Origin: Candidatus Accumulibacter sp. ACC003
Lineage (GTDB): Bacteria; Pseudomonadota; Gammaproteobacteria; Burkholderiales; Rhodocyclaceae
Length of the DNA: 64,000 nucleotides
Assembly (NCBI RefSeq): GCF_907163085.1
Contig: NZ_CAJQTX010000005.1
Coordinates: 310,001 to 374,000 of the forward strand
Direction of reading: 5' to 3'
Part shown: in pieces, positions 1 through 64,000 of the stretch
Numbering within the stretch: the first letter of the stretch is position 1
Layout: every line of letters begins with the position of its first letter
Notes under the pieces: generated by a model
Seen by the model: only the letters and a program-made list of their open reading frames with translations
What the model was told of the DNA's origin: nothing
Databases searched by the model: none
Program-made: the position numbers and the translations under genes

Positions 1-1
1 C

Positions 2-1213
2 GGCGTGCTGCTCTCGTTCTACGGAATGGCGCGCCAGCAGATCACGCCGGTGCGCCTGCTCGGCGTCCTGCTGGTCATCGAAGCGTCGACGATGTGCATG
101 CTGACAACGATGAACCTGCTGTGGTTCGCGGCCGCTTCGGCTGTCCAGCTGGCATTGGTCGGCTACCTCCTCTGGCGCTGGGCGTCAGCCAGCGAGGAGC
201 GGCTGGCGCTGGCGCGCTTCCTGCAGTACCAGCTGTTCGGCTGGTTGCTGTTTGTCGCCGGTTCGGTGGTGCTGGTCTGGAGCCACGTTGACGTCGTCGG
301 CGGTCGCTGGACCTTCGACCTCTTCGACCTGCTGGCGACGCCACAGCTCGGCAAGTACCAGTCGGCGGCGTTCTATCTGCTGTTCTACGGGCTGGCGATC
401 CGCACACCGCTGTTCCCGCTGCACGGCTGGCTGCCCAATTCCGCCGGTTACGGCCTGATCGCCGTCGGCCCGGTGCTGCTGCTCGGCGTCAAGGTGGGGA
501 TCTACGGGATGGCGCGCTTCCTGCTGCCGCTGACCGCCGAAGCGGTGATCGTCTGGCAACCCTATGTCGTCGCCTTCGCCATGGTCGGCGTCTTCTACGC
601 GGCGCTGCTCGCTTTCCGCCAGGCCAACCTGCGCCGCCTGCTGGCCTTTGCCGTCGTCAGCCACACCAGCCTGATCGTCATCGGCCTGTTCACGCTGCAC
701 CCGGCCGGGCTGCAGGGCGCCTTGCTGCTGGCGGTCAATTTCGGTCTGGCGATCACCGTCATGCTGATGATGATCGGCTACGTCTACCGGCGCGCCGGGA
801 CCACCAATCTCGATCGGCTCGGCGGCCTCTTCGACCGTGTTCCGTTCATCGCCATCGCTTTCCTGATCGGCGGCCTGGCGCTGCTCGGGATGCCCGGGAC
901 ACCGGGTTTCGACGCCGTGCACCTGGTCCTCGAGGCGTCGATCGAGACCTTCGGCGCGCTGCCGACGATCGCCACCGCGCTCGGCAACGTCGCCACCGCC
1001 GGTTTCCTGCTGTGGGCTTTTCAACGCGCCTTTCTGGCGGCGCGGCCGAAAGACCTGCCGGCGCGGCGCATCGCCCGCACCAGCGGCATGGAATATTTCG
1101 TTGGCGGCACGACGCTGCTGGTGCTGCTCGCCGCGGGCTTTTACCCCGAGCCGTGGTTGCGGCTGACCGATACCGCGACGCAGGCGCTGGCCGCCTATTT
1201 CCAACATGGCTGA
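2..1213 (+). CDS. NuoM-like proton-conducting membrane subunit, 5' partial
   Basis: The reading frame is open at the left edge, so the N-terminus (roughly 80-100 residues compared with a usual NuoM) lies outside the window. What remains is about 400 residues of closely packed membrane segments typical of the NuoL/M/N and Mrp antiporter fold. The TM7-8 signature is recognisable (PLFPLHGWLP followed by a GVKVGIYG helix). The lysine normally just before that signature is replaced by arginine (IRTPLFP), and the helix that should carry the channel glutamate reads LLWFAAASAVQ, without an acidic residue. The stop codon overlaps the start of a second NuoM-like gene by 8 bp, so the two are probably co-translated. 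It likely belongs to a complex I-like or related ion-translocating assembly in the inner membrane. The exact complex cannot be told from this edge. Confidence 0.8.
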   Translation, partial: GVLLSFYGMARQQITPVRLLGVLLVIEASTMCMLTTMNLLWFAAASAVQLALVGYLLWRWASASEERLALARFLQYQLFGWLLFVAGSVVLVWSHVDVVGGRWTFDLFDLLATPQLGKYQSAAFYLLFYGLAIRTPLFPLHGWLPNSAGYGLIAVGPVLLLGVKVGIYGMARFLLPLTAEAVIVWQPYVVAFAMVGVFYAALLAFRQANLRRLLAFAVVSHTSLIVIGLFTLHPAGLQGALLLAVNFGLAITVMLMMIGYVYRRAGTTNLDRLGGLFDRVPFIAIAFLIGGLALLGMPGTPGFDAVHLVLEASIETFGALPTIATALGNVATAGFLLWAFQRAFLAARPKDLPARRIARTSGMEYFVGGTTLLVLLAAGFYPEPWLRLTDTATQALAAYFQHG

Positions 1214-2705
1214 AATCGCTTCCTGGCCCCTGTTGAGCATCCTGCTGGCGCTGCCGGTGCTCGGCGCGCTGGCCACCGCGCTGTTCCGCCACGCGCCCTG
1301 GGCACAGTGGCTGGCGCTGGCCAGCGCGCTGCTGACGCTGCTGTGGTCCTTGCTGATCGTCGCCGCCAGCGACGGCGCCGATGCGGGCTTCCAGCTGATC
1401 GATTCGGCACGCTGGATCGACGGCGTGAATATTGGCTATCTGGTCGGCGTCGACGGCATCTCGCTGCTCTTTCTGCCGGCGACGGCGCTGCTCTTCTGCG
1501 GCGCGGTGGTCGCCGGCTGGCGCGTCTCGGCGACGGCGACGCCGCTGCCGCCGGGCTTGTACTTCGCCTTGCTGCTGTTGCTCGAAGCGGCCACGCTGGG
1601 CGTCTTTTGCGCGCTTGACACGATCCTGTTTTTCTTCTGCTGGGAGTTGACGCTGCTGCCGACCTACTTCCTGGTCAGCCTGTGGGGCGTCGGCGCCGGC
1701 CGCCAGACAGCCGCCGTGCGCTATTTTCTGGTGATGCTGGCGAGCGGCGTACCGCTGCTGTTCGGGCTCCTGGCCGTCGCCTTTGGCCACGTCGCCGCCG
1801 GTGCGCCGCTGGCCTTCGACCTGCCGACGCTGCTCGCCACGCCGCTGCCCGCTGGCGCGCAATACGCGGTCTTTCTGCTGCTGCTGATCGGCTTTGCCGC
1901 CAAGGTGCCGCTGGTGCCCCTGCACACCTGGCTGCCGTCGCTGGCGATGGGCGCGCCAGCGGCGGTAACGGCGCTGATCGTCGGCCTGAAACTCGGCGCT
2001 TACGGGCTGATCCGGCTGGCCATCCCGCTGGCGCCGACCGCCGCCAGCGAACTGCACTGGTTGCTCGCCGGTCTCGGCACGCTGGCGATGCTCTACGGCG
2101 CCGTCGCCGCGCTGGCGCACAGCAATCTGCGCGGCGTCCTGGCGTATACGAGCATCTCGCACGTCGGCCTGGTGGTGCTGGCGCTGGCGACCTTCTCGGC
2201 TTCGGCGCTGCAGGGCGCGGTGTTGCAGCTGCTCAATTTCAGCGTCGCCGCCGGTGGCGGCTTTCTGGTGCTCGCCTTTCTGCAGCGGCGCTGTGGCTCG
2301 ACCGACATCGCGCAGCTCGGTGGCGTGATGCGCAGCATGCCGCGGCTGTCGGGTTTCTTCCTGCTGTTCGGGCTGGCCGGCATCGGCCTGCCGGGAAGCA
2401 GCGGTTTCCCCGGCGAACTGCTGATCATCGTCGCCGCACTGCACAGCCATACCGGTGCCGGCCTGGCGGCCCTGTTCGGCACGGTGCTCGCCGCCGCCGC
2501 GTTCCTGGCACCGTTCCGGCACGCTTTTCTCGGGCCACTGCGCGACGCCGACGTCGCCGCCGGCAAGGACCTGCTGCCGCGCGAGCTGGCGCTGCTGCTG
2601 GCGCCGGCAGCGCTGATTGTGGCGTTTGGCGTTTGGCCGATGCCGCTTGTCGAGCGGCTGCGGCCGACCGCCGAAGCCTGGGTGGCGGCGCTGGCGGGCT
2701 TGTAG
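1206..2705 (+). CDS. NuoM-like proton-translocating subunit (complex I-type)
   Basis: A 499-aa polytopic inner-membrane protein of the NuoM/antiporter-like family, close to the usual length. The expected channel residues are present: Glu147 in LFFFCWELTLLP, Lys233 in AAKVPLVPLHTWLP and Lys262 in the following GLKLGAYGL helix. It starts within the end of the preceding NuoM-like gene (8-bp overlap). No nuoN or other complex I gene follows; the next gene is a cyclic-di-GMP protein. A tandem pair of M-type subunits resembles alternative complex I layouts with two NuoM copies, but the missing left-hand context prevents a firm assignment. The family is certain; the particular complex is inferred. 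Confidence 0.85.
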   Translation: MAEIASWPLLSILLALPVLGALATALFRHAPWAQWLALASALLTLLWSLLIVAASDGADAGFQLIDSARWIDGVNIGYLVGVDGISLLFLPATALLFCGAVVAGWRVSATATPLPPGLYFALLLLLEAATLGVFCALDTILFFFCWELTLLPTYFLVSLWGVGAGRQTAAVRYFLVMLASGVPLLFGLLAVAFGHVAAGAPLAFDLPTLLATPLPAGAQYAVFLLLLIGFAAKVPLVPLHTWLPSLAMGAPAAVTALIVGLKLGAYGLIRLAIPLAPTAASELHWLLAGLGTLAMLYGAVAALAHSNLRGVLAYTSISHVGLVVLALATFSASALQGAVLQLLNFSVAAGGGFLVLAFLQRRCGSTDIAQLGGVMRSMPRLSGFFLLFGLAGIGLPGSSGFPGELLIIVAALHSHTGAGLAALFGTVLAAAAFLAPFRHAFLGPLRDADVAAGKDLLPRELALLLAPAALIVAFGVWPMPLVERLRPTAEAWVAALAGL

Positions 2706-2729
2706 CGACGAGCGTGCGGCGCCGCCGCC

Positions 2730-2751
2730 GACGGCTGGACGGCAAGCCGTC
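2730..2751 (+). terminator. Hairpin after the NuoM pair, possible terminator
   Basis: A 7-bp perfect inverted repeat (GACGGCT and AGCCGTC, 8-nt loop) sits 25 bp after the NuoM-like stop and ahead of the next gene. There is no U-tract, so intrinsic termination is doubtful. A TATGCT hexamer at 2759-2764 could be a -10 element for the following gene. Confidence 0.25.
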
Positions 2752-2770
2752 GATCGCCTATGCTCGGCGA

Positions 2771-5770
2771 ATGGACAATCAGCGCGAACGTGTCTACTCG
2801 CTGCACCGGACCATTTTCACGCGCGTCGCGCTGTTGCTAACCGGCACGACGCTGCTCGCCGCGCTCCTGTTCGTTCTCTTTGCGGTCTTCCCGGTAGCCA
2901 AGCGTATCGCCGAAAGCCAGTTCAACGAGGCCGTGCAACGGACCGACGCGGCCTTGAGCGCCTTGTTCTCACCGGCTGAAGACCTCTTGCGCGTCAGTCG
3001 TCGATGGCTTGAGGGTGCGGCACCCGATATTGACTCGCCGGCGGCCTTCAATCGACTGTTCCAGGCGATCATCGACAGCAAGGCCAACGTCACGTCGGTG
3101 GTCGGCGGCACGTCGACCGGCCAAGGCTGGTTGCTCCTGCAACGCCCCGATGGCGGCTGGCTGAACCGACTGAGCGATCTCCCGCGCTGGGGAAAACGCC
3201 ATCAGATGGTCGAGCATGCACTGGACGGTCAGACACAGACTTACTGGAAGGAACTCGATTATGACCCCCGCCAACGGCCGTGGTACCGGGGCGCGATCGA
3301 GAACCGAGGTGGCGACAGTATGCACTGGACGGCCCCCTACGCGTTCCTCAGCACCGGCGAGGCCGGGGTGACCGTATCGACGATGGTGCCGCTCAAGGAC
3401 GGTCGAGACCTGGTCGTGGGTTTCGATCTGAAGCTCAGCGATCTGTCGCAGAAAACGATGCTGTCGACGGTCGGCAAGCGTGGGCTGGTGACGGTGATCG
3501 GCGACGACGAGCGTGTTCTGGCCTTGCCGCGGCGACCTGCGGCGGTCAGCGAGGCGGCGTGGTTGGGGCAGGTGCTGCAGCCGGCACAAGACCTGGGTTT
3601 GCCGCCTTTGCGCGACGCTTTGGCGGCCTGGCGAGACGCTGGCAAGCCGGCCGACGCGATCACCAGCTTTGCCTCCGGCGGCAGCCGCTGGCTGCTGAGC
3701 GCCCGCCAGCATCGCCTCGGTCAGCAAACGCTGTGGATTCTGGCGCTGGCGCCGGAGGCGGATTTTTCCCCCTCGTGGCTGAAAGTGTCAGTGGTTCTCG
3801 GTGGCGCGACCCTTTTCGTCCTGGCGATCGCGCTGCTGCTGACGCACGCGCTGGCACAACGGCTGGCGCGGCCGCTCGAAACACTGGCCAGGGATAGCGA
3901 GCGCATCGGCCAGCTCGATTTCCTGCCGGTCGAACGTCGCCAAAGCCGCGTTGCCGAGATCAGGCAACTGCAGCTTTCGCAAGAGACGATGCGCCAGACG
4001 CTGCAGGAGTACCAGCACGAACTCGCTGGCCAGGCCGGCAGCCTGCGCAGTCAGGTCGCCGCACTGGAAGCGACCAGGGCCGATTTACGGGCCAGCGAGC
4101 GGCGCTTGCGCTGCTTTTACGACCTCGGCCTGGTGGGGCTGGCGATTACCTCGCCGGAGCAGCGCTGGGTCCACACCAACGACTACATTTGTCGTCTGCT
4201 CGGTTATGCGGAGGACCAACTGCATCAGATGTCGTGGGCGCAACTGACGCATGCGGACGACCTCGCCGCCGATCTCGAACAGTTTCGGGCGATGCTCGCT
4301 GGCGAAATCGACGGTTACGAAATCGAAAAGCGCTTCGTCAGCCATGCCGGCCAGGTGGTACCGACGCGCCTGGTGGCGCGTTGCGTGCGCAAGCCCGATC
4401 GCTCGGTCGATTTCATCGCGATGATGATCGACGACCTCAGCGAACGCAAGCGCACCGCCGAGCGGATCCACTACCTGGCTAACTTCGACGCGCTGACCGG
4501 CCTGCCGAATCGCAGCCAGCTGAACGAACGAATGAAGTCTTCACTCGGCGTTGCCAGGCGCAACCAGCAGTCGGTGGCGCTGATGTTTCTCGACCTCGAT
4601 CACTTCAAGGACATCAACGATAGCCTCGGGCACAGCGTCGGCGACGCCCTGCTGATCGAATTGGCGACACGGCTGCGGCAGGTTCTGCGCGACGAAGACA
4701 CGGTCTCGCGCCTCGGTGGCGACGAGTTCATCCTGTCGCTGTACGGTGCCGATGCGCGCGGCGCGTCGCGCATTGCGCAAAAACTGCTGGACGTCATTGC
4801 CCAACCCTACCGCATTGAACAGCATGACCTGCACGTCACCGCGTCGATCGGTATTGCGCTGTTTCCGGCTGACGGCAGCGACCTCGAAACGCTTTCCCGG
4901 AACGCCGATTCGGCGATGTACCGCGCCAAGCAGGAAGGCCGCCATGGCTATCGATTCTTTACCAGCGAAATGCAGGCGCGTTCGGCTCGCCATCTGAAGT
5001 TGATTTCGGCCTTGCGGCAGGCCATTGAACTCGAGCAACTGCAGCTGCACTACCAACCGCAGGTGCTCATGAAAGGGGGGCGGATTATCGGCGCCGAAGC
5101 CTTGCTGCGCTGGACGCACCCGACGCTCGGCGCGGTTTCCCCAGGCGAATTCATTCCGGCGGCCGAAGACAGCGGCCTGATCGTCGCGATCGGCGAATGG
5201 GTGATCCGGCAGGCCGTGCGGCAGGGCAAGCGCTGGATCGAAGCGGGCCTCGAACCGCTGATCATCGCCGTGAACCTTTCGGCGGTGCAGTTTCGTCATC
5301 CCGACTTGCCGGATCTGATCACCCGCATCCTCGACGAAGAGCAGCTGCCGCCGGAGTATCTCGAACTCGAACTGACCGAGGGCGTGGCGATGCACGACCC
5401 GCCGGGAGCGATTGCCGTCATGAACAGGCTGCATGCGCGCGGCGTGCGGATGTCGATCGACGATTTTGGTACCGGCTATTCATCCTTGAGCTACCTGAAG
5501 AAGTTCAAGGTGTACAAGCTCAAGATCGATCAGTCCTTCGTGCGCGACATCAGCACCGATGCTGAAGACAAGGCGATCGTCAGCGCAATCATCCGCATGG
5601 CGCAGACCCTCGGCTTGCGGACCATCGCCGAAGGCGTCGAGACCGCTGGGCAACTGGCCTTCCTAGCCGACGAAGCTTGCGACGAGGTGCAGGGTTACTA
5701 CTATAGCAAGCCGCTGCCCGCCGACGAATTCGAGCGTTTCGTGCGCACGCACGCGGCGCGGCGGCGCTAG
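2771..5770 (+). CDS. Membrane Cache-HAMP-PAS-GGDEF-EAL cyclic-di-GMP protein
   Basis: A 999-aa signalling protein. TM1 is at about residues 22-42. A periplasmic Cache-type sensor with an RPWYRGA motif lies near residue 168. TM2 is at about 339-362, followed by a HAMP/coiled-coil stretch, a PAS domain (about 447-557), GGDEF (RLGGDEF near 649) and EAL (EALLRW near 776, with DDFGTGYSSLSYL further on). The GGDEF motif is intact and is preceded by an RDED I-site, so both diguanylate cyclase activity and product inhibition are plausible. The EAL signature residues are also present, so it may be bifunctional. The reading frame is open for over 1 kb upstream; ATG 2771 was chosen because it directly precedes the first membrane helix and lies outside the NuoM gene. 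The ligand of the sensor domain is unknown. Confidence 0.93.
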   Translation: MDNQRERVYSLHRTIFTRVALLLTGTTLLAALLFVLFAVFPVAKRIAESQFNEAVQRTDAALSALFSPAEDLLRVSRRWLEGAAPDIDSPAAFNRLFQAIIDSKANVTSVVGGTSTGQGWLLLQRPDGGWLNRLSDLPRWGKRHQMVEHALDGQTQTYWKELDYDPRQRPWYRGAIENRGGDSMHWTAPYAFLSTGEAGVTVSTMVPLKDGRDLVVGFDLKLSDLSQKTMLSTVGKRGLVTVIGDDERVLALPRRPAAVSEAAWLGQVLQPAQDLGLPPLRDALAAWRDAGKPADAITSFASGGSRWLLSARQHRLGQQTLWILALAPEADFSPSWLKVSVVLGGATLFVLAIALLLTHALAQRLARPLETLARDSERIGQLDFLPVERRQSRVAEIRQLQLSQETMRQTLQEYQHELAGQAGSLRSQVAALEATRADLRASERRLRCFYDLGLVGLAITSPEQRWVHTNDYICRLLGYAEDQLHQMSWAQLTHADDLAADLEQFRAMLAGEIDGYEIEKRFVSHAGQVVPTRLVARCVRKPDRSVDFIAMMIDDLSERKRTAERIHYLANFDALTGLPNRSQLNERMKSSLGVARRNQQSVALMFLDLDHFKDINDSLGHSVGDALLIELATRLRQVLRDEDTVSRLGGDEFILSLYGADARGASRIAQKLLDVIAQPYRIEQHDLHVTASIGIALFPADGSDLETLSRNADSAMYRAKQEGRHGYRFFTSEMQARSARHLKLISALRQAIELEQLQLHYQPQVLMKGGRIIGAEALLRWTHPTLGAVSPGEFIPAAEDSGLIVAIGEWVIRQAVRQGKRWIEAGLEPLIIAVNLSAVQFRHPDLPDLITRILDEEQLPPEYLELELTEGVAMHDPPGAIAVMNRLHARGVRMSIDDFGTGYSSLSYLKKFKVYKLKIDQSFVRDISTDAEDKAIVSAIIRMAQTLGLRTIAEGVETAGQLAFLADEACDEVQGYYYSKPLPADEFERFVRTHAARRR

Positions 5771-5807
5771 GCGCGGCAGCCGGCGCGCCGTGCGTCGCCG
5801 CGTCTGA

Positions 5808-6110
5808 TCAGACAACGGCCCTGAGGGCGATCACGGCGGCGACGCCAATGGCCACCACGACGATCATCGGCAAGCGCAGAAAAGCCGCGCCGGCGGTAAT
5901 CACCGCAGCAATCGTTTCGGCCGGCCCGCTGCTGAGCACCGTCGGTGCGATGACCGCCATCAGTACCGCCGGCGGCAGCGCGTCGAGTGCCGCCTTGAGC
6001 CGGCCCTTGACGGTGACTCCCTGCATCAGATAGAGACCACCGATGCGCGTCAGATAGGTTGCGAGCGCCATGGCGATGATCGTCGCCAGACTCAGAAGAT
6101 CAGCGCTCAT
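5808..6110 (-). CDS. azlD: AzlD-type branched-chain amino acid exporter small subunit
   Basis: A 100-aa protein with three or four hydrophobic helices and the AzlD family pattern (ATYLTRIGG, LDALPPAVLMAVIAPTVL). It pairs with the large AzlC permease in exporting branched-chain amino acids and their analogues. Its start overlaps the stop of azlC in an ATGA (6107-6110), so the two are translationally coupled. It is convergent with the cyclic-di-GMP gene, with only 37 bp between the stop codons. Confidence 0.88.
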   Translation of the reverse strand: MSADLLSLATIIAMALATYLTRIGGLYLMQGVTVKGRLKAALDALPPAVLMAVIAPTVLSSGPAETIAAVITAGAAFLRLPMIVVVAIGVAAVIALRAVV

Positions 6111-6829
6111 GGCGCGTCTCCCCGGTCCGCCTCTGCCGCTTCTTGCTCGCTGTGCAGGACGGCGGCAACGATCACGCCCGCCAGGCCGCCAATGACGATG
6201 TACCAGGCGCCGGCGAGCGCGAGTTTGGCGAGAGCCGCGCTGACGGCACTGGCGGCGAGCACGGCGCCGGTGCGCGGGCCCTTCCAGAAGCCGGCCAGGA
6301 TGGCGATGAACATCGCCGAGAAGGCGAAATCGAAGCCATACGCCGCCGGATCGCCCAGCGAGCGCCCGGCGATTGCACCGGCCAGCGAGGCCGAGGTCCA
6401 CACCAGCCACATCGACACCGCAACGCCGAAGTAATACGCCGGCCGCAGCGCCTCGCCGAGCACCTTGCGTTCGGCGAAGGCCCAGCTCTCGTCGGTCATC
6501 AGGAACATCGCCAGCAGCCGACCCGGCGTCGAGAACTCGCCGAGATGCCGCTGCAGCGAGGCGCCCATCAGCAGATGCCGGACGTTGACGATGAAGGTAG
6601 TGACGACGATCAGCAACAGCGGCACCGGGTCGCGCCACATGTCGACGGCGATGAATTGCGCCGCACCGGCAAAAACGGTGGCGCTGGTCAGCCACGCCGC
6701 GAAGGGTGAAAATCCCTTGGCCGCGGCGAGCGTACCCCACAGCAGGCCGATTGGCACCGCCGCCGCCAGCACCGGCAGGATGTCGAAGACGCCACGAGCG
6801 AAATCGGTCGCGCGCGAAGGGCCAGGCAT
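6107..6829 (-). CDS. azlC: AzlC-type branched-chain amino acid exporter large subunit
   Basis: A 240-aa inner-membrane permease with the AzlC pattern (ARGVFDILPVLAAAVPIGLLWGTLA near the N-terminus, GASLQRHLG, TDESWAF in the middle). ATG 6829 is preferred over a TTG 15 bp upstream because GGAG lies 6 nt before it. With the overlapping azlD it should form the two-subunit exporter. No regulator gene (Lrp or AzlB type) is adjacent. Confidence 0.88.
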   Translation of the reverse strand: MPGPSRATDFARGVFDILPVLAAAVPIGLLWGTLAAAKGFSPFAAWLTSATVFAGAAQFIAVDMWRDPVPLLLIVVTTFIVNVRHLLMGASLQRHLGEFSTPGRLLAMFLMTDESWAFAERKVLGEALRPAYYFGVAVSMWLVWTSASLAGAIAGRSLGDPAAYGFDFAFSAMFIAILAGFWKGPRTGAVLAASAVSAALAKLALAGAWYIVIGGLAGVIVAAVLHSEQEAAEADRGDAP

Positions 6830-6934
6830 GGGCTGCTCCACCAAGGTCGAAATGCTCAGTACGGCTTGCCGATTGCCGGCGATGAGCGGCGCACGCCGCG
6901 CAAAAATGGCACCCCGACCGAGGCCGCCACGAGA

Positions 6935-7201
6935 TCAGGATCCGTCGGCAGCGTCGTCCGGCGAATGTTTGATCAATTCGCGAAGCATCTGGGCGGTGGC
7001 CCAGAGCATCAGCGCTATGCCGGCAACGACGGTCAGCAGCGCCGTCGGCGTGCTGGTCGGGAAGTCGGGAATGAACAGCGTCTGGCTGCGCACCAGCCAC
7101 ATCGCGCCGCTCGATAGAACGATGATGCCGGCGCCGTCGAGCAGCGCAAAGAACATCACTTTCAGCGTCACGCGCGGACGTCCGCGGCGATTGATCGGCA
7201 T
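6935..7201 (-). CDS. Small two-helix membrane protein of unknown function
   Basis: An 88-aa protein with a basic N-terminus (residues 1-13) and two clear membrane helices (about 15-37 and 51-71), ending in a short acidic tail. The ATG immediately follows the metG stop codon, so it is probably co-transcribed and coupled to metG. I recognise no family. It could be a membrane-tethered accessory protein, but nothing in the sequence gives a function. Confidence 0.6.
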   Translation of the reverse strand: MPINRRGRPRVTLKVMFFALLDGAGIIVLSSGAMWLVRSQTLFIPDFPTSTPTALLTVVAGIALMLWATAQMLRELIKHSPDDAADGS

Positions 7202-9304
7202 CTATTTGACGCGCATGCCGGCTTGCGCGCCAGCGTCGGGCGAGAGCAGGAAGATTCCCGGCGTCTCGCCGTCGGCGTCGGAGGCGGCCAGCACCATGCC
7301 TTCGGAGATCCCGAACTTCATCTTGCGCGCTGCCAGGTTGGCGACCATCACCGTCAGGCGGCCGACCAGCGCCGACGGCTCGTAGGCCGCCTTGATGCCG
7401 GCGAAGACCTGGCGGCTGCCGAGCGGGCCGACGTCGAGCAGCAAGCGGACCAGCTTGTCGGCGCCCTCGACCTGCGTCGCCTCGACGATGCGCGCGATGC
7501 GCAGGTCGACCTTGAGGAAATCGTCGATGCTGATCGCTGGCCCAGCGGCAGCGACGGCAGCCGGGGCGACGTCTGCGACGGCGACGGCGGCGGCTGGTTC
7601 CGCAGGCGGCGGTGGCGCCGGCGGCGGAGTGGCGCTCAGCGACTGACGGTTGGCGGCCAGCAGCGCATCGACCTGCTTCTTGTCGACGCGCGTCAACAGG
7701 TGCTGATAGGCATTGATGGCATGCCCGGCGGCGAGGACCGTGTCGCTGTCGTGCCAGACGAAGGGCGCGACGTTGAGGAAGGCTTCGGCCTTGGCGGCCA
7801 GCGCCGGCAGCACCGGTTTGAGCAAAATGGTGAGCAGCCGGAAGAGGTTCAACGCGTTGCTGCACGCCGCCTGCAGCTCGCCCTCGCGAGCGGGCTGGCG
7901 GGCGAGTTCCCAGGGTTTGACGCTGTCGACGTACTGGTTGGCGAGATCGGTGAGCGCCATCACCTCGCGAATCGCCTTGCTGAACTCGCGCGCTTCATAG
8001 TGATCGGCGATTTGTGGCGCACGCGCACGGATGGCGTTGATCGCCGGCAGCGACTCATCGCAGACGCACAGCTGGCCGGCGAAACGCTTGACGATAAAAC
8101 CCGCGGAACGACTGGCGATGTTGACAAACTTGCCGACCAGATCGGAGTTGACGCGGGCGATGAAGTCGTCGAGGTTGAGGTCGATGTCTTCCATCGAACT
8201 CGACAGCTTGGCGGCGTAGTAGTAGCGCAGCCACTCGGGATCGAGGCCCTCCGCCAGATAGCTTTCGGCGGTGATGAAGGTGCCGCGTGACTTCGACATC
8301 TTGGCACCATCGACGGTCAGGAAGCCGTGCGCGAAAACCTTGCTCGGCGTCCGGTAGCCGGCGTGTTGAAGTTCGGCCGGCCAGAACAGCGCGTGGAAGT
8401 AGAGGATGTCCTTGCCGATGAAATGGTACAGTTCGGCGGTCGAGTCCGGGCCCCAGTATTCGTCGAAGTCGAGTCCTTCACGCGCGCACAGGTTCTTGAA
8501 CGCGCCCATGTAGCCGATCGGCGCGTCGAGCCAGACGTAGAAGTATTTTCCTGGCGCGCCGGGAATCTCGAAGCCGAAGTACGGTGCTTCGCGCGAGATG
8601 TCCCAGTCGGTGAGCTTGCTCTCGCCGACTTCGCCGAGCCACTCCTGCAGCTTGTTCGCCGCTTCGCTCTGCAGCCGGCCTTCGCCCTGCGTCCAGCGGC
8701 GCAAAAAACCCTGGCAGCGGCGGTCGGAGAGCCTGAAGAAATAGTGTTCGGACTGCCGCAACTCCGGCTTGGCGCCGGAAACGGCCGAATACGGGTTGTT
8801 CAGCTCGTTGGCCGTGTACGCCGCGCCGCAGCTCTCGCAGTTGTCGCCGTACTGGTCGTGCGCGCCGCACTTCGGGCAGTCGCCCTTGATGTAGCGGTCG
8901 GGCAGGAACATCTCTTTGAGCGGGTCGTAATACTGTTCGATGATGCGCGTGTCGATCAGCCCGGCGGCCTGCAGGCGGGCGTAGATTTCGTTGGCGCAGG
9001 CGCGCGTTTCCTCGGAGTGCGTCGTGTAGTAGTTGTCGAAACCGACGAGAAAGCCGGCGAAGTCGCGCGTATGCTCGCCGTGTACGCGTTCGATCAGCGC
9101 CTCCGGCGTGATGCCCTCCTTCTCGGCGCGCAGCATGATCGGCGTGCCATGCGTGTCGTCGGCGCAGACGTACCAGCACTGATGACCCCGCATCTTCTGG
9201 AATCGCACCCAGACGTCGGTCTGGATATACTCGACCAGATGACCGAGGTGGATGGCGCCGTTGGCGTACGGCAAGGCGGAGGTGACGAGGATCTTGCGGC
9301 TCAT
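7202..9304 (-). CDS. metG: Methionyl-tRNA synthetase
   Basis: A 700-aa class I aminoacyl-tRNA synthetase that charges tRNA-Met in the cytoplasm. It shows the HIGH-type motif (AIHLGH), the KMSKS loop (GAKMSKSRG) and a zinc-binding knuckle (CPKCG and NCESC). A Pro/Ala-rich linker leads to a C-terminal OB-fold tRNA-binding/dimerisation domain ([12 protein letters not shown]) as in the E. coli-type enzyme. The start is the ATG of [16 protein letters not shown]; 13 further codons are open upstream but are not conserved. It is followed directly by a small membrane protein gene. Confidence 0.97.
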
Positions 9305-9508
9305 GGGGCTTGGCGCAATCGGGGCAAAGCGGCATTCTACCAAAGGGCGCGCCGGGGCAGGCGGGAATGGGCGAGGAAAGGTCCGCGTAGGCTCCTCGTG
9401 CGTCGCGTCCGGCGCCCGGCTCGAGTGCTCATCCGGAGGCTGAGAGGTGCCACTTCTGCCGACCTGCAGTGGTTCCCAGCCAGTCGCGTTCGGCCAAGCA
9501 GGCGCGAG
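9305..9508. other. Intergenic region upstream of metG
   Basis: About 200 bp between the Wzz-like stop and the metG start, both on the minus strand. It should hold the end of the polysaccharide transcript and the metG promoter. I see no convincing hairpin with a U-tract, riboswitch-like fold or conserved promoter hexamers here. Confidence 0.4.
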
Positions 9509-10417
9509 TCATCGGCTGGCTGGGTGGCGACCGCGTCGCCTGGCATCGACGATGAACGCCACCACGATGCCGGCCAGCAAACCGCCGAAAAACCCGAGCG
9601 CGAGCAGCGAGCCTCTCTTGGGCGCCACTGGTTTTTCGGCAACGAAGACGCTCTCGATTGCCTGCGCCGGCTGCGTCGCCGGAGCGCTGAGCGCGGTCTC
9701 GAACAGGACGATGTTCTGACGCTGACTGAAGATTTCAGCCTGCTTTACCAGGCGCGTCGTGGTCATCAGAGCGAGTTGGGTAAACTGGTCGTCCTTGACT
9801 GCGGCGGTCGGGATGAGCTTGCTCAGGGCAGCCAGATCCTGTTCTGCTTGCTGCTGTCTGCCCTTGGCTATGGCCAGATCACTTTTCAGTCGCTCGATCG
9901 CTGGACGGACGATTTCGGCCTGCCGTTCGGCCAGTTCGAATACCGCCGCATCGGAAATTTCGCGCGCACTCTCGGGACTGCCACTTCTAGCCCTGAGCTC
10001 GATGAGCGGAATCTCTCCTGCCGCGGTGGCAGTGTCCCTGGAAAGCTGCAGCGTCAGGAACTCATTGCCCGCGCCCGCCGAGCGTTGTAGCGCGTCAATC
10101 CAGTCCTGCCGATTCAGGCTGCGGGCAACGCGCAGTTGAAAAGCCGGCGTTTTCATGCGCTCGATCGCCTGAGGCACCGGTTCAGCAGGGCGACTTGACA
10201 ACACGCCGGGCGGGCCAAACTGCGTAACCTCGCCGACCAATCCAACCTGCACCAGGGCAAGCGCCTCATACTTCGGCGCAATCAGGACCATCGCAAGACC
10301 GGCAAAAAGCAAGCCAAGTGCTGCCCCGCCGGCAACGAGCCGCCAGCCCGCGCGCAGCTTCTGCCAAAGGTCGAACAGGTTGATTTCCCTTTCCTGCGTT
10401 AATTCGTTCGCGCTCAT
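9509..10417 (-). CDS. Wzz-type polysaccharide chain-length determinant
   Basis: A 302-aa inner-membrane protein with the polysaccharide co-polymerase layout. A short cytoplasmic N-terminus (EINLFDLWQKL) is followed by TM1 (about 28-50), a periplasmic coiled-coil-rich domain (about 60-255) and TM2 (about 275-297), with a proline-containing segment before TM2 (KPVAPKRGS). It would set the length distribution of the polymer made by the Wzy-like protein of the same cluster. ATG 10417 is used; a TTG lies immediately upstream. It is the last gene of the polysaccharide cluster and is separated from the rest by an IS remnant. Confidence 0.85.
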   Translation of the reverse strand: MSANELTQEREINLFDLWQKLRAGWRLVAGGAALGLLFAGLAMVLIAPKYEALALVQVGLVGEVTQFGPPGVLSSRPAEPVPQAIERMKTPAFQLRVARSLNRQDWIDALQRSAGAGNEFLTLQLSRDTATAAGEIPLIELRARSGSPESAREISDAAVFELAERQAEIVRPAIERLKSDLAIAKGRQQQAEQDLAALSKLIPTAAVKDDQFTQLALMTTTRLVKQAEIFSQRQNIVLFETALSAPATQPAQAIESVFVAEKPVAPKRGSLLALGFFGGLLAGIVVAFIVDARRRGRHPASR

Positions 10418-11161
10418 CAAGCGATCTTTCTTCCAGAACTAAATGTGTCTAGGTATCGGCGGATCCGAAAAGCGGACGCCGCGGGCTGGTGAATTGTCAG
10501 TTGCGCAGGCAGGACCGAGCCTTGAGCAGCTCCTGGATGGCAGTTATCTCATTACGCTTGCGGGCGATCTGTTCCTGGCCGAGGACAATATCCGGTTCCG
10601 TAGCGAAGGCGCCGACCACCCCGGCTTCCCAGCGGTGGAACGTTACCGCAAATTGCTTCGGGTCAAGCGCTCGGAAGACCCGCAGAAACGTCTCCGCGGA
10701 GCGAACCCTGTTCTTGAGCACCAGAAATTCACGCAGCCATTTTTCCTTCCGGCGCTCCCAATAGCTGATGTCTTCGATGGTGTCAAAATCCGCGTGTACC
10801 GCTGCCATGGCAATCACCAGCAACTGCAGAAAGTCATGCGGCGTTCGGTTGCTGGGTCTGCGCGGGTCGTCCACTTCCCTCAAGCAGCACATCAAGCTCA
10901 CTCATGTCCTCACAGTCGTTTCGGTCGTCCACAAGACCAGAGTGGACGTGATTGCAGAGGAGTTTACCGGCTTTTGTCATACATTCATCAATTGTCCGTG
11001 AGTTTCCGCTTCGCGAATATGACGATAGGCACTATGTCGTCCGAGTGCGGAAGGTCGGACCGATTAATCGGCCGATCAGTGTGCAGCCGAACAGTTTCAC
11101 TCGATGTCGAAGCAAGCGCATTATGAGGTCGCGAAGGCATATGTCCACCTCCTGCGTCAAT
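10418..11161. other. Decayed intergenic region between WbpM-like gene and wzz
   Basis: About 740 bp that carries the ISAs1 transposase remnant and, at its right end, a stretch resembling the start of wzz. No intact gene, IS terminal repeat pair or clear promoter was found. The rest appears to be eroded insertion debris. Confidence 0.6.
10497..10905 (-). pseudogene. ISAs1-family transposase remnant with internal deletion
   Basis: The translated segment matches the N-terminal part of ISAs1/H-repeat transposases (DDPRR, FDTIEDISYW, ERRKEKWLREFLVLKN, TFLRVFRALDP). It then jumps near position 10620 to a middle segment of the same family (ATEPDIVLGQ, NEITAIQELL). About 40 residues, including the first catalytic aspartate region (IDGK), are missing. 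The start is also shifted: ATG 10905 begins MSELDVLLE in another frame from the LREVDDPRR continuation. The C-terminal half is absent. It is a dead fragment inside the gap between the WbpM-like gene and wzz. Confidence 0.75.
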
Positions 11162-11163
11162 TC
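11100..11163 (-). pseudogene. Possible remnant of a second wzz 5' end
   Basis: Immediately after the WbpM-like stop, the minus strand reads GAATTGACGCAGGAGGTGGA and onward. This aligns with the wzz start region at 10405-10368 at 27 of 38 positions by eye. The corresponding peptide (ELTQEVDICLRDLIMRLL) parallels ELTQEREINLFDLWQKL of the intact Wzz. It has no usable start and runs into frame-broken sequence. It could be a duplicated or replaced wzz; the match is short and could be coincidental. Confidence 0.35.
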
Positions 11164-13120
11164 ATTTTCCTTCCTGAAGCCGCCTTCCGCTCCGAGTTTC
11201 ATCCAGAAAGTCACCAGTGGCCGGCCTTGCCATTGTGCGCCACCACAAGTCGTCGGCGCCTTGCTGCGCTGGAGCATATTCTTCTACCACCGTACCAAGC
11301 AAGCTAAGCACGCGCTCATAGTCAAATAGCCGGCTCGCTCGGTCCATTTCTCCCAGGACCTCAACCAAGCTCTCCCACGGCAGCTGATGTTCATAGGCCC
11401 GCATGATCAGCGGATGGGCAGTCCCCTCCACGTTCTCGCCGATCAGCAATTCTTCATAGAGCTTTTCACCCGGACGAAGACCCACGATCTCAATCGCGAT
11501 ATCGCCATCCGGATGCTCATCATTGCGCACCGCAAGTCCGCTCAAATGCACCATGCGCTGTGCAAGCTCAATGATTCTGACCGGCTTACCCATGTCGAGC
11601 ACATAGACTTCGCCACCCTGACCCATTGAACCGGCCTGGATGACCAGTTGCGCGGCTTCGGGAATGGTCATGAAATAGCGCGTGATGTCAGCATGGGTCA
11701 GCGTTATCGGCCCGCCCGCCGCTATTTGTTTGCGGAAGAGCGGCACGACGGAACCCGAGGAACCGAGGACATTGCCAAAACGGACCATGCAGAAGCGGGT
11801 GCCGCCACCGCGTCTGGCGAGGGCCTGAAGAATGAGCTCGGACAGGCGCTTGCTCGCGCCCATCACGTTGGTTGGCCGCACCGCCTTGTCGGTGGAGATC
11901 AGCACGAAGGTTTCGACGCCTGCGGCCAACGCCGCCTCGGCCATTCGCCGCGTCCCGACAGCGTTATTGCGCAAACCTTCGATCGGGTTATGCTCGACCA
12001 GCGGCACGTGCTTGTAGGCCGCGGCATGGTAGACCGTCTGCACCGCGAAACGGGTCATGAGCATTTCGTTGCGATGCTGCTGGGTGACCGAGCCCATGAC
12101 CGCCACCAGCTCGAGCTGCGTACCCGTGCGCTCGCACAGATTGCGAAGTTCCTGCTCGATCGAATACAAGGCGAACTCGGAAAGCTCCATCAACACCAGG
12201 CGCAAGGGCTGCAGACTCACGATCTGGCGGCACAGCTCCGAACCGATCGAGCCGCCCGCACCGGAAACCAGCACCGCCTTGCCGGTGACACAGTGCTCCA
12301 GCAAAAGCGGATCCGGCGCCACTGATTCACGTCCCAGCAGGTCGTCGATTTCCACCTCGCGGATGGCGTCTTCGGTGACCTTGCCACTGACGACCGCCAT
12401 CATACCCGGCACTATTTTGACCTTGCATTGCAGGCCTTCGAGGCGATCGATGACTGCTAGCCGGCGGGCGCGGCTCGCCGAGGGAATGGCCAACAGCACT
12501 TCATCGACCCGCCGGGCTTTCACGACATCCTCCAGATCCGCCGGCGAATGCACGCGCAAGCCGGCTACCTCGCTCTTCTGGAGGCGCGGATTGTCGTCGA
12601 AGAACAGCACCGGCAGGTATTCCTTGCCGGCCCGCAGCGCATACGCGAGCTGCGTCCCCGCGCTGCCGGCGCCGTAGATGGCAATCCGCGTGCGCGGCGT
12701 CTGTCGTCGCTCGGCGCGCAGGAAATAGCTGCGCGCCATGAAGCGGGTCACCCCGACATAGGCAATCGCCAGTACCCAGTAGATCACGAGTACGCCACGC
12801 GACAGACCCTGACTGTGGGTCAGCGCGATCACTGCTGCCAGCACGAGCACCGACAGGCTCACGCCGCCCGCCACGACAAAGACGACGCGGTCCTCCATGA
12901 AACGGATCACCGCGCGGTAGAGCCCCAGATGCACGAAGATCGGTATGGCCAGCAAGGGTGCTGCCAGCAACTGCCAGCCGTAGGCATCCAGGTCGGGCAT
13001 GAAGGTCTCAAAACGTACGGCCAGCGCCGACCAGAAAGCAGCAAACAGCAAGACCAGATCCGTGGTGACGGCGATCGCCTGCTTCTGCCAACGGGGCAAG
13101 GAAAGGAACTGTCTGATCAT
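11162..13120 (-). CDS. WbpM/FlaA1-type membrane nucleotide-sugar 4,6-dehydratase
   Basis: A 652-aa protein with four N-terminal membrane helices (within residues 15-130), a first Rossmann-like domain (IYGAGSAGTQLA near 150) and a C-terminal SDR domain (GAGGSIGSELC near 285). The catalytic region reads STDKAVRPTNVMGASK, with Met replacing the usual Tyr of YxxxK, as is typical of WbpM-type UDP-GlcNAc 4,6-dehydratases. It would make UDP-4-keto-6-deoxy-GlcNAc at the inner face of the membrane. The adjacent SDR gene (13239-14204) is the likely C4-reductase. Other WbpM-type roles in capsule or glycoprotein sugars are possible. Confidence 0.9.
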   Translation of the reverse strand: MIRQFLSLPRWQKQAIAVTTDLVLLFAAFWSALAVRFETFMPDLDAYGWQLLAAPLLAIPIFVHLGLYRAVIRFMEDRVVFVVAGGVSLSVLVLAAVIALTHSQGLSRGVLVIYWVLAIAYVGVTRFMARSYFLRAERRQTPRTRIAIYGAGSAGTQLAYALRAGKEYLPVLFFDDNPRLQKSEVAGLRVHSPADLEDVVKARRVDEVLLAIPSASRARRLAVIDRLEGLQCKVKIVPGMMAVVSGKVTEDAIREVEIDDLLGRESVAPDPLLLEHCVTGKAVLVSGAGGSIGSELCRQIVSLQPLRLVLMELSEFALYSIEQELRNLCERTGTQLELVAVMGSVTQQHRNEMLMTRFAVQTVYHAAAYKHVPLVEHNPIEGLRNNAVGTRRMAEAALAAGVETFVLISTDKAVRPTNVMGASKRLSELILQALARRGGGTRFCMVRFGNVLGSSGSVVPLFRKQIAAGGPITLTHADITRYFMTIPEAAQLVIQAGSMGQGGEVYVLDMGKPVRIIELAQRMVHLSGLAVRNDEHPDGDIAIEIVGLRPGEKLYEELLIGENVEGTAHPLIMRAYEHQLPWESLVEVLGEMDRASRLFDYERVLSLLGTVVEEYAPAQQGADDLWWRTMARPATGDFLDETRSGRRLQEGK

Positions 13121-13238
13121 CGACTCACGGTCTCCGTCCGGAAGTTCAGCCCGGGCGGCGCCAGAATGGCGAACGCACGAAATTCAGGAAGCAGGCCAGG
13201 GAAAGCGTTCATCTCTCCCGACAAGCGAAAAAAACGCT

Positions 13239-14204
13239 TCACCTTGAGGGCCCTGTCTTTGAGTTTAGCCAGTGTTCGGCCGTGCGCCGCAATCCCTCAT
13301 CGACGCTCAGCGGCGGCGACCAGGCGAGGAGTTTCTTTGTCTTGCCGATATCCACTTCGAGCGACGCGCACAAACGCTGTGCAAGGCCTGGACGTCCGAT
13401 CAAACCTGCGGCCAGCGACAGCGCTGCAGTTGGCAGTGAAATCAGCCTTGCCGGGCGGCCGAGAGCCTTGGCCATTCGTCGCAGCAACGCTGCGGTCGAC
13501 AGGTCTTCGCCATCGGAAACGAGAAAGACCTGATTCGCCGCGGCTGGGTGTTCGATACAGGTAGCGACCAGATCCACCAGATTTTCCAAAGCTACCAGGC
13601 TGCGTCGGTTTTCCGCTATGCCGCCCAGTGGTAAAGGAACGCCACGCGCCAACCAGCGCATCATGGCGAGAAAGTTTGCCTTGACGCCCGGCCCATAGAC
13701 CAGCGGCGGCCGGATGACGACCACCTCCATTCCCGTCTCTTGCGCCAATACGCGCAAACCGTCTTCCGCTTCGCGTTTCGAGATCGCGTACGCATCCTCC
13801 GGCGCCGGTGGCTGCTCGGCGGTGAATGGCATGCCGGGCAGAGTGCGCTCACCATTGACCTTGATCGAGCTGAGAAAGACGAATCGCCGCGCGCCCGCTT
13901 GCGCCGCCTGGCGTGCCAGGTGCAGAGTGCCGGCGACGTTGACGCGACGAAACTCGGCCAATGGATCGGCGACGACATCGTTCATGATGTGCACCCGTGC
14001 AGCGCAGTGGACGACGACATCGACTCCGGACAGCGCTGCGGACCAGTCCTGATCCGTTGACAAGGACGCCTGGACGATGGCCACACCTTGGGGGCAGGGC
14101 GCAGCCCGCGTATCCCGCACGACGATGCGGATGCGATGTCGCTGGCGCAAAGGCGCCAACAGCGCCTGCCCGACGAAGCCAGAAGCTCCCGTCAATAGAA
14201 TCAC
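13239..14204 (-). CDS. NAD-dependent nucleotide-sugar epimerase/reductase (WbpV/WbpK-like)
   Basis: A 321-aa extended SDR protein with an N-terminal GASGFVG dinucleotide motif, FLSSIKVNGE and a YAISKREAE active-site YxxxK. Its partnership with the WbpM-like dehydratase next door suggests it reduces the 4-keto intermediate to UDP-QuiNAc or UDP-FucNAc; which product cannot be decided from sequence. The start is a GTG whose bases overlap the stop of the upstream glycosyltransferase (GTGA). A 118-bp gap separates it from the WbpM-like gene. Confidence 0.82.
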   Translation of the reverse strand: MILLTGASGFVGQALLAPLRQRHRIRIVVRDTRAAPCPQGVAIVQASLSTDQDWSAALSGVDVVVHCAARVHIMNDVVADPLAEFRRVNVAGTLHLARQAAQAGARRFVFLSSIKVNGERTLPGMPFTAEQPPAPEDAYAISKREAEDGLRVLAQETGMEVVVIRPPLVYGPGVKANFLAMMRWLARGVPLPLGGIAENRRSLVALENLVDLVATCIEHPAAANQVFLVSDGEDLSTAALLRRMAKALGRPARLISLPTAALSLAAGLIGRPGLAQRLCASLEVDIGKTKKLLAWSPPLSVDEGLRRTAEHWLNSKTGPSR

Positions 14205-15421
14205 GACGCCACCTTGCGAGTCGACACGAGAAAATCCTTTAGCCTTCGAGCCAGGACGCGCGGCTCGAAATTGCTCTCGTAATAGGCGCGCGCATTGGCG
14301 CCCATGCGCTCCAGTGCCTCAGGCCCACTCGTTTGCAAGCTGCGAATGGCCGCGGCCAGGGCCTGCGGATCCTCGGCCGGGCAGGCTACACCAGCAGCGG
14401 CCTCGAGGATGACGCGCGCGCCCTCGCCGTCGAGAGCGGCGATGATCGGGCGTCCCGCTGCCAGGTAGGCCTGCACCTTGCTCGGCACGGTCTTGCTCAT
14501 TATCGGACTACGCACCAGACTGACCAGCAGCGCCGATGCTGAAGACATGATCGACGGCATTGACGATAAGGCGAAGCGACCGGGCAAGACAACGTTGGCG
14601 AGTTTTCTTCGTTTGATTTCGGCTCCCAGCCATTCGCCACGGCTGCCACTACCGACCAGGACCAGCCTTATCTCCCTGTCTTCACGGAGCAATTCCGCCG
14701 CCTCGAGGATGGTATCAAGCGCCTGTACCGTGCCGAGATTGCCGGCAAAGACGATATTGAAGCCCGGCTCGAAAACCAGCGGGCATTCTTCTTCCGCTGT
14801 CGCGCAGGAAAACGCAAAATCGCCCGCGTTCGGATGATAGCGGACCGGCGTCTTGCCGGCCATGGCCTGTACGGGTTCGATGAATGCCTCCGACTGGACC
14901 AGCAGAAGGTCGTTCTTGCGGTATATCCAGCGCACGAGACAGGAAACGGCATCGAGAATTTTCTGGTTGCGCACGAAACCTACGGCACTCAGGCTTTCCG
15001 GCCACAGGTCCTGGACCCAGGTAATCACCGAGGCCTTTTTCAGCCGCGCCAGCCAGATCGCCGGGATCGCTTGCGTTATCGGTGAAACCGCAAAAACGAA
15101 TATCGCGTCGATAGAACGCCCCCGCAGCAGCCAGGAGCCGCAGACGATCGCCGAAAAAACAAATGAAGCATAATTCGCCAACAAGCGCAGCGCTGAAGCG
15201 CGACCTCTCGGCACCAACGGCACACGAAAAATGGTCACGTCATCGTGCGGCTCGGTCGCACAGGACCACCACGAATAACCGGCGAAGCTCACGCCTTCCG
15301 GATAATTCGGCTGGCCAGTGAGCACCAGCACCTCGCAGCCCTCCTCGCGAAGTGCCTGCACGACTTCCGTGATACGAAAATTTTCCGGCCAGTAGTACTG
15401 ACTCACAACAAGAACCCGCAT
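14201..15421 (-). CDS. WbuB-like GT4 glycosyltransferase
   Basis: A 406-aa retaining glycosyltransferase with a two-Rossmann GT-B fold. The N-terminus (VVSQYYWPENFRITEV, TGQPNYPEG) and the C-terminal PSKVQAYLAAGRPI donor-site segment are characteristic of WbuB-type enzymes, which transfer N-acetyl-L-fucosamine or related L-amino sugars. It lies between the UDP-GlcNAc 2-epimerase gene and the reductase gene, which fits use of a locally made 2-acetamido-2,6-dideoxy sugar. The acceptor is unknown. Confidence 0.87.
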   Translation of the reverse strand: MRVLVVSQYYWPENFRITEVVQALREEGCEVLVLTGQPNYPEGVSFAGYSWWSCATEPHDDVTIFRVPLVPRGRASALRLLANYASFVFSAIVCGSWLLRGRSIDAIFVFAVSPITQAIPAIWLARLKKASVITWVQDLWPESLSAVGFVRNQKILDAVSCLVRWIYRKNDLLLVQSEAFIEPVQAMAGKTPVRYHPNAGDFAFSCATAEEECPLVFEPGFNIVFAGNLGTVQALDTILEAAELLREDREIRLVLVGSGSRGEWLGAEIKRRKLANVVLPGRFALSSMPSIMSSASALLVSLVRSPIMSKTVPSKVQAYLAAGRPIIAALDGEGARVILEAAAGVACPAEDPQALAAAIRSLQTSGPEALERMGANARAYYESNFEPRVLARRLKDFLVSTRKVAS

Positions 15422-15434
15422 TTGCTGCTATCCC

Positions 15435-16574
15435 CTAGGCCGTTTCCGTCTTGTGCCAGACCTTCCGATTGACGAAATCGGTGTAGCTTTGGATGATCCG
15501 CAGCATCTTCAGGGAAACGTTGTCCGGCGAGTAGTCCTCGACCAGACGAAGCGCGCGGCATGCCCCGCGCGGTTGCTGGTCGACAATCGCCAGACCCTGC
15601 AATACACGATCGACGCTCAGGCCGACCATCATCACCGCGGCTTCTTCAAAGCCTTCCGGCCGTTCATGCACTTCGCGCAGGTTCAGCGCCGGGAAATTCA
15701 GTATCGAGGACTCCTCGGTGATCGTGCCGCTGTCCGACAAGACGCAGCGGGCCTCGGTCTGCAGCTTGACGTAGTCGAGAAAACCGAAGGGCTTCAGGAA
15801 CTGCACCAGCGGATGCGCCGTCAGCGTCAGCGCCTGCAGGCGCTTGCGGGTACGCGGGTGCGTCGAAACGATCACCGGCTCGCGATAGGTCTCGGCCAGC
15901 GTGTTCAGAATCGCCAACAACTTCTCGATATTTGGTGGTGAATCGACGTTCTCCTCACGGTGCGAGCTGACAACGAAATAATGACCCTGCGAAAGGTTCA
16001 GCCTACTCAGCACGTCCGAGGCGTCGATCCCCGGGCGGTAGTATTCGATCACCTCACGCATCGGGCTGCCCGTCTTGATCACCTGGTCCGCCGGCAGGCC
16101 CTCGCGCAGGAGATACTCGCGAGCGATCTCGCTGTAGGTTAGATTGATGTCGGAGGTATGATCGACGATGCGCCGGTTGATCTCCTCGGGGACCCGGAAA
16201 TCAAAGCAGCGATTACCGGCCTCCATGTGGAAGATGGGGATTTTGCGCCGCTTGGCGGCGATCGCCGCCAGAGAACTGTTGGTGTCACCGAGGAGCAGCA
16301 GTGCCTCTGGCTGAAACTCCTGGAAAGCCCGGTCGGCGGCCATGATCACCTTGCCGATCGTTTCGGCTGCCGTCACTCCCGCGGCCTCCAGAAACATGTC
16401 GGGTTTTCGTATTCCCAGATCACTGAAGAACACCTCGTTCAGCTCGTAGTCGTAGTTCTGCCCGGTGTGAACGATCACGTGTTCACAGTGCCGATCCAGC
16501 TCGGCCATGACGCGCGAAAGCCGGATGATTTCGGGCCTTGTGCCGACGATGGTCATTACCCTGAGCTTACGCAT
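15435..16574 (-). CDS. UDP-GlcNAc 2-epimerase family (WbjD/WbvD-like)
   Basis: A 379-aa non-hydrolysing 2-epimerase. Motifs seen are GTRPEIIRLSRV at the N-terminus, HTGQNYDYELN, VSSHREEN and SDSGTITEES. Next to a WbjB-like dehydratase, it is more likely to epimerise a 6-deoxy-L-amino sugar at C2 (the WbjD, FnlC or WbvD role) than to make ManNAc. Its start overlaps the stop of the dehydratase gene by 8 bp. The cluster contains no WecC-type dehydrogenase, which also argues against a ManNAcA branch. Confidence 0.88.
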   Translation of the reverse strand: MRKLRVMTIVGTRPEIIRLSRVMAELDRHCEHVIVHTGQNYDYELNEVFFSDLGIRKPDMFLEAAGVTAAETIGKVIMAADRAFQEFQPEALLLLGDTNSSLAAIAAKRRKIPIFHMEAGNRCFDFRVPEEINRRIVDHTSDINLTYSEIAREYLLREGLPADQVIKTGSPMREVIEYYRPGIDASDVLSRLNLSQGHYFVVSSHREENVDSPPNIEKLLAILNTLAETYREPVIVSTHPRTRKRLQALTLTAHPLVQFLKPFGFLDYVKLQTEARCVLSDSGTITEESSILNFPALNLREVHERPEGFEEAAVMMVGLSVDRVLQGLAIVDQQPRGACRALRLVEDYSPDNVSLKMLRIIQSYTDFVNRKVWHKTETA

Positions 16575-17577
16575 TGAGCGCCTCGCGGATGATGTCCAGC
16601 TGCAGCAAAGTCTTCTTTACGCCTTCGATATCGAGGCGCTGCGTATTGTGCGAAGTGTAGTCGTCGAGCTCGGAAATCTCGGTCTCTCCTTCGACGAAGT
16701 ACTTGTTGTAGTTCAGATCCCGGGAGTCGGCCGGGATCCTGTAGTAGCCCTGCAAATCCTCTGCGCGAGCCATTTCTTCACGCGAAACGAGCGATTCGTA
16801 GAGTTTTTCGCCATGTCGGGTGCCGATCACCTTGATCTCGTTGTTCCTGAGCAGCAATTCCCGCATCGCCTGGGCGAGGTCACCGACCGTGGAAGCCGGC
16901 GCCTTCTGGATGAAGATGTCACCAGGGCGCGCATGCGTGAAGGCGTAAAGGACCAGATCGACAGACTCGTCGAGAGACATCAGGAAGCGCGTCATGTTCG
17001 GGTCGGTAATCGTGATCGCCTTTCCCGAAAGAAGCTGCTCCAGGAAAAGCGGGATCACTGATCCCCGGGATGCCATCACGTTGCCATAGCGCGTCGCAGA
17101 CAGGACGGTCTTGCCCGGATCGCACAGTCGTGACTTGGCGACCATCAACTTCTCCATCATCGCCTTTGAAATGCCCATTGCATTGATCGGGTAGACCGCC
17201 TTGTCGGTACTCAAAACGACGCACCTGCGAACCTGGTTGGCAATTGCCGCCCGCATCACATTTTCTGCACCCAGGACATTGGTGCGCACCGCCTCCATCG
17301 GATAAAACTCGCACGACGGTACCTGCTTCAAGGCCGCCGCATGGAAAACGTAGTCCACCCCGCGCAAGGCGTCATGAACGCTGTCGTACTCGCGCACGTC
17401 GCCGATGTAGAACTTCACCTTGTCGCTCTTCAGGGCAAGCCGCATGTCCTCCTGCTTTTTTTCATCGCGGCTGAAGATGCGGATCTCGGAGAAGTCGGAA
17501 TGCAAAAAACGCTGCAAAACGGCGTTGCCAAATGAGCCGGTACCGCCGGTAATCAACAGAATTTTGTCTTTAAACAC
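16567..17577 (-). CDS. WbjB/CapE-type UDP-GlcNAc 4,6-dehydratase/5-epimerase
   Basis: A 336-aa soluble SDR enzyme. The N-terminus (LLITGGTGSFGNAVLQRFL, FSRDEKKQEDMR) and the STDKAVYPINAMGISK active site, with Met in place of the catalytic Tyr, are those of the CapE/WbjB/FnlA group. That group converts UDP-GlcNAc to 4-keto-6-deoxy sugars with 5-inversion, the first step to L-FucNAc, L-RhaNAc or L-QuiNAc. The start is GTG 17577. It is coupled to the 2-epimerase gene. No CapF/WbjC-type reductase with a cupin domain is present; the RmlD-like gene at 26335-27210 is the candidate replacement. Confidence 0.9.
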   Translation of the reverse strand: MFKDKILLITGGTGSFGNAVLQRFLHSDFSEIRIFSRDEKKQEDMRLALKSDKVKFYIGDVREYDSVHDALRGVDYVFHAAALKQVPSCEFYPMEAVRTNVLGAENVMRAAIANQVRRCVVLSTDKAVYPINAMGISKAMMEKLMVAKSRLCDPGKTVLSATRYGNVMASRGSVIPLFLEQLLSGKAITITDPNMTRFLMSLDESVDLVLYAFTHARPGDIFIQKAPASTVGDLAQAMRELLLRNNEIKVIGTRHGEKLYESLVSREEMARAEDLQGYYRIPADSRDLNYNKYFVEGETEISELDDYTSHNTQRLDIEGVKKTLLQLDIIREALNA

Positions 17578-17634
17578 CGCTAGTTCCTATTTCTATCGTG
17601 GATGCATCGTAGGGAGCACATACCAGCCGTTCCT

Positions 17635-18786
17635 TCAAGGCGCACATTTCTCGACCGCCTCTTCCAGTACGCTGATGACTTTGTACTGCTGTTCCAGGGA
17701 TAAACCGACCCATAGCGGCAGGCGCAACAGTTTCTCCGCCGGTCGATTGGTGACGGTCAGAGACCCGTTTACCCGCCCGTAACGTTGCCCCGCCGGAGAC
17801 GAGTGCAATGGCACATAATGAAAAACGGCGTAGATTCCGGCTTGCCGCAGGGCCTCGATAATCACGTCCCGATCAAGCGTCGGCGCCAGCACGACGTAGT
17901 ACATGTGGGCATTGTGCCGACAATGCGCCGGCACGACCGGACGCCGCAGCAGGCCTCTTGCTTCCAGTGCCTCCAGCGCCTCGTGGTAACGCGCCCAGAT
18001 CGCCAAGCGCTCGGTGGTAATGGCTTGCGCCTCCTCGAGCTGTGCCCACAGAAAAGCCGCGATCAATTCACCTGGCAGGAACGATGAGCCGACTTCCTGC
18101 CAGGTGTATTTATCTACTTCGCCGCGAAAAAAGCGGCTGCGATCGGTGCCCTTTTCCCGGATGATCTCGGCCCGTTGCGCCATCTGCATATCGTTGACCA
18201 GCAGGGCCCCGCCTTCACCGGAGATGACGTTCTTGGTCTCGTGAAAGCTGTAGCTGCCAAGGTCGCCAATACTGCCCAGCGCCCGCCCCCGGTAGCTTGC
18301 CATGACACCCTGCGCCGCATCCTCGACGACCTTCAAGCCGTGCTGCCGCGCGATCGCCATGATGCTGTCCATTTCACACGCCACACCGGCGTAATGCACC
18401 GGCACGATGGCTCTGGTGTGCGGCGTGATCGCCGCCTCGATCAGGCACTCATCAAGGTTGAAGGTGTCTTCCCGGATATCGACGAAAACCGGCACGCCGC
18501 CGCGCAGGACGAAGGCATTGGCCGTGGAAACGAAAGTGTAGGAAGGCATGATCACTTCATCGCCGGGCTGAATGTCGAGCAGCAGTGCCGACATTTCCAG
18601 CGCCGCTGTGCACGAGTGGGTAAGCAGCGCCCTGGCACAACCCATCTGCTCTTCGATCCATGCGTGGCAACGCTTGGTGAAGGGGCCGTCGCCGGCCAGC
18701 ATATTGCCGAACTTGGCTTCGGCAATGTAGTACAGCTCCTTGCCGGTCATGTAGGGGCGGTTGAAAGGGATCTTCTCTTCGCTCAA
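17635..18786 (-). CDS. WecE/RffA-type dTDP-4-keto-6-deoxyhexose 4-aminotransferase
   Basis: A 383-aa PLP enzyme of the DegT/DnrJ/EryC1 family. The PLP lysine lies in SFHETKNVISGEGG, and GDEVIMPSYTFVSTANAF and VVEDAAQG are conserved. It starts IPFNRPYMTGKEL, as in WecE. The frame is open 93 codons further upstream, but TTG 18786 has GGAGAG 6 nt before it and gives family length, so it was chosen. In WecE it makes dTDP-4-amino-4,6-dideoxygalactose (Fuc4N). The rmlA and rmlB genes needed for that substrate are not in the window. Confidence 0.88.
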   Translation of the reverse strand: MSEEKIPFNRPYMTGKELYYIAEAKFGNMLAGDGPFTKRCHAWIEEQMGCARALLTHSCTAALEMSALLLDIQPGDEVIMPSYTFVSTANAFVLRGGVPVFVDIREDTFNLDECLIEAAITPHTRAIVPVHYAGVACEMDSIMAIARQHGLKVVEDAAQGVMASYRGRALGSIGDLGSYSFHETKNVISGEGGALLVNDMQMAQRAEIIREKGTDRSRFFRGEVDKYTWQEVGSSFLPGELIAAFLWAQLEEAQAITTERLAIWARYHEALEALEARGLLRRPVVPAHCRHNAHMYYVVLAPTLDRDVIIEALRQAGIYAVFHYVPLHSSPAGQRYGRVNGSLTVTNRPAEKLLRLPLWVGLSLEQQYKVISVLEEAVEKCAP

Positions 18787-18967
18787 GCTTGCTCTCCAGG
18801 GTCGCGACGCCGACTTACCATCGTGCTCAGACGGCTTCGATGCTTGCCAGCGCACGCTTCGACCGGCAAGCGCTGGCAGCAGCAGCCGAAGGCCGCCGGG
18901 CGCCAGGTGACAAGCTCGGCCTGCGCAAACGATGGTCGTGCCGAGGAGCGGCCAGGCGCAGTCATCA

Positions 18968-19579
18968 TCACTGACACTCCATGAAGCAATGCGTGTAGGG
19001 AATCCAAGCCTGATGACGTACATCGGCGCGCGCCTTGCCAAAGACATTCCCGGCAAGCGCTTCATAGCCCGTCTTGTCGCGAACGTTCTGGCCGCGGTCC
19101 TTGCTTACCAGAAAGCGGGCGACGCGATTTTGCCCGGCATCCAGGCATGGATCGACCGCCAGGAATCTGCCGTCAGCCTTCAGAGCCTGCTTGGCGAGCC
19201 GCATCACTTCGATGGCGACCGGGTCGTCGAGATGGTGCAACAGACCTATACCCAGGACCAGATCGAAGAGCGGCAGGTCGGCCAGGTCGGCCTGCCGCAA
19301 CTGTTGGCAGTGAAAGCTGCCGCGCCGCCCGAATCTGGCCCGTGCCTGGACGATGTAGGACTCACTGATATCGAAGCCATGGTAATCGACAGCGGGTAGA
19401 TAGCCCAGGATATCCGCCGGCCCGCAGCCAATATCGAGGATCTTCATCCCCGAGAAAGGCCGCACGAAGTCCGCGACGAACCTCTGGCGTCCCTTGTGTG
19501 CTCCCATCAGCGACTGAAACGACGAATAAACGAACGGGGAAGACAGGATCGCCCGTATGCCGCGCGTAATCTGCGCCAT
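18968..19579 (-). CDS. Class I SAM-dependent methyltransferase
   Basis: A 203-aa protein with a standard Rossmann methyltransferase core. The SAM motif ILDIGCGPADILGYL is near residue 47, an acidic GFDISESYI strand follows, and then LVLGIGLLHHLDDP. ATG 19579 is used because GGAG sequences precede it and it overlaps the upstream stop by one base (TGATG). Its place among sugar genes suggests it methylates a sugar or a glycan-linked group; the substrate is unknown. A 181-bp gap follows before the aminotransferase gene. Confidence 0.8.
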   Translation of the reverse strand: MAQITRGIRAILSSPFVYSSFQSLMGAHKGRQRFVADFVRPFSGMKILDIGCGPADILGYLPAVDYHGFDISESYIVQARARFGRRGSFHCQQLRQADLADLPLFDLVLGIGLLHHLDDPVAIEVMRLAKQALKADGRFLAVDPCLDAGQNRVARFLVSKDRGQNVRDKTGYEALAGNVFGKARADVRHQAWIPYTHCFMECQ

Positions 19580-20472
19580 CAGGAGGCTCCTCCGCCAGCG
19601 ACTTTGACGATGCGGCAATCCATGATCGGCTGCATCGTGGCGGGCAAGAATCGGAAGATCCGGTGTACCCGGAAGCGCACCAGGAACGACAGCAATTTCC
19701 GGAAAAATGGTGAGCGGCGACTCGCGAAATCCTGGTCGGAGAGCATACGCTCCAGCGTCGATACCAGCAGGCCGCGATTGAAAGAAAGCTGCAATTCAGG
19801 CAAGCGCTCGACGAGCCTCCTTACCTCGGTTACAGTAATCCAGTTCAGCGACTTCCAGGTGCCCACGGGGTCGGCTACAGTCTGGTTAGAAAATATTCTC
19901 CTGCCAAAAACTCTCTCGGTAAGGCTCTTGGAAAAAACAGTCGGGATATTAAAATGGGGCTCGTAGGGAAAGAGATAATTCGGACAGGTAAAGCGATAAG
20001 TGCCGCCACAGGCAAGGCTGGCCGCAAGCCTCTCCAGAACAAGTGAAACGTTATCCACATGCTCCATGACGTTGATCGAAAACGCGAAATCGAAAGCATT
20101 CCGCTCGGACATACGCTCGGCAGCGACCTCCAGAAGCTGCGGGCAACAGCCTTCGGCACGCGCATTGTCAAGAACTATCTGGCGCATCCGGGTAAAGTGC
20201 GAAAACCCGTCCGACGTTGGTTCCAGCGCCGTCACCACGTAGCCCTCTCGGCTTAGCTGGCAACTGAGCAGCAGAGCGCCCGCGCCCACCTCCAGCACCC
20301 TCGCCGCGGCAGGCAGGTGCTGCAGGTCGGCGTCGAGGTACCGGCGGCCAAAGCGGGCTTCGGCCGCATAGATCTCAAACAGAGGCAGCAAGTCGGGCGC
20401 GGCTTCGGCGAAGTGCGAACGCACTTCGCCAAGCCATCCATCAATTCCGGCGGAAAGCCCATTCTTAAGCAT
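19579..20472 (-). CDS. Class I SAM-dependent methyltransferase
   Basis: A 297-aa protein. The SAM-binding motif VLEVGAGALLLSCQL is near residue 60, with INVMEHVDN and a GGTYRFTCPNYLFPYEPHF segment typical of Methyltransf_11/23 proteins in polysaccharide loci. ATG 20472 is within the end of the small transporter gene (8-bp overlap); a GTG 6 bp upstream is an alternative. The C-terminal 90 residues are basic and partly hydrophobic. The substrate is unknown. Confidence 0.78.
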   Translation of the reverse strand: MLKNGLSAGIDGWLGEVRSHFAEAAPDLLPLFEIYAAEARFGRRYLDADLQHLPAAARVLEVGAGALLLSCQLSREGYVVTALEPTSDGFSHFTRMRQIVLDNARAEGCCPQLLEVAAERMSERNAFDFAFSINVMEHVDNVSLVLERLAASLACGGTYRFTCPNYLFPYEPHFNIPTVFSKSLTERVFGRRIFSNQTVADPVGTWKSLNWITVTEVRRLVERLPELQLSFNRGLLVSTLERMLSDQDFASRRSPFFRKLLSFLVRFRVHRIFRFLPATMQPIMDCRIVKVAGGGAS

Positions 20473-20833
20473 CGGCACTCACGCCGAGAATGATCCCGGA
20501 AAATATCAGCAGCACGGCCACGACTTTGGTGGCGCTGAGCGTTTCAGCGAGGAAAAACCAGCCGCCCAGCAAGACCATCGCAAAAGTGACGCCGATATAG
20601 ACCGGAAAAGCAACGACCAGCGGCAGCTTGGTTACCACGTAAAGCCATGCAAACGAGGCAAACAGGGCCGCGGCATATGCTGAAAGAATCACTGGATCTG
20701 TCAGGAATTTGAGCAGATGCTGTCCAAAGCCGTGGCTTGCCACGTCGCCCAGAGTGCTTGCTCGCCACTTGACGACGAGCTGGCTGTAAGTTACCAGTGT
20801 GGCAATCGGCAGTATCCAGAGGTAGGTCTTCAA
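20465..20833 (-). CDS. Small four-helix EamA/SMR-like transporter (ArnE/GtrA-like size)
   Basis: A 122-aa protein with four membrane helices (about 4-20, 48-66, 70-90, 98-118) of the EmrE/ArnE-ArnF type. Proteins of this size in glycan clusters often act as flippases for undecaprenyl-phosphate-linked monosaccharides. The cluster also holds a GT2 enzyme with C-terminal membrane helices and a GT-C-like protein, so it may be the flippase of a three-part decoration system. The start is TTG 20833; no ATG exists in frame. A multidrug-type role is possible but less likely here. Confidence 0.7.
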   Translation of the reverse strand: MKTYLWILPIATLVTYSQLVVKWRASTLGDVASHGFGQHLLKFLTDPVILSAYAAALFASFAWLYVVTKLPLVVAFPVYIGVTFAMVLLGGWFFLAETLSATKVVAVLLIFSGIILGVSADA

Positions 20834-20878
20834 GTTGTCTCGCAGTCATTCACCCAGCATAAGCAGAAGCGCCGGACC

Positions 20879-21574
20879 TCAGCCGAGGTCCGGCAGACTG
20901 TCGACTTTGCCGCCAATCCTCGTGCCTCGAGATAGGTTCTCGTAAAAATAGGGCTCAAAACCGGCCTGCTTCATCGCCGTCTGCAGTAGCACGTAATTAT
21001 ACCTGACGCGCTGCAGGGTAAAGACGCCGCTGTCCCGGTCCCAGAGCGCAAAGGCAGCTCTTGGGTCGCCGTCTCGCGGCTGGCCGACGGAACCCGGATT
21101 GCAGTATTTCTTGTCCCCGGCTCCCCATACGCAGGGCACATGGGTGTGTCCCGAAGCAAAGAAACGGCCCTCAAGGCAAGAAAAATACTCTACAGATGGC
21201 ACAACATATTCATCGAGCGGATCATTCCAGCCGCCGTGCACAATGCTCAACGCGCCGATGTCAGCCCTTGGTTTCAGGGATTGCAGCCAGCTCCTGTTTG
21301 TTTCCGCAAGTATTCGCCGTTGATAATCGAGACACCTGTTCGCGCTAGCCGATCGTGGGCATGTCTCCCCGGTGGCCAGATACCAGTCGTGATTCCCCAT
21401 TAGCGAGAAAATATTCCTTGACCGAAGCTCTTCGCAGCATTCATTTACCTGGCAGTAGTAGCCGCCGATATCCCCCAGACAAATGATCTCGGAAACAGCC
21501 ATTTCATCCAGGCGCGCGAGCACGGCGGCAAGCGCAACATGGCTGCCGTGAATATCAGAAATGATCCCGATCAT
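20879..21574 (-). CDS. Calcineurin-like metallophosphoesterase
   Basis: A 231-aa protein with the full set of metallophosphoesterase motifs: SDIHG (residues 6-10), LGDIGGY, GNHDWYL, HGGWNDP and GHTHVP. It should bind two metals and cleave a phosphoester. The compact YfcE-like form suggests a cytoplasmic enzyme acting on a small molecule. It overlaps the upstream ATP-grasp gene by 20 bp. A role in trimming a nucleotide or sugar phosphate intermediate is an inference from position only. Confidence 0.82.
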   Translation of the reverse strand: MIGIISDIHGSHVALAAVLARLDEMAVSEIICLGDIGGYYCQVNECCEELRSRNIFSLMGNHDWYLATGETCPRSASANRCLDYQRRILAETNRSWLQSLKPRADIGALSIVHGGWNDPLDEYVVPSVEYFSCLEGRFFASGHTHVPCVWGAGDKKYCNPGSVGQPRDGDPRAAFALWDRDSGVFTLQRVRYNYVLLQTAMKQAGFEPYFYENLSRGTRIGGKVDSLPDLG

Positions 21575-22529
21575 GAACGACGTAGTCCTCTATGAAGCGA
21601 ACGGCAAAGCCGTCCATTATCCGGGGTTGGACCGGCAGCTTGCCGTGCAGGAAGAACCCCAGACTCATCGCGGCTTCGTTGTATCCGAAGGCAGTCCGAA
21701 TCGAGGTTGTCGAAGAAACACGCGGATTGATTTCAAGAAGCTTCCAGTCCGTGCCGTCGCGCCGAAACTGAAGGTTCGTTGGCCCCAGCGGTTTGAAGTG
21801 CGCGCAAAGACGCTTGACCGTATCGTCAAGACTCGCGTGCTTCCTGATCCATGCCTTCGCGGTAGACCCGTCCGGCGCGAGGCGTCGCTGCATGCTGATC
21901 GATGCGCAGACCCGCCCCTCGCCGTCGCCGAACACGCCGACGGTGAACTCCTCGTCATCAGAACCAACAAGTGGCTGGGCCAGCAAGTGCTCGCCCAGCA
22001 GTTTCCCGTGCCGCGCAAACTCGGCTGCATCGCTGATGCGCAGCAGCCCTTTCGATGCATAACTCCGGCGCGGCTTGAGGATGAATGGCAAACCCAGGCG
22101 TGCCGAAAGACTTGCAAAGTCGCCGCTCAGGTAACTGGGGATTCTTGAGGAGTCTTGCACGGCCAGCAAGGCCTGGTGCATTGCCCACTTGTCGCGTGAC
22201 AGGTCGACCAGCAGAGCCCCATTGATGGCGAATCTGCAGCGGCTGGCGACAAGCCTGTCGCGGCCGTCCGACAATCGCTGAACGTCCTGCTCGATTCCGG
22301 GTATCACCAGGTCGACCCGCTGCCTGTCGATCAGGTCAAGAAGCCAGTCCAGATAGCCCGTGCTCGCCGTCAAGGGCGCTTTTTCGAATACGTCGCACCA
22401 GGCTTGTCCGACCGCGTCGGGATATATGTCGCTACCGACCAGCCGCACTTGCGGCGCTGCGGCACGCATGGAACGGAGCAATCCGTAGCCCATGATCGCG
22501 CCAACCCCGGTAATCAGGACCGTGGTCAA
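21555..22529 (-). CDS. ATP-grasp domain ligase of unknown substrate
   Basis: A 324-aa protein. It has a Rossmann-like N-terminus (LITGVGAIMGYGLLRSM), an ATP-grasp core (LPFILKPRRSYASKGL) and the C-terminal metal-binding EINPRVSST segment, like CarB-type ATP-grasp proteins found in polysaccharide loci. Such enzymes ligate a carboxylate to an amine through an acyl-phosphate, so an amide decoration on a sugar is possible. The start is TTG 22529 with GAGG 8-11 nt upstream. It overlaps the phosphoesterase gene. Confidence 0.78.
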   Translation of the reverse strand: MTTVLITGVGAIMGYGLLRSMRAAAPQVRLVGSDIYPDAVGQAWCDVFEKAPLTASTGYLDWLLDLIDRQRVDLVIPGIEQDVQRLSDGRDRLVASRCRFAINGALLVDLSRDKWAMHQALLAVQDSSRIPSYLSGDFASLSARLGLPFILKPRRSYASKGLLRISDAAEFARHGKLLGEHLLAQPLVGSDDEEFTVGVFGDGEGRVCASISMQRRLAPDGSTAKAWIRKHASLDDTVKRLCAHFKPLGPTNLQFRRDGTDWKLLEINPRVSSTTSIRTAFGYNEAAMSLGFFLHGKLPVQPRIMDGFAVRFIEDYVVHDRDHF

Positions 22530-22665
22530 AAGGAAGCCTCGACGACGTCAAATACGGCATGTGCCGCGCTCTGCGCCACAGGTGCCCCGAGCTGCGTCGG
22601 GGTGAGCAGCCTGGCAGCAGTCCGCATGACGGCGTTGGCCGCCATGCCGTCGGTGCGCCGCTCTC

Positions 22666-23394
22666 TCAAACCGGGTCCGCCCCTGCCTCGAAAAGCAGCG
22701 CGCAGCTCAACTCGGGGTAGCCGATGGCGATTTCGCACATGGCTTGCAGGACGTTCTTCGGCAACTGCAGGCTCTGCAACTGGTCGGTGGTCAGCGGCTT
22801 CAGGAAGATGCCTTCCTTGCGCGCGATACGGTAGCCGGCACTTTCGAGCTCGGCGGACAGGCTATCGACCGAGTACAGGCGCTGATGTCCGAGCTGCAGG
22901 TCGCCAGCACCGAGTGCCATCATGTCGTCGAGAAGACCGGCAAGATGTCCGAGCCGCCGGTGCAGCGACTGCCCGTTGGGCACGGCGACAAAACAACGTC
23001 CGCCGGGCGCCAGGAACTGCCTGTACCGTCGCAGGATTGCCCCGGGATCTGCGACGTGTTCGAGGACGAAGCCAAGCACGATCACGTCGAAGCGCTCGTC
23101 AGGTACGAAGTCTTCAAAGTAGGCCTGCACTACGGTCGCCGGGCAATCCGGGTACTGATCGCGAAACTGCTCGATGACCGATGTCGAGCCATCGACCACG
23201 ATGTGCCTCGCAAAGTGCTGCGCGAAGCGATCCGTGGTATAGCCATGACCGATGCCGAGTTCCAGCAGCCGGTCAGAGGTCGGACACAGCCGCATGACCC
23301 TCTCCGGATACCAGTTCAGGATGACGTTGTTGTCGAAGGCGTAGCCGAACCCCTCGCCGTAGGCCGGCAGATAGGCATCAAGTTGATTGTTCAT
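22666..23394 (-). CDS. Class I SAM-dependent methyltransferase
   Basis: A 242-aa protein. SAM motif I is LLELGIGHGYTTDRF (about residue 41), then VVDGS, and a FVLEHVADPGAILRRYRQFLAPGG segment. ATG 23394 is preferred over one 30 bp upstream because GGAGG lies 5 nt before it. It overlaps the GT2 gene end by 17 bp. A gap of about 136 bp separates it from the ATP-grasp gene; I see no convincing gene in that gap. The substrate is unknown but presumably a cluster glycan or precursor. Confidence 0.8.
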   Translation of the reverse strand: MNNQLDAYLPAYGEGFGYAFDNNVILNWYPERVMRLCPTSDRLLELGIGHGYTTDRFAQHFARHIVVDGSTSVIEQFRDQYPDCPATVVQAYFEDFVPDERFDVIVLGFVLEHVADPGAILRRYRQFLAPGGRCFVAVPNGQSLHRRLGHLAGLLDDMMALGAGDLQLGHQRLYSVDSLSAELESAGYRIARKEGIFLKPLTTDQLQSLQLPKNVLQAMCEIAIGYPELSCALLFEAGADPV

Positions 23395-24331
23395 GCTGGC
23401 CTCCGCTGTGAACGTTGCGCACAATATACAAAGGCCTTCGCTTTACTTCCTGGAAGATCTTAGCGATGTAGAGTCCGAGGATTCCCAGGAAGAGAATGAT
23501 CGTGCCGCCCAGGAACCAGAGCGACAGCATGATCGAGGTGAATCCCGAAAGAACGATGTCCGGCTGGATCAGCTTCAGGAACAGGAGGATCACTGCGTAC
23601 AGCACCGACCCCAGCCAAATCAGTAGGCCGGTAAAGAAGATCAGCGACAGGGGCGCGACGCTGAAGGAAGCGAACGAGTCGGCGACCTGCAGCAGCTTGC
23701 GCGACAGCCTGTAGCTGGACTTGTGCGCTTTCGGTCGCGGCTTCTTGGTCAGCGGAATCGACGCCTGCTCGAAGCCGGTCCAGGCAAAAACGCCAGCCAG
23801 GTAGAGGACGCGGTCGCCAACACCCAGGAGCGCGTCCACATACCTCCTCGTCATCAGACGGCAGGTCATCGGGTTGTGGGGAATTCTGACGCTGGACATC
23901 AGGTTGATCGACGACCAGAACATCTCGCCAAACAGGTTCGACACGCGTGTCGATACCCGTTCCTGCTGAACGCCGAAGACCACGTCAGCACCCACTTCAC
24001 GCATCTTGTCCCTGAACAGCGTCAGCCACTCCGGCTGCTCCTCGAGATCGCAGTCGATCAGGAAGACATGTTCCCCGCGGCAATGCGCCAGGCCGGCAAC
24101 TATCGCTGCGTGGTGCCCGAAGTTCCTCGACAGCTCCACCAATTGCAGGTGCCCGTCGCCAGCCTGCAACTCGAGCGCCAGTTTCTGCGAGTCGTCGGGC
24201 GAACCGTCGTTGACCAGGACGATTTCGTAGTCGTCGCCGAATGCCTGCTGGGCTGCTGCACCCACCCGGCGGCAGAATTCCTCCAGAAAAGGTGCCGAAC
24301 GGTAGAGGGTAGCGACAATCGAGAGCTTCAT
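23378..24331 (-). CDS. GT2 glycosyltransferase with C-terminal membrane helices (GtrB/ArnC-like)
   Basis: A 317-aa protein. The N-terminal GT-A domain has [25 protein letters not shown] and a DCDLEEQPE acidic motif in place of DXD. Two membrane helices follow (about 235-257 and 272-296), as in undecaprenyl-phosphate glucosyl- and aminoarabinose transferases. It probably makes an undecaprenyl-phosphate monosaccharide on the cytoplasmic face. ATG 24331 overlaps the wbqC stop (ATGA); the frame is open 30 codons further but without conservation. Confidence 0.85.
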
Positions 24332-25014
24332 GCGCTGACATACTTCATGTAACGGTGGGCGTCCGGGCCACAATTCATCAGCAGATCGACGATGCTGACG
24401 CCCGGGGTAAACGCACCCCACAGCTGCCGGTATTCGGGATAGCCATGGTAGTCGAACCAGGTCAACCTGATTCCCCGATCACGGAATACCTTTTCGTCGA
24501 GGTACTCTCTGGCAGCAGGACCCGATACGTACTCCCCGGCGCCAGCCTGCGTACAGAGATCGGCGAGGCGCTCACTTTTCCCTTCCAGAAGTCTGTAGTC
24601 CCAGGAGTTGCTGATCACCGTCCGAATGCCGAGGTAACGGTTTATGGCTTCGATGAAGCAACGATTCAGCTGTGAGAGATGACTGTAAGTACTGCTGCCG
24701 TACATGGGTTCGAGCCAGGCGGCAATTTCGCCGAAGTACCGCGCGCGGCGATAGTTGCTGGCCAGTGATTTCCAGTGCTTTGCCTGCCATCGGGCATCGA
24801 CAGTAACGTCGCGAATACGCCGATCTATACCCTGCCCCACGGGTACCGTCAGCCATTGCACGCCCTGCGGCGTCTTGATCTGGTTGCGATTGCGCCAGTC
24901 GTTCTTGGTGAACTGCACATCGTCGTAGAGGATGAATTCATCTACCGCGGCGATCATATCGAAGTAGCCTTTCCAGGGGATGTAGTTTGACTGGAGAATG
25001 GCGACCTTCTTCAT
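24328..25014 (-). CDS. WbqC family protein
   Basis: A 228-aa protein with the family start [40 protein letters not shown], here given as short motifs: [11 protein letters not shown] near residue 9 and [15 protein letters not shown] near 31. WbqC proteins are common in O-antigen loci; their biochemical role is not settled to my knowledge. It overlaps the genes on both sides by 4 bp (ATGA), so it is embedded in one translationally coupled string. Confidence 0.85.
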
Positions 25015-26273
25015 GGCAGCTTCAACTGATCAGTCGGCCACGCGGGGTAATAACAGGTCTTGCATTTTTTTACCTGGGCGATCTGCTGAAGATTGAACGA
25101 TATCAGGAACAGCAGTGCCAGTACCCAGATCCTGGTATTCGCTTGCAGACTGATCGAACCGAAGAAGTTGAAAACGATCCAGACGCCAATCGGCACGAGC
25201 AGGAGATAATCATACAGGTAGGGGTGGATGGAAACAGCTTGCGGCCAAAGCAGGCAGGCAATGATGTACTGCGAGAAGAGCACCTGGTAGAACATCCCGG
25301 CGTTGCTGCCGCCCGGGAACGCCAGCGATGCCTTGTCGGCGGTATTCATTTTGAGCATGGACAGCAGCTGCACCGACAAAAGCGCCAGAGGAACGAGCAG
25401 CAGATGAATCGGGCGCGGAAAATACGGGGCGATGACCGAGTTGATCACATTCGAAAAATAGGTCACATTGCCGTCAAGGCCGGAGCGGAAAAGCCATGAG
25501 CTGTTCTTGCTCCCGAAGCCCAGGATAGATGACACGATGACCGGCTGAGCGTAGACGAGCACGCTGCAAATGATCGTGGCGACACCGAGGCGCAGCATTC
25601 CCCTCGATAATCCGTCGGCTCGGATCGACAGCCCGAGGAAAAACAGGCCCAGCAGCGCTGCGGCAATCGGCGCCAGAAGGCTCAGGGCCGCGATCGCGAG
25701 CCACAGCTTCGGCCCGGACACGATGCCTCTGGAAACGACGAAGGCAACAATCAGAAGAATCGGGACGTAGAAGTGAAAGGGGTTATCCACGTTGAACTTG
25801 CCGGCAGATATCCAGAAGCCGGGCATGGTGACAAGAAAGGCAATCGACAGCAGGAACAGGACGCCCTGGCCGAAACGAATTCTTTCCTTCTGAAGCATCG
25901 ACGTGATTGATACGATAACCGCGACAAGCAAGGACATTTCCAGGAAAGCCGATGTTGCGCGCATGGGCAATGACGGCAGAAAGAGCTCTATCTTGTACAG
26001 GAAATACATGAAGAACAGATACAGCGTCGAATGATTGGAGTAGGCAATTCCTTTTTCGAAATCGTCCATCGACAAGAACACGAGATAGCCGTGCTTCACC
26101 GACCCGTAATTGTCCCAGATGACGAAGGTCACGTTCCTCAGTCGCTCTGTCTCTCCGGAGATCTGGCTGACCATGCCGCGAAATCCGGCGACATGAACAA
26201 GGAAAATGCTGAAACCGACGGTCGCGACCAGGCAGAGGCAAAACAGGCGATTGGTCTTGTAGAAATCTTGCAC
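25011..26273 (-). CDS. Polytopic membrane protein, possible GT-C glycosyltransferase
   Basis: A 420-aa protein with about ten membrane helices. After TM1 there is a large loop with acidic residues ([20 protein letters not shown]), then [16 protein letters not shown], which resembles the loop and helix pattern of GT-C/PMT-type enzymes. That would make it the periplasmic transferase using an undecaprenyl-phosphate sugar. I chose GTG 26273 because GAGGAA lies just upstream; the frame is open to 26420, which would overlap the upstream gene and has no conservation. It is more AT-rich than its neighbours. The function is inferred only. Confidence 0.6.
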
Positions 26274-26334
26274 GGAGCTTCCTCGACTCGCAAACATCAT
26301 GGCCGCGCGACAGCGTGGCCATGCCTTCTCTTTC

Positions 26335-27210
26335 TCAACCGAAACTGCGCATGCGGCGCACCAGCTCGGGCCACGGCGCGGGACTGTAACCGAATTCCGC
26401 CCGAAAGCGACGCGAGTCAAGCGAGCGGTCGATCACCAGGTCGTCAGCCGGCTCGACAAGGATCTCTTTCCGGTACTCGTCGGCCAGTAGCTTGAGCAGA
26501 TCGAACTTGTTGATTGCTTCCGCGGACACGTGATACAGGCCATGCGCAGAGGGCCGGGGAATGACGAAGTCGCGGATGATGCGCGCGATTTCGACCGTCG
26601 GCAAGCCCGAGAAGATCGCTCGCCGGAACCCCTTGGTCGATCCCTGCTGGGCCAGGAACCAGCCGACGAGGCTGTGCGCCGCATCAAGTTCATGGCCGAT
26701 GATGGACGTCCGCAAGGTAATCGCGTTGTCGTAGTCGACCTCCCCCAGCAGCTTGCTGCGACCATACAGATCAGTGGCGTCCGGGCTGTCGCTCTCGACA
26801 TACATGCCCTTTTCACCGGAAAAGACACAGTCCGTACTCATATGCACCAGCCGCGCTCCGGCAACTGAACAAAGGCGCGCCAACCGGTGCGGCAAGAGCG
26901 AATTGATCGGAATCGTCGAAAGCGGGTCCTTGGCGGCCGACAACTGCTTGACGAGACCGATGCAATTGATGACCACCTGCGGCCGTGCCCTGCCGAACAC
27001 TTCCAGCAGGCTGTCGGGGTTGTCGACGTCTGCGCCCGCTAGCAGGAGTGGCTGCAGCGCGCTCGGCAGTAGCCTGGCCGAACGGGCCGAACGAACCGTG
27101 CCGACGGTGGTAAAGCCTTTGCTGTCGGCAAACAGCCGCAGCACCGCATTGCCCAACATGCCCGAGGCGCCAAGAACCAGAACGCGCAGATCTGCCGATT
27201 CAGGTGTCAC
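26335..27210 (-). CDS. RmlD-like NAD(P)-dependent nucleotide-sugar reductase (WbvR-like)
   Basis: A 291-aa SDR protein. It has the N-terminal GASGMLGNAVLRLF motif, VINCIGLVKQ, MSTDCVFSG and an active-site YGRSKLLGE. It resembles dTDP-4-dehydrorhamnose reductase, but rmlABC are absent. RmlD homologues paired with WbjB-like and WbjD-like enzymes (WbvB, WbvR, WbvD) reduce the 4-keto-L-sugar in the UDP-L-RhaNAc/L-QuiNAc route. Both partners are in this cluster, so that role is likely. The start is GTG 27210. Confidence 0.82.
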   Translation of the reverse strand: MTPESADLRVLVLGASGMLGNAVLRLFADSKGFTTVGTVRSARSARLLPSALQPLLLAGADVDNPDSLLEVFGRARPQVVINCIGLVKQLSAAKDPLSTIPINSLLPHRLARLCSVAGARLVHMSTDCVFSGEKGMYVESDSPDATDLYGRSKLLGEVDYDNAITLRTSIIGHELDAAHSLVGWFLAQQGSTKGFRRAIFSGLPTVEIARIIRDFVIPRPSAHGLYHVSAEAINKFDLLKLLADEYRKEILVEPADDLVIDRSLDSRRFRAEFGYSPAPWPELVRRMRSFG

Positions 27211-27223
27211 GCTATTTTTCTCC

Positions 27224-28351
27224 CTAGTGGTTTTGTTCGCTCAACTGGATCAGCCTGGTCCAGGTTTCCCGCGCCGTGATACGCCAATCGTAAAGACCGC
27301 TGCGCCGCAAGGCCGCCTGCGCAATCTGCTCACTGTAGTCGCTGTCGCTCAGTAGTCTGGCCAGTGCGCGCGACGTCTCCTGCGGGTCGTCTGGCGAGAA
27401 GTAAGCAATCTCGCTGCCGCCAAACTCGGGCATCGGCATGACATTCGACGACAGCACGGGACGCCCGGCGGCCATGGCCTCGAGGAGAATGTTCGGACAG
27501 TTCTCGCACGAGGAAGCGAAAAGGTTGGCACGGGCGTGCTGGTACCACGCCGGCAGCGTCGCGTAGGGCACAGCGCCAGGCATCAGCACCTGGTCGGCCA
27601 GTGCAAGTTCCTGCACCAGACGTGCCACAGGCTCGGCCTCCGGCATGTCGGTCTCGCCGAGAAACACTAGCTGCAGCCCAGCGCGCAGCGCCTCGGGAAG
27701 GGCCGCAAAAGCGCTGACCAGCTCGCGATGATGCTTGTACACGTCAAAGCGCGAGACGTAGAGCAGGTAGTCGCCAGGCGGAGCGAGTTCCGGGCGGGGT
27801 AAGCTGTCGGCGGCGCAACGGAAGCTGTCGTTGATCCCGTGCGGGATGGTGACCGGGTTGGGGATGCGCACCAGCTCCTCGATCACGGCACGCGCATGAT
27901 CCGAGATGAAGATCGTCAGGTCGGCTTCGGACAAGCTGCGCAAGAGCACGCGTTTCAGAATCAGGTTGCGCACGCGCTGCAGGCCCCAGGGCATGCTGCG
28001 TACCAGCGCGTCGTCGAACGGAATCATGTTGCGGAACATGCCGACCACCTTGCAGTTTGCCGGAGCGCGTGTAGCAACCACTCCTCCAGGGCAGAACAGC
28101 AGGTCGGCTTGCTCCCGACGCAGGAAGCCGGGCAAGACCCAGCGCTCCCAAAAGGCGCGGGCGAGGGGGTTACTGGCCGGCCAGGGGGCATGGACGCGTC
28201 GCACCTGCGGATGCGCGGGCAACTGCAAGGAGGCAGGTGCAAAGATCAGTACTTCCAGATCCGCCCGTGCTGGCAAGTGTGCGAAAAGGTTACGCAGATA
28301 GGTCTGCCCGCCACCGATCCGCGCCGAGTAGGCGTTGACGACGATTTTCAT
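27224..28351 (-). CDS. GT4 glycosyltransferase
   Basis: A 375-aa GT-B enzyme. The N-terminus (NAYSARIGGGQTYLRNLF) binds the acceptor side. The C-terminal half has YVSRFDVYKHHRELVSAF and the EX7E-type donor motif NCPNILLEAMAAGRPVL. Its start overlaps the stop of the upstream polymerase-glycosyltransferase fusion (ATGA). It probably adds one sugar of the repeat unit at the inner membrane; donor and acceptor are unknown. Confidence 0.88.
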   Translation of the reverse strand: MKIVVNAYSARIGGGQTYLRNLFAHLPARADLEVLIFAPASLQLPAHPQVRRVHAPWPASNPLARAFWERWVLPGFLRREQADLLFCPGGVVATRAPANCKVVGMFRNMIPFDDALVRSMPWGLQRVRNLILKRVLLRSLSEADLTIFISDHARAVIEELVRIPNPVTIPHGINDSFRCAADSLPRPELAPPGDYLLYVSRFDVYKHHRELVSAFAALPEALRAGLQLVFLGETDMPEAEPVARLVQELALADQVLMPGAVPYATLPAWYQHARANLFASSCENCPNILLEAMAAGRPVLSSNVMPMPEFGGSEIAYFSPDDPQETSRALARLLSDSDYSEQIAQAALRRSGLYDWRITARETWTRLIQLSEQNH

Positions 28352-30654
28352 TGCAGCAGCTCGCGATAGAGGGCCAGGTAGCGCGCTGCGGCCCTGTCGA
28401 TGGCCAGGTCGGCGGTTGCTGCCCTGGCCCGATCGGCACGCTCCAGAGCGGATTGACGATCGTTGACGGTGGCCACGATGTGGCTTGCCAGGCTGCTGGC
28501 GTTGTCTGCGGCGGCAAACAGCGCCGCCGAGGCAGCGACGGCTTCGCGGTGCGCTGGAATGTCCGAAAGCACCATCGGGCAGCCAGCGGCGGCGGCCTCG
28601 ATAACCACGTTGGGATGGCCTTCGAAGCTGCTCACCGAGACCAGCGCCTGTGCCCGCTGCAACCAGAATCCGAGTTCGCTGCTGAAACCGCCAAGGTGGA
28701 AGCGCTCGCCAAGGCCGCTGGCGTCGATGCGCCGTTCAACGTCTTCGCGCAACGGCCCTTCGCCGAAAAGCACCGCGTGGTGCGCGGGGAGTTGCCGCAA
28801 GGCGCCGGCCAGGGCGTCGACGAGAACCGGGATATTCTTCTCATAGCTCAAGCGGCCAGCGACCATCAGCAGCGGGACGTCGGCCAGGCCCAGATCGTCG
28901 GCCGGCCGGCTGATGACCAACGGTGAGAGGCCATTGTGAATCAGGCGCAGGCAGCCGCGCGCGCGCTGTGCATGCCAGTAGTCCAGTCCGCCCTGCGAGT
29001 TCGCAACGATGGCCTTCGCATGCCGGCCGAGCGCCGCGCGGAGCGCGAATTTCCAACCATTCGCGTACATCGTTGCCGATGAGCGTTCGCTGAGCACCTG
29101 CGGTATGCCTGCCCAGCGTGCCGCGAGCCCGCCCATCACGTCCATCTGCAAGAGCCAGGTCTGAACAAGGTCGGGTTGCAAACGCGTCATCACGGTGCAC
29201 AAATCCAGGAACTGGCGCGGATCGTGGTTAGCCCGTGCCGGGAGTTGGTAAAGGCTGACGCCACTATCGGCCAAGCGCGCGAGGTTGATGCCGCCTTCCC
29301 TGTACGCCACGACAACGTCGAGCCCAGCAGATAGCATTGCGGGTGCCAACAGCGATAGCTGACGCTCGGCACCTCCTGAACCCAACGTTGAGATAAGATG
29401 AAGCACTCGCATGGGACGCCTAATCGGCTTGTCTGTCGGCTGGCAGATCGTGTGAGCGGTCTTTCTAGAGGCAGCGCCAAGGAAGAGCCCTACAAACAAC
29501 GCAAAAAAGGCAGACTCCAAAGTCTGGTGAAAAAACCCGTAAGCAAGTAGCGCCACAAATCCAACTTTGTATCCCGTAATGAGGATCGTATCGCTTTCCG
29601 GCTGCTCACGGGTCATGCGCTTGAACACGCGGAAAGATCTGCGGACGAAGATAAGTATTAGCACGATCCCCAGTATGCCAAGCTCACCCAAGGTGCCCGG
29701 AACAAAACCATGTGATACGACGTCCTTGTGGTGTTGGTCACGGGTGACTTGCAGCACTGACGAGTACCCTCCCCCCAACACAGGATTCTCCAAAAAGAGG
29801 TTGAGGGAGACAAACGCCGCCAGCCGTCGATCAAAATCGACGCGCCCTTCGGCAGGTTTGCTGGCCTCTTCGAGGACGGACTCCGAGATATCCAAATTGG
29901 TGTTCGCCGACGAGAAGCGCTCCACAATTTCACTCGGGGGAAGCACAATCAAGGCCGCCGCGCCAACCACAAATATGGTTATTAAAGATGTCGCAAACAT
30001 GCGACGGCTAAGAAAATATGCGGCAGCAAGCACCGCCGGAAAGACAATCAACAATGCACTTCGAGATTGAATTAGTAGCGCAAGAACAAGCAATAGAGCC
30101 AGCTGAATTAATGCAATTCGTTTGCCGGTGGAAATATAGAGTGCCAGTTGTATTGGCGCGATCAAGCAGCACAACCCACTGAGTATCGTTCGAATGCTGA
30201 GCGCGCCAACCAGCATGGAGTCGCCGTAAGCGTAGGCGCTGTAGAGTGCTTGAAATGCAAACGGCAGCGGGATCAAGCCTAGCCCAAATGAAATACTGGC
30301 GAGGGAAAACCGACGTCCTACAGTTTGCCCAAAGAGAAAGGGCGGCACAATTGCCACCAACACCCTTCCCACGTCCACCACAGCTTCTTGGGCGTTCGGC
30401 GCCCAAGCAGTTGACACTACCATGTACGCGTACAGGGTGATAAAGACACCCAAGACACTGAGTTGCGAATCAAAACGAACGTGGCGCATTGGTTGGGCGC
30501 ACAGCAACAGGGCGGTCAAAAGGATAAATGTTGCCGGAAGTATGCGATACCACTCAAACCACAAAACAGCCAGCTGTGCCGTGGCAATTGCAGAGAAGAA
30601 CAGCGCCAATACCCAAGGGTAGGGTGTAAGGGGCGCCGTGTTATGAGGTTTCAC
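28348..30654 (-). CDS. Fusion of Wzy/O-antigen polymerase-like protein and GT4 glycosyltransferase
   Basis: One open frame of 768 codons. Residues 1-410 form a polytopic membrane protein with the Wzy_C/O-antigen ligase pattern (GGGYSSVLQV, VVSHGFVPGTLGELGILG). Residues 415-768 form a complete GT4 enzyme (HLISTLGSGGAERQL, VAGRLSYEKN, SFEGHPNVVIEAAAAGCP). No stop separates them. An internal ATG at 29412 could start the glycosyltransferase alone, but it has only a weak AGGCG upstream. The GTG start at 30654 overlaps the asnB stop (GTGA). The polymerase part is visibly more AT-rich. It may be a true fusion, or a pair of genes with a lost stop codon. Confidence 0.82.
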   Translation of the reverse strand: MKPHNTAPLTPYPWVLALFFSAIATAQLAVLWFEWYRILPATFILLTALLLCAQPMRHVRFDSQLSVLGVFITLYAYMVVSTAWAPNAQEAVVDVGRVLVAIVPPFLFGQTVGRRFSLASISFGLGLIPLPFAFQALYSAYAYGDSMLVGALSIRTILSGLCCLIAPIQLALYISTGKRIALIQLALLLVLALLIQSRSALLIVFPAVLAAAYFLSRRMFATSLITIFVVGAAALIVLPPSEIVERFSSANTNLDISESVLEEASKPAEGRVDFDRRLAAFVSLNLFLENPVLGGGYSSVLQVTRDQHHKDVVSHGFVPGTLGELGILGIVLILIFVRRSFRVFKRMTREQPESDTILITGYKVGFVALLAYGFFHQTLESAFFALFVGLFLGAASRKTAHTICQPTDKPIRRPMRVLHLISTLGSGGAERQLSLLAPAMLSAGLDVVVAYREGGINLARLADSGVSLYQLPARANHDPRQFLDLCTVMTRLQPDLVQTWLLQMDVMGGLAARWAGIPQVLSERSSATMYANGWKFALRAALGRHAKAIVANSQGGLDYWHAQRARGCLRLIHNGLSPLVISRPADDLGLADVPLLMVAGRLSYEKNIPVLVDALAGALRQLPAHHAVLFGEGPLREDVERRIDASGLGERFHLGGFSSELGFWLQRAQALVSVSSFEGHPNVVIEAAAAGCPMVLSDIPAHREAVAASAALFAAADNASSLASHIVATVNDRQSALERADRARAATADLAIDRAAARYLALYRELLQ

Positions 30655-32591
30655 ACCGAACTTCTTTCGTTGTGCATCCACGCCTGGAACATCAGCACAT
30701 TCCAGAGGTAGCTGCTGCGGTCGAAGCGGCCCGAGAGGTGTTCCTGCCACAGCAAGCTCACCTTGCCATCGTCGAGCAAGCCATCGGCAGCCAGGCTTTT
30801 CGGCGCCAACAGTTCGTCGGCCCAGGCGCGCAAGGGGCCACGCAGCCAATCGCCGAGCGGCACCGAAAAGCCCGTTTTCGGTCGTTCGATCAGGGCCCGT
30901 GGCACGTGCCGGTACAGGACCTGACGGAGAATCCACTTGCCAACACCGTCGCGCACCAGCACCCGCTGCGGCAGGGCAAAGGCCAGTTCGACGACGCGGT
31001 GGTCGAGTAGCGGCGCGCGGGCCTCGAGGCTGGCGTTCATCGAGGCACGATCCACCTTGACCAGCAGATCGTCGGGCAGGTACTGACGGACGTCCCACAA
31101 ACGCATCGCTTCCATGGCTGGCCGCGTTGCATCCCAGTAGTTCATCGTGAAGCGCTGCTGGCTCGTGCCACGAACCAGGGCTTCCTCGGGTTGCCATTGC
31201 GACATCAGGCGCAAGTACATTTCCCCGAGGCTGTCGGTCACCAGCAGCTGTGCCAGGCGATGCATGCGCCGGCCGTTGATGCTTTGTTGCCGTGACGCCG
31301 GCAGCAGCGACAAGACCCGGTCCCAGGCCTGCGCTGACGGCGCCCGCAAGGCGGCTGCCGCCGCGCGACGGATGCCCAGCGGCAAGCGGTTGATGCGTCG
31401 CCACAGATCGGCCGTCAGGCCGTAGCGCGGATAGCCTTCGAACAGCTCGTCGCCGCCATCGCCCGACAGTGATACGGTCACATGCTGGCGCGTAAGATGT
31501 GAAACAAGCGTCGTCGGAATCTGTGAAGAATCGGCAAACGGCTCGTCATAGATCGTCGGCAGTCGAGGAATCAGCTCCTCGGCATCGCGCGCCGTGACGT
31601 AGAGTTCGGTATGTTCGGTACCCAGGTGTCGTGCCACTTCAAGCGCAAAAGGTGCCTCGTTGAAGCCGGGCTGGTCGAAGCCGATGGTGTAGGTACGCAC
31701 GCGTCGGCTGCTCTGAGCCTGCATCAGCGCCACCACCGTGCTGGAGTCCACGCCACCAGACAGGAAGGCACCGAGCGGCACATCGGAGACCATTTGCAGG
31801 CGTATCGCCTCGGACAGGGCTTGCTCGACCGCCTCGATCAGGGTCTGGTCGTCGGCTTCGGCCAACTGCAGACGCTGGCTTGCGGCAGCACAGCCGGCGA
31901 GTTGCCAGAATGGGCGCGGCGCCAGTTCCGCGTCGCCGGGGCAGCGCATCTGCAGGAGATGGCCAGGCGGCAATTTACGAAGGCCGCGATAGATCGTCAG
32001 CGGCGCCGGAATGTAGGCGAAGCGCATGAATTCAGCCAGAGCGTCGCGGTCGATCTGCAGGGCGCCGCCGGCGACAGCCTGCAGCGCCTTGAGTTCGGAG
32101 CCGAAAAGCAGGCGCCCGCCGAGTTCTCCGTAGTACAGCGGCTTCTCACCCAGGCGGTCGCGGGCAAGCGTAAGCACGCGCTGCTCGCGGTCCCAGAGCG
32201 AGATCGCGAACATCCCGACGCTACGTTTCAGCGCCTCTTCAATACCCCAGGCTTCGACGCAGGCGAGCAGCACTTCCGTATCCGAGTGGCCACGCCAGGC
32301 CGGTGACTTGCCGGCGGCGTCCAGCTCCTTGCGCAGTTCGGCGAAATTGTAGATTTCGCCGTTATAGGCGACCACGTAGCGCCCACTCGCCGAGAGCATC
32401 GGTTGGTGGCCTTGCGGCGAAAGATCAAGGATCGACAGTCGCCGGTGTCCCAGTCCGATACCGGCGCACCCGTCTAGCCAGACGCCCGAATCATCCGGGC
32501 CACGATGCAACAAGGGCGCGATCATGCGCTGGATGTCATCGTGCAGCGGAATGTTCGGCCGCCAGGTGGAGATGCCTGCGATCCCACACAT
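30651..32591 (-). CDS. asnB: Glutamine-dependent asparagine synthase-like amidotransferase
   Basis: A 646-aa protein. It has an N-terminal class II glutamine amidotransferase domain (MCGIAG with the Cys2 nucleophile; residues 1-200) and a C-terminal synthetase domain with the LSGGVDSS PP-loop. The start is the ATG of MCGIAG because Cys2 must become the N-terminal residue after Met removal; an upstream extension of 16 codons is rejected for that reason. In polysaccharide clusters AsnB-like enzymes often amidate sugar carboxylates rather than make free asparagine. Which it does here is not decided by the sequence. Confidence 0.9.
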   Translation of the reverse strand: MCGIAGISTWRPNIPLHDDIQRMIAPLLHRGPDDSGVWLDGCAGIGLGHRRLSILDLSPQGHQPMLSASGRYVVAYNGEIYNFAELRKELDAAGKSPAWRGHSDTEVLLACVEAWGIEEALKRSVGMFAISLWDREQRVLTLARDRLGEKPLYYGELGGRLLFGSELKALQAVAGGALQIDRDALAEFMRFAYIPAPLTIYRGLRKLPPGHLLQMRCPGDAELAPRPFWQLAGCAAASQRLQLAEADDQTLIEAVEQALSEAIRLQMVSDVPLGAFLSGGVDSSTVVALMQAQSSRRVRTYTIGFDQPGFNEAPFALEVARHLGTEHTELYVTARDAEELIPRLPTIYDEPFADSSQIPTTLVSHLTRQHVTVSLSGDGGDELFEGYPRYGLTADLWRRINRLPLGIRRAAAAALRAPSAQAWDRVLSLLPASRQQSINGRRMHRLAQLLVTDSLGEMYLRLMSQWQPEEALVRGTSQQRFTMNYWDATRPAMEAMRLWDVRQYLPDDLLVKVDRASMNASLEARAPLLDHRVVELAFALPQRVLVRDGVGKWILRQVLYRHVPRALIERPKTGFSVPLGDWLRGPLRAWADELLAPKSLAADGLLDDGKVSLLWQEHLSGRFDRSSYLWNVLMFQAWMHNERSSV

Positions 32592-32775
32592 TACTATCGT
32601 TCTCCCTGTTTCACTGCCGATCCGGACCACAGCGGGCAAGTGAGACGCTATACAACTTCCTGCTGCATACTCTTGCGAGCATCAAGCTTCGTGCCAGAAG
32701 CCGCCGCGTCATCCCACTATCCGGGATTATACCAAAAGGATAAGCCCTCCGGGGCCGCCGCCGTTCGTGGCCGCT

Positions 32776-34140
32776 TCACTCGCTTGCCGACGCCGGGCGA
32801 ATCAAGGCGCCGTCGAAGCGCGCCACAAGAATCGTCGCCACGCAGCCCAGCGTGTACGCGACGAGATAAGCCGAAGCCGCACCAGTCAGCCCGTACGACG
32901 ATATCCAGATTGATGACAGCAGCAGATAGAGAAGGTCGCGCGGACCGACGATAAGAAACAGCGATTGCCACATGCGGCCGGATGACTGCACCAGCTGGTA
33001 GGCTGCAAGGCCAAGCGTCTCGGGAATCACCGCCAGCAGCATGACCAGCAGGACAGGGCTACCCTGCACGAACTGCGCACCATAGAGTCCGAGAATCTCT
33101 TTGGAGAACAGGGCCAGCACGGCGACCAGGGCGCTAGTGAAGCAGACGCTGACGATCATGTTGGTCCAGAAGACCTGCCGGAACCCCCCGCGCTCACCTT
33201 GTCCCTTGAGCCTGCTCAGCGCCGAAAAACTGACTGCGTTCAAGAGCGCCGGCATCTGGATCGCCGCCAGGCGGACCTGATGCGCCACCGAAAAGAGGGC
33301 GACCCAGGCGAGACCATCCGGCTGGCGTGCAACCAGCGCCGTTACACCCCACAGGCAAGGCAGGGTCACGTAGCTGGCCAGACTCGCCGGCAAAGCGAAA
33401 TGCGAGAAGCGCCGCCAGTCGTCCCAGCTGATGGCCGTTGCCGCCGGTACCGCGTGCTGCCGGCAGACGCCGCGCAGCGTCACCGTGAACACCAGCGCGC
33501 GCACGGCGCTTGCTGCGACGAAGCCTATGGCCGCCCCGGTCAGGCCGCCGAACCAGGCGCCGGCAACCGAGCAGCCGAGGTGTGCAAGGCCCGCGACTAT
33601 GCCCGCGACGCTCATCTGGCGAAAGGCACCAAAACCTTGCAGTGCGCCGTACTGGTAGGTGACCAATACCTGCAGAACGATGGCCGCACTGACCCAGCGC
33701 AGAAAGGGTTCCACCTGCGGCTTGGCCAGCACATCGGCGGCGATCGTCGGGGCCAGGACAAACAACAGCAAGGCCATCAGCAGGCCCATGCTGCCCGCCA
33801 TCAAGGCGCACATCCTCAGGATGCGCGCAATCTGGCCCGGGTCGGTATGCATCAGTTCGCCGACGAACTTGGTGCCGACCAGTCCGGTCGCTCCCTGTGC
33901 GATACCGGCCGAAATCATCACCGTGCTGACCAGAACGGCATAGATGCCAAAATCCTCCAGACCGAGCAACCTGGCCAGCACGATGGCCGTCAGCAACACC
34001 GAACCCTGCAAGGCCACGGCCGACAAGAAGTTCAAGGCAAAGCCCGACAGCAGCCGTTCCCGGAAAAGGCGTACGACGGATCGCAGCGCGGCGGCGTTTA
34101 GCGGCAGCACGGCGATCCGGTTCGTGTGCGGTTTCTGCAA
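32776..34140 (-). CDS. Wzx-type lipid-linked oligosaccharide flippase
   Basis: A 454-aa protein with 12-14 membrane helices and the polysaccharide-transporter N-terminal pattern (RERLLSGFALNFLSAVALQGSVLLTAIVLARLLGLEDFGIYA region, residues 25-65). It should flip the undecaprenyl-diphosphate repeat unit to the periplasm, where the Wzy-like protein polymerises it. The start used is TTG 34140; a GTG 33 bp inside the gene is also possible. About 180 bp separate it from asnB. Confidence 0.87.
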   Translation of the reverse strand: MQKPHTNRIAVLPLNAAALRSVVRLFRERLLSGFALNFLSAVALQGSVLLTAIVLARLLGLEDFGIYAVLVSTVMISAGIAQGATGLVGTKFVGELMHTDPGQIARILRMCALMAGSMGLLMALLLFVLAPTIAADVLAKPQVEPFLRWVSAAIVLQVLVTYQYGALQGFGAFRQMSVAGIVAGLAHLGCSVAGAWFGGLTGAAIGFVAASAVRALVFTVTLRGVCRQHAVPAATAISWDDWRRFSHFALPASLASYVTLPCLWGVTALVARQPDGLAWVALFSVAHQVRLAAIQMPALLNAVSFSALSRLKGQGERGGFRQVFWTNMIVSVCFTSALVAVLALFSKEILGLYGAQFVQGSPVLLVMLLAVIPETLGLAAYQLVQSSGRMWQSLFLIVGPRDLLYLLLSSIWISSYGLTGAASAYLVAYTLGCVATILVARFDGALIRPASASE

Positions 34141-34200
34141 GTCTTCACTATTGAATACCGTTTCTCGATCTGCCGAAGAAGCTGTCCATGGCGGCAGCGA

Positions 34201-35238
<1,038 letters not shown>

Positions 35239-35450
35239 GAGTTGGAGTTGCATTTTCAGCCGGAAGCCTCGGCGTGCCAGCAGCAATCGGTGGTGGCAGC
35301 GGGCAAGCGCCGGCCTGCCGAAGGCGCCCAGCCAAGCTCTTGCGAGTGTCGCCGTGAAGCGCAGGCAGACCCGGCGGAATGCGCGGCCCAGACCAGCAGC
35401 GCGTATCGACGATGCGCTGGCAAGGATAAGTCGCAGGAAACCTGCAACAC
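35239..35450. other. Leader region of the polysaccharide cluster
   Basis: About 210 bp between the tRNA terminator and the WbpP-like start, expected to hold the cluster promoter. I see no ops/JUMPstart element, no clear -35/-10 pair and no riboswitch-like structure. Confidence 0.4.
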
Positions 35451-35476
35451 AAAAGGCCCGGCATTTCGACCGGGCC
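35451..35476 (-). terminator. Rho-independent terminator of the tRNA-Phe transcript
   Basis: On the minus strand, 17 nt after the tRNA 3' end, GGCCCGG and CCGGGCC form a 7-bp stem with an 8-nt loop, followed by four U residues. This ends the tRNA transcript before the polysaccharide cluster, so the cluster needs its own promoter between here and 35238. Confidence 0.75.
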
Positions 35477-35492
35477 AAGTGCTGGAATCAAG

Positions 35493-35568
35493 TGGTGGCC
35501 AAGCGCGGAATCGAACCACGGACACGCGGATTTTCAATCCGCTGCTCTACCAACTGAGCTACTTGGCC
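35493..35568 (-). tRNA. tRNA-Phe (anticodon GAA)
   Basis: A 76-nt cloverleaf on the minus strand. The acceptor stem is GGCCAAG paired with CTTGGCC, the discriminator is A and the CCA is encoded. The D arm is GCTCAGTTGGTAGAGC. The anticodon arm GCGGA-TTGAAAA-TCCGC reads GAA (Phe). The T arm has TTCGATT. It is followed by an intrinsic terminator. Confidence 0.97.
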
Positions 35569-35689
35569 AACGAGTGCGGCAGTATATCGAATCGATTCAC
35601 AGTCGTCAAAAAAGGTTTTCCAGGACAGCGCACGCAGTCTGGCAGCCTCGCCGGACACCGCCGGTCAAGGCTGGCGGCACGGCGTCTGC

Positions 35690-37036
35690 TCACGTCGGAC
35701 GGCCGACCTGGTAGCGCTCAAGGCAGCCACGATAACGCCCGTCGACGCGACGGGCGAACCACTCGGTGGTCAGCCGCCGACTGATCTTGGGGCTCTTCAG
35801 TTCGATCCGGGGCAGTATCTCGCGGGGCTTTCGCTCACCGCTGCTGGCGTCGGCGAGCGCGTACAGCCGCTGGTAGAGCGCCGACTGTTCGAAGGCGAAG
35901 GTCTTCTCGAGTCTGAGACCACGCTCGATCTCGGCCTCGCTGAGTCGCAAACGCGGCGCCAGCGCCAGCACCGCGCGTTGCGTGTCGCTGGCCGCCGCTG
36001 CCGGCGCGCCGCCCTGGTAACGCAGCAAGTCGCCGTCGAGCACCAGGCTCTGGCCGCCGAGTCGTGCTACGGCTTCCTGGAAAGCGGCGTTGCGACTGCT
36101 GTAGCGACCCGCGTTGAAGTCGGCGAAGCGGTAGATCATCTGGCCATAGCTGGTCGGGTAATCGAGCAGGACGGCGATGCCGAAGTAGAGTCCGCCGCGC
36201 CGCGAGAAGACCTCGTCACGGACGCTGTCGCGGCGTGGATATGGGTAGGGCTGCTTGCGGACGTGTTCCTCGGCGAAGTCGACGCTGACCTGCATCGGGC
36301 CACCGGTACGCACCGGGTTGTAGCCCGAAAAGAGCGTTTTGCCGCCGGGCAATTCGGAAATCATGTCGGTGTACAGCACGTTCATCTGGTTTTCGGTGCG
36401 CAGCGCGTCGATACGCGCCTTGTAGGTGCTGCCATCGGGCGACGACTTGAGCAGCGCCAGGTCGAGGACGACTTTCGGGACGGCGTACTTTTCGCGTCGC
36501 TTCTCGAGTTCCTGCCAGACGATGCGCGACAGACCGGCGACCGGCGGATCGGCCTGGAAGCTCGACTCCTGGGCGATGATGGCGATCGCCGCGCAGAGAT
36601 TTTCGGGGCTTTGCGGCAGCCGCAGCGCGGCGAACGCGGCGGCGAGATCAGCCGCCCAGCCAGCACGGTCGCGGAGATTTTCAGGCAGCAGACTGTCGGC
36701 CATCGTGCGCGCCTGGCGCTCGCTCAAATTGGCTGACGAAGGTGACGACACCGGTGGCAAGGCGGCCGGCGGAACGGCCGGCGTTCGTGGCGCGGTCCTC
36801 GCCGCTGCCGGCGATTCACGTCCCGGAGCCGGCGGCTGCGCCGCTGTGGCGTCAGCCCGCACAGCTGGCGACGGCCGTGATTCGTAAGCACCGTCGGTGG
36901 CGCAGGCGCTAATCGTTGCCGCGGCCAGCAACAACCACAGGCGCGCTCTGCTCGAACTGCCCGCCGGCAAGGTGCCGGGAAGCGAGTCCACGTGCTTCGT
37001 CGGCACGCCGACAACGGACGTCGAACGCTCTCTCAT
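35690..37036 (-). CDS. DUF1615 family lipoprotein
   Basis: A 448-aa protein with an N-terminal hydrophobic segment ending in a lipobox (ATISAC, Cys near residue 45), so it is probably exported and lipid-anchored. A Pro/Ala-rich linker (about 50-100) precedes the conserved domain (AIIAQESSFQADPPV, GGPMQVSVDFAEEH), typical of DUF1615. The QES and GGPMQV segments recall lysozyme-like or transglycosylase folds, but this is only a resemblance. ATG 37036 overlaps the stop of the gamma-glutamyltransferase gene (ATGA); the long region before the signal helix leaves the true start open. Confidence 0.8.
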   Translation of the reverse strand: MRERSTSVVGVPTKHVDSLPGTLPAGSSSRARLWLLLAAATISACATDGAYESRPSPAVRADATAAQPPAPGRESPAAARTAPRTPAVPPAALPPVSSPSSANLSERQARTMADSLLPENLRDRAGWAADLAAAFAALRLPQSPENLCAAIAIIAQESSFQADPPVAGLSRIVWQELEKRREKYAVPKVVLDLALLKSSPDGSTYKARIDALRTENQMNVLYTDMISELPGGKTLFSGYNPVRTGGPMQVSVDFAEEHVRKQPYPYPRRDSVRDEVFSRRGGLYFGIAVLLDYPTSYGQMIYRFADFNAGRYSSRNAAFQEAVARLGGQSLVLDGDLLRYQGGAPAAAASDTQRAVLALAPRLRLSEAEIERGLRLEKTFAFEQSALYQRLYALADASSGERKPREILPRIELKSPKISRRLTTEWFARRVDGRYRGCLERYQVGRPT

Positions 37037-38811
37037 TCGCCCAGCACCTGGCCTTCGCGGCGCGGGTCGGCACCCCCGACGTAGCCTGCCCGGCCTTTCT
37101 GGATGGCCTGGATGCCGCTGTTCAAGCCGAGTTCCTTGACCACGTGGCTGCGGCTTCGCAGCGCGTCGACGAAAGCCGGGCTGAAGCGCTGTTCTTCGAG
37201 CAGCGTCGGGCCGTTCAGCGAACCAAAGTTGGGCAGGTCGATGGCCTGCTGCGGCGTCAGCCCCCAGTTCAGCGTCGCGTAGAGCAGCTTGGCGGTGTAG
37301 TGGATGATCATCGCGCCGCCCGGTGAACCACCGCTGAGGACCAGTTCACCCGTGTCATTGTCAAAGACCAGCGTCGGGCTCATCGACGAGCGCGGGCGTT
37401 TGCCGGGCTCGACACGGTTGGCGATCGGCGTGCCGCTGCTATCGGTCGGGAGGAAAGAAAAATCGGTGAGTTCGTTGTTGAGTAGGAAGCCGTGCACCAT
37501 CTGGCGCGCACCAAATGCGTCCTCGATCGAACTGGTCATCGCCAGCGCGTTGCCCCGAGCGTCCACCACGCTGATGTGCGAGGTGCCGTACTCGACCTGT
37601 TCCGGCATTGACGAATACCTGTTGGTCGCCGCTGACGGCGTGCCGGGCGTCGCCACGTGCATGCTCTGCGGGCCGATCAGCCGCGCCCTTGCCGCCAGGT
37701 AACGCGGGCTGATCAGTGACTGCCAGCTGCCCGCCGGCGCGGCGACGAAATCGGGGTCGGCGATATAGCGGGCGCGGTCGGCAAACGCCAGACGCGAGGC
37801 TTCGCTGTAGTAGTGCATCCACAGCGGGTTATCGAAGGGCAAAAAACGCGCCTCGGTGTCGTTCAGGATGCCGAGAATCTGGTCGATGGTGATCGCTCCC
37901 GAACTCGGCGGCGGGAAACCGCAAATGCGGTAGCTCGGGGAACTCCGTAATCCCCTCGGCGCATAGTCGGTGCAATAGGGCAGACGTTTTTTGGCCCGGT
38001 AAGCGGCCATGTCGGCGATGCTCAGTTGGCCCGGGTTTTGCGGATGATTCTGCACGCGATCGACGATTGCCTCGGCGATTTCTCCTTCGTAGAGGGCCCG
38101 CGCGCCTTCAGCGGCGATGCGGCGCAGAACGTCCGCCAGCTCGCCGTTGCGCAGCACCGTGCCGACCGCGCGTGGCTCACCATCGCGCTCGTAGAAGTAC
38201 GGCCCGGCCTTCGGATCCTGGCGCAGATAGCGGTCAGTCTTGAGCAGGGTGTACAGCCGCAGACTGACCGGGAAACCCTCCTCGGCGAGCTCGATCGCCG
38301 GTTCGAAAAGGCGCGCCCAGGGGAGCTTGCCGTACTCGGCGTGCGCCATTTCGAGCATTCGCAAAGTCCCCGGAACACCCACCGCGCGACCACCGACGAC
38401 CGCCTCCTGGAAGCTCATCGGCTTGCCGTCTGGCTTGATGAACAGCGTCTCGCTGACCGCCGCAGGTGCCGTCTCGCGACCGTCGAAAGCGACCGTTTCG
38501 CGGCCATCGTAGTGCAGCATGAAAGCACCACCGCCGATGCCGCTCGACTGCGGCTCGACCAGCGTCAGCACCATCTGCGCGGCGATCGCCGCGTCGACTG
38601 CCGAACCACCCGCCTGCAGGATTTCCAGCCCCGCTTCACTGGCCAGTGGATGCGCCGTCGCGACGGCAAACTTGTGGCCACTCCAGCCAGGCTGCAAGCT
38701 CCCCCCCGAAACGCCCTCGGGCTGGTGAAACGCGGCATGGCCGGCAAACGGGTCGTGCGTGCAGCCGACGGCCAGTAATACGGAGAGCAGAGCGAGATGG
38801 ACGAGTTTCAT
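37033..38811 (-). CDS. ggt: Gamma-glutamyltransferase (glutathione hydrolase), lipoprotein form
   Basis: A 592-aa Ntn-hydrolase that transfers or hydrolyses gamma-glutamyl groups, mainly from glutathione, in the periplasm. It is made as a precursor that self-cleaves before the catalytic threonine, seen here in EYGTSHISVVD. Other motifs are GGSAVDAAIAAQ, SSGIGGGAF and the C-terminal GGSPGGAMI. The N-terminus has a signal with a lipobox-like LLAVGC (Cys17), so membrane anchoring is likely. ATG 38811 directly precedes the signal helix. An 8-bp tandem repeat lies 16 bp upstream. Confidence 0.93.
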   Translation of the reverse strand: MKLVHLALLSVLLAVGCTHDPFAGHAAFHQPEGVSGGSLQPGWSGHKFAVATAHPLASEAGLEILQAGGSAVDAAIAAQMVLTLVEPQSSGIGGGAFMLHYDGRETVAFDGRETAPAAVSETLFIKPDGKPMSFQEAVVGGRAVGVPGTLRMLEMAHAEYGKLPWARLFEPAIELAEEGFPVSLRLYTLLKTDRYLRQDPKAGPYFYERDGEPRAVGTVLRNGELADVLRRIAAEGARALYEGEIAEAIVDRVQNHPQNPGQLSIADMAAYRAKKRLPYCTDYAPRGLRSSPSYRICGFPPPSSGAITIDQILGILNDTEARFLPFDNPLWMHYYSEASRLAFADRARYIADPDFVAAPAGSWQSLISPRYLAARARLIGPQSMHVATPGTPSAATNRYSSMPEQVEYGTSHISVVDARGNALAMTSSIEDAFGARQMVHGFLLNNELTDFSFLPTDSSGTPIANRVEPGKRPRSSMSPTLVFDNDTGELVLSGGSPGGAMIIHYTAKLLYATLNWGLTPQQAIDLPNFGSLNGPTLLEEQRFSPAFVDALRSRSHVVKELGLNSGIQAIQKGRAGYVGGADPRREGQVLGE

Positions 38812-38826
38812 GGTCAGAGCCGGAGA

Positions 38827-38858
38827 GTCGAATAGTCGAATAGTCGAATGCGCGAATG
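38827..38858 (-). repeat. 8-bp tandem repeat upstream of ggt
   Basis: Four consecutive octamers on the plus strand: GTCGAATA, GTCGAATA, GTCGAATG, CGCGAATG. The first two are identical and the others differ by one to three bases. The array sits 16 bp before the ggt start codon, in its leader. Confidence 0.8.
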
Positions 38859-38990
38859 CTCGAGCGGTCGGACGAGCAGACCAGCGCTTTGTCTCATTCA
38901 AGGCCGCCGGGCGTCAAGGGCTGTGTGCTGGCAGAAGGCGATGGCGTACTGCAAAGTCGTTCGGGAGCTCTTGTTTTCACGCATCCATCA

Positions 38991-39006
38991 GTATATGCTT
39001 ATATAC
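38991..39006 (+). promoter_or_regulatory. Inverted repeat operator-like site before the RND operon
   Basis: GTATATGCTTATATAC is a perfect 6-bp inverted repeat with a 4-nt spacer in an AT-rich island, directly abutting the adaptor start codon. ArsR-family repressors bind sites of this general shape, and such sites often overlap the promoter; no arsR gene is in the window. It may also supply a -10 element, in which case the true translation start would lie further downstream. Confidence 0.45.
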
Positions 39007-40059
39007 ATGATTAAGGATCGCCGACCCGGATTTCCCAGTTGCCTGCGCTTGCCACGCTGGCGGACCCTGCTTGCCGCGCTGACCAGCGCCGTTTCTCTGA
39101 GCGTTGCGCTGCCCGCGCAGGCGCAGGCCTTGCCGACGGTGCTCGTCGAGGCGCATCCAGTCGATCTGACGCTGCCCGCCGAAGCGCTGGTCGAGGCTGT
39201 CAAGCAGGCGACGGTGGCAGCGCAGATCTCCGGTCGCGTCGTCGTCGTACAGGTCGACGCCGGCCAGGCGGTGCGCAAGGGCGATCTGCTGATGAAGATC
39301 GACGCCCGCGAAGCCAGCGAAGCAGCGGCCGGCGCCGCGGCGCTGTATGTCAATGCCCGCGCTCGCTACCAGCGCTCGCTCAGTCTGCGCCAGCAAGGCT
39401 TCGTCAGCCAGGCCGCGGTCGACCAGGCGAAGGCCGATGTCGACGCCGCGCAGGCGGCGAGCGGGCAGAGCAGCGTCGGCGTCGGCCATACCAACGTCCT
39501 TGCGCCGATCTCGGGAATCGTCGGCGAGCGGCTGACCGAGCTTGGCGAAATGGCAACGCCCGGCAAGCCGCTGCTGACCATCCATGACCCGAGCGGCCTG
39601 CGCGTCACCGCCAGCATTCCGCAGTACCGGCTGGCGCAGCTGCGCCGCACCGAGCGCGCCCGGGTTGAGTTCCCCGAGCTCGGAAAATCGATCGATGGAC
39701 TCAGCGTCACGCTCCTGCCGACTGCCGACGCGGCAACGCACGTCTCGCTCGTTCGCGTTGCCCTGCCGGCCGGCATCAGCGACGTCGTTCCCGGCATGCA
39801 CGCGCGTGTGCACTTCATTCTTGGCCGCGCCAGCAAGCTCACCGTGCCACAGGCCGCCGTCGTCCGCCGCGGCGCCGTCGCCGCCGTCTACGTCGAGAAA
39901 GACGACGGCACGCTCGGTCTGCGCCAGTTACGCCTGGGCGAAACGGTCGGCGCGGGCGAGGTCGAGGTGCTGGCCGGGCTGCACAGCGGCGAGCGCGTCG
40001 TTCTCGATCCGGTCAAGGCCGCGGTAGCGCTGAAATCCAGCCAGCCGCCGAGCCGCTAG
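39007..40059 (+). CDS. RND efflux periplasmic adaptor (HlyD/MFP family)
   Basis: A 350-aa membrane-fusion protein. The N-terminal signal peptide (residues 20-45) ends in PAQA. Next comes a lipoyl-like half motif (AAQISGRVVVVQVDAGQAVRKGDLLMKID), a short helical hairpin rich in Ala and Gln (about 105-150), the second lipoyl half (VLAPISGIVGERLTELGEMATPGKPLLTI region) and a beta-barrel domain. It should link the downstream RND pump to an outer-membrane channel. No TolC-type gene is adjacent. ATG 39007 is provisional; ATG 38995 lies 12 bp upstream and neither has a good ribosome site. Confidence 0.88.
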   Translation: MIKDRRPGFPSCLRLPRWRTLLAALTSAVSLSVALPAQAQALPTVLVEAHPVDLTLPAEALVEAVKQATVAAQISGRVVVVQVDAGQAVRKGDLLMKIDAREASEAAAGAAALYVNARARYQRSLSLRQQGFVSQAAVDQAKADVDAAQAASGQSSVGVGHTNVLAPISGIVGERLTELGEMATPGKPLLTIHDPSGLRVTASIPQYRLAQLRRTERARVEFPELGKSIDGLSVTLLPTADAATHVSLVRVALPAGISDVVPGMHARVHFILGRASKLTVPQAAVVRRGAVAAVYVEKDDGTLGLRQLRLGETVGAGEVEVLAGLHSGERVVLDPVKAAVALKSSQPPSR

Positions 40060-40061
40060 CG

Positions 40062-43000
40062 ATGGCTGTCATGGGGGTCTCCGGCCGTGTCGCCCGCTAC
40101 TTCGCCAGCTCGCAAATCACACCGCTGCTGGCGCTGGTGGCATTGCTGATGGGCGTCTTCGCGACGCTGGTAACGCCGCGCGAGGAAGAGCCGCAGATTG
40201 ACGTGACGATGGCCGACGTGTTCATCGCCTTCCCCGGCGCTTCGCTGCACGACGTCGAGAGTCTGGTGGCCATACCCGCCGAGCAGGTCTTGTCGCGCAT
40301 GTCGGGAATCGAGCACGTCTTTTCGGTATCGCGGCCGGGCATGGCGGTGGTCACCGTGCAGTTCGCCGTCGGCGTCAAATACATGGACGCGGTGGTCCGC
40401 CTCTACGACACCGTCAACTCGAATCGTGACTGGCTGCCGCAGAACCTCGGCGTTCTCGAACCGGTGGTCAAGCCGCGCGGCATCGATGATGTGCCGATCG
40501 TCTCGCTGACCTTCTGGACCACCGACCCGGCGCGCTCGGCGTACGACCTCGAGCAGGTGGCGCACGCCGCCGAGGTCGACTTCAAGCGCATCAAGGGAAC
40601 GCGCGACGTGTCGACGCTGGGCGGGCCCGGGCAGGCTCTGCGGGTACTGATGGACAGCGAGCGGATGAACGCCTATGACATCACGCCGCACGACCTGGCC
40701 GCCGCACTGCGACTCGGCAACACCCGCCAGCCTGCCGGTAACCTGGTCGCCGACAACCGCGAAGTCCTCGTCGAAACCGGCACCTACCTCGAATCGGCGG
40801 CCGACGTCCGGCAACTCGTCGTTGCCGTACGCGGCCAGGCCGGCGAGCGCAAGCCGGTGTTCGTCGGCGACGTCGCGCGCGTTGAAGAAGGCCCTGATCA
40901 GCCGCAGCAGTACGCCTGGTTCGGCAACCGCGACGGCGAGTTTCCGGCGGTGACCGTACAGGTTTCGAAAAAGCCGGGGGTCAATGCCGCCGACGTCGCC
41001 AGCGCCGTGATCGCCCGCGCCGAGTCGCTCAAGGGGACGCTGATCCCCGACGGCGTCGAAGTGACGACGACGCGCAATTATGGCCAGACGGCGACCGACA
41101 AGGCGCAGAAGCTAATCGGCAAGCTGGCCTTCGCCACCGCTTTCGTCGTTCTGCTGGTGTTCTTCGCACTCGGCAAGCGCGAGGCCGTGATTGTCGGCGT
41201 CGCCGTCAGCCTGACGCTGGCGGCGACGCTGTTCGCCTCGTGGGCCTGGGGCTTCACGCTCAACCGTGTGTCGCTGTTCGCGCTGATCTTTTCGATCGGC
41301 ATTCTGGTAGACGACGCCATCGTCGTCGTCGAGAACATCCACCGCTGGCAAGCACTGCAGCCGGGCAAGCCGCTGCTCGAGATCATCCCGCTAGCGGTCG
41401 ACGAGGTCGGCGGGCCGACGATCCTGGCGACGTTCACGGTCATCGCCGCGTTGCTGCCGATGGCTTTCGTCAGCGGCTTGATGGGACCGTACATGAGCCC
41501 GATCCCGATCAACTCGTCGCTCGGCATGCTGATTTCCCTCGCCGTCGCGTTTGTCGTCACGCCGTGGCTGGCGGCGCGGCTGCTGCCGGCGACCGCGCAC
41601 GCGGCGGCAGGCGACGACGCTGGCGCACAAAGTCCGGGCCGGCTCGAGCGCCTCTTTCGCCGCCTGCTGACGCCTTTCCTCGACCGCCAGAAGGGCGCAG
41701 CGGCGCGCCGCTGGCTGCTGCTGGCGATCATCGTGCTGATCGCCGGCTCGCTGGCACTCGCCGCGCTGCAATTGGTGGTCCTCAAGATGCTGCCTTTCGA
41801 CAACAAGAGCGAGTTCCAGGTCGTGCTCGACATGCCGGTCGGCACGCCGCTCGAGGAAACCGCGCGGGTGCTGCATGAACTGGGCGCCGAGGTCGCCAGG
41901 CTGCCCGAGGTGAGCAATTACCAGGCCTACGCCGGCACCGCCAGCCCGATCAATTTCAACGGCCTGGTACGCCAGTATTATCTGCGTGCCGCACCCGAAC
42001 TCGGCGACCTGCAGGTCAACCTGGTTGACCACCATCAGCGCTCACGCAAGAGCCACGAGATAGCGATCTCGGTTCGCGACGCCGTCGAAGCGATCGGCAA
42101 GCGCGCCGGCGGCAACGCCAAGGTTGTCGAAGTGCCGCCCGGGCCGCCGGTCCTGTCGCCGATCGTCGCCGAGGTCTACGGGCCCGACTACCGCGGCCAG
42201 AGGGCGGTTGCCAAGGAAGTACGCCAGGTGCTCGAGGCGACGCCCGATCTGGTGGCCATCGACGACTCGGTCAATGCGGGCGGCCAACGCTCGCTTCTGC
42301 GTGTCCTGCAGAACAAGGCAGCACTGCTCGGCGTCGCGCAAAACGAGATCGTCGACGTGCTGCGCATGGGGCTGGCCGGCGAAGACCTCACGCCACTGCG
42401 CAACAGCGGCTCGAAGTTCGAGATTCCGGTGCGCCTGACGCTGCCCGCCGAACAGAAGAGCTCACTCGATGCACTCCTCAAGCTGCGCGTCCGCGCGCAC
42501 GATGGGCGCCTGGTGCCAGTCTCGGAACTGGTCGAGGTGCAACAACTCGAGCGCGAGCAGGCGATCTACCACAAGAACCTGCTGCCGGTGGTGTACGTCG
42601 TCGCCGACATGGGCGGCAAGCTCGATTCACCGCTCTACGGCATGTTCGCCGCGCGCAGCGAAATCGCCGGCCGCGCGCTGGCTGGCGTCGATCGCGGCGC
42701 CGGCACGCTGGGCGAGTGGTTCATCCGGCAGCCAGACGCACCGGACGCGTCGTACAGCATCAAATGGGACGGCGAGTGGCAGGTAACCTACGAAACCTTC
42801 CGCGACATGGGAATCGCCTACGCTGTCGGCCTGATCCTGATCTATCTGCTGGTCGTCGCGCACTTCAAGAGCTACCTGGTGCCGCTGATCATCATGGCGC
42901 CGATCCCGCTGACGATCATCGGCGTGATGCCCGGACACGCGCTGCTCGGCAGCCAGTACACGGCGACGTCGATGATCGGCATGATCGCGCTGGCCGGAAT

Positions 43001-43283
43001 CATCGTCCGCAATTCGATTCTGCTGGTCGACTTCATCGCCCAACAGGTCAGGCAGGGAATGGATTTTCGCGAAGCAGTCATTCAATCGGCAGCGGTACGC
43101 GCCAAGCCGATCGCCCTGACCGCGCTGGCGGCGATGCTCGGCGCGCTGTTCATCGTCGACGACCCGATCTTCAATGGGCTGGCGATCAGCCTGATCTTCG
43201 GCATCCTGGTTTCCACCCTGCTGACCCTGGTGGTGATCCCGGTGCTTTACTACGCCGCCTTCAGAAAGGAGTACCAGACATGA
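40062..43283 (+). CDS. RND-family efflux permease (AcrB/HAE-like)
   Basis: A 1073-aa inner-membrane proton-driven pump with 12 membrane helices and two large periplasmic loops. The TM4 proton-relay pair is present (SIGILVDDAIVVVENIHRW). It starts 2 bp after the adaptor stop and overlaps the DUF2892 gene by 4 bp. The substrate is not evident; the sequence lacks the extended charged motifs of heavy-metal CusA pumps, so it may handle organic compounds. Confidence 0.92.
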   Translation: MAVMGVSGRVARYFASSQITPLLALVALLMGVFATLVTPREEEPQIDVTMADVFIAFPGASLHDVESLVAIPAEQVLSRMSGIEHVFSVSRPGMAVVTVQFAVGVKYMDAVVRLYDTVNSNRDWLPQNLGVLEPVVKPRGIDDVPIVSLTFWTTDPARSAYDLEQVAHAAEVDFKRIKGTRDVSTLGGPGQALRVLMDSERMNAYDITPHDLAAALRLGNTRQPAGNLVADNREVLVETGTYLESAADVRQLVVAVRGQAGERKPVFVGDVARVEEGPDQPQQYAWFGNRDGEFPAVTVQVSKKPGVNAADVASAVIARAESLKGTLIPDGVEVTTTRNYGQTATDKAQKLIGKLAFATAFVVLLVFFALGKREAVIVGVAVSLTLAATLFASWAWGFTLNRVSLFALIFSIGILVDDAIVVVENIHRWQALQPGKPLLEIIPLAVDEVGGPTILATFTVIAALLPMAFVSGLMGPYMSPIPINSSLGMLISLAVAFVVTPWLAARLLPATAHAAAGDDAGAQSPGRLERLFRRLLTPFLDRQKGAAARRWLLLAIIVLIAGSLALAALQLVVLKMLPFDNKSEFQVVLDMPVGTPLEETARVLHELGAEVARLPEVSNYQAYAGTASPINFNGLVRQYYLRAAPELGDLQVNLVDHHQRSRKSHEIAISVRDAVEAIGKRAGGNAKVVEVPPGPPVLSPIVAEVYGPDYRGQRAVAKEVRQVLEATPDLVAIDDSVNAGGQRSLLRVLQNKAALLGVAQNEIVDVLRMGLAGEDLTPLRNSGSKFEIPVRLTLPAEQKSSLDALLKLRVRAHDGRLVPVSELVEVQQLEREQAIYHKNLLPVVYVVADMGGKLDSPLYGMFAARSEIAGRALAGVDRGAGTLGEWFIRQPDAPDASYSIKWDGEWQVTYETFRDMGIAYAVGLILIYLLVVAHFKSYLVPLIIMAPIPLTIIGVMPGHALLGSQYTATSMIGMIALAGIIVRNSILLVDFIAQQVRQGMDFREAVIQSAAVRAKPIALTALAAMLGALFIVDDPIFNGLAISLIFGILVSTLLTLVVIPVLYYAAFRKEYQT

Positions 43284-43525
43284 CAACCGATCGCGCCGTG
43301 CGCATCATGGCCGGCAGTTTCATCCTCATCTCACTGGCGCTGGGTGTCGAAGCGAGCCCGCTCTTCGTCTCCGGGAATTTCCTGTGGTTTACCGTCTTCG
43401 TCGGCGCCAACCTGTTGCAGAGCGGCTTCACGCGCTTCTGCCCGGCCGAAAGCATCATGGTCAAACTCGGCATGAAGCGGCTCGACGATTCGTCGTGCGG
43501 CCGCCCGGAGTTGGGTCAACGCTGA
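43280..43525 (+). CDS. DUF2892 (YgaP-like) small membrane protein
   Basis: An 81-aa protein with two membrane helices (about 8-26 and 30-48) followed by GFTRFCPAESIMVKLGMK, the Cys-containing pattern found in the transmembrane domain of YgaP. Such proteins often accompany rhodanese and RND genes in sulfur-stress loci. Its ATG overlaps the pump stop (ATGA). This context hints that the operon answers to a sulfur or thiol signal; that is an inference. Confidence 0.8.
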   Translation: MTTDRAVRIMAGSFILISLALGVEASPLFVSGNFLWFTVFVGANLLQSGFTRFCPAESIMVKLGMKRLDDSSCGRPELGQR

Positions 43526-43585
43526 ATCGCGGCGTCGCCAGCCGCTGGGCGGCGCCGGCCCGCGCGCAACTACCGGAAGTCGCCA

Positions 43586-43615
43586 CCGAGCGGCTTGTTG
43601 GTCAAGCACGCTCGG
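43586..43615. terminator. Hairpin between convergent genes, possible bidirectional terminator
   Basis: A 12-bp stem (CCGAGCG-GCTTG with CAAGC-A-CGCTCGG, one bulged A) and a 5-nt TTGGT loop lie between the stop codons of the DUF2892 and acuI genes. No U-tract follows on either strand. Confidence 0.4.
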
Positions 43616-43634
43616 CGACGCCGCCTGCTGCGCT

Positions 43635-44618
43635 CTAGCGACTGACGTCGACGACCACCCGCCCGCGGACCTTGCCTTCGAGCAACTCGGCGGCGACGGC
43701 AATCGCTTCGCTCAGACCAATGGACCGGGTAATCGCATCGAGCCGGGCGATCTCGAGGTCGCGGCCAAGGCGCTCCCAGGCTTCCTGACGGACGGCTAGC
43801 GGGGCCATCACGCTGTCGATGCCGTAGAGCGTCACGCCGCGCAGGATGAAGGGCGCCACGGTGGCCGGGAAATCCATGCCGCCGGCCAGCCCGCAAGCCG
43901 CCACCGCACCGCGATAGCGGGTTGTCGCACAGGCATTGGCCAGCGTGTGGCTGCCGACGGTGTCGATGACGCCGGCCCAGCGTTCCTTGCCGATTGGCTT
44001 GCCGGGTGCCGACAATTCGCTGCGCTCGATGACCGAGCTGGCACCGAGCGCTTTGAGGTGCTCGGCTTCAGCGGCCCGGCCGGTCGACGCGACGACCGTG
44101 TAACCGAGTTTGGCCAGCACGGCAATGGCCACGCTGCCGACGCCGCCATTGGCGCCGGTGACCAGAATCTCGCCGTCGGCCGGCTTGATGCCATGCTTTT
44201 CAAGAGCCAGTACGCAGAGCATGGCGGTATAGCCAGCGGTACCGATGGCCATCGCCTGGCAGGCGGTGAAACTCTGCGGTAGCGGCACCAGCCATTCGCC
44301 CTTGACACGAGCCTTCTCGGCGAGACCGCCGCAATGCGTTTCGCCGACGCCCCAACCGTTCAGGACGACGCGGTCACCGGCTTTCCAGGCGGCGTTCGAG
44401 CTGTCGATCACGGTGCCGGCGAAGTCGATCCCGGGCACCATCGGAAAGCGGCGAACGACCGGCGATTTGCCGGTAATCGCCAGGCCATCCTTGTAATTGA
44501 GCGTCGAGAACTCGACGCCAACGGTGACATCACCCTCGGGCAGTACCGCGTCGTCGATGTCCTGCAGTTGCGCCTGATAGACGCCGTCGTCTTTGGTAAT
44601 CAGAATTCCCTTGAACAT
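43635..44618 (-). CDS. acuI: Acrylyl-CoA reductase-type quinone oxidoreductase
   Basis: A 327-aa MDR-superfamily NADPH-dependent reductase of the YhdH/AcuI group. It has the N-terminal [12 protein letters not shown] and [19 protein letters not shown], and a Rossmann motif [23 protein letters not shown]. It reduces acryloyl-CoA to propionyl-CoA and so removes a toxic electrophile. ATG 44618 has AGGAG upstream. The tetR-type gene just upstream is probably its regulator, as in acuR-acuI loci. Confidence 0.92.
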
Positions 44619-44642
44619 GGTGTTTCTCCTTTTCAATGAACA

Positions 44643-44662
44643 ATTAGACCGCATAACTACAA
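44643..44662 (-). promoter_or_regulatory. Candidate TetR operator upstream of acuI
   Basis: On the minus strand TTGTAG-N4-GCGGTCTAAT lies 25 bp before the acuI start. The same pattern with one base change (GCAGTCTAAT) and identical spacing occurs upstream of the tetR-type gene, with 15 of 20 positions identical. Confidence 0.55.
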
Positions 44663-44677
44663 CCAGACCAGCAAAAA

Positions 44678-45331
44678 TCAACGGCGCGGCAAGGCCGCCA
44701 GAAACAGCTTGAAGAAGGCCTGCATCGGCGCTGTTGACCGGCTCAGGCGGGCGCGCAGGATTGCTCCCTCCCAACCGACCCAAAAGGCGTGCGCCAGCGC
44801 CGGGCCATCGACATCGACCGCCAGTTCGCCAGCCGCCTGCGCGTCGTCGAGACAGCCCGCCAGGCGCCTCTCCCAATCGACGAGAATGGCTTCCAGCCGC
44901 AGGCGCAGCGTCTCGTCGAGAACGCTGACTTCCTGCCCAAGATTGCCAACCAGGCAACCGCGGGCGAAGTCATGGCGTTCGACGCCCCGGCAAGCGTCGT
45001 CGACAAACGACGCCAGACGCGCCAGCGGCGCCAGCTCCTGCTTGCCAAAATGGCGGTCGAGCTTGCGCGCGAAGTACTCGGCATAGGCGTCGAGGGTCGC
45101 CGCGACGAAGGCGTCCTTGCTGTCGAAGTAGTGGTAGAACGAGCCCTTCGGCACATTGATCGATTTCAGGACGTCATCCAGAGCGGTCGCACTGACGCCC
45201 TGCGTGGTCAGCATTTCGATGCCGCGGCGGATCAGCAGCACTCGGGTGTCGGCGTAATCAAGGCCGTTACGGGCCGGACGACCGCGTGGACGGCGAGGGA
45301 GAGGGGGGGAAAGAGCGTGCGTTGTGGCCAT
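44678..45331 (-). CDS. TetR-family regulator, probably AcuR-like
   Basis: A 217-aa repressor. A basic leader ([11 protein letters not shown]) precedes the N-terminal HTH ([31 protein letters not shown], about residues 45-75), followed by an all-helical ligand domain with a conserved Cys-containing [13 protein letters not shown]. In the AcuR/NemR group such regulators sense acrylate or electrophiles. It lies 59 bp upstream of acuI in the same direction. Extension upstream of ATG 45331 is rejected because the likely operator sits there. Confidence 0.87.
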
Positions 45332-45340
45332 GCAAGCAAT

Positions 45341-45360
45341 ATTAGACTGCGCGCCTACAA
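45341..45360 (-). promoter_or_regulatory. Candidate TetR operator upstream of the tetR-type gene
   Basis: TTGTAG-N4-GCAGTCTAAT on the minus strand, ending 9 bp before the start codon. It matches the site before acuI, which suggests autoregulation together with acuI control. Confidence 0.55.
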
Positions 45361-45462
45361 TTGTCAAAGACCGTCGTGCCATCCACCCGGGCTGTCCGGG
45401 TCGTAGCCGGTCGACGCGACGAATGGCGGCCCGGCGACAAACCTCATCGCCAGCCGCACGCT

Positions 45463-45834
45463 TCAGCCGCCGACGCGCTTGACGGTGAAGCCGGCCTTGG
45501 TGAGGTAATCGATCACTCGCTGGCAATGATCGCCCTGCACTTCGATGACGCCGTCCTTGACAGTGCCGCCCGAGCCGCAAGCGTTCTTCAAGGACTTGCC
45601 GAGCGTCGCGAGTTCGCTGGCGTTGAGCGCCGCGTCACGCACCACGGTCACCGTCTTGCCACCGCGCCCCTTGCTTTCGCGGCCGACGCGAACGACACCA
45701 TCACCCCGAGGACGCGACGCCGCCTGTCTGGCGGCGCAGACGCAGGCGCAGGCGGCCAACGGCTGGCGACACGTCGGGCACATGCGGCCACTATCGGTGG
45801 CATAGACCAGCCCACCAGCGCTCGTTTTAGGCAT
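45463..45834 (-). CDS. SUI1/YciH-type translation factor-like protein
   Basis: A 123-aa protein. It has an N-terminal Cys-rich zinc-ribbon-like part (MCPTCRQPLAACACVC) and a C-terminal eIF1/SUI1 fold (GRGGKTVTVVRD, LKNACGSGGTVKDGVIEVQGDH). YciH homologues act on the ribosome and affect initiation fidelity. ATG 45834 is chosen over a longer open frame because it gives the family N-terminus. It lies 64 bp downstream of glnE on the same strand. Confidence 0.87.
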   Translation of the reverse strand: MPKTSAGGLVYATDSGRMCPTCRQPLAACACVCAARQAASRPRGDGVVRVGRESKGRGGKTVTVVRDAALNASELATLGKSLKNACGSGGTVKDGVIEVQGDHCQRVIDYLTKAGFTVKRVGG

Positions 45835-45898
45835 CGCTACACTCTCCTCGTGGTGGCACCGGACATGGTTTTGTCGGGTCGCTTGCGGTCCACGCCGC

Positions 45899-48640
45899 TC
45901 AAGGCTCGGCAAAGACCGCCTGCCAGAGCGCGCCGACGGCGTCGATCTGGCAAGCGACCGTCGCGCGCTCGACGCGCGCGCGACGGTCGGCGTTGAGCCG
46001 CAGGACGTGCTGCATGCGGCGGAACTCGCGGTAGGCGCTTTGCGCCGACGCCGCCAGTTCGCCCGCAATCAAGCCGAGTTCGGCGGCGATGCCGAGCAGC
46101 GCGATGTTGCCGAGGTTACCGCACAGCCGGGCGTACGTATGTGCGTGACCGAGGATCAGGTACTGGACGATGAACTCGACGTCGATCAGGCCGCCGCGAT
46201 CGTGCTTGATGTCGAAGATTTCTTCACTGCGCGAGCCGTGTTCGTCAAACATCCGCTGGCGCATCGACAGGACTTCTTCACGCAGCTTGGCAAGCTCGCG
46301 CGGCTGCCGCAGGACCTCGATACGAATCGCCTCGAACTGCTTGCCGACGGCCGCGTCGCCGGCGCAGAAACGGGCACGCGTCAGCGCCTGGTGTTCCCAC
46401 ACCCAGGCGTTCTGCAGCTGATAATCGCGAAAGGCCGCGATCGGCGAAACCAGCATTCCCGAGTCGCCGTTCGGCCGCAGTCGCAGGTCGACTTCGAAGA
46501 GCATCCCGGCCGACGTCCGGCTCGACATCCAGGTGCTCATGCGCTGGCCCAGGCGTGCGTAGAGTTCGCCGGTGCCGTCCTGCGGGTCGTCGTGCAGGTA
46601 GATCAGGTCGAGATCGGAAGCGAAGCCCAGTTCCTTGCCGCCGAGCTTGCCGTAAGCGATCACCGCGAAGCGCGGCGCTTGCTCGGGATCGGGGTGACGA
46701 TCGCGCAGGCGCCGCCAGCAGAGGTCCATCGTCGTCTGAACCATGATGTCGGCAAGTTGGCTGAGGCGGTCGGCGAGATGCTCGACGGTATGCAAGCCGG
46801 CGATATCCTGCGCCAGAAAGCGGAGAACCTGCGCGTGGTGCGTTTCGCGGAGGATATCCATCTCGCGCTCGGTGTCGTCGCGATGCTGCGCCAGTCGCGC
46901 TTGCAGCTCGTCGCGAAATTCCTGCCAATCGGTGGACACGTCGAAGATCCGCGAGTCGAGCAGCTCGTCGAGGAGAATCGGATGACGCGTCAGGTAGTCT
47001 GCCGCCCACGACGAGCTGCCGATCAGTTCGGCGAGCTGCGTCAGCGCCTGCGGATACTGTTGCAGGAGCGCCAGATAGGCGCCGCGCTGGCTGATCGTCT
47101 CCATGAAGTCGAGGCCGCGCTGCCAGGTCGCGTCTGGCGTGCTGGTGGCCGCAGCGGCTTCGAGCAGACGCGGCCCGAGGGCATCGAGGCGCTCGCGGTT
47201 GCTCGCCGGCAGCTGCCGGTAACGACTGCTCTGGCGGAAGCTGTGCAGGCGTTCGAGAATCGCTTGCGGCTGGCGAAAACCGAGCGTCGTCAGCCGTTCT
47301 AGCGCGTCGTCGCCGGCGGCCGCTTCCTCCCAGATGCCGAGCAAGGGATGGCTACCTTCTTCGGGCTCCGAGAAGACCTCGTCAAAGCAGCGCGAAACGA
47401 TCGCCCGGTGCGCGTCGAGAACCGCCATGAACGCCGGCCAGTCGCTGCAAGCCATTGATCCGGCGATCTGCAGGCGCTCGTCCGCGCTGGTCGGCAGGCG
47501 GTGCGTCTGGGCGTCGTTGACGTACTGCAAGCGGTGCTCGAGGCGACGCAAAAAACCGTAGGCGGCGGCCAGTTGCTGCTCGGTTTCGGCAGGCAGCAGG
47601 CGACGCTCGGCGAGCACCGCGAGGACCGCCAGCGTCGGCCGAACTTGCAGGGCTGAGTCGCGACCGCCACGAATCAACTGGAAGACCTGCGCGATGAACT
47701 CGATTTCGCGAATACCGCCGGGACCCAGCTTGATGTGCTCGGCCATGTCCTTGCGTGTCACCTCGCGGCGAATCTGCGCGTGCAGGTCGCGCATGGCATT
47801 GATCGCGCCGAAGTCGAGGTACTTGCGAAAAACGAAGGGGCGGCAGATGTCCTGCAGGGCGCGCACCCAGTCGGCCTGCAGATTGACGCCCTGGTTCAGC
47901 ACCCTGGCCTTGATCCACGCGTAACGCTCCCATTCACGGCCTTGCGTGATCAGGTAGTTTTCGAACGAGTCGAGCGAGCAGACCAGCGGTCCCGAGTCGC
48001 CGTTTGGCCGCAAGCGCATATCGACGCGGAACACCTGCCCGTCTTCGGTGATATCGTCAAGAGCGCCGATCAGCCGCTTGCCGAGCCGCTGAAAAAAATC
48101 GTAATTATCGATCCGCCGACCGCCACCACCGGCGGTCTGTCCTTCCTCCGGGTAGATGAAGATGAAATCGACGTCCGAAGAGACGTTGAGCTCGCGGCCG
48201 CCGAGCTTGCCCATGCCGATCACCAGCAGGCGCTGCGGCTGCCCCTGACTGTCCAGTGGCTCGCCGAATTGCGCACTGAGCTGGCGATGGCAGAAGTCGA
48301 GCGCGAAGTTGCAGCTGAGTTCGGCGAACAGCGTCATGCTTTCGACGACTTCGCTCAAGGGCGCGACGCCGCCGAGGTCGCGGACAATCAGGGTCGTCAT
48401 CAAGCGCTGCCGCAGTCGGCGCAGCGCGCGTTTCAGTTCCTCGTCGCCAGCGGTCGCTTCGCCGGCCAGAAAAGCACGCATCTCCTCGACGCCAAGCGCC
48501 TGCACCCGCCGTTCAGCCAGCCAGTCGGCGATTTCGGGGCGGGCGCCGAGCACGTTGCGCAGGTAGTGACTGTGCATCTGCGCGGTCGGCCAGGGAGCGT
48601 CCAGTGTCGGCGAATTGGCCGTATGAGCGGTTAAATCCAT
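45899..48640 (-). CDS. glnE: Bifunctional glutamine synthetase adenylyltransferase/deadenylase
   Basis: A 913-aa protein. Its two nucleotidyltransferase domains are both intact: the N-terminal GMGKLGGRELNVSSDVDFIF (deadenylase half) and the C-terminal AYGKLGGKELGFASDLDLIY (adenylylase half). It modifies glutamine synthetase in response to the PII protein and glutamine. ATG 48640 starts MDLTAHTANSP; a 16-codon extension upstream is open but not conserved. It is divergent from the yhdP-type gene. Confidence 0.95.
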   Translation of the reverse strand: MDLTAHTANSPTLDAPWPTAQMHSHYLRNVLGARPEIADWLAERRVQALGVEEMRAFLAGEATAGDEELKRALRRLRQRLMTTLIVRDLGGVAPLSEVVESMTLFAELSCNFALDFCHRQLSAQFGEPLDSQGQPQRLLVIGMGKLGGRELNVSSDVDFIFIYPEEGQTAGGGGRRIDNYDFFQRLGKRLIGALDDITEDGQVFRVDMRLRPNGDSGPLVCSLDSFENYLITQGREWERYAWIKARVLNQGVNLQADWVRALQDICRPFVFRKYLDFGAINAMRDLHAQIRREVTRKDMAEHIKLGPGGIREIEFIAQVFQLIRGGRDSALQVRPTLAVLAVLAERRLLPAETEQQLAAAYGFLRRLEHRLQYVNDAQTHRLPTSADERLQIAGSMACSDWPAFMAVLDAHRAIVSRCFDEVFSEPEEGSHPLLGIWEEAAAGDDALERLTTLGFRQPQAILERLHSFRQSSRYRQLPASNRERLDALGPRLLEAAAATSTPDATWQRGLDFMETISQRGAYLALLQQYPQALTQLAELIGSSSWAADYLTRHPILLDELLDSRIFDVSTDWQEFRDELQARLAQHRDDTEREMDILRETHHAQVLRFLAQDIAGLHTVEHLADRLSQLADIMVQTTMDLCWRRLRDRHPDPEQAPRFAVIAYGKLGGKELGFASDLDLIYLHDDPQDGTGELYARLGQRMSTWMSSRTSAGMLFEVDLRLRPNGDSGMLVSPIAAFRDYQLQNAWVWEHQALTRARFCAGDAAVGKQFEAIRIEVLRQPRELAKLREEVLSMRQRMFDEHGSRSEEIFDIKHDRGGLIDVEFIVQYLILGHAHTYARLCGNLGNIALLGIAAELGLIAGELAASAQSAYREFRRMQHVLRLNADRRARVERATVACQIDAVGALWQAVFAEP

Positions 48641-48945
48641 GATTGTCCCGGTTGCGTGGGTGTTGGGTGGACGCCGTGCCGCTGGCACTTGACTGGCGGC
48701 AAAGCCGTTACAATGGGCGCTTCAAACTGACCACAGCAGCGTCTCGCTGCGCGGTCGACCGCCCCTTCGACCGCTCGTCTTTCCTTCTGGAAACCGCATG
48801 AAAACCAGCGCTGCCGCTGCCCCGCCCGACGCAATTGCCGAGCAGATCGCGCCAGCGGCGCCGATGGGCATTTACCCGGCCATCCCGACATTCTAGTGAC
48901 GCCAGCCGCCGATTGGCAAAAGTCTCCGGACCGGGGCGGACCGTG
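48641..48945. other. Divergent intergenic region between glnE and the yhdP-type gene
   Basis: About 300 bp. A good -10 box, TACAAT, lies at 48709-48714 on the plus strand; a TTGACT at 48689-48694 is only 14 bp upstream, too close for a standard sigma-70 spacer. A short frame at 48798-48896 (ATG to TAG, 32 codons, Ala/Pro-rich) has no convincing ribosome site and is probably not a gene. Confidence 0.4.
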
Positions 48946-51900
48946 ATGCGTCAGGGAGAACTGCGCCCAGCGCTCTACCACCGCTTCCATTTTCTCCTGC
49001 CGCTGCTCGCGCAGCCACTGCTGGGCAGCGGCAGGCGGATCGCTGTCCGCAGCTTCTGGCTGCTCTATTTCGCTTTTGTGCTACTGGTCCTGATGCTGCG
49101 CTATCTGGTATTGCCGAGCATCGATCACTATCGGCCTGAAATCGAGGAGCAGCTCAGCCGCCATCTCGGGCTGGCGGTCAGCATCGGGCGGATTGACGCC
49201 AGCTGGGACGGGCTCAGTCCGCATCTGACGCTTTCCGAGGTGCTCATCGCCGACCGTCAGGGCCAGCCGGCGCTGACGCTGATGCGCGTGCACGGCGTCC
49301 TGGCGTGGTCGTCGGTCCCGCTCCTGGCGCTGCGCCTCGCTTTGCTGCAGGTCGACGAGCCAACGCTGCATCTGCGTCGCGACAGCGACGGCCACTTCTT
49401 CGTCGCCGGCATTGCCGTCGATCCGCAGGGTGGCGACGGCAATGCCGGTGACTGGGTGCTGGCCCAGAAACGGATTCTCGTCAGCGGCGCAACGGTCGTC
49501 TGGGAAGACGCCAAACGCCAGGCACCGCCGCTGATTCTCGAGGACGTCAATTTTCGCCTCGACAACGATGGCCGCCAACACCGCTTCGGCCTGACCGCCT
49601 TGCCGCCGCCGGAGCTGGCGGCAAAAATCGACCTGCGCGGCGACTTTCGCGGCCGGAAACTCGAGCAGCTGGCGTCCTGGAATGGCCAGGCATTCGTCCA
49701 GGTCGACTACAGCGATCTCGCGGCATGGCGCACCTGGGTCGATTACCCGGTCGCGCTGCCGAATGGCCGCGGCGCGCTGCGCGCCTGGGCAGGCGTTGCC
49801 GAAGGCGACTTGCACGAACTGACGGCCGACCTTGCGCTCGACGACGTCAGCCTGCGCCTGGCAGAGGACCTACCAACGCTCGAACTGGCGCAGATGAGCG
49901 GCCGCGTCGGCGTCCACTGGTCGACCGCCGGCGCCAGCATCGATGGGCAAGGCGTCGAACTGAGCACGCGTCCGCCAGAAGCCGGGCGCGCGGATGCACC
50001 GCCACAAATTCGCGTCGAACCGACCAATTTCCACGTCGATTGGCAACGCCAGCCTGATGGCGTGTCGCTGCACGGCAAGGCGACGGCCAGCGTTCTGGAA
50101 CTCGGCGCGCTGGCCAGCCTGGCCGCGTACCTGCCGGTTGACGCGCGATCGCGCCAACTGTTGGACGATTTTGCGCCACGTGGCCGCATCAGCCAGCTGC
50201 GTGCGCAGTGGACCGCCGACGACCAGGGCGTACAGGACTATGCGCTGAAAGGCCAATTCGAGCGACTGGCGGTACGGGCCAATGGCGCGTTTCCGGGTGC
50301 CTCCGGGCTTTCCGGGCTGATCGACGCCAACGAGCAGGGCGGCACGGCGAACCTCGCCGCCAAGGACGTGCGCATCGATCTGCCGAGCGTCTTTCCCGAG
50401 TCGTCGATTGCCCTCGACACGCTGACGGCGCGCGCCAGCTGGAAGATCAAGCAGGGCGTGCTCGACGCCGAACTGTCGAGCGCCGAATTTGCCGGGCCCG
50501 ACGCGGCCGGTTCGGCGCAGGGGACTTACCAGCATGGCGCGGCAGGGCCGGGACGCATCGACCTCAGCGCCGCACTGACGCGTGCCGACGCGCGCGCCGT
50601 CTGGCGTTACATGCCGGCGGCGATCAATCGCGATGCCCGCCATTGGCTTCGCGACGCCCTGAAATCGGGTGCCGCCAGCGAGGCCAGGCTGGTACTCAAG
50701 GGCGATCTGGCGAATTTCCCATTCCTCGACCGCAAGCAGGGCCAGTTCCTGGTCACCGTCAAGGCCCAGGACGTGACGCTCGACTACGGAACCGGCTGGC
50801 CGGAAATTACCGACCTCGACGCCGATCTTCGGTTCGAGGGTGTCGGCATGCTCATCAATGTCCAACGCGGCTCGATTCTTGGCGCCCGGCTGTTGCCGAC
50901 GCGCGCCGAAATCCCCGATTTCGACGCGCCGGTGTCTACGCTGAAAATAAAGGGGCGCGTCGAAGGAGAGACTTCACGGTTTCTGAAATTCATCACCGCC
51001 AGCCCGGTGGCCGAGCAGATCGATCACTTTACCGACGCGATGAGCGCCAGCGGCAAGGGCCGGCTGGATATAGGGCTGGTGATACCGCTCGAAGAAGCTC
51101 GCCTGGGCGACTCGAAAATCGACGGCAATTACGCCTTTCTGGCCAACGAGGTGGTCGTCGATCCGGCGCTGCCGCCGCTGCAGCAAGTCAACGGCCGCTT
51201 GCAGTTCTCGGCCAAGGACCTGCGCATACCGGCGATCAAGGCGACGCTGCTTGGTGGCCCGCTCAAGATCACGGGTGGCGTAGACGATGGCAAGGTCCAT
51301 CTCACCGTCGACGGACGAGTGGGAGTCGACGAACTGCGAGGACTGGCCGACTTGCCGCTGCTCGACAAGCTCGCAGGCGAGGCCGCGTATCGTGCCGAGA
51401 TCCACATCAAGAGCCATCAAGCCGAATTGGCGCTTGACTCGGACATGGTCGGCGTCACGTCAACGCTGCCGCCACCGTTCGCCAAGAGCGCCAGCGATGA
51501 AATGCCTCTGCACCTCGATCGCATCATGCTGCCGGCGACACCTCCGGCAGCCGCGAGCAAGCTGCCGACGGTGACCCGCGAACAACTGCGCGCCACTCTC
51601 GGCCGCGTTCTCAGCCTGCACCTGATCCAGCGCAAACAGGGTGACGAACATTCCATCGAGAGCGCTGCAGTGGCCATCGGCAGGCCATTGAAGGCCTTGC
51701 CCGATAGCGGCATCGATGTCGGTGTCAGCACGCGGGTGCTCGACGTCGACTACTGGCGGAAGGCCCTGGCCAACCGCGGCAAGGACAGCACTACCAAATC
51801 AGCGCCTGGCGCCGCCTTGCCCGTCGCGGTCGACGTCAAGGCCGGCGAAGTCGTCGTCTCGGGCTGGCGCTACAGCGACGTCACGCTGACGCTTGCCGGC

Positions 51901-52965
51901 GTCAATCGGGTGTGGCGGGCGAAGCTGCTGTCGCGAGAAGCGGCCGGTGGCTTCCGCTGGGACGGCGAGGGCGCCGGCAAATTAACCGCAAGACTGCAAA
52001 AGTGGCAACTGCCGGCAAAGAACGAGCAGAGCGCCGAAGCTGTCCAGCCCGGCGACGCGCTGCAGGAGTTGCCGGCTCTCGACATCGTCGTCGACGACTT
52101 CGTCGTCGGCGTCCGCCGCTTTGGACGCCTCGACGTGCAAGCACACAACGACGGCGGCATCTGGCGGCTCGACAAGATCGAACTGCTCAACCCGGCCGCG
52201 CGGTTTTCCGGTACCGGACAGTGGCAGGTCGCCAAGGGTAACCGCACGCAACTCGACTTTGCGCTGGATAGCAGTGACGTCGGCAAGCTGCTCGAGCGGC
52301 TCGGCTATGCCGGAGCCGTACGCGGTGGCAAAGCCAACATGCTCGGCAAACTCGCCTGGAGCGGACCGCCGGAGGGCCTGGACTACGCGACGCTGAGCGG
52401 CGAGATGCAGTTGGCGGCGAGCAATGGCCAATTCCTCAAGCTCGACCCCGGCGCCGCCGGCAAGCTGCTCGGCCTGATCAGCTTGCAGGGTCTGCCGCGT
52501 CGCTTCACGCTTGATTTCGGCGATGTCTTCAGCGAAGGTTTCGCTTTCGACAGCATCAACGGGAAAATGACCGTCAAGGATGGCCTGATGCGTACCGACC
52601 GGCTGCAGATCGATGGCCCCGGCGCACGCGTGCTGATGCGCGGCGAAGCCGACCTCAAGAACGAAACTCAGCGGCTCAACGTCAATGTGCAGCCCGAACT
52701 CGGTGGTAGCGCGGCGCTGGGCGTCGCGGTAATCAACCCGCTCGCCGGTGTGGCGACGCTGCTGGCGCACAAGATGCTGCAGAATCCGCTCAACAAGATG
52801 TTCAGTTTCGAGTATCTGATCACCGGCAAGTGGAGTGATCCGACGGTCGAGAGAATTTCGAGTGGCTCGGCATGGACCTCGCCGACGGCGCCAGTACCCG
52901 CAGCAGAAGCGACGCCGCAGACCACACCCGCAACCGGAGCAAGCCATGAACCCACCCAGCAATAA
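48946..52965 (+). CDS. YhdP/AsmA-like envelope protein
   Basis: A 1339-aa protein of the YhdP family (AsmA-like superfamily), anchored by one N-terminal helix (about residues 24-46) with the bulk in the periplasm. The C-terminal part has the family pattern (GGKANMLGKLAW, INGKMTVKDGLMRTDRLQIDGPG region, INPLAGVATLLAHKML). YhdP-like proteins are large beta-rich bridges implicated in moving phospholipids to the outer membrane. ATG 48946 was chosen because it starts shortly before the anchor helix; a frame open upstream to 48835 is not conserved. It overlaps the nitrilase-family gene by 20 bp. Confidence 0.9.
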   Translation: MRQGELRPALYHRFHFLLPLLAQPLLGSGRRIAVRSFWLLYFAFVLLVLMLRYLVLPSIDHYRPEIEEQLSRHLGLAVSIGRIDASWDGLSPHLTLSEVLIADRQGQPALTLMRVHGVLAWSSVPLLALRLALLQVDEPTLHLRRDSDGHFFVAGIAVDPQGGDGNAGDWVLAQKRILVSGATVVWEDAKRQAPPLILEDVNFRLDNDGRQHRFGLTALPPPELAAKIDLRGDFRGRKLEQLASWNGQAFVQVDYSDLAAWRTWVDYPVALPNGRGALRAWAGVAEGDLHELTADLALDDVSLRLAEDLPTLELAQMSGRVGVHWSTAGASIDGQGVELSTRPPEAGRADAPPQIRVEPTNFHVDWQRQPDGVSLHGKATASVLELGALASLAAYLPVDARSRQLLDDFAPRGRISQLRAQWTADDQGVQDYALKGQFERLAVRANGAFPGASGLSGLIDANEQGGTANLAAKDVRIDLPSVFPESSIALDTLTARASWKIKQGVLDAELSSAEFAGPDAAGSAQGTYQHGAAGPGRIDLSAALTRADARAVWRYMPAAINRDARHWLRDALKSGAASEARLVLKGDLANFPFLDRKQGQFLVTVKAQDVTLDYGTGWPEITDLDADLRFEGVGMLINVQRGSILGARLLPTRAEIPDFDAPVSTLKIKGRVEGETSRFLKFITASPVAEQIDHFTDAMSASGKGRLDIGLVIPLEEARLGDSKIDGNYAFLANEVVVDPALPPLQQVNGRLQFSAKDLRIPAIKATLLGGPLKITGGVDDGKVHLTVDGRVGVDELRGLADLPLLDKLAGEAAYRAEIHIKSHQAELALDSDMVGVTSTLPPPFAKSASDEMPLHLDRIMLPATPPAAASKLPTVTREQLRATLGRVLSLHLIQRKQGDEHSIESAAVAIGRPLKALPDSGIDVGVSTRVLDVDYWRKALANRGKDSTTKSAPGAALPVAVDVKAGEVVVSGWRYSDVTLTLAGVNRVWRAKLLSREAAGGFRWDGEGAGKLTARLQKWQLPAKNEQSAEAVQPGDALQELPALDIVVDDFVVGVRRFGRLDVQAHNDGGIWRLDKIELLNPAARFSGTGQWQVAKGNRTQLDFALDSSDVGKLLERLGYAGAVRGGKANMLGKLAWSGPPEGLDYATLSGEMQLAASNGQFLKLDPGAAGKLLGLISLQGLPRRFTLDFGDVFSEGFAFDSINGKMTVKDGLMRTDRLQIDGPGARVLMRGEADLKNETQRLNVNVQPELGGSAALGVAVINPLAGVATLLAHKMLQNPLNKMFSFEYLITGKWSDPTVERISSGSAWTSPTAPVPAAEATPQTTPATGASHEPTQQ

Positions 52966-53791
52966 GCGGCCAAGCGATTCGCCAGCAGCGACCAGCCTGC
53001 GGGTGGCGGCCGTGCAGATGGTGTCGACACCGCGCGTCGACGACAACCTGCGGACCGCCGCAGAGCGCATCGGCGAGGCCGTCGCGCAGGGTGCCAAACT
53101 GGTCGTCTTGCCCGAATATTTCGCAATCATGGGCATGAGCGATGCCGACAAGGTGCGCGTGCGTGAGGAAGACGGTGCTGGACCGATCCAGGATTTTCTC
53201 GCCAACTGTGCCCGCGAGCACGGCATCTGGCTGATCGGCGGCTCGCTGCCGCTGCGCGCCGAGCGCAGCGACAAGGTGCTCAATTCGAGTCTCGCCTACA
53301 ATCCGCAGGGACAACGCGTCGCGCGTTATGACAAGATCCACCTCTTCGGCTTTCGCCAGGAGAGCGAGTCGTACGACGAGAGCGCGACGATCCAGGCCGG
53401 CGCGCAACCGGTCGCCTTCAGCACGCCCTTTGGCCGCGTTGGCCTGTCGATCTGCTACGACCTCAGATTCCCGGAGCTTTATCGGGCGCTGGGTGTCACA
53501 GAGCTGTTGCTGGTTCCGGCGGCCTTCACCGAAACCACCGGGCGGGCGCACTGGGAAATCCTGCTGCGCGCACGGGCCATCGAAAACCAGTGCTATGTGC
53601 TGGCGGCGGCGCAGGGCGGACGCCACGAAAACGGCCGCGAAACACACGGCAACAGCATGCTGATCGACCCCTGGGGCGAGATCCTGGACCGCCGGCTGAA
53701 GGGACCGGGAATCATCGTCGGCGACCTCGAACAAGACCGCCTGAGCACCGTCCGCGCCAGTTTGCCGGCGCTCAAGCACCGCGTCATGTAA
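52946..53791 (+). CDS. Nitrilase-superfamily amidohydrolase (Nit1/NitB-like)
   Basis: A 281-aa carbon-nitrogen hydrolase with the catalytic triad Glu (LVVLPEYF), Lys (YDKIHLFGF) and Cys (SICYDLRFPELYR). The sequence around Lys and Cys matches the Nit group that hydrolyses deaminated glutathione to repair metabolic damage. It overlaps the end of the yhdP-type gene and precedes tldD, an order common in betaproteobacteria. Confidence 0.92.
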   Translation: MNPPSNKRPSDSPAATSLRVAAVQMVSTPRVDDNLRTAAERIGEAVAQGAKLVVLPEYFAIMGMSDADKVRVREEDGAGPIQDFLANCAREHGIWLIGGSLPLRAERSDKVLNSSLAYNPQGQRVARYDKIHLFGFRQESESYDESATIQAGAQPVAFSTPFGRVGLSICYDLRFPELYRALGVTELLLVPAAFTETTGRAHWEILLRARAIENQCYVLAAAQGGRHENGRETHGNSMLIDPWGEILDRRLKGPGIIVGDLEQDRLSTVRASLPALKHRVM

Positions 53792-53936
53792 GCAGCAAAC
53801 GCTCCGCAACTATCGAGACGCCCCTGATCATGAAAGCCATGACCCCATCCCCGACCCTTCTCCCGCACGCGCGCGAAGGGCGCTTCGTGAGTCGCCAACG
53901 CGACTTTCACGGTAACGCAGAACAAACGGAAAGTTG
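53792..53936. other. Intergenic region before tldD with a short hairpin
   Basis: A hairpin at 53886-53911 (CGTGAGTCGC, CAAC loop, GCGAC-TTT-CACG) lies 26 bp before the tldD start. It has no U-tract. Nothing else is apparent in this stretch. Confidence 0.3.
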
Positions 53937-55388
53937 ATGAACGCAAAACAGCAAACGCTACTCACGCAGGCGCAGAAAACCCTGCTCACGCCATACGGCC
54001 TCGACGTCGCCGACCTGACGCGGGTCTTTGGCAAAATCATGACCCACCAGGTCGATTACGCCGATCTCTACTTCCAGTACAGCCGTTCCGAAGGCTGGAG
54101 CCTTGAGGAGGGAATCGTCAAGGCCGGCAGTTTCAACATCGACGAAGGCGTCGGCGTGCGCGCCGTGGCGGGCGAAAAAACGGCCTTCGCCTACTCGGAC
54201 GATATCAGCGTGCAGGCGCTCGGTGACGCCGCCGCCGCGGTGCGCGCGATTGCTGCCGCCGGCAAGCAACAACGCGTGCCGGCGCTGAAGCGAAGCACTG
54301 GCCAGCACACCCTGTACGTGCCACACGACCCGCTGGCGTCACTCGACGCCGCCAGCAAGGTCAAGCTGCTCGAACGCCTCGAAGCGCTGGCCCGCGCCGA
54401 GGACCACCGCGTCACGCAGGTGATGGCGCATCTGGCGGGTGAATACGAGGTGATTCTGGTGGCCGGCAGCGATGGTCGGCTGGCCGCCGACATCCGGCCG
54501 CTGGTCCGCGTTTCGCTGACCGTCATCGTCGAAGAACGCGGGCAGCGCGAGCAGGGATCGGCGGGCGGTGGCGGGCGCACCGACTACAGCTGTTTTACCG
54601 ACGACGTGCTGCATGGTTACGCGCGTGACGCCGTACACCAGGCGCTGACCAATCTCGTCGCGCGTCCGGCGCCGGCCGGAACGATGACCGTGGTGCTCGG
54701 ACCCGGCTGGCCGGGAATCCTGCTGCACGAGGCGGTCGGGCACGGCCTCGAGGGCGACTTCAATCGCAAGGGCAGTTCGACCTTCGCCGGTCGCATCGGT
54801 AGCCGCGTGGCGTCGAAAGGCGTCACGGTCATCGACGACGGCACGATTCCCGATCGCCGCGGTTCGCTGAACATCGACGATGAAGGCAATCCGACGCAGC
54901 GTACGGTGCTGATCGAGGACGGCATCCTGGTGGCTTACATGCAGGACAGCCTGAACGCGCGCCTGAGCGGCGTCGCGCCAACCGGCAACGGGCGGCGCGA
55001 GTCCTTCGCGCACTTGCCGCTGCCACGGATGACCAACACGACCATGCTGAATGGCGACAAGAGCGCCGAGGAAATCATCAAGTCGGTCAAGAAAGGCATT
55101 TACGCGGTCAATTTTGGCGGCGGCCAGGTCGATATCACCAATGGCAAGTTCGTCTTCTCGATGTCCGAGGCCTACCTGATCGAGAACGGCAAGATCGGCA
55201 CTCCGGTCAAGGGCGCGACGCTGATCGGCAGTGGTCCGGACGCCATGAACCAGGTGTCGATGATCGGCAACGACATGTGTCTCGATCCGGGCGTTGGCAC
55301 CTGTGGCAAGGAAGGGCAGAGCGTGCCGGTCGGCGTCGGCCAGCCGACACTGCGCCTCGATGGGCTGACCGTCGGCGGTACGGCCTAG
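53937..55388 (+). CDS. tldD: TldD metalloprotease subunit
   Basis: A 483-aa protein. The metal-binding motif HEAVGH lies near residue 264 in [20 protein letters not shown], and the C-terminal region contains the conserved [20 protein letters not shown]. TldD and TldE form a heterodimeric peptidase that trims unfolded or modified peptides. The tldE gene is not in this window. ATG 53937 is used; the preceding TTG also lies in frame. Confidence 0.95.
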
Positions 55389-55471
55389 GCGGCGGGCGCT
55401 GCCACTAGCCTGGCCGCGGACGCCGGGCGGGGGCAAAATTTTTTGCTGCTGATGAGCGGGCCCGCCGCCCG

Positions 55472-55477
55472 TATAAT
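55472..55477 (+). promoter_or_regulatory. Consensus -10 box upstream of the mscS-type gene
   Basis: A perfect TATAAT lies 48 bp before the start of the mscS-type gene. No good -35 element is found at 16-18 bp; the GC-rich spacer has only weak candidates. It probably starts the transcript of the following gene. Confidence 0.5.
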
Positions 55478-55525
55478 CGCGCGCGTCTACCCCTTTTTTA
55501 CCTCTTTCCTCGTCTGGATTTCGTC

Positions 55526-57191
55526 ATGAACCCCGTTCGCGCCTGCTCCAAGCTCTTCGCACCGCTGTCCTGGCTGTGGCTGGCCTGCTGCCTGTTCTTC
55601 GTCAGCGCCGCGGCGGGCGCCAGCGCGGAAGAGCCGCCGCTCACCGGCGAGGCCATCCTTTACCATAATTTCCGACCGATCGTCACCTTTCGCGCGAGCG
55701 TCCTCGGCGCCTCGCCGGCAGCCCGCGCCCGCCGCTCGGCAGAGCGCATCGACAACCTGACGCCGGCGCAGATGGTGCTGCCGGTCGAGATCACGCCGAT
55801 CACGCTGGACGGCGTCCCTGCCGTCACCCTGACCGCCGGCGGCACACTTCTCTTCGGCATCTCCGAGAACGACCTCGACCCGCAGGAGAAGCTGAGCCTC
55901 GAACAGGTCGCCGAAAGCGCCCAGCAGAAAATCTCCGCGGCGCTGCAGGCGGACGCCGAACAACGTCAACCCAAGGTGCTGCTGGTGGGATTCGGTCTGT
56001 CGGCGGTAGCCACGGTGATCGGCTTCGCGCTGCTCTGGCTGATCGCGCGCGCGACGCGACTGCTGATCGCTCGCTTGCAAAGCGTCATCGAAAAGGAAGA
56101 CGCCGGCAACACGCTGCGCTGGGCACGGCACAGGCTGGTTGCTCGTACAGCGCGTATCGCAGCTGTTCATGGGATTCCTGTGGCTGAGCGTCGCCTATCT
56201 GTGGCTGACCTACGTCCTCGCGCGCTTCCCGCTCACCGAGCCGCTCGGCGAACGGCTCGGTGACTTCCTCCTGAATTTGCTCGAGACCATCGGCACCAGT
56301 TTCATCGGCGCCATGCCCTCGCTGACCACAGCGGTGGTGATCCTGTTCATGACCAAGGCCACCAACGACGCGATCGGCAATTTCTTCAAGGCCGCCAAGG
56401 CTGGCCGGGTGCAGGCCCCGGGCCTGCATGCCGACACCGTCGCCGCCACCCAGCGGCTGGTGACGATCATGGTCTGGGGGCTGGGAATCGCCATCGCCTA
56501 CCCGTTCATTCCGATGTCGAACAGCGACGCCTTCAAGGGCTTGTCGGTCATGTTCGGCTTCATGTTCACGCTCGGCTCGGCGGGAATCGTCAATCAGCTG
56601 ATGAGCGGTTTGGTGCTGGTCTATGCGCGCGCGCTGTCGGTCGGCGATTTCGTCGAGATCGGCGACAACGCTGGCGTCGTCAGCCAGGTCGGCGTGCTGT
56701 CGACCAAGATCATCAACATGCGCAACGAGGAAGTGACGATTCCCAATGCGGTGCTGGTCAGCAACCCGATCCGCAACTTCTCGCGGCTCGCCGGCGAACG
56801 CGGAACGCTGGTATCGACCAAAGTGACGATCGGCTACGACACGCCATGGCGGCAGGTGCACGCCATGCTGATCGCCGCGGCCGAGCTGACGCCCGGCTTG
56901 CGGCCGCTGCCAACGCCCTTCGTCTATCAACGTGGCCTGGCCGACTGGTACGTCGAATACGAGCTCTTCGCGCACATGGACGAGCCGCTCGAAAGGGTCG
57001 CCGTGCTCTCGGGGCTGCACGCCAACATCCAGGACCAGTTCAATACCTACGGCGTCCAGATCATGTCACCGCACTTCAATTCGCAGCCGGCGACCAATCT
57101 GGTCGTGCCGCCCGACGGCTGGCACGCCGCTCCGGCCGCTCCAGCTGCGTCGAACGGCAACGGTCAGCGGCCAGGCAAACAACACGGCTAG
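55526..57191 (+). pseudogene. MscS-type mechanosensitive channel, frameshifted
   Basis: Two overlapping frames make one protein. The first (from ATG 55526) gives a signal peptide, a periplasmic domain and the first membrane helix (LLVGFGLSAVATVIGFALLWLIA region). The second, continuing to 57191, gives the remaining helices and the MscS core (GSAGIVNQLMSGLVLVYARALSVGDFVEIGD region, VLVSNPIRNFSR). The frame changes near 56137; removing one G of the CTGGTT run there would restore RLLLVQRVSQLFMGF. It may be a true pseudogene or a sequencing error. The intact protein would be about 554 aa. Confidence 0.85.
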
Positions 57192-57262
57192 CCGTCGCGC
57201 CGCCACACCGCGCGGCGCTGCACACGCTCCAGCAATCGACGGCGCGTCGAGAGAGAGTCCCC

Positions 57263-59278
57263 ATGTTGAGCTTTGCCATCACCGTTTTCCTTTCGGCCTT
57301 CCTGCTATTCCAGATCCAGCCGATCATCGCCAAGATGATCCTGCCGTGGTTCGGCGGCTCGTCGTCGGTGTGGAGTACCTGCCTGGTCTTCTTTCAGGCC
57401 GAGCTTCTGCTTGGTTACCTGTACGTCCATCTGCTGCACGAACTGCTGTCGCCGCGACGCCAGAATATCGTCCATTGCGTGTTGCTGATTCTCAGTGCGG
57501 CGACGCTGCCGGTGATCGCCAACCCGGCCTGGCGCGACGCCGCTTTTTCCAGCCCGACGTGGAACGTGCTGGTGGTGCTGGCGGCGGCGGTCGGCATGCC
57601 GTACCTGCTGCTATCGACCACCGGGCCGCTGATGCAGGCCTGGTATGCGCGGACCTTCACCAGCGTCATGCCCTACCGTCTGTATGCGCTGTCGAACCTG
57701 GCGTCGATGATTGCCCTGCTCAGCTATCCGGTGCTCGTCGAGCCTTACTTTCCGGTGCACGATCAGGCGATGGCCTGGTCGGCGGCTTACGTTCTCTTCA
57801 TCGTCGCATGTCTGGCCAGCGCGCGTTTGTCGTGGCAAGGGGTGCCGGCCGAGCAGCGCGAGCGGACACCGGCACGCAGCGAAACGGTGCCGCGTCCGCC
57901 CTTGAGCGAGTGCCTGTTGTGGATCGGCCTGGCGATGACCGCTTCGCTGTTGCTGCTGGCGATGACCCGCCACCTGACGCAGGACGTCGCGCCGGTGCCC
58001 TTCCTGTGGGTGCTGCCGCTGAGCATCTACCTGCTGAGCTTCATCCTCTGTTTCGACGCGCCGCGCTACTACTACCGGCCGGGATTCCTGGTGGCCCTGC
58101 CGGTCGCCTTGTTCGCTGTCGACCGCGTACTCGACGGCGGCATGGACGTGCCGATGCTGGTCACGCTGATGTGCTTGTCGCTGTTCGTTTTCTGCATGGT
58201 TTGCCACGGCGAGCTGGTCAGACGGCGACCGGCCGTTCGCCACCTGACCTTGTTCTATCTGATGCTATCGATCGGCGGTGCGCTCGGCGGCAGCTTCGTC
58301 GGCCTGCTCGCGCCGGTTATTTTCAACGCCTATTTCGAGCTACCGATCGGCCTGTTCCTGTGCGCCGCGCTGGTGATCGTCGTTCTCTGGCGCGAGCTGC
58401 AGCCACGCTGGCGGGTGCTGTTACTGGCGGCGCTGCTCGCTTACGGCTACCGCCTCGGCGGCATCGCGGTCGCCTACGTCGAAGATTATCGGCTGGTGCA
58501 GCGCAACTTTTACGGCCAGGTACGGATCGCCGACGTCAGCGACGACGAACTCGGCGTCAAGCGCAAGATGTTCCACGGGCGCGTCAATCACGGCGAGCAA
58601 TTCCTGTCGCCCGAGTACCGTCGGCAGCCGACTGCCTACTATTGCCACGAGTCGGGAATTGGCCAGGCGCTGCACAGCCTCGCCGGCGGCAAGCCGCTGC
58701 ATATCGGCATTCTCGGCCTCGGCACCGGCACGCTCGCCGCCTACGGGCGCGCGGGTGACGAAATGCGGATGTACGAAATCAATGACCAGGTCGTCGACCT
58801 GGCGCGCAGCGAATTCAGCTACCTCGCCGACAGCGCCGCAACGATCGTTCCGGTTCTTGGCGACGGCCGCCTGATGCTCGAACGCGAGCCGCCGCAGAAT
58901 TTTGACGTGCTGGCGATCGACGCATTTTCCGGCGATTCGATCCCGACGCACCTGCTGACTCTCGAGGCGATGCGGGCGTATCAGCGGCATATGAAGAGCG
59001 ATGGCCTGCTGGCCCTGCACATCACCAACCGCTACCTCGACCTGCGTCCGGTCGTCGCCGCGGCCGCTGCCGAGTTGGGGATGAGCGCCCTGATCTTTGA
59101 CTTCGATCCGCCCGATGGCGATCGCTTCTGCCGCCATTCGGTGTGGGTGCTGCTGGCGTCGCCCGAGCGCGCTGCACAGCTGCCGGAAGCGCTGCGCAGC
59201 GCCGAGAAACTGACGCCCCGGCCGGGCTTCACGCCCTGGACCGACAGCTTCTCGAACCTCCTGGGTATTCTGCAATGA
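57263..59278 (+). CDS. Membrane-fused spermidine synthase-like protein
   Basis: A 671-aa protein. The N-terminal 400 residues form about 11-12 membrane helices (QIQPIIAKMILPWFGGSSSVWSTCLVFFQ region). The C-terminal half is a SpeE-like Rossmann domain (LGLGTGTLAAYG near 482, YEINDQVVDLA near 507, GDGRLMLE near 533, DAFSGDSIPTHLL near 552). This fusion is widespread in proteobacteria; whether it makes polyamines is not established. ATG 57263 has GAGAGAG upstream. A frame open from 56846 runs inside the mscS-type gene and is rejected. Confidence 0.88.
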   Translation: MLSFAITVFLSAFLLFQIQPIIAKMILPWFGGSSSVWSTCLVFFQAELLLGYLYVHLLHELLSPRRQNIVHCVLLILSAATLPVIANPAWRDAAFSSPTWNVLVVLAAAVGMPYLLLSTTGPLMQAWYARTFTSVMPYRLYALSNLASMIALLSYPVLVEPYFPVHDQAMAWSAAYVLFIVACLASARLSWQGVPAEQRERTPARSETVPRPPLSECLLWIGLAMTASLLLLAMTRHLTQDVAPVPFLWVLPLSIYLLSFILCFDAPRYYYRPGFLVALPVALFAVDRVLDGGMDVPMLVTLMCLSLFVFCMVCHGELVRRRPAVRHLTLFYLMLSIGGALGGSFVGLLAPVIFNAYFELPIGLFLCAALVIVVLWRELQPRWRVLLLAALLAYGYRLGGIAVAYVEDYRLVQRNFYGQVRIADVSDDELGVKRKMFHGRVNHGEQFLSPEYRRQPTAYYCHESGIGQALHSLAGGKPLHIGILGLGTGTLAAYGRAGDEMRMYEINDQVVDLARSEFSYLADSAATIVPVLGDGRLMLEREPPQNFDVLAIDAFSGDSIPTHLLTLEAMRAYQRHMKSDGLLALHITNRYLDLRPVVAAAAAELGMSALIFDFDPPDGDRFCRHSVWVLLASPERAAQLPEALRSAEKLTPRPGFTPWTDSFSNLLGILQ

Positions 59279-59377
59279 GCGCCCGGCGTCAGCCGCGACC
59301 GAGGTGAACGGTAGCAAGCTGCCGGCTACGGAAAGGCCAGGCGCGAATCGCTAGCGGCATTGCAGGGGGATAGGCAA

Positions 59378-60019
59378 ATGTCCTGTTGTCACCACTACTA
59401 CCTGCCGGGCGAAGGCACCGAAAGCGTCTTCTCGGTCGACATTTCCGCCATCAGCTTCGGCCACGGTGTGCTCAAGGAAGCGGGAGAACACGCCAAAGCT
59501 CTGGGCATGAGCCGGGTCGCGCTGTTTACCGACAAGCGTATCCGGGCACTGCCCTGCCTGGTCGAGGTCGCCGACTCCTTGCGGGCAGCAGGACTCGACG
59601 CGGTGATCTACGACGAGGTCAAGGTCGAACCGACCGATCAATCGTTTCTTGCCGCCGCCAGATTCGCCACCGAAGGCAAGTTCGACGGCTATCTGTCGCT
59701 GGGGGGCGGATCGGTCATCGACACCTGTAAGGCCGCCAAGCTCTACGCCACCTACCCGGCCGAATTTCTCGACTACGTCAATGCCCCCATCGGCAAGGGG
59801 CGGCCGATACCCGGCCCGCTCAAGCCGCATATCGCCTGTCCCACAAGCTGCGGCACCGGGTCCGAGTGTACCGGCATCACGATTTTTGACTTGGTCGCGC
59901 AGCAGGTGAAAACCGGCATCGCGTCGAAGCACCTCAGGCCGTCATTGGCGCTGATCGATCCCGCGACCACCTACACCCTGCCCAAGAATGTCGTCGCCGC
60001 CAGCGGCTTCGACGTGTAA
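59378..60019 (+). pseudogene. Iron-containing alcohol dehydrogenase (HOT-type), truncated by IS3 element
   Basis: An N-terminal 213-aa part of a hydroxyacid-oxoacid transhydrogenase-like Fe-ADH. The NAD-binding [19 protein letters not shown] and the substrate segment [17 protein letters not shown] are intact, but the sequence stops at ASGFDV, where the full protein would continue with the metal-binding half. The TAA stop comes from the left end of the IS3 element. ATG 59378 is used, with GGGGG upstream. The missing C-terminal half, including metal ligands, should lie to the right of the window if the gene was simply interrupted. Confidence 0.85.
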
Positions 60020-60108
60020 AGTGGTCCCCTGAGTCAAGACAAATATCAACCCAGTTTAAGTTGTGCATTTGACTTCGCTAGCAGCTGGACGGCGCTGCCC
60101 CGGTGTTG

Positions 60109-60156
60109 CCTTTGACTCTGCCTTTGACTCTGCCTTTGATGCTGTCGTTGATTTTG
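60109..60156 (-). repeat. 12-bp tandem repeat, four copies, in the IS3 orfB tail
   Basis: Plus-strand units: CCTTTGACTCTG twice, then CCTTTGATGCTG and TCGTTGATTTTG. The unit length is a multiple of three, so the frame is kept; it codes a repeating Lys-Ala-Glu-Ser peptide on the minus strand. Confidence 0.85.
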
Positions 60157-60161
60157 CCTTT

Positions 60162-60214
60162 GCGGGTGGGGCATCGCCTGTGGAGCGTAGCGGAACAGGC
60201 GATGCCCCACCCGC
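60162..60214. repeat. Perfect 20-bp inverted repeat with 13-nt loop (REP-like palindrome)
   Basis: The left arm 60162-60181 (GCGGGTGGGGCATCGCCTGT) is exactly complementary to the right arm 60195-60214, around the loop GGAGCGTAGCGGA. It resembles intergenic palindromic repeats of the REP or MITE kind but lies within the transposase reading frame. It codes the ASPVPLRSTGDAPPA part of the tail. Confidence 0.9.
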
Positions 60215-60381
60215 GCCGCCAAACTTGTCGAGGATCAACGCCCCGCCACCTATGCCGTTTCGATAGACGACGGCGGGTGCCGTGTTGCCCAGCGACTGGT
60301 GCGGACGCTCAGTGTTGTAGAAGGCGAAGTACTCGGTCAGGCCAAGCATCAATTCGCCCATCGTGGCATAGCCCTTCAGAT

Positions 60382-60386
60382 ACACG
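60382..60386. repeat. Left copy of the 5-bp target duplication
   Basis: ACACG on the plus strand (CGTGT on the minus strand). It is identical to 63665-63669. Joining the two flanks and keeping one copy restores the orfB sequence GAGGACGTGTATCTG (EDVYL). Confidence 0.9.
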
Positions 60387-60503
60387 TGTTACGTCCGGCC
60401 CTAATCCAGACTCCGCGGCCCAAGCTTTTCGAGGTTGAAACGATGGCCGAGTCCCATGCTGCAACCGGAAGAGTGATCCCGGCGGCAACGTGGGATGAAG
60501 GCC

Positions 60504-60704
60504 CTACCGATGCGGCAGCAGCGGCAACCGCCAAGGCTCTTCGGGGTCGTACAGATTCATCTGCCGCTGGTGGTAGCGGCGTAGCTGTACGGCATAGCGG
60601 CTTTCGCAAGCGACGGCGAGTTGGTGAAGGAAGTGGCTGAGCGCGGCCACGCTTTCATCGGAGAGGCCGTCGGGGAATAGCGGCTCGGCAGAGCGGCGCT
60701 TCAT
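60504..60704 (-). CDS. Small 66-aa protein, last gene of the transposon
   Basis: Its ATG overlaps the ATPase stop (ATGA 60701-60704). It has a basic N-terminus (MKRRS), a predicted helix (LSDESVAALSHFLHQLAVACESRY), a basic segment (QLRRYHQRQMNLYD) and a short proline-containing end. I recognise no family. The strict coupling to the ATPase suggests it is a real part of the transposition machinery, perhaps a DNA-binding or adaptor protein. Confidence 0.7.
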   Translation of the reverse strand: MKRRSAEPLFPDGLSDESVAALSHFLHQLAVACESRYAVQLRRYHQRQMNLYDPEEPWRLPLLPHR

Positions 60705-61495
60705 CGCAATTCCTCGATCGCCAACTGCAACAGATCGTCGGGCAAATGATTCAGGCCACGCGGCACCGCCAGGCGCATCGCCGTGCGCAGAATTCGCCCG
60801 GCGTGCCGCGGCAAGCCCTTGCTCGCCTGGCGCACGATCTCCAGGCCCGAATCGCTGAGCAGCGTACTGGTACAACCGGCACTCTTCAAACTGTGCTGGA
60901 TCAGCTGCGCGAAGCGCTCGCGTTCGAGCACCGGCTTGAGCTGCACGCGCACCTGAATTCGCCCCGCCAGCGCCGCATAAGGCGCCCGCTCCAGCGTTTG
61001 CGCCAGTGTTGGATGACCGATCAACCAGACCGCCATCACATCGCGCGTATCGAAGGCGAAGTTGAGGAAGGCCGGCAAATCCCGAAAGAACTCCGGCGGC
61101 AGATTCTGCGCCTCATCGATGATCCACACCGGCATCAGCTGACGGCTATCGACCAACTGCAGAATCCGCTCCTTCAGATCGCGCCACAGCTGCGCCCGCC
61201 GATACCCCGGCTCGACACCCAGCGCCCGTGCCAGACCGCGATAGATATCCAGCCGACCAAAGTCGGTCTCCGCCTGATAGATCACCTGATAACGATGCGG
61301 ATTCAGGCCACGGGTCAATTGGCGCAAGGCCGCCGTCTTGCCCACCCCGGGTTCGCCGGTGATCAGGCCGACGCCCGGTGAGTGCAACAACCACGCAAAG
61401 CGCTCGGCCAACTGTCCCAGCGTACCGTCATCCCACAGCTCGGCCGCTTGCTTGCCCAGCGGCGGATGCCGCAAACCAAAGTGCTGAAGGTCCAC
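60701..61495 (-). CDS. Transposition AAA+ ATPase (TniB/ExeA-like)
   Basis: A 264-aa protein. Walker A is GEPGVGKT (residues 47-54) and Walker B is VWIIDEAQNLP (Asp127, Glu128), followed by a sensor-like VWLIGHPTLAQTL. It resembles TniB, IstB-type and ExeA ATPases. In related elements this protein selects target DNA and activates the transposase. The start is GTG 61495, one base after the transposase stop, with GGAG inside the transposase end. Confidence 0.9.
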   Translation of the reverse strand: MDLQHFGLRHPPLGKQAAELWDDGTLGQLAERFAWLLHSPGVGLITGEPGVGKTAALRQLTRGLNPHRYQVIYQAETDFGRLDIYRGLARALGVEPGYRRAQLWRDLKERILQLVDSRQLMPVWIIDEAQNLPPEFFRDLPAFLNFAFDTRDVMAVWLIGHPTLAQTLERAPYAALAGRIQVRVQLKPVLERERFAQLIQHSLKSAGCTSTLLSDSGLEIVRQASKGLPRHAGRILRTAMRLAVPRGLNHLPDDLLQLAIEELR

Positions 61496-61496
61496 C

Positions 61497-62825
61497 TCAC
61501 TCTCCTTCGGGGTCGTAGTACTGCTGATAGATCTGCTCGATCAGATTCGGGCCGCTCGCCCCTTTCTGGGGCGGGCTAGCGTCCGCTGGGTCAGACTGGC
61601 GTCGTTGGCGCGTGGCATTGGCCAGCGCATCGAGTGGCGTCGCCGCACCGATCGATTCCCCTTGCTCGTCCTCGACGCCGATCACCGTCTCGGTATGCGG
61701 ATCGACCACCAGAGACACCGTTTTGCCCGACAGTTCAAAGGGCACCTCGAAGCGTTGTCCCTGATACGATACCGTGCCATCCTTCCTGACCAGTCGCGTG
61801 ACGCGATGCTGGAACAGGGCATCGAGGCTTGCCGCCAACGGCCCCAACGGACGAATCCTGGACAGGTCCTGCTGGTAACGCGCCAACGGCGTCATGCCGG
61901 CGAGACCGGCGTGCGGGCTGCGGTGATAGACCTGTTCAAGCCAGGCCCACAGGCGAGCATTGAGATCGTCCAGGCTGGCGATATGGCGCTCATCGAGTTC
62001 GCTGAGAAACTGATCGCGGCAGCGGCGGTGCCAGCGCTCCAACTTCCCTTTGCCCTCGGGCGCGTACGGCCGACAGTGAATCAGGTGGATGCCCAGCCGG
62101 GCGCAGATCCCTTGCAGCGTCTCGGCGCGGTAGGCGGCGCCGTTATCGACCACCAGCTTGAGCGGAATGCCGCGTTTGAGCACCGCCTGCTTGAGCACGC
62201 CTTCGATATCCAGGGCGGTTTCTCCGGGGCAGAAGGCGCTGTGCGTGAGTAGCCGGGAGGCGTCGTCGAAGAGCGATACGAGATAGCTCTTGGCGAGTTT
62301 GCCGTCGATCGGCACGCGTGGGCCGTGCATCACGTCGCCGTACCAGATCGCCCCCGCTGTCGCGGCGACGAAGCTGCGTTTCTCCTCGGGCAGGCTGGCC
62401 GAGCCGGTGATCCGTGACAGGCCGTGCTGCTGCAGCAGACGGTGAATGGTCGACCGGGCCAGGCGGCCACGGGCGACGGTGCCGGTGGCTTCGAGCAATT
62501 GTCGAATCTGGCACAGCGAGCGCCGCGGGTTGTCGCGCTTGGCGGCGAGAATGGCCGCCTGGGTGGCGGCCGGGAGCTTCGACTGCCCGCGGTCGGCGCG
62601 TGGCTTGGGCGTCAGGCCGTCAAGCTGGCGGAGGCGCCAGGCGTAGTACCACGCCTGAATCGTCTTCTCGCTCAGATAGCGCCGACGGCTGCCGGGGATG
62701 GCGTACTCGCGGCTGGCCAGCTCCCGGAGGAGCTGTTGCAGTTCGCCACGTTCCAGCCGCTCGCGGCTGATCAGGGGACCGAGAACGGACAGGCGAAACA
62801 GGGCTTTCGGATCAATCGGGTTCAT
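61497..62825 (-). CDS. D,D(35)E transposase (rve/integrase core)
   Basis: A 442-aa protein. An N-terminal HTH region (LSEKTIQAWYYAWR, STIHRLLQQHGLSR) is followed by an rve catalytic core with Asp164 (WYGDVMHG), Asp227 (LVVDNGAAY) and Glu263 (GKGKLERWHR), spaced D-62-D-35-E. A C-terminal Mu-type beta domain (GTVSYQGQRFEVPFELSGKTVSL region) and a Gln/Tyr-rich end follow. ATG 62825 has AGGAG upstream; a 22-codon open extension is not conserved. It should recognise the 11-bp ends and make 5-bp staggered joins with the AAA+ partner. Confidence 0.93.
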   Translation of the reverse strand: MNPIDPKALFRLSVLGPLISRERLERGELQQLLRELASREYAIPGSRRRYLSEKTIQAWYYAWRLRQLDGLTPKPRADRGQSKLPAATQAAILAAKRDNPRRSLCQIRQLLEATGTVARGRLARSTIHRLLQQHGLSRITGSASLPEEKRSFVAATAGAIWYGDVMHGPRVPIDGKLAKSYLVSLFDDASRLLTHSAFCPGETALDIEGVLKQAVLKRGIPLKLVVDNGAAYRAETLQGICARLGIHLIHCRPYAPEGKGKLERWHRRCRDQFLSELDERHIASLDDLNARLWAWLEQVYHRSPHAGLAGMTPLARYQQDLSRIRPLGPLAASLDALFQHRVTRLVRKDGTVSYQGQRFEVPFELSGKTVSLVVDPHTETVIGVEDEQGESIGAATPLDALANATRQRRQSDPADASPPQKGASGPNLIEQIYQQYYDPEGE

Positions 62826-62863
62826 AACCACTCCTGGTGATAAATCGGAGCGGTGATCAAACC

Positions 62864-62877
62864 AGAACGGCCGTTCT
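62864..62877. promoter_or_regulatory. Palindromic operator-like site upstream of the transposase gene
   Basis: AGAACGGCCGTTCT is a perfect 14-bp palindrome 38 bp before the transposase start. A half-site (CCGTTCT) recurs at 63612-63618, about 50 bp from the right transposon end. The site could bind the element's zinc/HTH protein or the transposase. Confidence 0.45.
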
Positions 62878-62900
62878 AATGACAGGAGCAAACTGTGTGG

Positions 62901-62922
62901 GGTCCCCGCCCGGGCGGGGACC
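62901..62922. repeat. Perfect 22-bp GC-rich palindrome between transposon genes
   Basis: GGTCCCCGCCC is followed immediately by its exact complement. It lies 33 bp after the zinc-protein stop on the minus strand. It could form a strong hairpin that limits readthrough into the transposase gene, or be a protein-binding site. No U-tract follows. Confidence 0.6.
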
Positions 62923-62954
62923 TCACCGTCTGCCGCTCGTTCGGAATCAGTTCA

Positions 62955-63488
62955 TCACGGGACGCTGATCTGCCGATCAAGCCAGGTCATGGCCTGTGCC
63001 AGGCCGATCGATTCGAATACCCGGCGCCAGAAAGCGCTGCCGTCGACCGTCCGCCCGAGGTCGGCAAAGCGAGCACGCAGGTGAAACTCGAACAGCAGGC
63101 GGCGCTCCTGGAGCCAGGCCCACCAGCGACCGGCGGTGCGCCGCTCGGGCGCCGCGCCGGGTGCGCCGGGGCGATCGGGCGCACCGCTCAGCCGCTGTGC
63201 CAGGACCGCTTGCTGCACTGACCAGTCATACCAGCGGCGCGGCGCGATGCACGCCGGCAGACGCGAACACGTCCGCCGACATCCAGAGCAACAGTAGCGG
63301 CAGATCGGCACCGGATTGAGTGAATCCTGCCCGGCTCGCCGGTCGGCCTTGCGCTCGTAGTGCCCGTGCTGCCAGAGAATCTTCAGGCCGCAATGCGGGC
63401 AGCACGGCGGTCGATACGCTTCGGGGGTTTGCTTGATGGCCTCAAGATGCTGCTCGATCGTCTCGATGCCGGCTACAATTCGCTGCAT
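62955..63488 (-). CDS. Zinc-ribbon/HTH protein, first gene of the transposon
   Basis: A 177-aa protein. Two Cys pairs (CPHCG and CRYCCSGC) with the HGHYERKADRR and CSRLPACIAPRRWYDW context form a zinc ribbon of the kind seen in DUF6431-like and transposase N-terminal domains. A C-terminal helical part (ERRTAGRWWAWLQERR) may be HTH-like. It lacks a catalytic core, so it is likely a DNA-binding accessory or regulator. No clear ribosome site precedes ATG 63488. Confidence 0.72.
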   Translation of the reverse strand: MQRIVAGIETIEQHLEAIKQTPEAYRPPCCPHCGLKILWQHGHYERKADRRAGQDSLNPVPICRYCCSGCRRTCSRLPACIAPRRWYDWSVQQAVLAQRLSGAPDRPGAPGAAPERRTAGRWWAWLQERRLLFEFHLRARFADLGRTVDGSAFWRRVFESIGLAQAMTWLDRQISVP

Positions 63489-63653
63489 GGGCTGGGCGCT
63501 TTGCGGTGTGGTTTGTCTTGATAACTTCCCACGATAGCAGAGTTGTCCCGGCCCTTCTTTCGTTCACTTCGTCCCAACATCCTTCAGGCAGGCCGCCTTC
63601 TTTCGCTCTGACCGTTCTCGGGATGAAGCGCGCCGTCAGACCCGGGAGAGCGG
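63489..63653. other. Right subterminal region of the transposon
   Basis: About 165 bp between the zinc-protein start and the right terminal repeat. It should hold the element's promoter and transposase-binding sites. A CCGTTCT half-site at 63612-63618 matches the palindrome at 62864-62877. I see no ordered array of repeats like the Tn7 end sites. Confidence 0.4.
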
Positions 63654-63664
63654 CGGACGTAACA

Positions 63665-63669
63665 ACACG
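63665..63669. repeat. Right copy of the 5-bp target duplication
   Basis: ACACG, identical to 60382-60386, directly after the right terminal repeat. Confidence 0.9.
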
Positions 63670-64000
63670 TCCTCGTACTTGACGCTGCGCCAGAGGCGCT
63701 CGACGAAGATGTTGTCGAACACGCGCCCCCGCCCATCCATGCTGATGACGACGCCTTCCCGTTTCAGCACCCCGGTGAAGGCTTCACTGGTGAACTGCGC
63801 GCCTTGATCGCTGTTGAAGATTTCTGGCTTGCCGTGGCTACGCAGGGCCTCCTCCAGGCAATCGACACAGAACACCGATTCCATGCTGTTGCTGATCCGC
63901 CAGCTGAGCACCTTGCGGCTATACCAGTCGATCACGGCGACCAGGTAGGCGAAGCCGTGGGCCAGCCGGATATAGGTGATGTCCGTGCTCCACACCTGGT
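63665..64000 (-). pseudogene. IS3 orfB transposase, catalytic part, continuing past the right edge
   Basis: It encodes the DDE core of an IS3-group transposase: WSTDITYIRL (first Asp), FNSDQGAQFTS (second Asp) and NIFVERLWRSVKYEDV (Glu). The frame is open at the right edge, so the upstream part of orfB and orfA lie outside. It is broken after EDV by the transposon; its continuation YLKGYATMG is at 60386. The product as it stands would end in a few codons of transposon sequence (LLRPPLSRV). Confidence 0.87.

Follow-up and report, generated by a model that had tools for sequence, protein, structure and literature searches.

The 64,000-nucleotide window, that is, the whole stretch of DNA analysed, ends within an IS3 orfB gene that is split by a compact four-gene insertion. 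This raises the question of what kind of mobile element it is, and whether its transposase acts alone or together with the AAA+ ATPase encoded beside it. The insertion and its flanks comprise the following features.

60387..63664, minus strand: whole element, 3278 bp, genes running from high to low coordinates
60387..60397, plus strand: terminal inverted repeat of the orf4-side end, TGTTACGTCCG, 11 bp
63654..63664, minus strand: terminal inverted repeat of the orf1-side end, TGTTACGTCCG on the minus strand, 11 bp
60382..60386, unstranded: target-site duplication, copy 1, ACACG
63665..63669, unstranded: target-site duplication, copy 2, ACACG
60056..60386, minus strand: interrupted IS3 orfB, C-terminal part
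63665..64000, minus strand: interrupted IS3 orfB, upstream part, cut off at the window edge

Both ends carry TGTTACGTCCG in inverted orientation, and their likeness stops beyond 11 bp. The duplication reads ACACG on the plus strand, the CGTGT of the earlier note being the opposite strand. When the flanks are joined with a single ACACG, IS3 orfB reads through the junction in a stop-to-stop frame of 436 residues. The 11-bp terminal repeats, the identical 5-bp flanks and the restoration of the interrupted frame, all claimed in the earlier note, were thus confirmed.

Copies in the host genome

Eleven copies in the host genome keep both ends, this one and 10 further. Six of them, including this one, are uninterrupted and full-length with 98-100% identity, and the other five are split by later insertions. 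These numbers are lower bounds and more pieces may exist, because 40 of the 159 first-look candidates were scored. Exact direct repeats abut the ends of 8 of the 11 copies (5 bp in seven, 7 bp in one), against a background of 0.9% for any 4-8-bp match between the flanks of different loci, which together with the number of two-ended copies argues that the element is not a chance arrangement. The expectation that the same ends and ~5-bp duplications would surround independent copies therefore holds. Among the three duplication-less copies (L009, L016 and L019), comparison by eye revealed no exchanged flanks. Altogether, four co-directional genes are kept together between defined ends with a ~5-bp direct repeat, in many copies at unrelated sites, and the element is a real, multi-copy, probably AAA+-dependent transposon of the TnsB-TnsC, MuA-MuB or IstA-IstB kind.

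The gene set and its relatives

The element encodes four proteins.

62955..63488, minus strand: orf1, 177 aa, DUF6431 (Pfam PF20020, above cut-off)
61497..62825, minus strand: orf2, 442 aa, DDE transposase with HTH, catalytic core, Mu-type C-terminal domain and conserved C-terminal tail
60701..61495, minus strand: orf3, 264 aa, TnsC/MuB-type AAA+ ATPase starting with GTG
60504..60704, minus strand: orf4, 66 aa, small conserved protein with the motif LSDE...Y..Q..R

Sought as a set in other genomes, the four proteins were found together, all four genes being matched in 57 of the top 80 among 495 related loci. Relatives are present in Pseudomonadota and Bacillota, with three of the four genes also in Actinomycetota, and several genomes carry the family in multiple copies. 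With comparable gene sets in these three phyla, the family seems to be a widely distributed branch of such elements. No description of the four-gene set was found in the literature searched, which comprised papers rather than the ISfinder and TnCentral catalogues, nor in the available parts of PMC10045372, PMC11406308, PMC10293859, PMC11208146 and PMC10214660; within that literature, the earlier term "little-described" is apt.

The protein of orf1 consists of a zinc ribbon and a helical half (predicted model, pLDDT 88.6). DUF6431 was detected in 56 of 56 relatives at E 0.01, and each of the 12 matches listed in the host genome lies inside an element copy (13 of 51 candidates scored). Its dN/dS against five relatives is 0.23-0.48, and sequence comparison indicates that purifying selection acts on both orf1 and orf4. 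We consider orf1 a probable DNA-binding accessory protein. The start of orf4 and the stop of orf3 overlap by 4 bp.

The ATPase orf3 is predicted to fold like TnsC/MuB. MuB is the best PDB sequence match of its profile, and its predicted model aligns with TnsC, which by fold is tied with Cdc6/Orc1. At E 0.01, 0 of 59 orf3 members matched the TniB Pfam model, the window orf3 likewise being without a match, and 0 of 59 matched IstB (PF01695). The four proteins contain no TniQ domain (Pfam, E 1) and no TnsA nuclease or resolvase domain (Pfam, NCBIfam). In addition, TniQ (PF06527) has 0 matches in the host genome, with all 40 candidates scored, and is present in 7 of the 61 genomes searched. These protein and genome searches agree with the earlier description of a complete transposon that has neither TniQ, resolvase nor cargo.

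Affinities of the transposase

The catalytic residues of orf2 are D164, D227 and E263, the last two separated by 35 residues, as expected of the D,D(35)E transposase proposed earlier. Translation might begin further upstream, at a TTG at 62891. The core fits the NCBIfam IS481 model best, and all 59 family members match this model. The Mu-type C-terminal domain is below the Pfam cut-off in the window copy and is found in the family. A profile search of orf2 against the PDB gave TnsB as the best match and also matched IstA (E 3.6e-9). By these comparisons, orf2 is assigned an IS481-like core and a Mu/TnsB-type C-terminal domain.

IS481 elements have a single transposase gene. Could the present element be an IS481-family insertion sequence whose transposase is self-sufficient, orf1, orf3 and orf4 being regulators that hitch-hike with it? 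The shared catalytic core and HTH are in line with this, and two of the three Bacillota relatives tested exceed the model cut-off of 224 (255.1 and 249.1 bits), although the window orf2 scores 189.6 bits, below it. The TGT/ACA ends of the element are also those of IS481, according to PMC11406308. By contrast, four genes lie between the ends here; the extra genes are under purifying selection and have stayed linked in two phyla, as have three of the four genes in another, and members of the family bear a Mu-type C-terminal domain as well as additional end sites. We therefore regard a self-sufficient IS481 transposase as unlikely.

Phylogenetic comparison with TnsB/TniA, IstA and IS481 placed the family in a clade of its own (97/94) in a tree without MuA, which was left out because its branch was very long (>7, place unsure). 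IstA_L225, a duplicate of IstA_L224, is also absent from the final tree, as are four family rows. Before that, three IstA-like reference rows and one IS481-like row had been removed as short or odd. The family lies outside both the TnsB/TniA clade (100/100) and the IstA clade (99/97). The TnsB/TniA clade comprises the transposases taken from TniQ loci, of which nine were retrieved, seven yielding a reference row and two none. The best tree groups it with TnsB/TniA at a support of only 73/57, and neither a joint clade with IstA (p 0.237) nor one with IS481/IS3 (p 0.222) is rejected. With MuA included, the family needs two changes rather than one, and one change in 76% of bootstraps. The TniA/TniB logic proposed earlier is supported, with a refinement: there is a TniA/TniB-like pair without TniQ, but the transposase, with its own clade and IS481-like core, is not a TniA.

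Tn7-like and Tn5053/Tn402 elements similarly combine a DDE transposase bearing a Mu-type C-terminal domain with a TnsC-like ATPase, TGT/ACA ends and a 5-bp duplication, and have several transposase sites per end, as the family appears to have in its putative sites. Descent from this group by decay, through loss of TniQ, TnsA and resolvase, would fit the TnsB profile match, the alignment with TnsC, the grouping in the best tree and a weak TniB score of the ATPase of a distant relative (L035; 17.3 bits, cut-off 22.4). However, the well-supported TnsB/TniA clade excludes the family, and a family multi-copy in several genomes is not decayed; such a decayed relative is quite improbable. Further differences from the Tn7-like and Tn5053/Tn402 group are the lack of TniB matches among the 59 orf3 members, the absence of any cargo found, and the additional DUF6431 and orf4 genes.

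An IS21-like IstA/IstB element is less probable still. IS21 is also compact and cargo-free, with a transposase and an AAA+ helper, and PMC11208146 describes end sites that recur and duplications that are often 5 bp long; besides the IstA profile match, every one of the 59 family members matches the NCBIfam model of the IS21 transposase (window orf2 56.2, below the cut-off of 160). Nevertheless, the ATPase is not IstB by Pfam, IstA forms a separate clade despite the joint clade not being rejected, and IS21 has two genes compared to four here. Phage Mu likewise pairs a transposase with a MuB-type ATPase, whereas the element has no phage genes between its ends. Against these alternatives, we consider an autonomous, cargo-free, AAA+-dependent transposon very likely.

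End sites, pathway and meaning

The ends of relatives bear extra sites at fixed positions. On the orf4 side, such sites were found in 25 of 33 distinct elements, counted after exclusion beforehand of four with unsure ends (L080, L105, L107 and L112) and collapse of near-identical ends. The window copy is below the threshold, and its candidate sites occupy the same positions as in the relatives.

60417..60434, plus strand: degenerate second internal site, putative, position 31, below threshold
60451..60462, plus strand: degenerate third internal site, putative, position 65, below threshold
60486..60497, minus strand: degenerate fourth site, inverted, putative, position 100, below threshold

The choice of ends in the Bacillota and Actinomycetota gave a bonus for repeats. 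The first choice of ends in relatives gave one for a 5-bp repeat and was redone without it for L036-L115. This yielded 43 loci with fitting ends, of which 32 were left after removal of 10 at contig edges and one duplicate. A repeat of 4-8 bp flanks 20 of them (15 of 5 bp, 4 of 6 bp and 1 of 8 bp) and none flanks 12. Over 25 insertions with 5-bp repeats, the biased list included, the target sites are close to random, N-C-W-G-N being weakly preferred.

We infer that transposition requires the orf3 ATPase. The transposase orf2 would bind several sites per end, pair the ends and link their 3' termini to the target at a ~5-bp stagger. As a TnsC/MuB-like ATPase, orf3 would mark the target DNA and activate orf2, probably through contact with its C-terminal domain or conserved tail, while orf1 might regulate the operon or help in target choice and orf4 may be a small accessory. 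Because TnsA and resolvase are missing, an IS21-like copy-out/paste-in pathway or direct cut-and-paste is thought likelier than cointegrate formation. End-to-end junctions of the form GACGTAACA-N1-14-TGTTACGTC were found in none of 101 genomes or 228 loci, a weak test since assemblies rarely contain such forms.

More tentatively, the family might constitute a fourth separate AAA+-dependent system, present in at least three phyla and standing next to Tn7/Tn5053, Mu and IS21. The DUF6431 protein, together with orf4, would then replace TniQ as the target adaptor contacting the ATPase; we hold this reading as a whole possible but doubtful. The element offers a home for DUF6431. CRISPR-guided transposons arose from AAA+-dependent transposons, and a TniQ-free, ~3.3 kb, apparently active family with a 264-residue ATPase would provide a simple system in which to study the role of the ATPase when no TniQ adaptor is present, and might serve as a tool.

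Anatomy of the element and its insertion into IS3

The element carries orf1 (DUF6431), orf2 (DDE transposase), orf3 (AAA+ ATPase) and orf4 (a 66-aa protein), in that order, with the start of orf4 located inside the stop of orf3.

60387-63664, all four genes on the minus strand: the 3278-bp element, with its ends and flanking ACACG

The earlier note described inverted ends, a 5-bp flank duplication and an IS3 orfB frame restored upon excision, all of which were reproduced: the ends are TGTTACGTCCG and its reverse complement, inward of which the two sequences are unlike; ACACG lies on either side of 60387-63664; and the orfB frame is continuous again once the flanks are joined with a single ACACG. 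The reported lack of a resolvase, cargo and TniQ also held, as gene reading and domain searches of the four proteins found no resolvase, cargo or TnsA between the ends, and TniQ is likewise absent there. The TniQ model had no match across the whole genome of the strain, and is present in 7 of 61 genomes searched. Beside the IS3 remnant ends an ORF at 59360-60019, which we take to resemble an iron-containing alcohol dehydrogenase in its N-terminal part; because it stops there, IS3 itself may interrupt a gene.

Copies in the same genome and target choice

The element is a recent multi-copy repeat of its own genome (5.39 Mb, 13 contigs). Scoring 40 of 159 first-look candidates gave at least six uninterrupted full-length copies at 98-100% identity and at least five split by later insertions, in addition to one copy cut by a contig end, a 364-bp piece, and short and diverged pieces. 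The 11 two-ended copies each lie at a different place. The duplications expected of independent copies were recovered as a 5-bp repeat in seven and a 7-bp repeat in one (L012), with no direct repeat at L009, L016 and L019; by chance, 0.9% of 2000 different-locus flank pairs match over 4-8 bp. The insertion targets are dissimilar, for example the IS3 gene versus another frame, presumably of a restriction-enzyme subunit, in copy L005, and therefore there is no single attachment site. Target preference is weak: among 25 insertions with 5-bp repeats, C at position 2 (15/25), G at position 4 (17/25) and G at position 5 (12/25) all exceed the 99% random level. Two pairs of copies (C1:544072-556399 and C1:697820-708960) lie less than 3 kb apart within the pair, a spacing that speaks against strong target immunity at the local level.

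The orf1-side end has two sequence variants among copies L009-L019, which are otherwise mostly 98-99% alike, suggesting either two subfamilies or an exchange of ends. Four loci (L023, L025, L026 and L028) are lone end-like sequences with no evident partner. A 263-bp tandem repeat of 5.4 copies (L027 1078-2489; C1:300577-301988) includes close likenesses of the orf1-side end, which the element may have taken from this host repeat, or the reverse. Nested in another copy is a 3861-bp distant relative (L017 2010-5870; C1:551064-554924) of 34% transposase identity, with TGAG ends and the 6-bp repeat CTTGAG; a similar relative is likewise inserted in a window-type element of Paraburkholderia (L114).

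Gene set and proteins of the family

A search for the four proteins as a set elsewhere, proposed in the earlier note, found them together. Scanning GTDB contigs with the transposase alignment found 495 relatives, and among the best 80 all four genes were matched in 57, all but orf4 in 17, all but orf1 in four, and orf1 and orf2 only in two; several of the missing genes in these loci are due to contig ends. The gene set moves as one unit. Plasmid records of Cupriavidus, Pandoraea and Paraburkholderia have four annotated genes; in Acidithiobacillus the ATPase is without annotation, and our own reading places stops near its end. In a group of 33-35% transposase identity, Metabacillus has all four genes, Geobacillus pGeo12a and pGS18 have orf1, transposase and ATPase, Sporosarcina has transposase, ATPase and a small gene, and Geobacillus pGt35 has two annotated genes; the small gene differs from orf4 in sequence in both Metabacillus and Sporosarcina. 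Two Rhodococcus plasmids encode a protein in the orf1 place, a transposase and an ATPase, the first such protein scoring 20.8 against DUF6431, below the cut-off of 26.6. Candidate ends, selected with a bonus for repeats, begin with TGTAA in Bacillota, with 6-7-bp repeats at four of five loci (not L033), and are weaker in Actinomycetota, with 6-bp repeats in three of four.

Five contigs (L055, L060, L076, L081 and L090) coincide end to end with the element, as would result from an assembler merging several identical copies. On a Pandoraea plasmid (L271; NZ_CP015372.1, 29-49 kb), a biphenyl-degradation gene cluster lies between two inverted copies, one with its own 6-bp repeat and the other without; the pair could be a composite transposon.

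Genome G429, of the same class and reached via orf4, gives the same picture with two further element types, whose ends and repeats were read by eye. Six copies of the first have TGTTGT ends and repeats of 5 bp (five copies) or 6 bp (one); four complete copies of the second, its fifth, partial copy being left out, have TGAG ends and repeats of 4, 5, 6 and 7 bp.

The orf1 protein is DUF6431 in 56/56 members, 19 of which also match an HTH model; four cysteines are invariant, and the predicted structure (mean pLDDT 88.6) combines a zinc ribbon with a helical half. In the orf4 alignment DE is invariant, and positions with S, L, Y, Q, R and P are nearly so. In the element's own genome, all 12 DUF6431 matches listed (13 of 51 candidates scored) and all 11 orf4 matches listed (16 of 89 scored) lie within element copies. 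Elsewhere, DUF6431 was found in four other genomes of 398. The orf4 protein is present in 10 of 369 genomes; the ATPase adjoins it in eight of ten example loci, a transposase fragment in one other, and neither in the last. Comparison with five relatives gave dN/dS values of 0.23-0.48 for orf1, 0.15-0.22 for orf2 and 0.06-0.19 for orf3, and of 0.12-0.24 for orf4 in four of the five.

Transposase, end sites and classification

D164, D227 and E263 of orf2 occupy the same alignment columns as the catalytic residues in the TnsB/TniA, IstA, IS481 and IS3 references; the MuA glutamate does not align with E263 in the same alignment. All 59 transposase members match Pfam rve and HTH_32, with Mu-transpos_C_2 in 48/59 and Mu-transpos_C in 42/59 (E 0.01); both of the latter fall under the Pfam cut-offs for the window orf2. 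The best family match is the NCBI IS481 model, under whose cut-off the window orf2 falls; the ISNCY, IS3, IS21 and IS630 models are weaker, yet match 59/59 members. The best solved relative of the orf2 profile is TnsB of a V-K system (E 6.8e-12, residues 47-389), followed by retroviral integrases and IstA at ~3e-9. Computed without MuA, the transposase phylogeny that the earlier note had called for gathers the 18 family rows in a clade of their own (97/94); separate clades hold three IstA rows (99/97) and seven transposases linked to TniQ (100/100), and the tree singles out no clade as the nearest. Past a variable linker, the family transposases end in a conserved tail with the consensus GPNLVExAHxQYY, reminiscent of the TnsB hook in passages of PMC11208146; by analogy, the tail might function similarly.

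Using a motif derived solely from the orf4-side terminal site, with the 95% shuffle level as threshold, we found recurrences on the orf4 side in 25/33 distinct elements, giving candidate sites in direct orientation at positions 31 and 65 and inverted at ~100. The orf1 side has an extra match in 16/33, mostly inverted at ~84 and ~109. Degenerate versions, under the threshold, lie at these orf4-side positions of the window copy. MuA systems have repeated end sites. For TnsB and IstA systems, the same is described in passages of PMC11406308 and PMC11208146.

Judged by its anatomy, the element would work like the TnsB-TnsC, MuA-MuB and IstA-IstB transposons, and for each of Tn7/Tn5053, IS21 and IS481 it departs from one or more of the tests that define the group. 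The degree to which it is novel in the literature hinges on the entries in ISfinder and TnCentral. Altogether, the element, whose core is IS481-like, is best filed as a variant among the AAA+-dependent DDE transposons.
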